Positions 1 to 42,980 of a DNA stretch of 42,980 nucleotides are shown here, one piece after another. The DNA is taken from positions 78,007-120,986 of the forward strand of contig PFGG01000060.1 of NCBI GenBank assembly GCA_002783405.1, in the 5' to 3' direction. The position numbers and the translations under genes are program-made. A model generated the notes under the pieces. It searched no databases, was not told the DNA's origin, and saw only the letters and a program-made list of their open reading frames with translations. This DNA is from a bacterium (Candidatus Blackallbacteria) CG13_big_fil_rev_8_21_14_2_50_49_14 (lineage in GTDB: Bacteria; Cyanobacteriota; Sericytochromatia; UBA7694). Position 1 is the first letter of the stretch. Each line of letters opens with the position of its first letter.

Positions 1-361
1 GTACTGGTGTAGGGGCCCCAAAGATATTGCCTGGGCCTTGAATCGGGGAGGGGCCCGTATAATAGCCCTTTAAATTCAGCAGTTTCTCAGTCAGCAGGCG
101 GTATTCCTGAGCGGTTTCACGGGCATAGCCCTGTTCGCCTTCAACGGTTTGCCCACTGCAAAAGCGGCCAATGGTGGGGTCTAGAGGGGCGCCGCCCAAG
201 ACGGCAAACGGGCCGCTCAGAAGGACGGGCGCAGGGGTGGGCTGGGCCTGCTGCACCACAATCACGGGATTGGCGGTGACGGTCTGGTTATTGCAGGCAC
301 TGAGCCCGAAGAGTAAACTCAGGGCTAAAACCGAAGAAACAGGCTGAAAACGTTGACGCAT
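1..361 (-). CDS. Putative lipoprotein, 3' end outside the window
   Basis: The reading frame starts at an ATG (359-361) with a good ribosome site, GAGGAG, about 8 bases upstream, and runs off the left edge, so only the first 120 residues are visible. The N-terminus is a lipoprotein signal: MRQR, a hydrophobic stretch, then the lipobox LSAC with Cys23 as the predicted lipidated residue. After that comes a proline/glutamine-rich linker (QQAQPTPAP) and a segment with one further cysteine. I do not recognise the family. It lies 57 bases downstream of the ABC ATPase on the same strand and may be co-transcribed with it or have its own start. Confidence 0.7.
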   Translation of the reverse strand, partial: MRQRFQPVSSVLALSLLFGLSACNNQTVTANPVIVVQQAQPTPAPVLLSGPFAVLGGAPLDPTIGRFCSGQTVEGEQGYARETAQEYRLLTEKLLNLKGYYTGPSPIQGPGNIFGAPTPV

Positions 362-418
362 TGCAAAACTCCTCGCTGGCTGAAGTGGCTGGTTTTTTTG
401 AGGACGCAGAAATCTGAC

Positions 419-1237
419 TCAGAGTTCCTTTCTCCAGGAAGCACTTTCTTGGCCTTCATAGTGGGGGCGAAGCAGTGGCTTGCCCGCTTTGCCCGGTTCA
501 ACCTCCCAATAGGGGCCGTAAATTCTTTCAAGCACTTCAGGTCTTAATACTGTATTTGCAGGCCCTTGGGCTTCAAGTTGGCCCTGATGCAGCAAAAGCA
601 GTTGATCACTGAAATGGGCAGCTAAATTCAAATCATGTAAAATCACAAAAATGCCAAGACCGGTTTGGCTGAGGGTGCGTAAAAGATGCATGACTTCGAC
701 CTCTGCCTGAATATCCAGATGCGAAGTCGGCTCATCGAGCAGTAAAACTTGAGGGGCTTGAGCCAAAGCGCGTGCCAATTGCACTTTTTGCCATTCTCCA
801 CTGCTGAGCGAGCGAATATCCCGGTTTTGAAACCGAACCAATCCGCAGTCTTGCAGTGCACTCCCCAGACATTCAAGATCCTGGGGGCGCATTCTTCCCA
901 GCCAGTCTTGATAGGGGCTGCGACCCAGGCTGACATATTCCCGCAGGGTGAGCGGAAAAGAGGGCAAGGGCTCACGGGGGTTCATGACTGCCAGGTGGCG
1001 GGCCCGTTCTTGAGCCGACCAGTCTGCGAGAGGTTTTTCCGAAAGCCTGACTTGACCGGTACTGGGCTTTAATACACCCGCTAGAAGTTTGAGCAGTGTC
1101 GATTTTCCTGCCCCATTGGGCCCAACCAATACCGTGACCGTTCCCGCTTTGATTTCCAAATGGAGTGGGTTCAGCAATTGTTTTTCGGCAACGCGAAAAC
1201 TCAGATTTTCAGCCTTGAGCAAGGTGGATGTGCTCAA
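419..1237 (-). CDS. Orphan ABC transporter ATP-binding protein (FecE/BtuD-like)
   Basis: A 272-residue ABC ATPase of the kind that powers iron-chelate, haem or cobalamin importers. Visible motifs are Walker A GPNGAGKST (39-47), the signature LSSGEWQ (144-150), Walker B VLLLDEP (164-170) and the H-loop histidine in ILHDLN (His201). The segment LTLREYVSLGRSP and the ending LERIYGPYW are typical of the FepC/BtuD group. The Q-loop region reads AVMNPREP (83-90), without the usual glutamine. Translation probably begins at TTG, which overlaps the TGA of the upstream TPR gene (TTGA), so the two are likely coupled. No permease or binding-protein gene lies beside it, so its partner is unknown. Confidence 0.85.
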   Translation of the reverse strand: MSTSTLLKAENLSFRVAEKQLLNPLHLEIKAGTVTVLVGPNGAGKSTLLKLLAGVLKPSTGQVRLSEKPLADWSAQERARHLAVMNPREPLPSFPLTLREYVSLGRSPYQDWLGRMRPQDLECLGSALQDCGLVRFQNRDIRSLSSGEWQKVQLARALAQAPQVLLLDEPTSHLDIQAEVEVMHLLRTLSQTGLGIFVILHDLNLAAHFSDQLLLLHQGQLEAQGPANTVLRPEVLERIYGPYWEVEPGKAGKPLLRPHYEGQESASWRKEL

Positions 1238-2823
1238 CGCGAAGATTTCTTTTGCAGAACGAGTTTCAATTCCTGAACCAGTTTTTGGATAGTGACCCGA
1301 TCCGTGGCGTTGGGTTCGAGTTTCAGATAGCTTTCAAAGGCTTGAATCGCGGCTTGCGCCTGCCCTGTTTTGACCTGTGCCAGTCCCAGATTGCGCTGTA
1401 GGTCGGCCCTTTGACTGTCTTGGCGCAAGGCATTTTGAAAGTCCTGAATGGCCTGGGGATAACGTTGCGCGTTGTAGTGCAGCACGCCCCGCAGAGCCAG
1501 CGCGTCGGTATAGGTGGGGTTGATATTCAGAGCCTGGTTGAGGTAGGTCATGCTGCGGGTTTGAGACTCACTCCCGCTGCTCTGAAAATACATGCTGGCC
1601 AGGGTGTAATGTAATTCTGGGTTTTGCGGCGAATACTTAAGCGCCTGGTTAAAGTATTCCTGTGCTTTTTCGGTTTGGCCTGTTTGCCAGGCCATTTTTC
1701 CCAATTGGATCCAGGCGGTGACCAGATTGGGTTTGAGGCGGGTACTTTCATGAAAATAGGCTTCGGCCAGATCAGGATTGTTTTGCTGCAGGTGAAGTTT
1801 GCCCAGATGATAGAGTGTGTCTGAATAGCTTTTGTCCTGTTTGCCCAATTGTTCGAAGACACGGATGGCCTGCTCAGGTTGATTGCTTTCTTCGTAGAGA
1901 CGGCCCAAATCATAAAGTGCGGGTGCGTAGTCAGAGCGGATCATGAGCAGGTTATTCAGTATTTCAAGGGCCTTGCCGTGCTGCCCCAGGCGTTCGTAAC
2001 TGATCGCCATCTGGTGGTGTGCGCTGACATGGGTGGGAACCAAAGCAACGGCTTGAACCAGTGCGGCGAGGGCGGCATGGTGATTGCCTGTTTGGTTAAA
2101 AATCCAGCCCAGTTGATAATGGGCTTCACTGAGGCGGGGATCGTATTGCACAGATTTTTGATAGGCTTGAATCGCTTCTTTCCATTTTTTCTGCGCTTTG
2201 AATTGATTCCCTGTTTCATACAAGCGCAGCGCTTCTGTAGAGTGGGCACTGTCTTGCTTTTCAAGGTTGGCGGGAGAAAGGCGTGGATATTTTTTTTCTA
2301 ACTGTTTGAGCTGTTGTTGTGCGCCTGGATGGCCAGGCTGCAAAGCGAGTACCTTGCGAAATGCATCCATGGCCTTTTCTGGCATATTGGATTGTGCGTA
2401 ACAGACGCCGAGGTTGAACCAGACGTCGGGATCTTCGGTGCGTTGGCGCACGATAAAACGATAGACTTCAATGGCCCGATCCCAGGATTTGGTTTCGATA
2501 TAGACCACGCCTAAATTATTATAGGCGTCAAAATAATCTGTTTTGAGCTCAATGGCCTGCCGATAGGCAGTAATGGCTTGTTGGGGCTGTTTATTATAGT
2601 GATAAACCACGCCCAGGTTATACCAGATCTCGGCATCCATGGGTCTTAGCTTTTGCAGGGCCTGGTAATGCCGAATTGCTTCGGGATAATTGCGGCGGGT
2701 ATAGGCTTGATAAGCTTTTTGTTCTAAATCACGACTATCTGCGGCAAAGAGAGCGGGTGTTATCAGAAATGTCAGTAAAAAATAAGTTTTAATTAATGGT
2801 CGGGAGCGCCTTTGTGTGCCCAT
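1234..2823 (-). CDS. Exported TPR-repeat protein
   Basis: A 529-residue protein with a Sec-type signal sequence (KTYFLLTFLITPALFAADS, about residues 13-31) followed by tetratricopeptide repeats over almost its whole length. Many copies of the pattern W/A-YNLGVVY...A...Y..AL.L.P can be read, for example AEIWYNLGVVYHYNKQPQQA and PDVWFNLGVCYAQSNMPEKA. TPR arrays form helical scaffolds for protein binding, so a role as an assembly or scaffold protein outside the cytoplasmic membrane is inferred. A break between two repeat blocks lies around residues 175-200. The start ATG lies inside the upstream gene (31-base overlap) with GAGG about 10 bases before it. Its TGA overlaps the ATPase start, suggesting a three-gene operon. 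Confidence 0.85.
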   Translation of the reverse strand: MGTQRRSRPLIKTYFLLTFLITPALFAADSRDLEQKAYQAYTRRNYPEAIRHYQALQKLRPMDAEIWYNLGVVYHYNKQPQQAITAYRQAIELKTDYFDAYNNLGVVYIETKSWDRAIEVYRFIVRQRTEDPDVWFNLGVCYAQSNMPEKAMDAFRKVLALQPGHPGAQQQLKQLEKKYPRLSPANLEKQDSAHSTEALRLYETGNQFKAQKKWKEAIQAYQKSVQYDPRLSEAHYQLGWIFNQTGNHHAALAALVQAVALVPTHVSAHHQMAISYERLGQHGKALEILNNLLMIRSDYAPALYDLGRLYEESNQPEQAIRVFEQLGKQDKSYSDTLYHLGKLHLQQNNPDLAEAYFHESTRLKPNLVTAWIQLGKMAWQTGQTEKAQEYFNQALKYSPQNPELHYTLASMYFQSSGSESQTRSMTYLNQALNINPTYTDALALRGVLHYNAQRYPQAIQDFQNALRQDSQRADLQRNLGLAQVKTGQAQAAIQAFESYLKLEPNATDRVTIQKLVQELKLVLQKKSSR

Positions 2824-3845
2824 GTTGCATATGCCTCGGAAAGTTTTAACGGCTTTTGTTGGAAAGGTTGGGGTCGGTTGCTGACGAAAACCAGAAAGCT
2901 TTCAAGATCAGAATAGGTAATATTGCGCAGAACATCCTGCATCGGAATCCCCATATAGGTGCCTTTGGGGGGAGCTGGCAGTTTTTGACCATAGGGGGCG
3001 CAGTTGCGGATTTCTTCGATTGCACGCGTCATCCATTCATATTCCAGGCGTTTATTGCCTGGACGAAAATCCCGGATATCTTTTTCAGTTAAGAAAGGAC
3101 GGTTGTGGATGGTTGAAAAGAAGACGCGCAATTCAACCAAGGTGCCAAAACCACTGCGAAAACTGGGAATTTTGCTGTCGTCTTCTTCTGCAACTGCACT
3201 GAGTTGGGCTGTGCCTCTTGCGGGTTCTGTGAAAGTGGGGGCCTGTGCCACACGTTTTCCGCCCAGTATTTTATCTGTCAGGGTACGCAAGACAAAGGTA
3301 AATTCCTGAAGAATGGCTTTTACCAACCCCACTGTAAGTTTATGCAGGGTTTGCGCGAAAGCTTCAGCCAAGCCCATCAGGGTTTGGGCGATGGGTTCAA
3401 ACAAACGGCGAAAAGCGTCAGAAATGCGATCGCCCAAGCTGTCGAGGCTGTTGCCAACAACATCAGAGACCCGGTTGATTTCCTGATTCATTTCAGAGAC
3501 ATAATGGTCGAGGTGATTGGGGCTTTGGCTATTGCGTTTGCCTGCACTTGCTTTGGCTGTGGTCGCTGAGGGTTTGGGGGGCGAGGCCGCTGTTGTTGCT
3601 GCGGGAGTTGCGATCGGGGGCGGCGCAATTTTGCTCTGACTTGCAGAAGGTATTCCTGGCAAGGGAGGTGGGGCAGGCAGTTGTGCTGTGCTCGGTTTTT
3701 CTGGGGTTTCACCCTTGGGCGCAGACAATTGTTTGGTGTTTTTCTTTTGGCTCTCATGAATGGCTTCGCGGCTAAACGACATATTATCGCTCCATTGGGA
3801 GCGTGTATATAATTCATCGGTTGTGGGTCGCTTTTTTTCAGACAT
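2793..3845 (-). CDS. Unknown proline/alanine-rich protein, first gene of a minus-strand operon
   Basis: A 350-residue protein of unrecognised family. Three parts can be seen: a polar N-terminus (1-45); a low-complexity Pro/Ala/Thr/Ser linker (about 46-105); and a helical middle (about 110-195) with amphipathic, partly hydrophobic stretches such as EPIAQTLMGLAEAFAQTLHK. A more ordinary globular C-terminal part follows (about 225-350), containing FSTIHNRPFLTEKDIRDFRP and SDLESFLVFVSNRPQPF. There is no signal peptide and no clear transmembrane helix. It heads the run towards the TPR protein and ABC ATPase and overlaps the TPR gene by 31 bases. The divergent 177-base region upstream presumably holds its promoter. 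The function is unknown. Confidence 0.75.
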   Translation of the reverse strand: MSEKKRPTTDELYTRSQWSDNMSFSREAIHESQKKNTKQLSAPKGETPEKPSTAQLPAPPPLPGIPSASQSKIAPPPIATPAATTAASPPKPSATTAKASAGKRNSQSPNHLDHYVSEMNQEINRVSDVVGNSLDSLGDRISDAFRRLFEPIAQTLMGLAEAFAQTLHKLTVGLVKAILQEFTFVLRTLTDKILGGKRVAQAPTFTEPARGTAQLSAVAEEDDSKIPSFRSGFGTLVELRVFFSTIHNRPFLTEKDIRDFRPGNKRLEYEWMTRAIEEIRNCAPYGQKLPAPPKGTYMGIPMQDVLRNITYSDLESFLVFVSNRPQPFQQKPLKLSEAYATWAHKGAPDH

Positions 3846-3975
3846 ATCGGGCCATTTCCGGCGTGAGCCGTTGTTTAGATTGATAAGGCAAGGGGGGTGA
3901 TGCTTCAGGTCTGCAGAATACCTGCCTGCAATGTATTATAACTTAACTTGATCCCTATCTTGTCAGCTCTGGGAA

Positions 3976-4005
3976 TTGAATTTTGCCTGTACTCTATACT
4001 ATGAT
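3976..4005 (+). promoter_or_regulatory. Candidate sigma-70-type promoter for the transglutaminase operon
   Basis: TTGAAT (3976-3981) and TATGAT (4000-4005) are separated by 18 bases in the 177-base divergent region. Transcription would start near 4012, leaving a very short leader before the ATG at 4023. This is a pattern match only. Confidence 0.35.
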
Positions 4006-4022
4006 GAGCGAAGAAAATTCTC

Positions 4023-6284
4023 ATGTTTAAACTCTTTTTTCAACAGGATGGTTACAGGCCGCGAGAAGTAGAAGATGCTCTGCTTCCCCGTTTGCTTGTC
4101 TTTTTGACTGTCGCCGTTGCGATCTTTGCAACGACCTATTGTGCCATGAGTCCTGGCTCGCTCAGTTTGACTGCTCTTTTGGTGACTTTTTTAGGTTCCT
4201 GGTTGAGTTGGCATCGCCGCAGGGCAAAAAATTGGTGGATCAAGCTGATCTTGGCTTTACTGATGATGGTCGCGCTTGCGAATTTTATGCTTGAAATTTC
4301 GCAAAATATCTTTGATGCCCGAATTCCGCTGGCACATCTCTTGATCTGGTTACAGGTTTTGCATAGTTTTGACCTTCCACGGCGTAAAGATCTGTTTTAT
4401 TCGCTTTGGGTTGCTTTGATTTTGATCAGTGTGGCGGCAACTCTCAGCCGGGATGGCAGTTTCAGCTATTTTCTCATGCCCTATGCCCTTTTTGCGCTGA
4501 GCAGCCTTTTTGCCAGTCATCTTTCTAGCCAACAGGTGCCCTGGCCGAAACCCGTGCTGGGAGCACGGCTGCTTTTGCCTGTTATGGGTTTGTCTTTGGC
4601 AGGGGCTTTGCTGGCTTATGTTTTTATGCCCCGCTACGAAGGTTTGAAGTTTCAAAGTTTTCCTGTTTCACTTCAGATTAAGAATTTGCCAGTTTTTCAG
4701 GGGGAAATTAAAAACAAGGCCTATAACAAGGGAGCACAAACAGGCTCCAAAAATCAAAACCGTGCAAAAAACCGCAAGCAAAATGGCTTCGACCCCATGG
4801 CCTATTATGGTTTCAGTACCGAACTTGATTTGAACTATCGCGGTAAACTCTCCGATGAAATCGTGATGCGGGTGAGAAGCAATCGGCCAAATTATTGGCG
4901 GGGAATGGCCTTTGACGTATACGATGGCCAGGCCTGGAGCATGACCTGGCCGATGAAACTGTCGCGTCTTGAGAACAGTCAATCCCCGATTTGGATACGG
5001 GAAACACGCAATTTAAAACAAAATATTGTACCGCGCGAGCGTTTGATTCAAACCTTTTATATTGAAAAAGACCAGAGCAATCTGATCTTTCATGCTCCTT
5101 ATGCTGAGTTTATTTATTTCCCAACGACCTATGTTTTGCGCGATGAATACGCCAGTTTACGAAGCCCGATTGAGCTTTTTGAAGGCACGGCCTATACCGT
5201 GATCTCTGAAATTCCTGTTTTCAGTGAGCAGAAATTGCGACAGCTCAGCTGGGAGCAACTGTCTAAACAACCCCAGGATCCCGTTTATTATCGGGTGCCT
5301 GAGAATTTCTCGCCACGAACGAAGGCTTTGGCCCGTCAAATCACCCGTCACAGTCAGGGGCCCTATGCAGCCGTTCGTGATTTGGAAGCCTATTTAAAAC
5401 AAAACTATCCCTATCGCCTGGATATCCCTGAGTTTCCAGAAAATGTGGATACAGTAGATTATTTTCTTTTTCAGCAAAAGGCGGGCTATTGTGAACATTT
5501 TGCCTCTTCCTTGACTCTGATGGCGCGCTCTTTGGGGCTGCCCGCCCGTTTGGTGACCGGTTATACCGCAGGAACGTACAATCCGATTACTGGCTATTTT
5601 GAGGTGCGCAGCAGTGATGCGCATGGGTGGACAGAAATTTATTTTCCTTATCAGGGCTGGGTTTCTTTTGATGCGACCCCAGGTTATTTGGCTTATCGTG
5701 CGCAACCTACGGTGTATCAGGAAAACAATGCCTCCCAATTGGCGAAATTCTTTGCCGCTCTTTTGCCCCAGGGCTTGAAAAATGCCTTGGGCGCAGTGAC
5801 GGCTTTTTTAGTGGGGCTTTTAGGGGGAGGCCTTCAGTTATTGGGTTTGCTTTTCAAAAGTTTTTCACTGTCTGTGTTGATTACAGGTGTGGTGCTTTTG
5901 ATTGGGTTGATCTTGGTGGGCGTGTTTCTCTGGAGTCGTTGGGCCCGGCGTGCTGTGTCGCCACTTTGGATTCCTGCTTATGCCCAGGAAAAAATCCGCA
6001 AAGCCTTGATTGAACGTTATTTAAACCATCTTTCTGAATGGGAGCGGCTTCTGGGAATTGAAACCGATTTGGCTCTCACACCCCGAGAACGGGTGGCGGC
6101 TTTGGCTCGCATGCAGTCGGTTTTGGCGGAATCGCTCGTGCCTTTGACTGAACGCTATTATGCGCTTCGTTATGATCTGCGCAATACGAATTCAGCCGAT
6201 TTTGTTTGCTTTGAACAAGAGTTGGCGGGAGTGGAAGCGCAGTTAAAACAAGGCACCTTCGCCTCCGGTGTTTTGCCTCGCTAA
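4023..6284 (+). CDS. TgpA-type transglutaminase-like membrane protein
   Basis: A 753-residue protein with the architecture of the TgpA/DUF3488 family. There are about seven N-terminal membrane helices (within residues 20-205), a large extracytoplasmic region, a transglutaminase-like core, one C-terminal membrane helix (about 618-640) and a cytoplasmic tail resembling DUF4129. The catalytic triad is intact: Cys490 in AGYCEHFASS, His534 in SDAHGWTEI and Asp550 in SFDATPGY. Relatives act at the cell envelope and the domain is cysteine-protease-like; the substrate is unknown. Many bacteria encode this protein beside a MoxR ATPase and a DUF58 protein, and neither is present here. The ATG at 4023 follows a weak purine-rich site. 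A cyclase-domain gene lies about 100 bases downstream. Confidence 0.88.
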   Translation: MFKLFFQQDGYRPREVEDALLPRLLVFLTVAVAIFATTYCAMSPGSLSLTALLVTFLGSWLSWHRRRAKNWWIKLILALLMMVALANFMLEISQNIFDARIPLAHLLIWLQVLHSFDLPRRKDLFYSLWVALILISVAATLSRDGSFSYFLMPYALFALSSLFASHLSSQQVPWPKPVLGARLLLPVMGLSLAGALLAYVFMPRYEGLKFQSFPVSLQIKNLPVFQGEIKNKAYNKGAQTGSKNQNRAKNRKQNGFDPMAYYGFSTELDLNYRGKLSDEIVMRVRSNRPNYWRGMAFDVYDGQAWSMTWPMKLSRLENSQSPIWIRETRNLKQNIVPRERLIQTFYIEKDQSNLIFHAPYAEFIYFPTTYVLRDEYASLRSPIELFEGTAYTVISEIPVFSEQKLRQLSWEQLSKQPQDPVYYRVPENFSPRTKALARQITRHSQGPYAAVRDLEAYLKQNYPYRLDIPEFPENVDTVDYFLFQQKAGYCEHFASSLTLMARSLGLPARLVTGYTAGTYNPITGYFEVRSSDAHGWTEIYFPYQGWVSFDATPGYLAYRAQPTVYQENNASQLAKFFAALLPQGLKNALGAVTAFLVGLLGGGLQLLGLLFKSFSLSVLITGVVLLIGLILVGVFLWSRWARRAVSPLWIPAYAQEKIRKALIERYLNHLSEWERLLGIETDLALTPRERVAALARMQSVLAESLVPLTERYYALRYDLRNTNSADFVCFEQELAGVEAQLKQGTFASGVLPR

Positions 6285-6318
6285 GCAGGGTTCAGACCAA
6301 GCAGCGCCATTCAAAGCA

Positions 6319-6327
6319 TGTTACAAT
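6319..6327 (+). promoter_or_regulatory. Candidate extended -10 promoter (TGTTACAAT)
   Basis: TG (6319-6320), one base, then TACAAT (6322-6327), about 59 bases before the cyclase-domain gene. No good -35 is visible at the right spacing. It matches the extended -10 pattern seen before several other genes in this window. Confidence 0.4.
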
Positions 6328-6385
6328 CGATCTTGCTTTTATTCACTTGAAGATCTATTGTGTCCTTGTCCAAGGGGGAGTTTAC

Positions 6386-7006
6386 ATGCCTTATTCACTT
6401 CGCATTCAATCTCAAGCTTCTCAGGACCGCCTTGAAAAATTGATTGAGGCACGGCTTCAGCCTGGCACAGATAAACAGGCTTTGGATGAGCGTATTTGGG
6501 ATCTTTTTGGCGAGACCTGGGCGGTGATGTTCACCGATTTGGCGGGTTTTTCGCGCCGCGTGAATGAGTTTGGCATTATTCATTTTTTACAGACCATCTT
6601 TGAATCTCAACGTCTGCTCATCCCCTGTATTGATGCCTATGATGGTATTTTGCTGAAGCAGGAAGGTGACAGTCTCTTGGTTATTTTTAAGCGTCCGCAA
6701 AAAGCTTTGGAATGCGCCTTGGCCATGCAGCATGCGCTGACAGAATACAATGCCGGTTTGCCAGAGGTCGAACAGGTTTTGCTCTGTGTGGGGCTGGGCT
6801 ATGGGCCTGTACTGAAAATTGGTGACGCTGATGTTTTTGGCACAGAGGTCAATGCCTCTTCTAAATTAGGGGAAGATATCGCCAAAGCTGGCGAAATTCT
6901 GATCACAGAATCTGTACGCGCTGCGGTTTCTGTGCCCGATATTCATTTTGAAGCCTTGAATACTGTTCCGCCTGGGGCGGGGCAGGCCTGGAAGGTGCTC
7001 TATTGA
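6386..7006 (+). CDS. Class III adenylate/guanylate cyclase-domain protein
   Basis: A 206-residue protein consisting almost only of a class III nucleotide cyclase domain. The metal-binding aspartates are present as Asp51 (FTDLAGFS) and Asp95 (EGDSLLVIF). The base-selecting lysine is Lys91 (KQEGD), and the second selectivity residue is Asp149 (DVFGTEVN); this Lys/Asp pair suggests ATP rather than GTP. The transition-state asparagine is Asn156, but the arginine expected four residues later is Lys160 (NASSK). It may be an active adenylate cyclase, a weak one, or a binding-only homologue. I chose the ATG at 6386 over an in-frame ATG at 6347 because AAGGGGGA (6371-6378) sits 7 bases before it. The stop overlaps the next gene's ATG by one base. 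Confidence 0.8.
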   Translation: MPYSLRIQSQASQDRLEKLIEARLQPGTDKQALDERIWDLFGETWAVMFTDLAGFSRRVNEFGIIHFLQTIFESQRLLIPCIDAYDGILLKQEGDSLLVIFKRPQKALECALAMQHALTEYNAGLPEVEQVLLCVGLGYGPVLKIGDADVFGTEVNASSKLGEDIAKAGEILITESVRAAVSVPDIHFEALNTVPPGAGQAWKVLY

Positions 7007-7557
7007 TGTTGCGTTTCTTTACGCTCTTACTGACCTGTGTTTTGGGGTGGCAGTGTTTTTCTTTGCCTTTGTATGCGTTGGAGTTTCACGCCCCACAACG
7101 CTATGTTCTAGAACCCCAGGATCGTTTGGCGCTCTTGCCCCTTTCTGAAACGCCGGCTCTTGAAGCCCCCTTTTGTGGCGAGGCCTGTTGGAGTGCCTCG
7201 TTTTTTTTACCTGGCGCAGGCCAGCTTTTTTTGGGCGAGCCTTTGCGTGGCTGGGGATTTATGGCTGGAACTCTGATTGCGCCTTGGGTTTTGGCTACCT
7301 TGAGCATGGCCAGTTTGCAAGCGCTCAATCTTCCGGGATGGAATGGCAGTGATTTACAACAAGCCACGCCCTTTTTTATTTTGGCCGCTTTGTTGGGCAG
7401 TTTAACGCTGTATATCTGGAATATCTTTGACGCCTATGGTTTACAACTTGAAAAAGATCTGAACCGTTCAGAAAAATCTGCCCCTTTACCAGAAATTTCT
7501 GAGCGCCAGCCAAAGGGTTCTGCCTGGCAGTTGCAAGTAGGCCTGTTTCAGTTTTGA
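7006..7557 (+). CDS. Membrane protein with PGAGQ motif, family not recognised
   Basis: A 183-residue protein. A hydrophobic N-terminal segment (FFTLLLTCVLGWQCFSLPLYA) looks like a signal peptide. A short extracytoplasmic part with two cysteines (FCGEACWS) is followed by SFFLPGAGQLFLGEPLRGWG, which resembles the loop of small TM2/DUF5683-type membrane proteins, and then two membrane helices (about 85-108 and 122-142). The tail is polar. The ATG at 7006 overlaps the TGA of the cyclase-domain gene, so the two are probably translated together. A TTG one codon earlier is possible but less likely. The function is unknown; the coupling suggests a partner of the cyclase-domain protein. Confidence 0.75.
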   Translation: MLRFFTLLLTCVLGWQCFSLPLYALEFHAPQRYVLEPQDRLALLPLSETPALEAPFCGEACWSASFFLPGAGQLFLGEPLRGWGFMAGTLIAPWVLATLSMASLQALNLPGWNGSDLQQATPFFILAALLGSLTLYIWNIFDAYGLQLEKDLNRSEKSAPLPEISERQPKGSAWQLQVGLFQF

Positions 7558-7607
7558 GTTTGTGTTTCAGACCCGTCGCTTCGGGGTATGTGAAGAGGGG
7601 AGGTCTA

Positions 7608-7616
7608 TGTTAAGAT
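7608..7616 (+). promoter_or_regulatory. Candidate extended -10 promoter (TGTTAAGAT)
   Basis: TG (7608-7609), one base and TAAGAT (7611-7616), 38 bases before the 161-residue gene. A -35 match is not evident. It would let the pair at 7655-8708 be transcribed separately from the upstream genes. Confidence 0.4.
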
Positions 7617-7654
7617 GAGGAATGTTCCGGTGACTAACCACAAAGGGTTTTTCT

Positions 7655-8140
7655 ATGACGATGCAAAAGCAAGCTTCTTCTGCAGGTTCAACCTATTCTT
7701 CTCAGCTTTTTGAGCCTTTTCAACGTGAAATTGAGACAACGATCCGTCAAAGTTTGCACCAGGGAGCGGATCTGGTGATTGATGCGCTTGAGCAAACTTC
7801 GCGCATTATTAAGCGTGGCGAAGAACTGGGGCAACAAATCAATCTTCTGTTTCACAAATTCGAAGAACAGCATCAGGATTTTCGGCATACTGGCAAACTG
7901 CTTTTGAAAGAAAGTATCCAGGATGGCGTTGAACTTTGTGCGGAACTGATTCAGGGAATAGGACAAGTGGCCCGTGCTGCTTTGGATGAAACTGAAGAAG
8001 TCGCAAAACGGAGTGAGGTTTTGGGCGGCAGTGTCCGTGAAACCTTTCAGGATTTACCCAATCCCTTTCGCTCTCGTACCATGCGCAAGCCCAAAGGCAA
8101 AGAACCGACAATTATACCAATAAGCATTCAGGACAATTAG
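7655..8140 (+). CDS. Unknown helical protein (161 residues)
   Basis: A soluble, probably all-helical protein of unrecognised family. Residues 18-125 show heptad-like spacing of hydrophobic residues (FEPFQREIETTIRQSLHQGA, IINR-like and FHKFEEQHQDF stretches), suggesting an amphipathic or coiled-coil bundle, loosely like phasins or apolipoprotein-like proteins. The C-terminal 30 residues are basic and proline-containing (NPFRSRTMRKPKGKEP). There is no signal peptide. The ATG at 7655 follows AAAGGG by 6 bases; the ATG at 7661 is an alternative. It lies 7 bases before the next gene, so the two are co-transcribed. Confidence 0.7.
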   Translation: MTMQKQASSAGSTYSSQLFEPFQREIETTIRQSLHQGADLVIDALEQTSRIIKRGEELGQQINLLFHKFEEQHQDFRHTGKLLLKESIQDGVELCAELIQGIGQVARAALDETEEVAKRSEVLGGSVRETFQDLPNPFRSRTMRKPKGKEPTIIPISIQDN

Positions 8141-8147
8141 GGGTATT

Positions 8148-8708
8148 ATGAGCCAGGAAACTAAAGAACTCGCACTCATTCTACGCGATCGACTGCGTGA
8201 AAAACAGAAACTTACAGAATATCATCGTCATGCAGTGAGCTATCTCTTTAAGGTCTTTGAAGAGATGATCAATGAAATGAAGGCCGACCTTCAAACCTAT
8301 GGTGGAGACCCCAACCAGATCAAAATGTATAAGGCTCCCTCAGGAGATTATATTGTTGTGAAAATGGGAGATTCGCTTTCTTCTGTTTATTCAATGCCAG
8401 ATATCAAACTCTGCTCTGTTGAAGTTCAGGGCCAGTCAGGCTTATGTGGTCGCGTGGTTGTTTTTCAGGGAGATTACCGCAATCTGGAAATTGATGATCC
8501 CGAACAATTGGCAACAATTGAAGACGATTCTCTGTTTATTTTCCCTGACAGCGTGCTTTACCATATTGTGTCCCCTGTTGGGCTTCACCGTACGGATATC
8601 CCACGTTTTGCCCATCTGGTGCTGAGCAAGATGATTCAGAAAGACGAGGCACATTACAGCCCGATTCTGGATGAAATTGTGCATCAGCAGGAAGCTAAAT
8701 ACCAGTAA
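8148..8708 (+). CDS. Unknown soluble protein (186 residues)
   Basis: A cytoplasmic protein I do not recognise. The first 50 residues are charged and helical (ALILRDRLREKQKLTEYHRH), followed by a beta-rich middle (IKMYKAPSGDYIVVKMGDS, VVVFQGDYRNLEI) and a helical end (RFAHLVLSKMIQKDE). There is no signal peptide or membrane helix, and no metal- or nucleotide-binding motif is visible. AGGGGTATT precedes the ATG closely. It follows the 161-residue gene by 7 bases and ends 13 bases before a strong terminator, so it is the last gene of this rightward unit. Confidence 0.7.
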   Translation: MSQETKELALILRDRLREKQKLTEYHRHAVSYLFKVFEEMINEMKADLQTYGGDPNQIKMYKAPSGDYIVVKMGDSLSSVYSMPDIKLCSVEVQGQSGLCGRVVVFQGDYRNLEIDDPEQLATIEDDSLFIFPDSVLYHIVSPVGLHRTDIPRFAHLVLSKMIQKDEAHYSPILDEIVHQQEAKYQ

Positions 8709-8721
8709 TCTAGATTGAGAT

Positions 8722-8763
8722 AAAGAACCCGGTCGCTTTTGTGGCCGGGTTCTTTGTTTTTTT
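8722..8763 (+). terminator. Rho-independent terminator
   Basis: Arms AAAGAACCCGGTC (8722-8734) and GGCCGGGTTCTTT (8743-8755) pair over 13 bases with one G-T pair and an 8-base loop. T-rich sequence follows (8757-8763). It sits between convergent genes; its T-run touches the stop codon of the HEAT-repeat gene on the other strand. Confidence 0.9.
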
Positions 8764-10099
8764 AGGCTTCCAGCAAACGTTCAAGGGCCATGCCAATTGC
8801 TTTGTTGACGGTTCCATAGGGGTGTTGGAGTTTGAGCTTTTCAAGATGAACGATGGCTTTGCGATTGCCCAGCCTGCCCAGGGCGAATATCACCTGCTCC
8901 CTGACCAATAAAGAGGAATCTTTGAGTGCTTGAATCAGGGGGCCATAGGCTTTGGGGTCTTGAAGGTTGCCCAACGCTTTGGCGGCTTCAAAGCGCACCT
9001 CCCACTGATTGTGACGTAAGAGCCGTGTCAGAATTTTGAGCGAGCGGTGGTCTTGCAGTAGACCCAGCGCCAGGGTGAGATTGGCTGTTACCGCAGCACT
9101 TTGCTCCTGCTTGAGCATGGTGATGATCGCCGTGACGGCTTCTTCATTGCCGACCATGCCCAGTGTACGCGCGACATTGCGTACCACGTAGGTATTTTTG
9201 TCTTTGAGGGCTTTTAAGAGATATTTCACCATTTGCTGATGCGGCCTTCTGAGGCGTTGTGAAATATCCAGAAGCGCCATGGCAGCATTGATGCGAACCA
9301 AGTCTGCAGGGTCTTGCAAAGCCTGGCAGAGTGGCCCAATCACACTGTTGTCACCCAGGGCTCCCAAGGCAGCAATCACGCTGACACGCACATTCTCATT
9401 AAAAGCCTGGAGTTGTTTGAGCAGATAGGGAATGGCCGCTTGGTAGTTTTTAAGCGCCAAAACAGTCGCGGCTTCAATTTTGATGAAGTCGTTGATATCA
9501 CTGAGTAAATTACACAGGCATTCTGCACTTTCCTGTCCCGGATAACTGGCAAGGGTCAGAATTGCGCTGCAGCGCACAATCAAATTTTCATCTGATTCGG
9601 CCAGTTTGATCAGTTGGGGTAAACAATCCTCCACTTTTTGCTTTGAGAGCAAAACGGAGCTGTACCAGCGGGCCTTCCAGCTTTTGCTATCCAGATAGGC
9701 GATCACATCGTCTAAATTGCGGGGCGGAGGGAGCTTTGTAAAAATATGGGGATAGATTTCCGTTGCTGAAAAATTACGCAAGGCCCAGGCTGCGCTCAGT
9801 TTTACTTCGGTGCTGTGTTCATGCACCAAGGAACGAAAAAGGGCTTCTATGGCTGCCGGGTCACGCAGATAGCCCAAGACCCAGGCCACGTTTTTTCGGA
9901 TTTCTTCATCGATAGATACCAGATTCTCAATCAGAAGGGGGGTAATTTCTGTGCCCCATTCCAAAAGTTGTTGAACGGCGGCATTCAATTGTTCAAGATC
10001 TTCAGATTTCAGTTGCTGAATCACCTGTTGAAAACTTGGATTTTCAGCTGCAGCGAGGGGGCTGCGCTCCTGCTGCAGCGGCAAAGAGGGCTGGTTCAT
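8762..10099 (-). CDS. HEAT-repeat protein
   Basis: A 445-residue protein made of about ten to twelve HEAT-like helical repeats. The recurring pattern is 'd..V..a.a.ALG.l.d..ai..L...L.d', as in VRVSVIAALGALGDNSVIGP, VRINAAMALLDISQ, YVVRNVARTLGMVGNEEAV and VRFEAAKALGNLQDPKAYGP. Related repeats occur in phycobilisome lyase-like and scaffold proteins, where they bind partner proteins; no catalytic motif is visible. The first 30 residues are polar. It is the third gene of a minus-strand cassette: only 7 bases separate it from the 149-residue gene. The start ATG (10097-10099) has only a weak ribosome site, consistent with translational coupling. Confidence 0.85.
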   Translation of the reverse strand: MNQPSLPLQQERSPLAAAENPSFQQVIQQLKSEDLEQLNAAVQQLLEWGTEITPLLIENLVSIDEEIRKNVAWVLGYLRDPAAIEALFRSLVHEHSTEVKLSAAWALRNFSATEIYPHIFTKLPPPRNLDDVIAYLDSKSWKARWYSSVLLSKQKVEDCLPQLIKLAESDENLIVRCSAILTLASYPGQESAECLCNLLSDINDFIKIEAATVLALKNYQAAIPYLLKQLQAFNENVRVSVIAALGALGDNSVIGPLCQALQDPADLVRINAAMALLDISQRLRRPHQQMVKYLLKALKDKNTYVVRNVARTLGMVGNEEAVTAIITMLKQEQSAAVTANLTLALGLLQDHRSLKILTRLLRHNQWEVRFEAAKALGNLQDPKAYGPLIQALKDSSLLVREQVIFALGRLGNRKAIVHLEKLKLQHPYGTVNKAIGMALERLLEA

Positions 10100-10106
10100 G
10101 CCAACG

Positions 10107-10556
10107 CTAACGTTTTTTCAAGGGTTGGATAGAGACCACTTTGCCATCAAGAAGTTCGAGATCGGCCATCAGGCCAGAGCCACGAAAAATAAAACGGTCC
10201 CCGATATTGATTGGATATTTGCATTGCATGCGTTTGATCGCGGCACCACTGCAAAAAACAGCTTCTTTGATGACATCTGCAATGGGAGCAGGAATATTTT
10301 CTAGAAAGGGTTTTAACTCGCTGGGATTGAGTTGATCAAGGGGCTTGTTACGCAAATATTTTTGTAAAACAGAAATGGAGTCGGGTGCGGCAATAGATGC
10401 CGAAAGCTCTTGACTGAGAATATCAGAGAAGAGCATTGACATGCTTGCTTTGACACGGATCTCTCCTTCCAGAAAGAGTGTTGATGTGGGGGAAGGGGCT
10501 TCTTCATGTGAGGGAGAAGCTTGCTCCAGCTTTTCTTCACCCGAATCTGCCGACAT
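10107..10556 (-). CDS. Unknown small acidic-start protein of the HEAT cassette
   Basis: A 149-residue protein of unrecognised family. The first 30 residues are acidic and disordered (SADSGEEKLEQASPSHEE). The rest looks folded: a segment with hydrophobic residues (LFLEGEIRVKASMSMLFSDI), a helical region with leucines and prolines, and a beta-rich end with INIGDRFIFRGSGLMADLEL followed by VVSIQPLKKR. The last part resembles the beta-strand tail of FliN/SpoA-like (surface presentation) domains, where IRV-type and GD..F...G patterns occur, but this is a weak guess. The ATG directly follows the TAG of the upstream 466-residue gene with no gap. Confidence 0.7.
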   Translation of the reverse strand: MSADSGEEKLEQASPSHEEAPSPTSTLFLEGEIRVKASMSMLFSDILSQELSASIAAPDSISVLQKYLRNKPLDQLNPSELKPFLENIPAPIADVIKEAVFCSGAAIKRMQCKYPINIGDRFIFRGSGLMADLELLDGKVVSIQPLKKR

Positions 10557-11957
10557 CTAGATACTCCCTTTTTGGAATCTTGATAAAAGTTTGCGCACAA
10601 AGGGTACGTTTTCCATCTTTTTAAGTGGAAGCAAGAGAATGCCTTTGAACATATTGCGCTGAAATTCTTTTTCTTCTTCAATACGACCCGCCACAAAGCG
10701 ATCGGTATTGGAGCGGGCATGTTCTTCAGAATAGCCCGTTACTTCGCCTGTCGCTTCCCAAATACCATCGTTGCAGGCATATTTCAGCTTTTGCTCGAGT
10801 TGTTTGGTATAGTCTACGCGTTTCTGATAGTTCTTATAATAGATCGAGAGCATGAACAGCGCGCCCCCGAGTGCATAAGCCGCCAATTTCATCGAGTAGC
10901 CGACATTCAGCTTGCCATAGAGAATTTCAGAGGAAATAACTTTCAGGGCTTCACACATCATTTTGGGATCGTCATCATGGGGTGAAACCGCCATCAGGCT
11001 GGTGACCAGCATTTTGATCGCGGCCTGGGTTTGAATATCGTTTTCCTTGGCGGCCTGCAGAGTGCCTTGCACAATTTCCCGTACAATTTCACGGTATTGG
11101 GCAGAAAGAATATCGGGGGCTTCAGCCATGGCCTCGATCGATTGATTCAAGAGCACTTTTTGCATATTGCCGCCCATGCCATTGTCTCCATTGGGATCGG
11201 CATTGGCTGCGACAGCCGTGAATACGGCGGCACCGACAGCCCCCAGACTGTACATTGAAATCTGCTCACGAATACTGCGTTCTTGCGCTTTCGCTGCGGT
11301 CGATTGGGTTGAGGTACTGGGTTGGAAAAGATCCTGAGATTGTCCATCCAGTACGGTTGCGCCTTTCATGGTTCCCAAGTTAACCCGGCGACCATCTGAG
11401 GCACTGGGAGCGCTTAAGGATGAAACGCCCCCGCCCCCACCGCTGACCACAGCAGGGACACCGGCACCAGCACCGGGAATATTTCCTCCGCCACTGCGTT
11501 TTGCGCCAGGTTGGCGGGGCCGACGCCGTTTGCGTTCTCCACCACCTTCATTTTCCGCATCCTCTTCGTCACGATCACGCTCATTCTTGCGTTTGACTTT
11601 GTGTTCACGATCATCGCCCTGGTTGGTATCGGTTTCTTTGCCACGGGTAATGGTAGAAGAAGGGTTGTAATGATCTCCCTTGAACTGGGCTGATTCTTCA
11701 CCGGGAGGTTTGACATCCAATTGGTGACGGGTGGCTTGTTCACTTTTATAAACATTGGTCTGACCAGAAGGGGTCGACTCTTGTGTGCCACCTTGATTGC
11801 CCTTGACCAGTTCGTTTTTGGCGACAGGATTATCAAACTGGGTTTTTGCGGGGGTGGCATCTCCATTGCCCGATGTCTTTGAGGTTGTATGCTCACGGGC
11901 ATTGGTCTCAGTTGTCTGAGGATTCGTACTGTTACGCTGGATTCGTGTAACCGCCAT
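10557..11957 (-). CDS. Unknown large protein with disordered N-terminus and a membrane segment
   Basis: A 466-residue protein in two halves. Residues 1 to about 215 are low complexity: Thr/Asn/Gln/Glu-rich, then strongly charged (KRKNERDRDEEDAENEGG), then Arg/Pro/Gly-rich. The second half is folded and mainly helical. It has a small hydrophobic segment (LGAVGAAVFTAVAANA), a helical region (about 260-345) and a likely membrane helix near residues 358-376 (MKLAAYALGGALFMLSIYY), followed by a basic coiled stretch. The start ATG has AGGAGT about 11 bases before it. It is the first gene of the HEAT cassette. I recognise no family. The disordered, charged first half together with a membrane anchor suggests a surface- or scaffold-type protein. 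Confidence 0.7.
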   Translation of the reverse strand: MAVTRIQRNSTNPQTTETNAREHTTSKTSGNGDATPAKTQFDNPVAKNELVKGNQGGTQESTPSGQTNVYKSEQATRHQLDVKPPGEESAQFKGDHYNPSSTITRGKETDTNQGDDREHKVKRKNERDRDEEDAENEGGGERKRRRPRQPGAKRSGGGNIPGAGAGVPAVVSGGGGGVSSLSAPSASDGRRVNLGTMKGATVLDGQSQDLFQPSTSTQSTAAKAQERSIREQISMYSLGAVGAAVFTAVAANADPNGDNGMGGNMQKVLLNQSIEAMAEAPDILSAQYREIVREIVQGTLQAAKENDIQTQAAIKMLVTSLMAVSPHDDDPKMMCEALKVISSEILYGKLNVGYSMKLAAYALGGALFMLSIYYKNYQKRVDYTKQLEQKLKYACNDGIWEATGEVTGYSEEHARSNTDRFVAGRIEEEKEFQRNMFKGILLLPLKKMENVPFVRKLLSRFQKGSI

Positions 11958-12008
11958 AGTTCAAATGCCACTCCTAGCCTGATATTCAAATCTTTAGAAC
12001 TTAATAAC

Positions 12009-12038
12009 ATCATACTACAGATCCAAAACTAAACACAA
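12009..12038 (-). promoter_or_regulatory. Candidate promoter of the HEAT cassette
   Basis: Read on the minus strand, TTGTGT (12038-12033) and TATGAT (12014-12009) are 18 bases apart. Transcription would start near 12002, giving a leader of about 45 bases. The -35/-10 spacing and the TATGAT box match the candidate promoter at 3976-4005. Confidence 0.4.
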
Positions 12039-12141
12039 ACCCTGAACTTTAGAGCCTCATTACCATGTGGATCTGAATTTGTGATCTTTTTATTGGAAAG
12101 AATTTGAGCGTTTCAGATGCTTGAATTTAAATACAATTAAA

Positions 12142-12163
12142 TTGAAAATAGAATTATTTTCAA
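12142..12163. repeat. Inverted repeat, possible second operator
   Basis: Arms TTGAAAAT (12142-12149) and ATTTTCAA (12156-12163) are perfect complements around AGAATT. The site lies about 49 bases upstream of the plus-strand -10 box. In such AT-rich sequence an 8-base repeat can arise by chance, so this is weaker than the site at 12224-12246. Confidence 0.3.
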
Positions 12164-12211
12164 AAATAATAATCACCCATTTTATAATGGTTTATTATCA
12201 ATTTATTTCTG

Positions 12212-12220
12212 TGATATAAT
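12212..12220 (+). promoter_or_regulatory. Candidate extended -10 promoter of the metal-uptake operon
   Basis: TG (12212-12213), one base and a perfect TATAAT (12215-12220). The -35 region (TTATTA, 12192-12197) is poor, as expected for an extended -10 promoter. Transcription would start near 12227, inside the inverted repeat at 12224-12246. Confidence 0.6.
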
Positions 12221-12223
12221 TTC

Positions 12224-12246
12224 TTAATGCAAGTGACTTGCATTAA
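12224..12246. promoter_or_regulatory. Perfect 10-3-10 inverted repeat, candidate Fur/Zur-family operator
   Basis: Arms TTAATGCAAG (12224-12233) and CTTGCATTAA (12237-12246) are exact reverse complements separated by TGA. The site begins 3 bases after the -10 box and covers the expected transcription start, where a bound repressor would block RNA polymerase. Its size (23 bases) and AT-rich dyad fit a Fur-superfamily site. The downstream zinc/manganese uptake genes make Zur or a similar metal-sensing repressor the best guess. The regulator itself is not in the window. Confidence 0.6.
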
Positions 12247-12280
12247 ACTTAAAGTCTGTAAGTGGAAAATATATTTTAAA

Positions 12281-13678
12281 ATGAGCTTTAAATTACAGCC
12301 GTTTTCAAAAACAGTTTTGGTTTTGGCTAGTTTTTTCTGTCTGATTTCTCCTGTCGCTGCAGAAACAGAAAATTCAGAAGCTGAAACGCAGTCTGCTCAA
12401 GATTCTGATTCGACTTTGATAGATCAACCTTCTGAAGAGGAGCCCTCTGAAGAAGAGTCTGGTTTTGAAAATCCGGCTCCTGAGACGGATCTAAACACGC
12501 TTCAGTCGCAAAGTCTTTTGAGTTCGCCTTTTAATCAGCAAATCTTTGTTCCGAATATCTCCCTGATTTTAGATTCTTCGGCGGGCGGGCGTTCGCTCTC
12601 CAATCAGGATGCTTCTGGACTTGTTTCTCCATTCAGTTTACAGGGACTGCCTTCTGAACATGGTATGGGCAGTCAGAATGGCCTGAACTTCAATTATGCC
12701 GAGTTGAGCTTGCAGGCTCCGATTGATCCTTTTTTTGATGCTTTTGCCTCTTTTCATCTTCAACCAGAGGGTTTTGAGATAGAGGAGGCTTATTTTTCTA
12801 CCCGAGGGCTGCCTGGCAATTTTCAGTTGAAGGGGGGGAAGTTCCTCAGCCATTTTGGCCGACTCAACAATCAACACGAGCATTTTTGGAATTTCGCAAA
12901 GCGGCCCTTGGTTTATGACGGCCTTTTCGGTTCCGAGGGCTTGAATGAAATGGGATTGCAAGTGAATTGGGTGGCTCCCCTTGACTTTTTTTTGAATCTG
13001 GGCATAGAAGCTTTACAGGGCAATAACAGTGAAAGTTTTGGTACGTCAGAAGTCCATTTGGGACAAACCCAAATCGCTGAAAATAACCTGCCCAATTTGT
13101 TGGTGGCCTATGCCAAAGGCTCTGTGGATTTGGGCGAGCAGTTTGTTGTTTTGGGAGGGCTTTCTCTGGCACAAGGGGGGGCACGCCAGGCTGCCGTCGA
13201 ATCTTCAAACCCCTCTGCCCTCGGCAATTTTGCGGGAGGAGCCCGTGTCTATGGTGCAGATCTAACCCTGCGATGGTTTCAGGATTCCTATCGTGAAGTA
13301 CTTTGGCAAACAGAGTTTTTGCACCGTTCTTTAGACGGCCAACAGGAGCAAGGGGGGCAGGCCTATACCTTGCGCAAAGAACAGTCGGGTCTGTATTCTG
13401 AGCTGGTTTGGCGCTTTGCTTGGCAATGGCGGGCGGGAGCCCGCCTGGATTTGATCACCCAGAATCAGACTTGGCAAAATCAGAGTTTGACGGCAGGGCC
13501 GACCCTTTTGCCGCGCTATGCCGCGATGCTTGAATTTCATCCCAGCGAGTTTTCGCGTCTGCGACTTGAGTATAATTTAGACCAGAGTCGTTTGGCTGCG
13601 GGCGTAGCGACCCCTGTTCATGAGCTTTTTTTGCAGCTGAACCTGTCGATGGGAGCCCACGGTGCTCACAATTTTTAA
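12281..13678 (+). CDS. Predicted outer-membrane beta-barrel protein of the metal-uptake operon
   Basis: A 465-residue exported protein with a signal peptide (LVLASFFCLISPVAAE, cleavage near residue 28), an acidic Ser/Glu linker (about 29-72) and then alternating polar/hydrophobic strands typical of porins. Examples are GGKFLSHFGRLNNQHEHFW, VLWQTEFLHRSL, RAGARLDLIT and SRLRLEYNLDQS. I see no TonB box or plug domain, so diffusion or specific porin activity is more likely than TonB-dependent transport. The C-terminus ends in GAHGAHNF. I chose the ATG at 12281 because the in-frame ATG at 12227 lies inside the inverted repeat at the transcription start. The next gene's ribosome site overlaps the stop codon. 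It probably lets metal cross the outer membrane (inference from context). Confidence 0.8.
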   Translation: MSFKLQPFSKTVLVLASFFCLISPVAAETENSEAETQSAQDSDSTLIDQPSEEEPSEEESGFENPAPETDLNTLQSQSLLSSPFNQQIFVPNISLILDSSAGGRSLSNQDASGLVSPFSLQGLPSEHGMGSQNGLNFNYAELSLQAPIDPFFDAFASFHLQPEGFEIEEAYFSTRGLPGNFQLKGGKFLSHFGRLNNQHEHFWNFAKRPLVYDGLFGSEGLNEMGLQVNWVAPLDFFLNLGIEALQGNNSESFGTSEVHLGQTQIAENNLPNLLVAYAKGSVDLGEQFVVLGGLSLAQGGARQAAVESSNPSALGNFAGGARVYGADLTLRWFQDSYREVLWQTEFLHRSLDGQQEQGGQAYTLRKEQSGLYSELVWRFAWQWRAGARLDLITQNQTWQNQSLTAGPTLLPRYAAMLEFHPSEFSRLRLEYNLDQSRLAAGVATPVHELFLQLNLSMGAHGAHNF

Positions 13679-13694
13679 AGGAGTTCCTTATTTC

Positions 13695-14588
13695 ATGTTC
13701 AAACGCTGTGTTTTTACAGTTTTTGCTTTTCTAAGTTTGTCTGCACCTGCTTTTGCGCGTCTGGAAGTGGTGACTGCCTATCCCTATATTTCTGAATTGG
13801 TCAAAGAGATTGGCAAAAATCAACTGCAAACGAATGCCTTGGCACGTGGCGATTGGGATCCGCATTTTGTGGTGGCACGCCCTTCTCTGATTGCCCGTTT
13901 GCGCAAAGCCGATCTATTGATAATCAACGGAGCGCAGTTGGAAATTGGTTGGTTGCCGCCTTTGCTAAGACAGGCCAATAACGCCAAGATTCAACCCGGA
14001 CAACCCGGTTTTCTGGAGCTTTCCAATTTTGTACACTTGATTCAAAAACCGCAAAGTGTATCCCGTGCCATGGGAGACGTACATCCGCAGGGAAACCCCC
14101 ATTTTATTACCGATCCTCACAATATTCCCCCCTTGGCCAAAGCTATTTCAGATAAACTTTGCCAAATGGAGCCCTCCTCCTGCTCTGTTTTTCAATCCAA
14201 TCGCGATCAGTTTCTCAAGCGCTGGAAATCCCAACTGAAAGTTTGGGATCAGAAACTCGCGCGGCTCAAGGGGCAAAAAGTATTGGAGTATCACCGCCTT
14301 CACGATTATTTGCTGCAGCGCTATGGCTTGATTTTGTTCAAAACGATTGAACCCTTGCCGGGCATTCCGCCCAGCCCGGCCTATATGCAGGAAACCGTGC
14401 TCTTGGTCAAAGGCGAAAAAATCAGCTTGAATTTGCGGGGGGTTTACAATCCAGAAGATCCTTCCCGTTTTGTTTCAGAGAAAACAGGCTTGCGTCTTGT
14501 GACTTTGCCGCATGATGTAGGAGCGGTTCCTGAGGCCCGGGATCTGTTTTCGTTTTATGATACGCTGGTGACCCGGTTGGTGCCATGA
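13695..14588 (+). CDS. Zinc/manganese ABC transporter substrate-binding protein (ZnuA/TroA family)
   Basis: A 297-residue periplasmic cluster A-I metal-binding protein. It has a signal peptide (VFTVFAFLSLSAPAFA, cleavage near 21). The probable metal ligands are His57 in WDPHFV, His136 in NPHFITDP, His200/His203 in EYHRLHDY and Asp274 in LPHDVG. The His/Asp-rich loop that marks many high-affinity ZnuA proteins is absent, so the metal cannot be assigned with certainty. AAGGAG (13677-13682) overlaps the previous stop and sits 12 bases before the ATG; an in-frame upstream extension to 13662 is rejected. The stop region overlaps the permease start by 4 bases, indicating an operon. Confidence 0.88.
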   Translation: MFKRCVFTVFAFLSLSAPAFARLEVVTAYPYISELVKEIGKNQLQTNALARGDWDPHFVVARPSLIARLRKADLLIINGAQLEIGWLPPLLRQANNAKIQPGQPGFLELSNFVHLIQKPQSVSRAMGDVHPQGNPHFITDPHNIPPLAKAISDKLCQMEPSSCSVFQSNRDQFLKRWKSQLKVWDQKLARLKGQKVLEYHRLHDYLLQRYGLILFKTIEPLPGIPPSPAYMQETVLLVKGEKISLNLRGVYNPEDPSRFVSEKTGLRLVTLPHDVGAVPEARDLFSFYDTLVTRLVP

Positions 14589-15370
14589 TCGAGCTTTTGC
14601 TGCCCGCTTTTCTGGTTTCTGTGGTTTTGTTGGGGATTCACTCCTATTTCGGCTTGGAAATTATCCGCAGGGGGATTATTTTTACAGATCTTGCGATTGG
14701 CCAGTGGGCAGCCTTTGGCAGCGCACTGACCCTTGTTCTGTGGGATGGAAAATTCATGTATCCGGTTTCACTGGGCTTTGCTTTGGCAGGAGGGCTTTTG
14801 ATTGGCGCGCTTTCACGCCGCAGTGGTCACCAGGCCGAACCGATGATTGGGCTGATGTACGCCTCTGCGATAGCTGGCGTTTTCTTGCTTTTGGCCAAAT
14901 CCCCCCATGGCATGGAAGAGATCCAAAACCTGATGGCCTATGATATTTTATTTACGCCTTTGGTTGAAGTTGGTAAAACAGCCTTGATCTATGCGGGTTT
15001 AGGTTCCCTTCTCTATTTCACCCGCAAACTGCAGGGACGTTTACGGGAATTGATTTTTTTCCTGAGTTTTGCGGCTACAGTCACCAGTTCTGTGAAAATG
15101 GCGGGAGTCTTGGTGGTTTTTGTCTTGTTGATTGGTCCGGCTTTGATTTCTCTCTATTTCTTTGGGGGCTCTCGCTTTACGCTCTTGTGGGCCTGGGGCT
15201 TGGGCATTTTACTCAATTTGGCAGCTTTGCTGGGCTCCTATTATCTCGACCTGCCCACAGGGTATTCAGTGGTGGCTGTTCAAGCCCTTGCCGCTTTATT
15301 GGTGGGGAGTGGCTTTGTGCTGGCCGGAAAAAGCCTTCACACTTTTCAAATATCTGAAAACACCCCATGA
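14585..15370 (+). CDS. Metal ABC transporter permease (ZnuB/ABC-3 family)
   Basis: A 261-residue inner-membrane protein with about eight hydrophobic helices, including LLLPAFLVSVVLLGIHSYFG, GFALAGGLLIGALSRR and VLVVFVLLIGPALISLYFFG. The order and the conserved GLEIIRRGIIFTDLAIGQWAAFG segment fit the ABC-3 permease family that pairs with ZnuA/TroA-type binding proteins. The ATG overlaps the binding-protein stop (ATGA) and its own TGA overlaps the methyltransferase ATG (ATGA). The cognate ATP-binding subunit is not encoded in this operon, so it must come from elsewhere. Confidence 0.88.
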   Translation: MIELLLPAFLVSVVLLGIHSYFGLEIIRRGIIFTDLAIGQWAAFGSALTLVLWDGKFMYPVSLGFALAGGLLIGALSRRSGHQAEPMIGLMYASAIAGVFLLLAKSPHGMEEIQNLMAYDILFTPLVEVGKTALIYAGLGSLLYFTRKLQGRLRELIFFLSFAATVTSSVKMAGVLVVFVLLIGPALISLYFFGGSRFTLLWAWGLGILLNLAALLGSYYLDLPTGYSVVAVQALAALLVGSGFVLAGKSLHTFQISENTP

Positions 15371-15996
15371 CTTATCTTTTTCACTACGACTGGTTCAGTC
15401 CCTACCTGTCTGAGTTGGAACCCTGGATTCTGCCCTTGGCAGGTCAAACAGGTTTAAAGATTCTCGAAATTGGCAGTTTTGAGGGGCGTTCAGCGGTTTG
15501 GTTTCTTGAGCAGGTCTTAACGGGGCCAGAAGCTGCTTTAACCTGTATTGACCCCTGGCAGGTGACTCCTGAAATGATTGAGTTTGAACCAGAGGTCATG
15601 CTGGCCTGGGCAGAAGCCCGCTTTGACAGCAATACGGCTTTGGCATTGCAAAAAAGCCCAGCCCGTCTGATAAAAATCAAGGCAAGTTCTGAAGTCGCTT
15701 TGCCCGGTTTACCAGCTGAATCCTACGACCTGATTTATCTGGATGGATCACATCGTGCGCGTTATGTGCTCAGCGATCTGGTTTTGGCCTGGCGTTTGTT
15801 AAAGCCAGAAGGTTTGCTCTGCTGTGATGATTATGGCTATCGGCGTTTTCAAGATCCGGCCTGGAATCCGGCTTTGGCGATTGACAGTTTTCTGGCCTGT
15901 TATCAGGGGTTTTATCAATTGCTGCACCAGGGTTACCAGGTGATTTTACGCAAGACTGGCGACGGCGGGCCTGTTTCGCAGCGCTGGGAAGAATAA
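15367..15996 (+). CDS. Class I SAM-dependent methyltransferase (Methyltransf_24-like)
   Basis: A 209-residue Rossmann-type methyltransferase. The SAM-binding motif I is LEIGSFEGRS (33-42), followed by the acidic residue of motif II in TCIDPWQ, then YDLIYLDGSHRARYV and LLKPEGLLCCDDY, which are typical of the Methyltransf_24/CmcI-like group. The substrate cannot be told from sequence. The ATG overlaps the permease stop by 4 bases, so it is translated with the metal transporter, which is an unusual partner. A terminator follows at 16016-16053. Confidence 0.82.
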   Translation: MTYLFHYDWFSPYLSELEPWILPLAGQTGLKILEIGSFEGRSAVWFLEQVLTGPEAALTCIDPWQVTPEMIEFEPEVMLAWAEARFDSNTALALQKSPARLIKIKASSEVALPGLPAESYDLIYLDGSHRARYVLSDLVLAWRLLKPEGLLCCDDYGYRRFQDPAWNPALAIDSFLACYQGFYQLLHQGYQVILRKTGDGGPVSQRWEE

Positions 15997-16015
15997 TCCG
16001 CGTCAAGCTCTCAAT

Positions 16016-16053
16016 ACCCCCGGATTCTACTCTCAGAATCCAGGGGTGTTTTT
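16016..16053 (+). terminator. Rho-independent terminator of the metal-uptake operon
   Basis: Arms 16016-16028 and 16035-16047 pair over 12 of 13 positions (one C/A mismatch) around the loop ACTCTC, followed by GTTTTT (16048-16053). It lies 20 bases after the methyltransferase stop. On the other strand the hairpin lacks a T-run, so it is not clearly the glnS terminator. Confidence 0.85.
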
Positions 16054-16064
16054 ATGCAGTGTAT

Positions 16065-17741
16065 TTAGCTTGGGGAGCCTTGATTTTTCTGCATTTTGGC
16101 CCAGCTATCCACCAAGCCAATCGTGCGGTTGAAGACCAGTTTTGTTTCGCTGGAGTCACTGTCCAGGCAAAAATAACCGGTGCGCAGGAATTGAAACTGT
16201 TGGCCTGCCTGGGCTGATTTCAGCGCAGGCTCAACCAGTGCCGAAACCACTTTCAAGGAATCGGGGTTGAGCTGATCTGCAAAATCGGCGTCAGAATCAG
16301 GGTTTTCTTTGAAAAGATAGTCGTAAAGGCGCACTTCGGCCTCAATCGCATCCTGGGCATTGACCCAGTGCAGCGTGCCTTTGACTTTGCGGCCATCTTC
16401 TGTCCAGCCCCCCCGGCTATCAGGTGCATAGGTGCAGCGCAGTTCGGTAATCTGTCCCTGCGCGTCTTTGATCACTTCCTGACAGGTAATATAGTAGGCG
16501 TGTTTCAGTCTGACTTCCTGTCCGGGCGCGAGGCGGAAGAATTTTTTGGGAGGATCTTCCATAAAATCCGTACGCTCGATATAAAGTTCACGTGAAAACT
16601 GAATCGGGCGTGTGCCTGCTTCTGGGTTTTCAGGGTTGTTTTCAGCTTCAAAGGTTTCAACCTGGCCTTCGGGATAGTTGGTGAGTACCACCTTTACGGG
16701 ATCCATCACCACCATCCGCCGCAGCGAGGTTTGGTTCAAGGCTTCTCTTACAAAAGATTCGAGCATGGCAATATCGACCATGCTGTTACTTTTGGCGACC
16801 CCAGCCCGCTCACACAGGGTGCGAATGGCTTCCGGTGGAAAGCCCCGCCGACGCATGCCAGACAGGGTGGGCATACGGGGGTCATCCCAACCACTGACAT
16901 GATTTTCCTGAACCAGGCGCAGCAGATAGCGTTTGCTCATAATCGTACGGGTGATGTTCAAACGCGCAAATTCAATCTGTTGTGGATGGCAGGGCACATC
17001 CAATTGATCCAGAAACCAGTCATAAAGTGGGCGATGATCTTCAAATTCGAGGGTGCAGATCGAATGGGTGATGCCTTCAAGCGCATCAGAGAGCCCATGG
17101 GCGAAATCGTACATGGGGTAAATATACCAATCATCGCCGGTGCGGTGATGATGCGTTTTTTTGATGCGGTAAATGGCTGGGTCACGCAGATTCATATTGG
17201 GGTGTGTCATATCAATTTTGGCACGTAGAATTCGGCTGCCTTCTTCAAACTCACCGGCTTTCATACGCTCGAATAAATCAAGGCTTTCTTCCACAGGGCG
17301 TTCCCGCCAAGGGCTGTTTTTACCCGGCTCTGTCAGGGTTCCCCGGTATTCTCTGATTTGTTCTGGGGTCAAATCATCGACGTAGGCTTTGCCAGAACGA
17401 ATCAGATCGACAGCGAATTCATAGAGTTTTTGAAAATAATCTGAAGCAAAATAGAGATGAGAATCCCAATCATATCCCAGCCAACGGATATCTTTCTGAA
17501 TGGATTCTACATACTCTACTTCTTCCTTGGCGGGATTGGTATCATCAAAACGCAGATGGCAGCGGCCGCCATTTTTTTGCGCCAAACCAAAATTCAGCCA
17601 GATGGACTTGGCATGTCCGATATGCAAATAACCGTTGGGTTCTGGTGGAAAACGTGTAATCACGGTTTGATGTTTTCCGCTGGCCAGATCAGCATTGATA
17701 ATGTCCTGAATAAAGTGGGAGGGGAGTTCGTTCTCGCTCAT
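16065..17741 (-). CDS. glnS: Glutaminyl-tRNA synthetase
   Basis: A 558-residue class I synthetase that charges tRNA-Gln with glutamine in the cytoplasm; the length matches E. coli GlnS (about 550). The HIGH signature is at residues 40-43 within [16 protein letters not shown], and the KMSKS-like loop reads IMSKRYLL. The family's tRNA-acceptor-binding segments ([40 protein letters not shown]) are all present, followed by the C-terminal anticodon-binding beta-barrels. AGAGGCAAG directly precedes the ATG. Having GlnRS suggests the cell does not rely only on the GatCAB amidation route for Gln-tRNA. It is transcribed alone and divergently from the beta-helix lipoprotein. Confidence 0.97.
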
Positions 17742-17851
17742 CTTGCCTCTTTGAAGTTCTGTTTTTTAGCGAATAGACGCTGAATATTCATTATGACGCA
17801 GCCCAGAGTAGGCTTCAAGAGAATGAAGATTCCCTTTTCGCACCCTAATCC

Positions 17852-17860
17852 TGATACAAT
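17852..17860 (+). promoter_or_regulatory. Candidate extended -10 promoter (TGATACAAT)
   Basis: TG (17852-17853), one base and TACAAT (17855-17860), 34 bases before the ATG of the beta-helix/FKBP lipoprotein. No clear -35. Confidence 0.4.
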
Positions 17861-17893
17861 TCAGAATAGACCTTGCGCAGCCGGGAGTTGAAC

Positions 17894-20806
17894 ATGCGGA
17901 AATCGATACGCAAAACAGTAAAAGGGTATTCTCGTTTCTTGGCGGGAAGTACCCTGCTCAGTCTGACCGTAGCGGCCTGTGCCCCTTCTGGGGCTCCTAC
18001 CGTTGCCTCTAAAATTCAGCCATCTGTCCTTCCTGTTATTCTGCCTTCCTCTTCTTCGACTCAAACACCGGTTGCTCCAGTTACTCCCGTTGCTCCGTTG
18101 CCTCCGCGCGCAGTTCGCCTGTCCTTTAAGCTGGATCCCGCACTTTTGGGCAGTTTTAGAATCAAGCAGATTACGGATGTGGCAGCTTGTCAGCAGGCAT
18201 TGACTTCTGTTCAGACCGTTCTGACGGTGCCAGGCACACTCTCTGCCCAGGCCCAGACCAATCTGAGTCAGGCGGGTATTCAGATTCAGGATCAAGGAAC
18301 CCAAACGCTCCTGACTTTTTCCAATACGGTTCAACAATTGGCAGCCGATACCTTGGGGCTGAATTATACCCTGAATGATCTGCCTGTGGGCACGACCACT
18401 GGTCAAACCACATTCCGTGATAGCCAAGGCGCTGAATTGGGCTTTGTTGATTATAATATTGACGTTACTGCTCAGGCGGGCACGACGGTGACGGTGCAGC
18501 TGAAGTCAACGGGCGCCACCTCAACGACGCTTCCTGCTTGTCCCCAGGTTCAGGCGCAACTCAGTGGCGCAACATTGACTTCTACGGGGGGAGATATTTC
18601 AGCAGCTCCTGTGGCAAGCCCCACACCTGCTGTGGCCCCACCTGTGATTGCAGCTTTAAGCACGACAACAGGGGCAGTATTGGATCCTGTCGTGATTACG
18701 GGTTCTGGTTTTACGGGCGCGACCTCTGTGAAGTTTGCAGGGATTGAAGCCTTTTCCTTTAACGTAGATAGCGATACTCAAATTACAGCTCAGGTGCCCA
18801 ATGGTTTCAGTTCAGGTATTTTGACCGTGAGCAATCCTGGTGGACCCGCTTATTCTGCCGACACCTTTACTTTACAATCCTATGCGGGTGGCCCACGCAC
18901 GCTTTATGTCAATGCTGCAGCGGCAGGTGGAGATGGCAGTTCTTGGGCTTCTGCCATGAACCGTTTGGATACAGCAGTTTATATTGCTCAGGCGGGTGAT
19001 CAGGTCTGGGTTACCGAAGGTGTTTACTTGCCTACGCCGACAGGTGATCGCAATAAGTCTTTTTTGCTTCAGGCAGGAACCACGATTTATGGGGGCTTTG
19101 TCGGAACTGAAACGGATCCCAGTCAGCGCAATCTCGATTTGCATGAAACCGTTTTAAGTGGCGATTTGGCTCGAAATGACGATTACAGTGATGCTAATTT
19201 CAGCGATATGGTAGAAAACTCATACCATATTGTCATTGGGGCCAATAATGTCACATTAGATGGCTTGACGATTGCCGGTGGCAATGCCGATGGTGTGGCT
19301 CCGCACGATCGTGGCGGCGGGCTTTATAATAAAGGCACCTCCCCCATTCTCAACAAAGTGAGATTTTTAGAAGACCGAGCCAATTATTTGGGCGGCGGAA
19401 TTTATAATTCTGAGGGGGCCTCACCTCAACTGAGCAATGTGGCAATGAATGGTTGTTTTGCCCGGCAGGCTGGAGGCGCTATCTATAATGCTCCAGGTTC
19501 AGTTCCCAGTGTGAGTAATAGCACCATCGCCTTCAACTCTGCCAAGCATGGTGGAGGGGTTTTTAATGAGGGAGCTTCTCCCGTATTTACCAATGTAAGT
19601 TTTACTTCGAATACAGCCCAATATTTTGGGGGCGGGCTTTGTAACCGCAATGGAGCTTCTCCCACGCTCAATCAGGGCCGTTTTGAAAATAACCGTGCGG
19701 CGATTGGGGGCGGGATTTACAATGTAGATGCTTCTTCTCCTAGCATCACGGGTTTCACCTTTGTAAACAACAAAGCAGATAATGGTGCTGGCCTTTATGC
19801 CTATAATAATTCAATAATCAATCTGCAAGAGTCTGTTTTTAAGGGAAATATTGCCACCTATTATGGGGGGGGGATTTACCTCTACAAGGCTTCTGCTGGC
19901 ATCGCTCAAATGAACCGTTTGGTTTTGACCGATAATACGGCTCGTAACGGGGGCGGAATTGCGATTCGCAGTAACTCGGCTCCCACTTTAACGAATACGA
20001 TGCTTTCCAATAATTTTGCCTCTGTGACTGGGGGGGGGATTTATGTCAGCTCTCAGGCTGCGCCAGTCATCCGCCACGTCACCATGTACAATAATTCAGC
20101 CAATAATACGGGGTCTGAAATCTATGCTGATTATGTGGGAAGGCCTTCGGTGATCAGCAGTATTGTCTGGAACCCCTATAAAACCAAACCTATTAATAAG
20201 TCGACAGACAGTCAGTTAAGCGTCAGCAATTCAATTGTCAGTGACCTGTCAATGGCGACAGGTTCTGGGAATCAACTGGCGGATCCCTATTTTGTCAATT
20301 TTCTAGATATGGATGGCCCCGATGATGTGTATCTGACTTCAGATGATGGAATGCGTCTTTCGGATACCAGTCCTGCTTTGGGAGCTGGCTTGGCGGCAGG
20401 TATGCCTGCCGCCGATATCCTGGGTGTAGCGCGCACCTCTCCACCTGATGCCGGGGCCTATCAAGGGGGCTTTACAAGTATTCTGCCTCCGTTGCTGGTT
20501 CAAGATTTGGTGGTTGGAACGGGGCCTGCTGTTGCCACAGGCAATGCTGTCACTGTGAATTATATTGGCACCTTGACCAATGGCACCGAATTTGATAACT
20601 CGTATACCCGTGGTCAGCCTTTCAGCTTTACGGTCGGAGCCAATCAGGTCATTAAAGGCTGGGAGCAGGGCTTAATCGGTATGCAGGCTGGTGGCAAGCG
20701 TCGTTTGACAATCCCACCCCATCTGGCCTATGGCAGTGCTACGGTGGGTATTATTCCGCCTGATTCAACTCTCATCTTTGAGATTGAATTGGTGAGTATT
20801 CCCTGA
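17894..20806 (+). CDS. Lipoprotein fusing a TIG domain, a GGGIYN beta-helix and an FKBP prolyl isomerase
   Basis: A 970-residue predicted cell-surface or periplasmic lipoprotein. In order it has: a signal with lipobox and lipidated Cys29 (LTVAAC); a Pro/Thr-rich linker (about 30-75); an unassigned domain (about 76-235); an IPT/TIG immunoglobulin-like domain (about 250-330, with VVITGSGFTGATSVKFAG); a right-handed beta-helix (about 335-840) containing GGG(I/L)YN repeats; and a C-terminal FKBP domain (about 865-970). FKBP active-site residues are conserved: the VNYIG tyrosine, EFDNS, VIKGWEQG with its tryptophan, LAYGS and the VGIIPP isoleucines. It is therefore probably an active prolyl isomerase. 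The ATG at 17894 follows GGGAG by 6 bases. This combination is one I do not recognise as a standard family. Confidence 0.88.
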   Translation: MRKSIRKTVKGYSRFLAGSTLLSLTVAACAPSGAPTVASKIQPSVLPVILPSSSSTQTPVAPVTPVAPLPPRAVRLSFKLDPALLGSFRIKQITDVAACQQALTSVQTVLTVPGTLSAQAQTNLSQAGIQIQDQGTQTLLTFSNTVQQLAADTLGLNYTLNDLPVGTTTGQTTFRDSQGAELGFVDYNIDVTAQAGTTVTVQLKSTGATSTTLPACPQVQAQLSGATLTSTGGDISAAPVASPTPAVAPPVIAALSTTTGAVLDPVVITGSGFTGATSVKFAGIEAFSFNVDSDTQITAQVPNGFSSGILTVSNPGGPAYSADTFTLQSYAGGPRTLYVNAAAAGGDGSSWASAMNRLDTAVYIAQAGDQVWVTEGVYLPTPTGDRNKSFLLQAGTTIYGGFVGTETDPSQRNLDLHETVLSGDLARNDDYSDANFSDMVENSYHIVIGANNVTLDGLTIAGGNADGVAPHDRGGGLYNKGTSPILNKVRFLEDRANYLGGGIYNSEGASPQLSNVAMNGCFARQAGGAIYNAPGSVPSVSNSTIAFNSAKHGGGVFNEGASPVFTNVSFTSNTAQYFGGGLCNRNGASPTLNQGRFENNRAAIGGGIYNVDASSPSITGFTFVNNKADNGAGLYAYNNSIINLQESVFKGNIATYYGGGIYLYKASAGIAQMNRLVLTDNTARNGGGIAIRSNSAPTLTNTMLSNNFASVTGGGIYVSSQAAPVIRHVTMYNNSANNTGSEIYADYVGRPSVISSIVWNPYKTKPINKSTDSQLSVSNSIVSDLSMATGSGNQLADPYFVNFLDMDGPDDVYLTSDDGMRLSDTSPALGAGLAAGMPAADILGVARTSPPDAGAYQGGFTSILPPLLVQDLVVGTGPAVATGNAVTVNYIGTLTNGTEFDNSYTRGQPFSFTVGANQVIKGWEQGLIGMQAGGKRRLTIPPHLAYGSATVGIIPPDSTLIFEIELVSIP
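19313..20127 (+). repeat. Protein-level beta-helix repeats (GGGIYN type)
   Basis: About ten imperfect units of 20-28 codons, each carrying GGG(I/L)YN or a variant (GGGLYN, GGGIYN, GGAIYN, GGGVFN, GGGLCN, GAGLYA, GGGIYL, GGGIAI, GGGIYV, GSEIYA), separated by strands such as SPxLxNVxFxxNxA. The pattern matches the polymorphic-outer-membrane-protein-like beta-helix. The repeats are diverged in DNA, so recombination between units is unlikely to be recent. Confidence 0.8.
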
Positions 20807-20889
20807 TTTTCGTTCGTCTATCGGGTACTTTCTCCCCTGATGCCTTTGGTTTCAGGTATCATGGACAAGGTTAACCCTAGTTAAGATAA

Positions 20890-23437
<2,548 letters not shown>

Positions 23438-23497
23438 AGGGCTTGATATACATCAATCTTCAGGTTGACTTGGGGCAAAAAAGCTTGATTTGAGGCC

Positions 23498-23506
23498 TGT
23501 TAGACT
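23498..23506 (+). promoter_or_regulatory. Candidate extended -10 promoter (TGTTAGACT)
   Basis: TG (23498-23499), one base and TAGACT (23501-23506), 29 bases before the CBS-protein ATG. The hexamer is a poor match to TATAAT. Upstream of it lie TTGACT (23465-23470) and TTGATT (23485-23490), neither correctly spaced. Confidence 0.3.
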
Positions 23507-23535
23507 TCAAGTATCAAGAAATCAAGGAGCGTCCT

Positions 23536-23952
23536 ATGAAAAAACGTGAATCCATTGGACATATTATGTCTGCAGGTCTGTTTACTGTTCACCCCAAGCA
23601 AACATTATGGGAAGTCAAAGAAATTTTTGAACAGCAGCAGATTCGCCATATTCCCGTTGTCAGTGGAAAGGACGTGGTTGGTATTGTCAGTCTGACAGAT
23701 TTGATGCGCGTGACCTATGGGATCGCGAAAGAAGATTTGGCTCAAAATCAGGCAATTTACCAGTCTGTCAACGTTGAACAGGCCATGACGCCCAATCCTG
23801 AAGTCGTTTCTGAGGAAACGACGATACGAGAGGTTGCTGAACTTTTGGTGGAAAAAGGCTTTCATGCTGTACCCGTTGTGGGTGAAGATGGCAATTTGAA
23901 AGGGTTGGTGACCACCACTGATTTGATTCGCTATTTGATTGAACAGTATTAA
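23536..23952 (+). CDS. CBS-domain pair protein
   Basis: A 138-residue stand-alone protein made of two CBS domains (about 8-65 and 80-137), a module that binds adenosyl ligands (AMP, ATP, SAM) and senses energy state. Typical motifs are IGHIMSAGLFTVHPKQTLWE, IRHIPVVSGKDVVGIVSLTDLM, then VEQAMTPNPEVVSEETTIRE and FHAVPVVGEDGNLKGLVTTTDLIRYL. AAGGAG lies 9 bases before the ATG. It forms its own transcription unit, ending at a terminator shared with the convergent M20 peptidase gene. The partner protein cannot be inferred from the neighbours. Confidence 0.93.
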   Translation: MKKRESIGHIMSAGLFTVHPKQTLWEVKEIFEQQQIRHIPVVSGKDVVGIVSLTDLMRVTYGIAKEDLAQNQAIYQSVNVEQAMTPNPEVVSEETTIREVAELLVEKGFHAVPVVGEDGNLKGLVTTTDLIRYLIEQY

Positions 23953-23966
23953 CTCACTGTAACCAA

Positions 23967-24003
23967 AAGGCTGGCAATCAAATTTTGTCAGCCTTATTTT
24001 TTT
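23967..24003 (+). terminator. Rho-independent terminator, probably bidirectional
   Basis: Arms AAGGCTGGCA (23967-23976) and TGTCAGCCTT (23986-23995) pair over ten bases with one G-T pair. A T-run follows (23997-24003). On the minus strand the hairpin is followed by TTTTGG, so it may also stop the M20 operon. Confidence 0.85.
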
Positions 24004-25462
24004 AGAGATTTTGCATGAGCTTGAAATAGAAACGGCTGGCCTGAGCATGCGCTGTGATAGCAATCCGTTCATTGCTGCCATGAATCCGATTTAAATCTTC
24101 TGTGTTTAAATACACAGGTTGAAAACGGTATTGGTTCTTACATAGCTTTTGGTAGTGTCGGCTGTCGGTTCCGGCCAGTACCAAGGAGGGGGCTACGCGC
24201 GCTTCTGGAAAAACTTCACGAATTGTTTGGTGGAGAAGTTGAAACTCATTTCCCTCAATCTCTGATTCCGGGGCTGCCTCAGAAGAAAATCCTGGGTGAG
24301 GGTCAATTTTAACCCGTGGATCCGCAATTTTTTGCCTGAGCTTTGCCAAGACTTGGGCTTGTGTATCCCCTGGTAAAAGACGGAGATTGAGTGTGGCTTT
24401 GGCTTGGGCAGGTAAAATATTTTCTTTGGGGCTGCCAACGAGCATGGTCGGCGCTACCGTGGTGTGTATCAGTGCTGAGGTAGAAGGTTTGGCTGAGAGT
24501 TGTTTCAATAAAAGTGGTTGAAAGAGCCAAAGATTGGTCAGTACCACTTTTGACAAACCAGGCATTTCAGGGGCCAGCCAGGCAAACATGGCTTGGGCAG
24601 CAGCACTCAGACGGGCTGGAAAAGGGTTTTTCTGAAGACGCACCAAGGCCTGGGCCAGGATCTGGATATTGCTTTCAGCGGGAGGCATAGAAGCATGTCC
24701 TCCTGCTTGAGCCACGCTGAGATCAACTGAGAGATAGCCCTTTTCAGAAATGCCGATCAGGGCAATGGGAGGCTTCATTCCAATCATGTTGCCAGGTACG
24801 ATCACCAAGCCCTCATCCAGTGAAAAACCGCAATTCAGCTTGCGCTTCTGGAGTGTTTTGGCGATAGCGGCTGCTCCTTGTTGGCCTCCGATTTCTTCAT
24901 CATGACCAAAGGCCAGGTAAATTGAGCGTTTTGGCTTGATTCCTGCTTTGAGCATGGCTTCGATGGCTTCCAGCAGAGCCAGTGCACTTTGTTTATCGTC
25001 AATGGCGCCCCGTCCCCAGATATGACCTGCTTGGATCCGACCCGAAAAAGGAGGGGCTTGCCAAAGATTTTCTGTGCCTTTTTCTACAGGCACCACATCC
25101 AAATGGGCTAAAAAAAGGGCTGCAGGTTGTTCTGGTGCAAGACCGGGAACGTGAATCAAAAGACTGCTTTGATTGACCCTTTCAGGTTTGAGGATTTGAA
25201 AGGTGAGGGGGAAAGCTTGAGCGAGAAAAGCATGCAATTTTGTAAATTCTACCTGCTTCTGCGAACCTTCCCCAGAGACTGTCGCAAACTGGATTGCATG
25301 CGAGAGCCTCTCCGCCATTTGTGCTGAGGGTGCAGGATCCTGTGTAAAGGAGGGGGGAGAGACGAGTTGGTGTGATGGGGTTTGCAAGGTGTGGAAGGTC
25401 AGGACTGCTGTCAGGAGCATGAAAGCTGCGCCGATGCTTAAAAACAAGGCTCTTTTATTCAT
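24002..25462 (-). CDS. M20-family metallopeptidase (carboxypeptidase-like)
   Basis: A 486-residue zinc peptidase of the M20/ArgE/CPS1 family, which cleaves amino acids or acyl groups from small peptides and acyl-amino acids. An N-terminal hydrophobic anchor or signal (LFLSIGAAFMLLTAVLTF, about 6-23) places it at or beyond the inner membrane. The metal ligands and catalytic residues are His120 in HLDVVP, Asp122, Asp155 in GAIDDK, and Glu189/Glu190 in GHDEEIGG, with the late metal-binding histidine in GTDSRHY. The dimerisation-domain segment SVAQAGGHASMPP is also typical. I chose the ATG at 25462, which overlaps the LhgO stop (ATGA), rather than the in-frame TTG 18 bases upstream. Confidence 0.9.
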   Translation of the reverse strand: MNKRALFLSIGAAFMLLTAVLTFHTLQTPSHQLVSPPSFTQDPAPSAQMAERLSHAIQFATVSGEGSQKQVEFTKLHAFLAQAFPLTFQILKPERVNQSSLLIHVPGLAPEQPAALFLAHLDVVPVEKGTENLWQAPPFSGRIQAGHIWGRGAIDDKQSALALLEAIEAMLKAGIKPKRSIYLAFGHDEEIGGQQGAAAIAKTLQKRKLNCGFSLDEGLVIVPGNMIGMKPPIALIGISEKGYLSVDLSVAQAGGHASMPPAESNIQILAQALVRLQKNPFPARLSAAAQAMFAWLAPEMPGLSKVVLTNLWLFQPLLLKQLSAKPSTSALIHTTVAPTMLVGSPKENILPAQAKATLNLRLLPGDTQAQVLAKLRQKIADPRVKIDPHPGFSSEAAPESEIEGNEFQLLHQTIREVFPEARVAPSLVLAGTDSRHYQKLCKNQYRFQPVYLNTEDLNRIHGSNERIAITAHAQASRFYFKLMQNL

Positions 25463-26664
25463 CTGATCTTTGAGATCCAATTTTTATTGAGGTATTCTGC
25501 AAAGGCAAAAGAACAGGTAAAAGCCGGTGAGACAGCATTTAAAACATGCAGGCTGTGTACATCGCCTTCAATTACAAAGTCTTGTACCAACTCAAGGGTT
25601 TGTTTATTTAAGAGTTGGGCCCGAATGCCCGGAGCCAGAAAATGCTTGAAGTCTTTGGGATCAATTTCATGTACCAAATGGCGCGCCAACTGTGCGAAAT
25701 GGCTGCGTGCATATTTGCGTATTTCACTCAGGGCCAAATCTCGGAAACCAAAAGCATTGCCGAGAAACAATCGGCTTTCGTACCAGACCACTTCAGCAAA
25801 TTCCTGAAAATTGAGATTGTTCAGGCCCTGGTAATTTTCTCTCCAAAAGGCAGGAATGGCAGTCGGGCCAATTTTTACGTGGTTATCAGCAGTTTTTGTA
25901 AAATGCACACCCAAAAAGGGCTGGCGAGGATCGGGAACTGGGTAAATATGCGTGCGGATAATATTTGGGTTTCCATTGTAACCCAAATAAATACCTTTAA
26001 AGGGAAGCAAGGTGTATTTTGAGCCAAAGCCAAAATCCTGAGCAATTTTATCGGCATAGAGCCCCGCGCAATTGATTACCATGCCAGCCTGATAAAGCCC
26101 TTGATTGGTATAGACCCTGTTTTTACGCTGATACAGATACTGATGGTTGAGTTGGATTTTAATCCCCATTTCCAGCAGTTCGTGTTTCAGGTTTTGGCAA
26201 ACTTTTTGAGGTTGGGTGGTCGCTGTGTCAGGTGAAAAGAGTGACCAACCATGGGTCTTTGCGTTGGGTTCAATGCTTTGAGTTTCTGCTTCATTCAACA
26301 GCTCGACCTTGACTCCATTTTCCAAGCCTCTTTGATACAGGCGTTTGAGACCAGGAATCTCGGCTTCGGAACGAGTCACCACCAATTTTCCGCATCGGTT
26401 TAAAGGCAGTGCGTGTTCTTGGCAATACGCTTTTAGGGAACGGTTTCCCTCCACACAAAGGCGTGCTTTGAGACTGTCACTGGGATAGTAAAAACCCGCA
26501 TGCAAGACCCCACTGTTTCTGCCGGAAGCATGTTGGGCTACGTCTTTTTCTTTTTCAAGCAAGGTAATTTGGAGATCTGGATAGGCGTGTTTGAGGGTTT
26601 TGGCCAAAGACAAACCCACGATCCCGCCTCCAATAATCAGGAAGTCAGGAAAGTGGGTTGACAC
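25459..26664 (-). CDS. lhgO: L-2-hydroxyglutarate oxidase/dehydrogenase
   Basis: A 401-residue FAD-dependent oxidoreductase of the DAO superfamily, which oxidises L-2-hydroxyglutarate to 2-oxoglutarate and passes electrons on. The FAD-binding motif GGGIVG is at residues 12-17. The family segment ASGRNSGVLHAGFYYPSDSLKA, with LNRCGKLVVTRSE and VINCAGLYADKIA, closely matches LhgO (YgaF). The length fits (E. coli LhgO is about 420). The start is GTG with no good ribosome site, 18 bases after the preceding lipoprotein's stop, so translation may rely on coupling. It sits between two lipoproteins and an M20 peptidase, all on the same strand. Confidence 0.9.
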   Translation of the reverse strand: MSTHFPDFLIIGGGIVGLSLAKTLKHAYPDLQITLLEKEKDVAQHASGRNSGVLHAGFYYPSDSLKARLCVEGNRSLKAYCQEHALPLNRCGKLVVTRSEAEIPGLKRLYQRGLENGVKVELLNEAETQSIEPNAKTHGWSLFSPDTATTQPQKVCQNLKHELLEMGIKIQLNHQYLYQRKNRVYTNQGLYQAGMVINCAGLYADKIAQDFGFGSKYTLLPFKGIYLGYNGNPNIIRTHIYPVPDPRQPFLGVHFTKTADNHVKIGPTAIPAFWRENYQGLNNLNFQEFAEVVWYESRLFLGNAFGFRDLALSEIRKYARSHFAQLARHLVHEIDPKDFKHFLAPGIRAQLLNKQTLELVQDFVIEGDVHSLHVLNAVSPAFTCSFAFAEYLNKNWISKIR

Positions 26665-26682
26665 AGATCAGCGATTCAGGTT

Positions 26683-28539
26683 TTAGCCACCGCAGCCAGG
26701 CAAGGGGCGCAGTGTCAGTGACAGATCGGGAGCAAAATTAACGACACCTGGCCTTACATTCAAAAGTGTAGCCGAATTGGGTACAAAGCAATCAGCCAAA
26801 ACTTCATCTGTATCCGTTAGCAAACCGGCCACAACCATGACACGTGAACCTGTGGACACGTTTTTCAGATAATAGCTATTATTGCTTAAGCGCACTGAAC
26901 GGTCTGCATTGGTCAAAGAGTCCTTGATACGACGCAAGAGATCGGGGTTCCTTTCAAGGGCGCCATTCGGGCCAGTGGGTGAAAAATATTCACTGTCAGC
27001 AATGTCAACATAAGCAACTTTCAGATTATTGAAATTGATTTTACTTGATATATCTTCTCCCTTTTCATTGATGACCACCAATTTACCTTTTACATCGCCA
27101 ACGCCCATTACAGGACGAACTCGGAAAAGGGTAATCAAATCGGTTGAAATCGTGTCTTTGGGAGGAATGAAGACACTGATACTTTTTTGGGTTTGCATGC
27201 CCGTCATTGAAATTGTGATATTCTGGCGCCCGCCAGGAACATTGTCCAAAACAATACTGTAAACAATATTTGGTGCCACTACGGCTTGAGGAAAGATTTT
27301 TACTTCGCCGAGTGCATCTGTTCCTTTCAGATCGAGTACGGGAGCAGGTGGATAAGAAATCTGACGCGTGATATCGGTTCCTTCGATATTGACCAAAGTT
27401 TCCAGTCCAGGTTTTCCTGCTGTATCTGTTGTGCGCACGCCCAAACTATTGTGGTAGACGTCTTCCATTGTGCCATCGCCATTCAGGTCGTAGTTTGCGC
27501 AGTTAAAGCCCACCACGCAGCCCAAGGGGGGAATATTGGGATTATTATTGGGATCTCCAAAACCTGGGGCATCTTCTACCTTGAAATTAATTTGAACCGA
27601 TCCAACAGGTCGCAAATTCAGATTTTGTTTTACTGGAGTGGGTTTGCCATCCTTGATTTCAGCTGGCCTGACTTGAATTGCCGTGCCTGTATAACCATCA
27701 ATGGCTTCAGCCTCAAGGGTAAAGGGGCCGAGAGGAGCACCATTCATCGAAAATTCACCCTTGTTGTTTGTTGTTGCTGAAATACTTGTACCAGCAATCT
27801 TTACTTTAACTTTGTTCAGAAAAATATTTGAATTGGTGCTATCTTGGATAATTCCACTGACACTGCGTACATTATTGGTGTCCAAAGTAACGATTTGCTT
27901 GGTTTTGAATTCGCTGACGTTGATAGTAAAAGGTAAGCTACTATCATCTAAAACAATTTCAACTTGATCACTGACCACATCAAGGACAAAGCGTCCATTG
28001 GCATCGGTGGTTGCCGAGCGAAAGGAAAACTCTTTGTCCCTGATCAAGATACCCGAAAGTGGGGTTTGATTGGGATCGAGTAGAATGCCTGTAATCGATT
28101 GCGCTTGTTCTTTGGGGGCTTCAGAAACCATTTGAATGGCGCTTAGATTAATAACTCTTCCAGGAAATAATCGCATACTCCGGCTATAATCAGCCCGTTG
28201 AATGCGGACAATCACTTCTTCACCTGTTTTTTCATTGTTTGCTTGAATGGGGATATTGCGAAGAAAAAAGTTTCCCAATTGATCTGTTTGAGTTGTGGAC
28301 AAAACTTTATTATTTTTATCAAGAATCTCAATGGACACGACTTCTTTGGGAGGAACCAAGCGCCCATCTGTCGCAGTTCCAGTATAAAGCGCCCCAGTAA
28401 TCGCTCCCTCAGAAGTGCTGGTAGAGCTAGCCTGAGAACCGGTCAGGACTCCGGAGGTGTTTTGGCAGGCCATAGGCAGTGTCAAAGCGACAAGTAGAGA
28501 GGCCAGGCTGTTAACCGAAAGGCGGCGAAGACTTTTCAT
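26683..28539 (-). CDS. Lipoprotein with carboxypeptidase-regulatory-like repeats
   Basis: A 618-residue predicted lipoprotein (signal about 1-24, lipidated Cys25 in LPMACQN). After a Ser/Thr linker come at least three beta-sandwich repeats of the carboxypeptidase regulatory-like type. They can be seen in ILDKNNKVLSTTQTDQLGNF, ITGILLDPNQTPLSGILIRD with TDANGRFVLDVV, and VSGIIQDSTNSNIFLNKVKV with TTNNKGEFSMNGAPLGPF. Such domains are extracytoplasmic adhesion or structural modules. A DLNGDGT segment (351-357) resembles an EF-hand/dockerin calcium loop. GGAGGAAAAAG lies upstream of the ATG. It follows the 214-residue lipoprotein by 44 bases and precedes lhgO. The exact function is unknown. Confidence 0.85.
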   Translation of the reverse strand: MKSLRRLSVNSLASLLVALTLPMACQNTSGVLTGSQASSTSTSEGAITGALYTGTATDGRLVPPKEVVSIEILDKNNKVLSTTQTDQLGNFFLRNIPIQANNEKTGEEVIVRIQRADYSRSMRLFPGRVINLSAIQMVSEAPKEQAQSITGILLDPNQTPLSGILIRDKEFSFRSATTDANGRFVLDVVSDQVEIVLDDSSLPFTINVSEFKTKQIVTLDTNNVRSVSGIIQDSTNSNIFLNKVKVKIAGTSISATTNNKGEFSMNGAPLGPFTLEAEAIDGYTGTAIQVRPAEIKDGKPTPVKQNLNLRPVGSVQINFKVEDAPGFGDPNNNPNIPPLGCVVGFNCANYDLNGDGTMEDVYHNSLGVRTTDTAGKPGLETLVNIEGTDITRQISYPPAPVLDLKGTDALGEVKIFPQAVVAPNIVYSIVLDNVPGGRQNITISMTGMQTQKSISVFIPPKDTISTDLITLFRVRPVMGVGDVKGKLVVINEKGEDISSKINFNNLKVAYVDIADSEYFSPTGPNGALERNPDLLRRIKDSLTNADRSVRLSNNSYYLKNVSTGSRVMVVAGLLTDTDEVLADCFVPNSATLLNVRPGVVNFAPDLSLTLRPLPGCGG

Positions 28540-28583
28540 GGGTTTTTACTTTTTCCTCCGAGGCGGTCTCATATCATATTTAT

Positions 28584-29228
28584 TTAGGGGCGTATATTAT
28601 TAATCTGGGGGCTGGGGGTTGCTACAGGAGCGGCAGAAGGTGTTGTAGACGGTGCAGGAACAGGAATCTGACTATTGTCAGAGAAAAGCAATGATTCAAA
28701 ACGTAAAGGGAAAGATGTTTTGACAGAAATATCATAGCCATTAAAATCTTTGCCAATGAGTTCTACATATGCGGTTCCATCTGTGACACGAGGGGCACGA
28801 TTACCGGGATAAACAACACTCCGTAAATCAGTGTCAACACTCATGATCTTAATTTGGATATCCACTGTTCCACTTGCAGGTAAAGTCTGACTTAAAGGAT
28901 ATTCTTTTATCGGAAGGGACGTCCCATCAGCCAAAAGGTATTCGACTTTAAATTTTTTGAAATCAACACGGGGCAGTGCGGGTTTATTCTCTATTTTAAG
29001 AGTAGGTTCAGTATAAGTATAGACAATAGCGGGAATGCCATCCACAACTGAGCTGGATTGACGAATTCCGACGAATGAACCTGAACTTTGTTGAGTACCT
29101 GCTGCGACATCGGTGATGCGTAACTCTGCCCAGGGATGAAAGGGGTTATTCAGACTTGAACATGCCACACCTGTCAATAGAACAAAACTGGAAAGAAATG
29201 AAAGTTTAATACACGTTTGCTTCTTCAA
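28584..29228 (-). CDS. Putative lipoprotein (214 residues)
   Basis: A predicted lipoprotein of unrecognised family. From the TTG at 29228 it reads MKKQTCIKLSFLSSFVLLTG followed by VACSS, with lipidated Cys23. AGGAAGT sits 9 bases before this TTG. A GTG at 29249 is an in-frame alternative that would add 7 residues and has a weaker ribosome site. The body (about 30-185) has alternating strands suggesting a beta-sandwich (VDIQIKIMSVDTDLRSVVYP, TDGTAYVELIGKDFNGYDIS), and the C-terminus is Pro/Ser/Thr/Ala-rich and disordered. It is the first gene of the minus-strand unit that continues with the 618-residue lipoprotein. Confidence 0.75.
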   Translation of the reverse strand: MKKQTCIKLSFLSSFVLLTGVACSSLNNPFHPWAELRITDVAAGTQQSSGSFVGIRQSSSVVDGIPAIVYTYTEPTLKIENKPALPRVDFKKFKVEYLLADGTSLPIKEYPLSQTLPASGTVDIQIKIMSVDTDLRSVVYPGNRAPRVTDGTAYVELIGKDFNGYDISVKTSFPLRFESLLFSDNSQIPVPAPSTTPSAAPVATPSPQINNIRP

Positions 29229-29645
29229 GGTCCGATTACTTCCTGCCACAATACTTCTTAAGATATCTTAACATAGTTTCATATAAATCACGGTGCCATA
29301 TTGAAATTTCGTTCAAGCAGTCAATTAATTATATTCAGTCATCCTTGCAAAGAGTCAAGTTTTTTGATCACAGTTAGTTTCTCTTTGCTCTCCAATAATC
29401 GCTCTCTCGGAGGAGATAAAGCCTGTGATATACTGAATATCCATTCAAGTTGAACAATGAAATTTAGAATTTGCAATTATAGTTTAAAAGCTTAAGTCTT
29501 TAAAATATAACATGGTTCTATTTTGCTTCACTGTTCAAAGTCATTGTACCCCTGTCAACCCAGGTTGTATACATGGGGCATGATACCCATGAAATGAATT
29601 ATGAAACCTTAAATTTACCATGTGTTTAGATGGAGGCCCTTTAAA
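29229..29645. other. 417-base divergent intergenic region
   Basis: Separates the lipoprotein/lhgO unit (minus) from the aldolase gene (plus). It is AT-rich and holds no credible gene. Two small dyads lie near its right end: CAACC/GGTTG (29556-29560 and 29563-29567) and CATGGG/CCCATG (29572-29577 and 29586-29591). A candidate -10 lies at 29426-29434. Promoters in both directions must lie here. Confidence 0.6.
29426..29434 (+). promoter_or_regulatory. Candidate extended -10 (TGATATACT)
   Basis: TG (29426-29427), one base and TATACT (29429-29434). It would give the aldolase gene a leader of about 205 bases. No -35 is visible. Confidence 0.3.
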
Positions 29646-30296
29646 ATGCAGTTTTTTATAGATACAGCCAATATTGATGAGATTCGTGATGCCGCCAGTT
29701 GGGGGATTATTTCTGGTGTTACGACCAACCCTTCTCTGGTTGCCAAAGAAAGCCGTCCTCACCGAGAAATTATTGAAGAAATTTGTGCCCTTGTAGATGG
29801 GCCTATCAGTGTAGAGGCCTTGAGTCTGGATTGTGAAGGCATGCTCAAAGAAGCGCATGAGTTTGCGACCTGGTCTTCCAATGTGGTGGTGAAATGCCCA
29901 ATGACGGTTGAAGGTATCAAAGCCACCAAGCAACTTTCTGCTGAAGGCATCAAGACCAACGTAACTTTGATCTTTACAGCGAACCAAGCTTTGCTGGCTG
30001 CGCTGGCGGGAGCGACTTATGTTAGCCCTTTTGTGGGGCGTTTGGATGATGCAGGTCAGGATGGCATGGCTCTGATTGAAGATATTCGTACAGTTTTTGA
30101 TCAGTATTATTTTGAAACTCAAATTTTGACTGCCAGCGTGCGCCATCCGCAACATGTGTTGCGTGCGGCTCAATTGGGGTCAGATGTTTCAACTGTGCCT
30201 TATAAGGTTCTGAAGCAACTTTTCTACCATCCCTTAACAGATCTGGGCATCGAGAAATTTCTTGCCGACTGGAAAAAATCCAGCCAGGGGCAATAA
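29646..30296 (+). CDS. fsa: Transaldolase / fructose-6-phosphate aldolase (MipB/TalC type)
   Basis: A 216-residue small transaldolase-family enzyme that forms or cleaves C-C bonds of sugar phosphates through a Schiff-base lysine. The lysine is Lys83 in VVVKCPMT. Other family segments are [44 protein letters not shown] and [11 protein letters not shown]. The length (about 215-220) matches the short form rather than the long TalB type. Whether it acts as transaldolase or as fructose-6-phosphate aldolase cannot be told from these motifs. GGAGG lies 9 bases before the ATG at 29646. Its TAA overlaps the next gene's ATG by one base. Confidence 0.93.
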
Positions 30297-30730
30297 TGTC
30301 AAGGTTCTTCTCTGCGGCTGTTGTTTGTCTTTTGATCGGCTCTTTATCGGGCTGTGAAAGCTTTCAGAATCTATGGGAGCAGCCTGCCCGCCAAATGGAG
30401 AAGCTGCAAAAAGAGAACAGGCAGTTACGTCAGGAAGTGGATACACTGCGTGAAAAATTGGCCCGTTCTGATGCTGAGGGTGTTGTGAATCAAGTCTTGG
30501 TGGGTTTATATGACCTCAGGCATGGGCTTGAAAAGTTTGCACTTCAGAACAATGGAGAGTATCCCCATGCAAATAATATCAACGAGTTGCAATCGGTTTT
30601 GAAAAATTATTTGCCGGAAGGTTTCTCAATCGAAGCGGTCTACCTTGAAAAAATCCGTTCTCAGAAACGGGGTTATATTATGATCGCGAATGTAAAGGGC
30701 CAGGAGATAGTGGTCAGCAATCTTCTCTAA
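30296..30730 (+). CDS. Small coiled-coil lipoprotein
   Basis: A 144-residue predicted lipoprotein: signal residues 1-19, lipobox LSGC with Cys20. Residues 33-60 (RQMEKLQKENRQLRQEVDTL) form a strong coiled coil, followed by a globular part (about 62-144). That part contains VVNQVLVGLYDLRHGLEKFA and NNGEYPHANNINELQSVLKN, which resembles the post-helix region of type IV pilin/pseudopilin-like proteins. I do not assign a family. The ATG overlaps the aldolase stop (TAATG), so the two are co-translated although their functions look unrelated. Confidence 0.8.
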   Translation: MSRFFSAAVVCLLIGSLSGCESFQNLWEQPARQMEKLQKENRQLRQEVDTLREKLARSDAEGVVNQVLVGLYDLRHGLEKFALQNNGEYPHANNINELQSVLKNYLPEGFSIEAVYLEKIRSQKRGYIMIANVKGQEIVVSNLL

Positions 30731-31043
30731 GAGCTTTGAATTCCGCTGAACCCGTGTGAACACAGCCATCTCGGCGGAATTCAGAGAAGATCCTTTTGGG
30801 TCTACTTGTGGTCTGTTCGAGAAGCGTGTAATATGTACTACTGTTATGACGGTGGCTGAAATCTTCCTGATAGGAAGCAGTTTCTGGCTACTTAACAGTT
30901 TGAAAGCGTCTATCGCAAATAGATTTATTTGCTTAAAGTGTAGATCTTGATCTCTGCGTTTCGGCTTGATTGATGGCAAGAAACAAAAGTCATACACACC
31001 CTGTTTGTTTTGCTTAGTAAGTAAGCAGGCAGTTGGTGCGCAT
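30731..31043. other. 313-base gap with three hairpins before the tRNA cluster
   Basis: No credible gene. Three stem-loops can be read: a 10-base stem TGAATTCCGC/GCGGAATTCA (30737-30746 and 30774-30783) with a 27-base loop; a 7-base stem GCAAATA/TATTTGC (30915-30921 and 30926-30932); and a 6-base stem TGCTTA/TAAGCA (31011-31016 and 31022-31027) just before the first tRNA. The first has no T-run, so it is not a standard terminator. A candidate tRNA promoter lies at 30806-30834. Confidence 0.6.
30806..30834 (+). promoter_or_regulatory. Candidate promoter for the tRNA cluster
   Basis: TTGTGG (30806-30811) and TAATAT (30829-30834) with a 17-base spacer. It is about 210 bases upstream of the first tRNA, so the primary transcript would have a long leader. 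Confidence 0.35.
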
Positions 31044-31115
31044 GCCGATGTAGCTCAACGGTAGAGCAACGGTTTTGTAAACCGTAGGTTGTAGGTTCGA
31101 TTCCTATCATCGGCA
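31044..31115 (+). tRNA. tRNA-Thr (anticodon TGT)
   Basis: A complete cloverleaf. Acceptor GCCGATG pairs with CATCGGC, the D-arm is GCTC/GAGC, the anticodon stem is ACGGT/ACCGT around TTTGTAA with anticodon TGT, and the T-arm loop is TTCGATT. The 3' CCA is not encoded. It reads ACA (and probably ACG) codons. Confidence 0.97.
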
Positions 31116-31133
31116 TCAGCCCCGAACGTATAC

Positions 31134-31216
31134 GGGAGGATGGCCGAGTGGTTAAAGGCGGCAGACTGTAAATCTGCTCACGTACGTGTACGCTGGTTCG
31201 AACCCAGCTCCTCCCA
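31134..31216 (+). tRNA. tRNA-Tyr (anticodon GTA)
   Basis: A class II tRNA. Acceptor GGGAGGA pairs with TCCTCCC, and the anticodon stem GCAGA/TCTGC encloses CTGTAAA (anticodon GTA). The long variable arm (CACGTACGTGTACG region) is the bacterial tRNA-Tyr form. CCA is not encoded. It lies 18 bases after tRNA-Thr(TGT). Confidence 0.97.
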
Positions 31217-31223
31217 CTTATAC

Positions 31224-31296
31224 GCCCAGATAGCTCAGTTGGTAGAGCACATCCTTGGTAAGGATGAGGTCACGAGTTCGAGTCTCGTTCTGGGCT
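31224..31296 (+). tRNA. tRNA-Thr (anticodon GGT)
   Basis: A complete cloverleaf. Acceptor GCCCAGA pairs with TCTGGGC, the anticodon stem CATCC/GGATG encloses TTGGTAA (anticodon GGT), and the T-arm is ACGAG/CTCGT around TTCGAGT. The discriminator base is T and CCA is not encoded. It reads ACC and ACT codons. It lies 7 bases after tRNA-Tyr, so the three are one transcript. Confidence 0.97.
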
Positions 31297-31378
31297 CTTT
31301 AAATTCTATCCAGAATAACTCAGATATATTTGATAGCAGCATCATGACAGCAGCAGTACACCAAGGACACGTAAAACC

Positions 31379-31984
31379 ATGACGTTCCGATTTGCAGACA
31401 AAATTGTCTTCGGTTTGCTTTTCGCTGCGGGTTTTTTGCTTCTGACCAGTTTGGTTCTTTTCAATTTTGGAACAACCCTCGCTTTTTATCTCCTTTCAAT
31501 CACCCTTCTGGCTTCTGCAACAGGCGTTGTGCTTCTGCGGGATGTGATTCGCAGTGCCTTTCTGCTCGCGCTTAGTTTTTTATGCGTGGGGGGCTTATAC
31601 GTAACATTGCATGCTGATTTCCTGGCTGCAGCTCAGATTCTGATTTATGCCGGTGCTGTCTCTATTCTCTTTGTCTTTGGGATTATGTTGATTCGCAATG
31701 GCGGTAAAAATCTGCAGGAATATGGCGCAGACTTCAGAGGTCTGGCTGGGATTTTTGTTTTTCTAGGCCTTTTTTCCTTACTGGCCCAAACGGTTTGGAA
31801 AGGGCAATGGCATCTCGAAGGAAGTACGACCCCAGCTGATTTGAACACGGTTGCTGAAATTGGCAAACTCTTCTTTAATCAATATTTGATTCCCTTTGAA
31901 ATCGCTTCGGTTATTCTCTTGATGGCTTTAGTTGGCGCGATTGTGATTGCACGTAAGGAAGTGGCTTCTGAAAATGGCCAATGA
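31379..31984 (+). CDS. nuoJ: NADH-quinone oxidoreductase subunit J
   Basis: A 201-residue membrane-arm subunit of respiratory complex I with about five helices. The family core is visible in LLASATGVVLLRDVIRSAFLLALSF, followed by LHADFLAAAQILIYAGAVSILFVFGIMLI. The C-terminal helix (EIASVILLMALVGAIVIARK) is also standard. AAGGA lies 11 bases before the ATG. It begins 82 bases after the tRNA cluster and is the first gene of the nuoJKLMN run. Its last 11 bases overlap nuoK. Confidence 0.95.
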   Translation: MTFRFADKIVFGLLFAAGFLLLTSLVLFNFGTTLAFYLLSITLLASATGVVLLRDVIRSAFLLALSFLCVGGLYVTLHADFLAAAQILIYAGAVSILFVFGIMLIRNGGKNLQEYGADFRGLAGIFVFLGLFSLLAQTVWKGQWHLEGSTTPADLNTVAEIGKLFFNQYLIPFEIASVILLMALVGAIVIARKEVASENGQ

Positions 31985-32300
31985 AATTTTAAATATTGGA
32001 CTGAAACACTATCTGCTTGTGGCGGCTCTTTTGTTTTCGATTGGTTTGTTTGGCCTGATTACTTCCCGCAATCTGATCAAGGTTCTGATGTCGATTGAGT
32101 TTATTTTGAACGCTGCCAATATTAATTTTGTGGCTTTTTCGCATTATGTAACACCCCATGAGTTAACCGGGCAGGTCTTTGCGATTTTTGTGATGACTAT
32201 TGCCGCTGCTGAAGCCGGTGTCGCGTTGGCGATCGCGCTTTCGATCTACAAACACTTTCAGTCCGTTGATATGGACAAGATCCATCTGATGAAATGGTAA
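31974..32300 (+). CDS. nuoK: NADH-quinone oxidoreductase subunit K
   Basis: A 108-residue three-helix subunit of complex I; the family length is about 100. Conserved features are IGLFGLITSRNLIKVLMSIEFILNAANINFVAF, with the membrane glutamate of helix 2 in SIEFILNA, and AAAEAGVALAIALSIYKHF with the second glutamate. Both glutamates take part in proton transfer. I chose the ATG at 31974 (MANEIL); an in-frame ATG at 31947 would lengthen the overlap with nuoJ. Confidence 0.95.
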   Translation: MANEILNIGLKHYLLVAALLFSIGLFGLITSRNLIKVLMSIEFILNAANINFVAFSHYVTPHELTGQVFAIFVMTIAAAEAGVALAIALSIYKHFQSVDMDKIHLMKW

Positions 32301-32307
32301 GCCGATC

Positions 32308-34314
32308 ATGAATATGCCCTTTCTTACTCAAAATGCATGGCTGCCAGCCTTTTTTCCGCTTTTGGCAGGCACTTTGATTTTTATCCTGGCTGCCTTTCAG
32401 CGCAAAGCCAATCAAGCGGCAATTGGAATTTCAATCACAGGTGTTTTACTCGCTTTCGTTGCTTCCTTGGGTTTATTGGGGGCACGATTCGCTGATTCCG
32501 GACACGCTTTGCAGGGTTCTCTGCGTTGGTTAACGGCTGGCCAGACCGAAATAGCGATGGGTTGGTCGGTTGATAATCTCACCGCCATGATGTTAGTCGT
32601 GGTGACGTTTATCAGCCTTTTGGTGCAAATTTATTCCGCAGAATATATGTCGCATGAAGAGGGCATTCCCCGCTATTATGGCGCCCTATCGTTGTTTACT
32701 TTCTCTATGCTTTTGCTGGTGCTGGCCGATAATCTCTTGGTGCTTTATATGGGCTGGGAACTGGTGGGGGTTTGCTCCTATCTCTTGATTGGTTTCTTTA
32801 CGTTTAAGCCCGAAGCTGCCGCTGCAGCCAAAAAGGCCTTCCTCGTCAATCGCATTGGAGATTTTGGTTTCTTACTGGGAATTTTGATTCTGTTTTATAT
32901 GACGGGCAGTCTTCAGTTTTCTGTTGTGACAGAGGCGGTGGCCGCTGGTAAACTGCCTGGGGCACTTCTGGCGCTGGCAGGCATTCTGCTCTTCTGTGGG
33001 CCGATTGGTAAATCCGCTCAGTTCCCTTTGCATGTCTGGCTTCCCGATGCAATGGAAGGCCCAACGCCTGTGAGTGCGCTGATTCACGCTGCTACCATGG
33101 TTGCTGCTGGCGTCTATATGGTTGCGAAGCTGATGCCGCTTTTTGCACAGGCCACCAGCCCCCTGTTTGGTTCTTTTCTGGTGCTTGATGCGATTGCCTG
33201 GATCGGGGGTATTACCGCTTTGCTGGCTGCTGCCATTGCCGTTACGCAAACCGATATTAAACGGGTTTTGGCCTATTCAACAGTCAGCCAATTGGGCTTT
33301 ATGATGATGGCTTTGGGCATGTACCAGGCCACTACGGAAGCAGGGCATCTTCAGATTATTCCTCTGGGGTATACCGCAGGTCTATTTCATTTGATGACCC
33401 ATGCTTTTTTCAAAGCGATGCTGTTTTTATGCTCGGGCAGTGTGATTCACGCTGTTCATTCCAATGATATGCGTGTGATGGGCGGGCTGCGTAAATTTTT
33501 ACCTGTAACGGCCCTGGCTTGTCTGATTGGCACTGCTTCTATTTCTGGCTTTCCTTTCCTGACTGCTGGTTTCTGGAGCAAAGATGAAATTCTGCTGGCG
33601 ATGTGGGAAGCCCATTCACCTCTGTTTGGATTGGCTGCCCTTGCGGCTGTACTCACCGCCTTTTATATGTTCCGCCTCTATTTTATGACCTTTGAAGGCT
33701 CCTACCGGGGTGAGCTTGCTCCTGAGCAGATCCATGATTCAGGTTGGTTGATGAAGGGACCCCTGGTGATTTTGGCAATTCCTTCACTGCTTGCAGGTTT
33801 TGTGGGCACACCCTGGACACCCCCGGCTTTTCATATTCATTCTTTTCTGCACTTTTCGCCAGTCGGGCATGAAGCTACAGGCCATGCTGTGGCAACCCAT
33901 ACCGGTTTAAACCCTGTTGTTTTGGGCGTTTCCCTGTTCGTTTTTCTGGTTGGTTTGGGTTTGGCCTGGGCCATGTATGGTTCGGATAAACCCGCACTTG
34001 CTCCTCAAGCTTTGGCTGAACGCTTTGCGCCTTTGCACAAGGCTTCTCTTAACCGCTTTTATTTTGATGAACTCTATCTGCTTTTCATACGTTGGGTCGT
34101 AATGGGCTTTGCACGTATCAGCGCCTTTTTTGACAAATATATTCTGGATGGCCTTTTGGTCAATGGAGTGGGTCTGTTTACGATTGGAAGCAGTGAAACC
34201 TTAAAATACCTCCAAAGTGGACGCATTGCCTATTATGCCTTAAGTGTGGTCAGTATTTTGGTGGTTCTGCTTCTGGCCTTTCTGAAATTGGGCTTTGGAA
34301 AGGTAGGGATGTAA
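32308..34314 (+). CDS. nuoL: NADH-quinone oxidoreductase subunit L
   Basis: A 668-residue antiporter-like proton-pumping subunit of complex I with about 14-16 membrane helices. Family motifs include ISLLVQIYSAEYMSHEEGIPRYY, LLVLYMGWELVGVCSYLLIGF with its membrane glutamate, FPLHVWLPDAMEGPTPVSALIHAATMVAAGVYM, TQTDIKRVLAYSTVSQLGFMM and LFHLMTHAFFKAMLFL. The C-terminal long helix region is present (about 560-668). The ATG has little ribosome-site similarity and follows nuoK by 7 bases. An in-frame ATG two codons later (32314) is an alternative. The stop overlaps nuoM's ATG. Confidence 0.97.
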   Translation: MNMPFLTQNAWLPAFFPLLAGTLIFILAAFQRKANQAAIGISITGVLLAFVASLGLLGARFADSGHALQGSLRWLTAGQTEIAMGWSVDNLTAMMLVVVTFISLLVQIYSAEYMSHEEGIPRYYGALSLFTFSMLLLVLADNLLVLYMGWELVGVCSYLLIGFFTFKPEAAAAAKKAFLVNRIGDFGFLLGILILFYMTGSLQFSVVTEAVAAGKLPGALLALAGILLFCGPIGKSAQFPLHVWLPDAMEGPTPVSALIHAATMVAAGVYMVAKLMPLFAQATSPLFGSFLVLDAIAWIGGITALLAAAIAVTQTDIKRVLAYSTVSQLGFMMMALGMYQATTEAGHLQIIPLGYTAGLFHLMTHAFFKAMLFLCSGSVIHAVHSNDMRVMGGLRKFLPVTALACLIGTASISGFPFLTAGFWSKDEILLAMWEAHSPLFGLAALAAVLTAFYMFRLYFMTFEGSYRGELAPEQIHDSGWLMKGPLVILAIPSLLAGFVGTPWTPPAFHIHSFLHFSPVGHEATGHAVATHTGLNPVVLGVSLFVFLVGLGLAWAMYGSDKPALAPQALAERFAPLHKASLNRFYFDELYLLFIRWVVMGFARISAFFDKYILDGLLVNGVGLFTIGSSETLKYLQSGRIAYYALSVVSILVVLLLAFLKLGFGKVGM

Positions 34315-35846
34315 TGCAAACCAATTCATTTCTTTTAACAACGCTTATTTTTCTACCTGTATTGGGTGCGCTTTCCTTGTTTTTCGTGCGCAGCCAACGC
34401 TCCCATATTTACCATTGGCTGGCTGCTGGCTGGAGTGGCTTGACCTTTCTCTTGTCTTTGTTCGCCTTGAGCCAGTATCAGCATGGGCTTCACAATGCCT
34501 CTGGCAAAGCCATTTTTCAATTGGTAGATCGCCTGCCTTGGATGCCAGCGATGCATATTCAGTACCAGGTGGGGGTGGATGGTCTCAGTCTGCCCATGGT
34601 TTTACTGACCACTCTGATTGTTTTCGTGGCGGTCTTTGCCTCTTGGGGGATTCAGGAACGCAGCCGGATGTATTTCATGATGCTCCTGATCATGGAAACA
34701 GCTGTTTTGGGTGTTTTTACTTCCCTTGATTTATTTCAGTTTTTCGTGATGTGGGAGCTTGAACTGATTCCCATGTATTTCCTGATTGGATTGTGGGGAG
34801 GACCCCGTCGCGGCTACGCTGCGATTAAGTTTATTCTTTACACCATGTTGGCCAGTGCCTTTATGTTTATTGCATTTTTGGCCATTTATTTCTTCTCACA
34901 GCCGCATACCTTTGATGTGATTGCGTTGCTTGAAAATCATAATTCGCTCTTGGCAACTCTGGCGCCTTCTTTCCAGATTCTGGTTCTGGTTTCCCTTTTG
35001 CTTTGCTTCTGTGTGAAATTGCCAATGGTGCCTTTTCATACCTGGTTGCCAGATGCGCACGTTGAAGCGCCTACTGCAATCAGTGTGGTGCTCGCGGGTG
35101 TCTTGCTCAAAATGGGTGCCTATGGCATTATCCGTTTCGGCTTTGGTTTCTTTCCCGATCTGATGAAACAATTGGCTGTTTTTATTGCGGCCTTTGGCAT
35201 GATCAATATTCTCTATGGCGCACTGCTTGCGCTTGCGCAAACAGATATGAAACGGGTGATTGCCTATTCCAGCGTCAGCCATATGGGCTTTGTGCTCCTG
35301 GGATTGGCTGCAATGAACCCCATGGGTTTAGATGGCGCGATTATGCAAATGTTTACCCATGGCACGATTACAGCACTTTTATTTATCTTTGTCGGGGTGG
35401 TTTACGATCGAACCCATACCCGTGTGATTGCTGATTTGGGGGGCTTGAGCGCGAAAATGCCTCTGGCTTCAGCTTTCTTTGTGATGGCGGCCTTGGCTTC
35501 AGTCGGGGCACCCGGCATGAGTGGCTTTGTCAGTGAGTTTTTAATTTTTGTTGGCAGCTATGGCAACCATCTGAAAGGCATTCCCCATTTTGCGATTCAA
35601 TTGTTTACCGTAGGCTCTGCTTTGGGGATTATTTTGGGGGCGGGTTATACCCTGTGGTTGACCCAGCGCGTTTTCTTTGGCAGTTTGCCCCAACGCTGGC
35701 AAGAGCTGACGGATATGAACCGAGTTGAACTGTTTAATGTTGTGATTTTGACCCTCTTGGTGGTTGCACTTGGCTTTTACCCGGCTCTGTTGATGGATAT
35801 GATCAACCCTGCCGCTGAGCAGTTGATATCCCTTTTGCCGAAATGA
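34314..35846 (+). CDS. nuoM: NADH-quinone oxidoreductase subunit M
   Basis: A 510-residue antiporter-like subunit of complex I. Typical motifs are MAIMHIQYQVGVDGLSLPMV-like (here MHIQYQVGVDGLSLPMVLLT), LDLFQFFVMWELELIPMYFLIGLWGG with the membrane glutamate, KLPMVPFHTWLPDAHVEAPTAISVVLAGVLLKMGAYG and LAQTDMKRVIAYSSVSHMG. The ATG overlaps the nuoL stop (TAATG), so the two are coupled. Confidence 0.97.
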   Translation: MQTNSFLLTTLIFLPVLGALSLFFVRSQRSHIYHWLAAGWSGLTFLLSLFALSQYQHGLHNASGKAIFQLVDRLPWMPAMHIQYQVGVDGLSLPMVLLTTLIVFVAVFASWGIQERSRMYFMMLLIMETAVLGVFTSLDLFQFFVMWELELIPMYFLIGLWGGPRRGYAAIKFILYTMLASAFMFIAFLAIYFFSQPHTFDVIALLENHNSLLATLAPSFQILVLVSLLLCFCVKLPMVPFHTWLPDAHVEAPTAISVVLAGVLLKMGAYGIIRFGFGFFPDLMKQLAVFIAAFGMINILYGALLALAQTDMKRVIAYSSVSHMGFVLLGLAAMNPMGLDGAIMQMFTHGTITALLFIFVGVVYDRTHTRVIADLGGLSAKMPLASAFFVMAALASVGAPGMSGFVSEFLIFVGSYGNHLKGIPHFAIQLFTVGSALGIILGAGYTLWLTQRVFFGSLPQRWQELTDMNRVELFNVVILTLLVVALGFYPALLMDMINPAAEQLISLLPK

Positions 35847-35858
35847 AGGAGTTGAGTA

Positions 35859-37349
35859 GTGGACTTTACCGTCATCATACCTGAAATTCTAGTTTGCCTG
35901 ACCGCATTGGCGGTGATTGGTGCTGATTTATTCAATGATCAGGACGAACGCCGGAGACGTGGGGTGATGGCCTTTATTTCTGCTGCGGGTTTAAGCATTG
36001 CCCTGGGGGTTCTGGTCGGGGCCCATGCTGGGGGCTATTTTGGCCTTGAGCGTTTTTACGGAGCCTTTGCACCTGATCATATGAGTTTGTTTTTCCGCTT
36101 TGCACTTTTGCTTTCGGCGTTGATGACGATCATGCTTTCGGTGCAATATGTTCAGGATAAGATCCGCCATGCGGCTGAATTTTATGCTTTGATTTGTTTA
36201 GCGACTTTGGGCGCAATGTTTCTTTCTGCGGCCACCGAAATGCTTACTTTTTACCTTTCACTTGAACTTTTAAGTCTTTCCTCTTTTGTGCTGGTGGCTT
36301 TGCGCAAAGACAACCCCAAATCTGCAGAAGCCTCTTTGAAGTATCTGGTTTTTGGAGCCCTTTCTTCAGGCTTGCTTTTGTATGGCCTTTCTCTGATTTT
36401 TGGCATGACTGGCAGTATTCAGTATGCCCAGATCAATGCCTATTTCTCTCAAATTACCCAAGGCCTGCTGGATTCAAATGGTTATCTGACTTTGCAACCG
36501 ATGGTGGCTATTTTCTTGATTTTGGGGGGGCTGGGTTATAAGGTCGCCGCTGTTCCCTTTCATATGTGGGCGCCCGATGTCTATGAGGGTGCGCCTTTGC
36601 CTGTCACTGCTTTCCTGTCGGTCAGTTCAAAACTTGCAGGCTTTGCCGCCCTGATTCGCATGACGCAAATGCTGGATAATAATTCTCTAACCCCTGTCTG
36701 GGTGCGTCTGGTATTTCTCTTGGCGATTCTGTCGATGTCCTTGGGCAATATCCTGGCGATTGCACAACGGGATATCAAACGGATGTTTGCCTATTCCAGT
36801 ATTGCCCAAGCGGGTTACTTGCTTTTAGGGGTGGCCGCCCTGTCGAATTTAAGTTCCCGTGACATGGCGATTTCAGGACTTTTGTTCTATCTTTTGGTCT
36901 ATGTCTTTATGAATCTGGGCGCTTTTGCAGCGATTACCCATCTTTCAAAACAAATGGGCAGCACAGAAATTATTTACTTTTCTGGATTGGGTGCCCGTTA
37001 TCCTTGGTTTGCCTTTGTTTTAAGCGCGTGTCTGCTGTCTCTTACCGGACTTCCTCCTTTTGCCGGTTTTACAGGTAAATTTTATCTGTTTGGGGCTGTT
37101 ACCCAAATGGGAACGGGTTACCTGTGGATCGTTCTTGTGGCCGTTTTGAATAGCGTGGTCTCTCTCTATTACTACAGCCGCGTAATTCGCATGCTTTATT
37201 TTGGACAGAGTACTGCCGAGTTTGAACAAAAATCATCTCATCCGGCCTTGATGATGGCGAGTATTTTGGGGCTTGTGGGTATACTGGGACTGTTCCTGTT
37301 TCCAAGTTTTGTCCTGAATTTTCTCGCATCTATTCATAGCTTGTTATAA
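35859..37349 (+). CDS. nuoN: NADH-quinone oxidoreductase subunit N
   Basis: A 496-residue antiporter-like subunit that closes the membrane arm of complex I. Family motifs are FYLSLELLSLSSFVLVALRK with the membrane glutamate, YKVAAVPFHMWAPDVYEGAPLPVTAFLSVSSKLAGFAA and IAQRDIKRMFAYSSIAQAGYLL. Translation starts at GTG with AAGGAG 7 bases upstream. It is 12 bases after nuoM. No further nuo genes follow; two small unrelated proteins come next. Confidence 0.97.
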   Translation: MDFTVIIPEILVCLTALAVIGADLFNDQDERRRRGVMAFISAAGLSIALGVLVGAHAGGYFGLERFYGAFAPDHMSLFFRFALLLSALMTIMLSVQYVQDKIRHAAEFYALICLATLGAMFLSAATEMLTFYLSLELLSLSSFVLVALRKDNPKSAEASLKYLVFGALSSGLLLYGLSLIFGMTGSIQYAQINAYFSQITQGLLDSNGYLTLQPMVAIFLILGGLGYKVAAVPFHMWAPDVYEGAPLPVTAFLSVSSKLAGFAALIRMTQMLDNNSLTPVWVRLVFLLAILSMSLGNILAIAQRDIKRMFAYSSIAQAGYLLLGVAALSNLSSRDMAISGLLFYLLVYVFMNLGAFAAITHLSKQMGSTEIIYFSGLGARYPWFAFVLSACLLSLTGLPPFAGFTGKFYLFGAVTQMGTGYLWIVLVAVLNSVVSLYYYSRVIRMLYFGQSTAEFEQKSSHPALMMASILGLVGILGLFLFPSFVLNFLASIHSLL

Positions 37350-37388
37350 TCCTATAATTCGATTAAGGTAAACGAGGGGAATTTCTCA

Positions 37389-37595
37389 ATGGCTGAAAAA
37401 AAAGGGGGCTTATGCCCCATCATGAGTTTTCGTGCTTCTTTTTCAAAGGATGCGGCAGTTCCTTGTGTAGGTGATAAATGTGCTTTTTGGGATGACCTTT
37501 ATGGCAAATGCGGCCAGATTGCCCAGGCCGAAAGATTGTCTGATTCTCTGCAACGGGTACATGAAAAACTTCATGATATGATGATTAAAATGTAG
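37389..37595 (+). CDS. Small four-cysteine protein, possible metal binder
   Basis: A 68-residue protein with cysteines at 9 (LCPIM), 26 and 31 (PCVGDKCAFW) and 41 (GKCG), then an amphipathic helix (RLSDSLQRVHEKLHDMMIKM). The CP...PC(x4)CAFW pattern recurs in small bacterial proteins that I think may bind a metal or Fe-S cluster; this is inference. GAGGGGA lies about 10 bases before the ATG. It follows nuoN by 39 bases and may be part of the same transcript. The 74-residue gene begins 4 bases after its stop. Confidence 0.7.
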   Translation: MAEKKGGLCPIMSFRASFSKDAAVPCVGDKCAFWDDLYGKCGQIAQAERLSDSLQRVHEKLHDMMIKM

Positions 37596-37599
37596 GCGG

Positions 37600-37824
37600 A
37601 TGTTAAAAAGTCGCCGCCAAGGCTTTGAAGTGGAGTCGGGCGAAAACCCGGCTCCGATGTTTGTAACGCACTGGTATGTACTCAAGCAAGCTTTGGTTTT
37701 CGCTTTGTTTTCAGTTCCCTTTTTAAGCGGGCTGGGTTTATTCCTGGCCCGCTTGTTTCTGCGCCCTGCTGATCAGCCGATTGGCATACTTACCAAAGTG
37801 CAGGGCACTGATACCGAAGCGTAA
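37600..37824 (+). CDS. Small single-pass membrane protein
   Basis: A 74-residue frame with one hydrophobic helix (LKQALVFALFSVPFLSGLGLF, about 28-50) and a short polar tail. The ATG at 37600 has GGCGG directly against it, so the real start may lie downstream (for example GTG in EVESG, or the ATG of MFVTHWY). It is the last gene on this strand before the convergent sensor kinase, whose stop lies 5 bases away. I recognise no family and the function is unknown. Confidence 0.5.
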   Translation: MLKSRRQGFEVESGENPAPMFVTHWYVLKQALVFALFSVPFLSGLGLFLARLFLRPADQPIGILTKVQGTDTEA

Positions 37825-37828
37825 ATTT

Positions 37829-40444
37829 TTAGCTGTCCACCACAATTTGAACAGAGTCCAAATAACTGCGTAGCTTGATGAGATTTTCTGCGATTAGCTC
37901 CTGATTTGAACCGGTTGCACCTTTTTCGAGGGCTTCTCCAATTTCAGTAACGCCGGTGAAGCCAAAAATGCCGCCAGCGCTTTTCATGCTTTTGCCCAGG
38001 ACGCGGATCAAGCCAAAGTCTCCATTGTTTAAGGCTTCTTCGATTCTTACCAGATCTTGTTGTCTTTTTTCAAGAAAAGCAGGGGCATGTTCTGCCATAT
38101 CTGCTCCAATGTGTACGATCGTTGCTTCCATTGAACTGGAGTCTGGAGTCTCTGGTTCTGTAGGCTGAAGCAGGGAGATTTGATCTGCCCAGAGGGGAAT
38201 GTGTTGAACCAGAACCGAAAGTAATTCTTCTTTGGTTTGTGGTTTTTTGACCAGGGCCATAAATCCCTCCTGGTCTTCAGGGCTGTCGCCTTCTGAGAGC
38301 AGGCCAACAATCGGCGTTTGACCCCGATCTTCTTTTTTCTCCCAGTTCCGGATATGCTCGGTTGATTTTCTACCATTCATCACGGGCATATTCAAATCCA
38401 TCAAGAGCAGATCAAAGGCTTTTTCTTTAAACATTTCAATTGCTTTTCTGCCATTGTCTACATAACTAAAAATCACAGGATAACCGGATGAAAACTGTTG
38501 AAATTCAAGCATGGTTTCAAGATCATCATCGACCAAGAGAATCGCACAGGGTTCGAGCCCTTCTAAAAATTCAGGATTAAAATTCACAGGAAGTGCAGGC
38601 ACGGCTGAATGCTCGTGGGCTTCTGTTTGAGCGCTTTCATTTACCGGCTGGGTTCTTGTCTCTTCAGGGATCTCTTCTTCTGCCTCTGCTTCTTCAGCGA
38701 TTTCATCATTGGCAATGGTTTGAATCCGTGAGGTATTGGTTTTTTCCTGAACAGGCTCAGGAGCGCTTGGGAGAAACGCAGGGGCAGGCGTTTCTGGATC
38801 AAAATCCGGAATATGACGGGGTTCTTCGTTTGAAAATGCGAGTTTGAGGTTGAAAAGAAAGGTGCTGCCTTGATCCCGCAAGCTGTTAAACCAGATTTTT
38901 CCCTCTAAATCATTGATATACTGTTTGGCTTGTGTCAAGCCCTTGAAGGTCAGTCCTTTGGGAAGTGCGCCCGTTTCAAAAAGACGGCGGATGCCTTCCT
39001 GGGTCGTTTCGTCAATGCCATGGCCCGTATCCCGGATCATAAACAGCAGGGTTGCGGAATGGTCGTCTTGTTCTGCCAAGCGTACCTTGACCAGAATATT
39101 CCCTTGTTCCGTATGGCGCAGGGCGTTGTCCAAGAGTTGGTAAAGAATGTGCTGAAGACGGTTGGGCTCACCTGAAAATGCATCGGGTACATCATCTTCA
39201 ACGGAATGAAAAATCTGTAATCCACGGGTTTGAGCGGTTTGATGAAAGAGGAATTTGAGTGAGTTGACGACCGCGCGCAGGCTGAAGGGCTGGGTGGGAA
39301 GAACCATTCCATTCTGGGCATTTTGGGTCAGTCCTTTGACAGGTTCGGGGGGCAATGCGCCTTCGATCAGTTCACAAACGTGTTGGTGAAGGGTTCTAAG
39401 CTCAGACAATTTTTCTTTTTGGCCTTTGGAAGGCACCAATTCCTGAATCAGGCGGCTGATCTCTCCCAGGCTGGTTTCGAGACCGGAACTCTGCAATTTC
39501 TCGAGCAGCAGCCGGGGCCGCTTTAAGATTTTTCGTTCAGAGGTGTCACGGGCAATCAGGCAGACAACATGTTTTTCGCGCTGTTCAAAAACAGAGCAAC
39601 TGACTTCAACTTCCAGCCATTGATTGGCTTTGTTTAAAAAACGAGCTTCATCCCGAACCAAAAGTTCAGTTCCCCGAAAACGTCGGAAATCGATCCATTC
39701 ATCAATTTTAAGCGGCTCGCCTTCCATGATATCGTAAAGCGTCAGGGAGAACATTTCATCAGCGTTATAACCCAACATGACATTGAAAGCAGGGTTGGCT
39801 TCTGTGATCTTTTTTGTTTGGGGGTCTATCAGAAACACAGCATCAGCATTTTCATTGACTATTTTACGGTAGCGTTCTTCATTAAAATGAAGGGCATCAA
39901 AGGTCCATTTTTGTTTGGTGACGTCATTGAAACTCGCGACAAGCACCGAACTTCCAAAAATTTTCAAGCGGTTGAGGCGCAGTTCAATCGGAAAGATCGA
40001 GCCATTGGCGCGATTCAGTACAATGTCCCAGCGGCGTGAGAATAAATTGGTATTGGGGTCTTTTTGTCCTTCTTGAACGCATTGGTAATATTCCTGGCCT
40101 TGGGCTGTGGGAAAGAATTTTTCAAAAGCAGAAACACCAATTAAGTCTCTCGAGGGACGCCCTAAAACGCGTTCAGCCAGTTTGTTCAGACCGAGAATTT
40201 TTCCAGAAGCATCTAAAATGACCAGACAGTCAAAGGAAACTTCACCCATCGCTTGCAGGCATTGCCGGTAGAATTCGGCCCAAAGATTCTGTTCTGCAAG
40301 GCTGATCTGTGCTTCGTCAAAATGACTGTTGCTTTGCTTGATTAATTCAAGATAACTTGAAATATAGAGGCGAAATTCAGGCTGATTTTTGAATGTGGTT
40401 TCAAAAAGTTGAGTAAGTCCTGCCGCTGCGGTCTCTGATGACAT
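37829..40444 (-). CDS. Degenerate hybrid sensor (PAS-PAS-ATPase-receiver-HPt)
   Basis: An 871-residue cytoplasmic sensor with no membrane helix. In order: a helical N-terminus; PAS 1 (about 60-175); PAS 2 (about 188-302); a helical linker (about 303-370) where a HisKA domain is expected; a HATPase region (about 390-540, N-box NRLQHILYQLLDNALRHT, G1 DTGHGI); an acidic linker; a receiver domain (about 630-755, phospho-acceptor Asp683 in LMDLNMP, VKKP lysine); and a C-terminal HPt-like domain (about 778-868). The expected H-box histidine is not visible in the linker. The HPt motif that should contain histidine reads GKSMKSAGG, with Lys818 in its place. The G2 box is also poor (FKGLTQ). It is transcribed alone. 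Confidence 0.82.
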   Translation of the reverse strand: MSSETAAAGLTQLFETTFKNQPEFRLYISSYLELIKQSNSHFDEAQISLAEQNLWAEFYRQCLQAMGEVSFDCLVILDASGKILGLNKLAERVLGRPSRDLIGVSAFEKFFPTAQGQEYYQCVQEGQKDPNTNLFSRRWDIVLNRANGSIFPIELRLNRLKIFGSSVLVASFNDVTKQKWTFDALHFNEERYRKIVNENADAVFLIDPQTKKITEANPAFNVMLGYNADEMFSLTLYDIMEGEPLKIDEWIDFRRFRGTELLVRDEARFLNKANQWLEVEVSCSVFEQREKHVVCLIARDTSERKILKRPRLLLEKLQSSGLETSLGEISRLIQELVPSKGQKEKLSELRTLHQHVCELIEGALPPEPVKGLTQNAQNGMVLPTQPFSLRAVVNSLKFLFHQTAQTRGLQIFHSVEDDVPDAFSGEPNRLQHILYQLLDNALRHTEQGNILVKVRLAEQDDHSATLLFMIRDTGHGIDETTQEGIRRLFETGALPKGLTFKGLTQAKQYINDLEGKIWFNSLRDQGSTFLFNLKLAFSNEEPRHIPDFDPETPAPAFLPSAPEPVQEKTNTSRIQTIANDEIAEEAEAEEEIPEETRTQPVNESAQTEAHEHSAVPALPVNFNPEFLEGLEPCAILLVDDDLETMLEFQQFSSGYPVIFSYVDNGRKAIEMFKEKAFDLLLMDLNMPVMNGRKSTEHIRNWEKKEDRGQTPIVGLLSEGDSPEDQEGFMALVKKPQTKEELLSVLVQHIPLWADQISLLQPTEPETPDSSSMEATIVHIGADMAEHAPAFLEKRQQDLVRIEEALNNGDFGLIRVLGKSMKSAGGIFGFTGVTEIGEALEKGATGSNQELIAENLIKLRSYLDSVQIVVDS

Positions 40445-40649
40445 GATGCTTCAATTCCCTCTGACTGGTAGTTCTGATAATCGATGCAAGCCGTGGCGTC
40501 TAGCGGGTGTGGCTTGTGAACTGCACTTACTATGTTACCTGAAAACAGGGGGTTTAGGCAGTTCAAATTTGAGGATCTGCTTTGAAGATTTAGGTTTCTT
40601 GATATAAAAAGAAGAGCGCTCTAAAACATATCCCTTCATTTGAGGGGAA

Positions 40650-40658
40650 TGGTATGAT
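40650..40658 (+). promoter_or_regulatory. Candidate extended -10 promoter (TGGTATGAT)
   Basis: TG (40650-40651), one base and TATGAT (40653-40658), 45 bases before the GtrA-family ATG. It probably drives the GtrA-nusB-ftsY run. No good -35. A perfect 10-base palindrome AGAGCGCTCT lies at 40613-40622, just upstream. Confidence 0.45.
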
Positions 40659-40703
40659 GTATACGGTTTTTATCTTGATCCTTGACAAAGAGGCGTCATT
40701 TTC

Positions 40704-41174
40704 ATGCTGCAGTTTTTAAAACGCCAGACAACTTTTTTTCGCTATGTTGCTGTGGGTATTTTAGGAACAGCAGTCGATCTGGGAACCCTTTATCTGCTTA
40801 CGCATTTGAGTGGAATAGATCCCCGCAAAAGCTGGCTTTTTCCATTTTTCGTGACTTTGGCTTTTCTCTTTGCGGTTGTGAATAACTATATTCTCAACCG
40901 TCTCTGGACCTTCGAGAGCAGAGGCAATCAAGTATCCTCTGAATTTTTTCGCTTTTTCCTGGTTTCACTTGGCGGTTTGGCGCTCACACAGGCTTTGATG
41001 TGGGTCTTTGTTTCTTTGCTTGGCGTTTGGTATATGTTGGCCAAGGCTTTGACCTCGATGCTTGTTTTGGTTTGGAATTTTGGTTTGAATAAATTCTGGA
41101 CCTTTCGTAAACCCTCTGCCCCCTCAGTACAAAACCAGGAGACTATGACATCTACGATTGCAACGGTTGGTTAA
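40704..41174 (+). CDS. GtrA-family membrane protein
   Basis: A 156-residue protein with four membrane helices, typical of GtrA/DPMS-like proteins, which are thought to help move polyprenyl-linked sugars across the membrane or to anchor glycosyltransferases. Motifs are FFRYVAVGILGTAVDLGTLYLL, FAVVNNYILNRLWTF (the conserved N-R-xWTF) and the mirror motif VWNFGLNKFWTF near the end. AGAGG lies about 9-10 bases before the ATG. It is 10 bases upstream of nusB. No glycosyltransferase gene is nearby, so its partner is unknown. Confidence 0.9.
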   Translation: MLQFLKRQTTFFRYVAVGILGTAVDLGTLYLLTHLSGIDPRKSWLFPFFVTLAFLFAVVNNYILNRLWTFESRGNQVSSEFFRFFLVSLGGLALTQALMWVFVSLLGVWYMLAKALTSMLVLVWNFGLNKFWTFRKPSAPSVQNQETMTSTIATVG

Positions 41175-41184
41175 ATTTAAATTT

Positions 41185-41937
41185 ATGGTTTCTATTCATC
41201 CCCCTCACAAAACATTGAGCTATGCCCGACATATTGGGCGTGAGTTGGCTTTTTTAACAGTTTCTTCTCTGATGCAACAATCCCAAGAAGAACATGCAGA
41301 TCAGATTTTACTGGAAGAACTTTTAGAGCGTTCAGTCAGGGTTTTGCTTTCAGAAGCAGAAGACGCGCTCTTGACCTCTGGAAAAGCGCTTCAGGAAGTA
41401 CACGAAAAACTGTCTTCCTTTGAACTGGAGGAGAAAATAGTTCTTTCAGCGAAGGACCCTCAACGTCAGATTCGTCAGAAGATTGAAGAAATGAAAGCTT
41501 TTCAGGCCGCCCTCCTGCTGCAGACAGAGCAGATGGAGAGGGCCAGCCATCTTATGGAAGAGTCGATGCAGATCCCGCTTTTGCGTATTTTGGCGGATAC
41601 CCCGCAAATTCGCGAATTTGCGCTTGAGTTGGCTGCACAGTATCGCAAACACCGGGTGCAGATTGATACCGAGGTGGATGCGATCTCTCCTGAATGGCCT
41701 TTGGAGCGCATGAACAGCATTGACCGGGATTTGATTCGGGTGGCTGCGGCAGAAATGTTTTATGATCCTTTCGTGCATCAGATCGGTGGTGATTCTACAC
41801 CTTTGCCGGTGGTGATTAATGAAGCCGTTGAGCTTTCGAAAAAATATGGAACAGGCGATTCTCATCGTTTTGTAAACGGTGTTTTGCGCAACCTGATTTC
41901 AAAGGCCGAAGAATTACGCCGGAGTTATCGCGCATGA
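41185..41937 (+). CDS. nusB: Transcription antitermination factor NusB, long form
   Basis: A 250-residue NusB, well above the usual 130-150. NusB binds boxA RNA together with NusE to allow antitermination at rRNA operons. The N-terminal YARHIGRELAFLTVSSL matches the RELA-type start of NusB, but a long helical insert (about 30-150) precedes the conserved C-terminal part: MNSIDRDLIRVAAAEMFYD, VVINEAVELSKKYGTGDSHRFVNGVLRNLI. This long-insert layout is like cyanobacterial NusB as I recall it. I chose the ATG at 41185 over an ATG at 41158. The stop overlaps ftsY (ATGA). Confidence 0.9.
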   Translation: MVSIHPPHKTLSYARHIGRELAFLTVSSLMQQSQEEHADQILLEELLERSVRVLLSEAEDALLTSGKALQEVHEKLSSFELEEKIVLSAKDPQRQIRQKIEEMKAFQAALLLQTEQMERASHLMEESMQIPLLRILADTPQIREFALELAAQYRKHRVQIDTEVDAISPEWPLERMNSIDRDLIRVAAAEMFYDPFVHQIGGDSTPLPVVINEAVELSKKYGTGDSHRFVNGVLRNLISKAEELRRSYRA

Positions 41938-42980
41938 GTGAAGACGTCCGCCCCCGTAAAAAAAGTCTTTGGAAAATCTTGAACACGCCCGTTCAAGATC
42001 TGTTTAAAGAGGATGGGTGGGTCGACCCTGCCGCTGCAGAATCCGCAGAAACCACAGAGAGCGTAAGCCAAGAGCCTCAAAGTGAGGCTCCCGCTGCGCG
42101 GGTTGAAACTGCGCCTGTTTTAAAAACTGAAGCAGCCCCGCTTGATTTGCAGGCAACAGAGCTTTCTGAATCTCAATCTGAAAGGCCTGAACAAGCGCCT
42201 GTTCCTGCCGAAAATCTTGCGCCTGAAGCGTCTGTAACGCATGCCGCTCCGGATGCTCTCAGCGAGACGTCCGAAGCTCTTGCTGAGGATCTCAGTGCCC
42301 CTGCGTCAGAACCCGATGTTTCAGAAGAATCAGAAGCAACAGTGGTAGCTGCCGAAGAGGTTTCTGAGTCTGAACCTCAAGAGGGAGACTGGCTCAAAAG
42401 TTTTAAAGGCATGTTGTGGTTAGGCATTGGCAAAGAAAAGCCGCGTGTTCCGCAACAGGAAAAGCAATCCTGGCTGGCCCGATTTCGTGAACGCTTAAGC
42501 AAAAGTCGGAATCATCTGGCAGATAATCTGCACCGTCTTGCCAAAGGGCGTACCAAAGTAGATGAAGATATGCTTGAAGAGCTTGAAGAAATTCTGCTGC
42601 AAAGTGATATGGGCATTGCTACAACGGATCGCATTCTGGACTTTCTGCGTGCTGAAGCCAAGAAACGTCGCTTTTTGCCCAGTGAAGTGGTTCCTGCCCT
42701 GATGAAATATCTTGAAGAAGAAATGCAGAGCGAACCTTTCCGGGTAGAAGAAGGCAAATTGAATATTGTTTTGGTGGTCGGTGTCAATGGCACAGGCAAG
42801 ACGACCACTGTGGGCAAAGTAGCTGCCAAATTGAAGATCAGTGGCTACAAGGTGATGTTGGCTGCCGGTGACACTTTCCGTGCTGCAGCGATTGATCAAT
42901 TGGCTGTTTGGGGCAACCGTGTCGGCTGCCCTGTGATTCGACACAATGAAGGCGCAGATGCTGCCGCTGTTGTTTTTGAC
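41934..42980 (+). CDS. ftsY: Signal recognition particle receptor FtsY (5' part)
   Basis: The first 349 residues of the SRP receptor GTPase, cut by the right edge. A long acidic, Ala/Glu/Ser/Pro-rich region (about 15-155) is followed by a short basic stretch (about 160-190) that would contact the membrane. The N-domain helices come next (RTKVDEDMLEELEEILLQSD) and then the G domain with P-loop GVNGTGKTTT (283-292) and DTFRAAAIDQL. FtsY docks SRP-ribosome complexes at the inner membrane. GGAG (41921-41924) sits 9 bases before the ATG, which overlaps the nusB stop by 4 bases. Confidence 0.97.
   Translation, partial: MSEDVRPRKKSLWKILNTPVQDLFKEDGWVDPAAAESAETTESVSQEPQSEAPAARVETAPVLKTEAAPLDLQATELSESQSERPEQAPVPAENLAPEASVTHAAPDALSETSEALAEDLSAPASEPDVSEESEATVVAAEEVSESEPQEGDWLKSFKGMLWLGIGKEKPRVPQQEKQSWLARFRERLSKSRNHLADNLHRLAKGRTKVDEDMLEELEEILLQSDMGIATTDRILDFLRAEAKKRRFLPSEVVPALMKYLEEEMQSEPFRVEEGKLNIVLVVGVNGTGKTTTVGKVAAKLKISGYKVMLAAGDTFRAAAIDQLAVWGNRVGCPVIRHNEGADAAAVVFD

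Follow-up and report, generated by a model that had tools for sequence, protein, structure and literature searches.

The window analysed here, i.e. the whole stretch of 42,980 nucleotides (G000:C60:78007-120986), belongs to a 5.65 Mb genome (G000) assembled in 84 contigs, and contains a gene whose product carries a lipobox, a TIG-type domain, a beta-helix and a C-terminal FKBP domain. The gene is found at positions 17894-20806 (+ strand, as are all domains described below), and its translation gives a single stop-free frame of 970 aa, as an earlier note made from the sequence had described it. The frame starts with an ATG at 17894, with GGGAG 6 nt upstream; at the base composition of the window (50% G+C), the chance of a 970-codon open frame is about 7e-21.

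The protein begins with a predicted signal peptide (17894-17980) that ends in a lipobox cysteine, the criterion for bacterial lipoproteins: the motif is VAAC at residues 26-29, the lipobox already noticed earlier, and Cys29 is predicted to be lipidated. All four copies with a visible N terminus (the window and loci L045, L046 and L038) have such a motif, in the forms VAAC, LVAC, LGAC and LIAC. A Pro-rich linker follows, and then an N-terminal beta-rich domain (aa 71-237; 18104-18604) without a match in Pfam or NCBIfam; it is delimited by conservation (62% and 42% identity in the two full-length orthologues described below) and by the strands in its AlphaFold model (pLDDT ∼43-84). The next domain is probably of TIG/IPT type (aa 250-328; 18641-18877). 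PF01833 is unlisted for the window protein itself, but the orthologue from genome G002 matches it at the homologous position (28.2 bits against a cut-off of 20.9, E=1.9e-6), and in the window protein AlphaFold gives the region a confident beta-sandwich fold (pLDDT ∼90), so that the TIG domain proposed in the earlier note is made probable by the orthologue and the model.

The beta-helix is preceded by a leader (aa 333-440; 18890-19213) with a GSSW...YGGFxGTE...LSGD block, which aligns both with the helix paralogues and with plasmid proteins annotated as choice-of-anchor Q. The right-handed beta-helix itself (aa 441-798; 19214-20287) has ∼11 rungs of the GGG[IVLM][YFCA] type: 11 GGG-type motifs were counted (the earlier note gave about ten GGGIYN repeats), Chlam_PMP repeats of Pfam match at 7.1e-8, and the AlphaFold pLDDT is mostly >90. 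A contig scan with the helix as query matched nothing closer than distant helix proteins of Methanobrevibacter and Bacteroidales. Between the helix and the FKBP domain we observed a feature absent from the earlier note, a terminal block (aa 799-858; 20288-20467) similar to choice-of-anchor Q: NF041518 (choice_anch_Q) matches at aa 820-857, with 23.6 bits in the window protein, 29.4 in its G001 orthologue and 18.8 in that of G002 (cut-off 25). After a short linker comes the FKBP-type prolyl isomerase domain (aa 868-970; 20495-20803), a member of the FKBP_C family (PF00254, aa 880-967, E=1.3e-33, 115.7 bits against a cut-off of 21.1). Its model has the FKBP fold, in line with the domain recognised earlier, and the closest PDB structures found by Foldseek are Mip-like, FkpA and FKBP12-type PPIases (rmsd ∼1-1.5 A, ∼50% identity).

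The fold of each module is thus a predicted one, and the confidence of prediction varies along the protein. The full-length AlphaFold run (on 13 aligned sequences; mean pLDDT 72.5, pTM 0.56) gives confident TIG, helix and FKBP parts, and mostly low confidence for aa 749-864. In a rerun on aa 440-970 (pLDDT 80.4, pTM 0.70) the helix, to residue ∼798, and the FKBP are again confident, and the ∼67 residues between them (aa 799-865) have pLDDT <50; this stretch may be flexible.

A protein search of relatives, which the earlier note had proposed as a check, shows the same fusion in three other genomes of the family. Full-length orthologues are found in G001 (same genus, 63% identical) and G002 (same family, 43%); the G003 copy is a C-terminal fragment: its contig starts within the helix-terminal block, and the frame continues from there across the FKBP. 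In addition, G004 has an N-terminal fragment of a copy, cut by a contig end after 669 codons. The junction is therefore supported by four independent assemblies (G000, G001, G002 and G003), and the fusion gene is real and conserved within one family. An assembly join or frameshift between the beta-helix and FKBP parts, which the earlier note had named as a possible undoing of the finding, was rejected as the origin of the fusion, since the frame is intact and independent assemblies of the family carry the same fusion.

We searched for the junction more widely with a profile of aa 780-970 (A4, four rows). Over 386 genomes of the phylum, the only junction-spanning matches among those listed are G000, G001, G002 and G003 (284-349 bits); the listing reached about E=1e-35, and a true junction match is expected at its top. 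The remaining listed matches (at most 149 bits) cover the FKBP and, of the block before it, no more than a part, and nearly all are short frames. Among the matches listed over 395 Bacteroidota genomes, none covers the junction and no frame exceeds 365 aa. On plasmids, no record reaches 80% coverage of helix plus FKBP, and the best plasmid helix matches are annotated choice-of-anchor Q proteins. A widely shared architecture was rejected for these samples, and no catalogued family with this domain order was found in the Pfam/NCBIfam scans, both genome samples or the plasmids, so that within this scope the second doubt of the earlier note does not apply. A literature search gave no paper on an FKBP/beta-helix fusion, and a looser one gave beta-helix papers without FKBP. 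Within the phylum and Bacteroidota samples the fusion is confined to four genomes of one family, as unusual as the earlier note supposed; both halves are well known, and their combination appears to be new and narrowly distributed. As for the hosts, no photosystem reaction-centre gene was found in 18 searched genomes of the class (a control cyanobacterium has them), and from this absence and the make-up of the phylum sample we infer that this is a non-photosynthetic class of Cyanobacteriota, perhaps Sericytochromatia.

Downstream of the fusion gene lies a gene (20902-22332, + strand; 476 aa) that resembles a prolyl-tRNA synthetase by sequence appearance and is not claimed as part of the system. 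It adjoins the fusion gene in the window, G001 and G002 (86% and 80% identical in L045 and L046). A functional link between the isomerase and this neighbour was considered and reduced to synteny only, as the adjacency is seen in three genomes and is absent in G003, where an ABC-type ATPase gene and further exporter-like genes lie behind the copy instead (L039, 813-5984). The other flank in the window is a glutaminyl-tRNA-synthetase-like gene (16065-17741, - strand), kept only in G001, and a cluster of three tRNA genes (Thr-Tyr-Thr) is found at 31043-31297 (+ strand).

In a tree of 68 FKBP domains (107 columns), the fused FKBPs of the window, G001 and G003 are joined (support 92/95), with a Bacteroidota FKBP next (89/88); the G002 copy has a very long branch and stands apart from the other three. 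Neither a single clade of all four fused FKBPs (p-AU 0.448) nor their grouping with the resident free-standing FKBPs (p-AU 0.328) is rejected. The simplest reading would be that the fusion arose once and the copies then diverged unevenly, and it is helped by the gene order with the prolyl-tRNA-synthetase-like neighbour, which is common to the window, G001 and G002. Another long protein with FKBP, different from the fusion, was seen in L048 (G073:C2:699500-705000): an 828-codon frame with a C-terminal FKBP, preceded by coiled-coil and transmembrane-like stretches, with no beta-helix seen by eye.

The fused FKBPs differ in how well they keep the isomerase pocket. Using the 14 ligand-contact positions of human FKBP12 as reference and 66 free-standing FKBP homologues for comparison (mean of 11 residues matched), we counted 12 matches in the window copy, 11 in G001 and eight each in G002 and G003. 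The two departures in the window copy (E54 to Q and H87 to V) fall where most of the 66 free-standing FKBPs vary too, and the window and G001 copies keep every one of the ten positions that 95% or more of these conserve. The G002 copy has F36 changed to L and I91 to Y, and the G003 copy W59 to M and I91 to V; R42 is also changed in both (it is found in 59 of the 66 free-standing FKBPs, and among the fused copies only in the window). The earlier statement that all active-site residues are conserved therefore nearly holds for the window copy, but fails for the fusion family. Conservation differs as well: between the genus mates (window and G001) the fused FKBP is the best-conserved module (73% identity, against 61% for the helix rungs) and changes about as much as the free-standing FKBP (75%), whereas between the window and G002 the fused FKBP is 50% identical and the free-standing FKBP of the same genomes 71%. 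Since the pocket is altered in two of these four fused domains, catalysis may not be their shared function.

At least six helix paralogues of the same five genomes have a C terminus that can be seen, and all of them lack FKBP: L035 and L036 (G000), L037 (G001), L041 (G002), L042 (G003) and L044 (G004); a lipobox is present in several of these FKBP-less paralogues. In L040 (G004, 1202-4045), the end of the first helix is followed by a second TIG domain and the start of a second helix, cut by the contig end; this continuation marks the position after the helix end as one that takes added modules in this group. The helix of the window protein contains 13 [SAVN]-Pro bonds. The two fused proteins measured cleanly have 4.4 and 3.9 prolines per 100 helix residues (the value for L046 was left out, as the measured region was too large), and the unfused helices range from 1.5 to 6.6.

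Taken together, these data point, tentatively and with somewhat less than an even chance, to an anchored beta-helix lipoprotein whose C-terminal FKBP acts in trans on envelope or extracellular proteins. By this reading, which would fit most of the facts, an FKBP was acquired at the C terminus of an anchored beta-helix protein, directly after the choice-of-anchor Q-like block. The lipid on Cys29 would hold the N terminus in a membrane, probably the outer one, and it is the lipobox that suggests display at the surface; the N-terminal beta domain and the TIG domain would form the base and the beta-helix the shaft, with the FKBP at the far end on a possibly flexible stretch. From there the FKBP would act in trans: it would bind proline-containing segments of other proteins in the envelope or outside the cell, and copies with an intact pocket, such as that of the window, would also isomerise them. 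What the data show directly is the architecture, the lipobox and the conservation of the fusion in the family, whereas the membrane location, the extended shape, the action in trans and the catalysis are inferred. The isomerase on a long rigid arm imagined in the earlier note is no more than plausible: helix and FKBP are each modelled with confidence, but the link of ∼67 residues is not.

Three other explanations were weighed against the trans-acting FKBP. The most serious, possible but less probable, is that the protein retains the FKBP fold as a tip or cap that binds ligands or proteins, with isomerisation incidental or lost. It gains its weight from the remodelling of the fused pockets: the copies of G002 and G003 no longer have pocket residues that all or nearly all of the 66 free-standing FKBPs share, and the fused domain has diverged more between the window and G002 than the free-standing one. 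Two points weigh against it, however: the pocket is kept in the window and genus-mate copies (except R42 in the genus mate), and activity may survive pocket substitutions. It is improbable that the FKBP instead serves its own protein, catalysing or nucleating the folding of the beta-helix, like the autochaperone of beta-helical autotransporter passengers. The C-terminal place beside a beta-helix is like that of autochaperone domains (PMC5767081), and the window helix has 13 [SAVN]-Pro bonds. But helices of the same kind occur without FKBP in the same genomes, the proline density of the fused helices lies within the unfused range (so that proline-rich rungs, tried as a mark of folding in cis, fail to separate fused from unfused helices), and FKBPs that lack a chaperone module usually catalyse folding weakly (PMC11013033). 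The paralogues and the proline content thus make a beta-helix that carries its own folding catalyst, the other hypothesis of the earlier note, the less likely reading, and we consider it unsupported.

A third possibility, very unlikely in our view, is near-neutral accretion, in which a single recombination event attached the FKBP and the protein gains little from it. This would suit the narrow distribution in a single family and the variety of what follows the helix end in the paralogues (e.g. the TIG and helix of L040), but four genomes from three genera have kept the FKBP, and it is the most conserved module in the genus of the window. Returning to the trans-acting FKBP, a bolder version, which we regard as rather unlikely, is that these proteins form a dedicated class of envelope-anchored foldases or receptors limited to one family of non-photosynthetic Cyanobacteriota. 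Their choice-of-anchor Q beta-helix would present the FKBP to clients outside the membrane, and in some lineages the isomerase pocket would have been turned into a specific binding site.

To our knowledge, those FKBPs outside the cytoplasm that have been characterised in detail are small and have helical or chaperone partners. An isomerase in a large lipid-anchored beta-helix protein would, if true, be a different way of placing a folding or binding activity in the envelope. The four natural copies, two with near-intact pockets and two without, could show whether isomerisation or binding keeps the module. The practical weight is moderate, given the narrow distribution and the conditional nature of the functional statements.

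Several known systems share parts of this architecture. On the helix side these are the choice-of-anchor Q proteins (NF041518): the leader, the GGG-rung beta-helix and the terminal block align, and the G001 copy scores above the family cut-off; the fusion protein differs in having an FKBP after the terminal block and an N-terminal lipobox anchor, and the window copy falls below the cut-off (23.6 versus 25). Type Va autochaperones also place a C-terminal module beside a right-handed beta-helix (PMC5767081), but they precede a translocator barrel, whereas the fusion protein ends in the FKBP (no match to a C-terminal autotransporter beta-barrel translocator was found in the window protein with Pfam). 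On the FKBP side, the fused domain matches the FkpA-type model PRK10902 (1.9e-29) and structures of FkpA, a periplasmic FKBP (51% identity); however, the PRK10902 score is 102.9 against a cut-off of 215, as the FKBP part alone matches and the N-terminal part of the model is unmatched. The nearest functional precedent would be Mip. In Mip a helix of 6.5 nm carries the FKBP away from the base at the outer membrane (PMC2311308), and Ng-MIP of Neisseria is a surface-exposed FKBP lipoprotein (PMC8981591). Legionella Mip and Ng-MIP thus share with the fusion protein a C-terminal FKBP held away from its base in the envelope, which for the fusion protein is the probable location, and in Neisseria also the lipoprotein nature (PMC2311308, PMC8981591). 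The means differ: neither the N-terminal dimerisation domain nor the connecting alpha-helix of Mip was found in the window protein (Pfam/NCBIfam scans and model), and where Mip, at ∼23-30 kDa, uses a dimerisation domain and a long alpha-helix, the fusion protein, at 970 aa, would use a TIG domain and a beta-helix.
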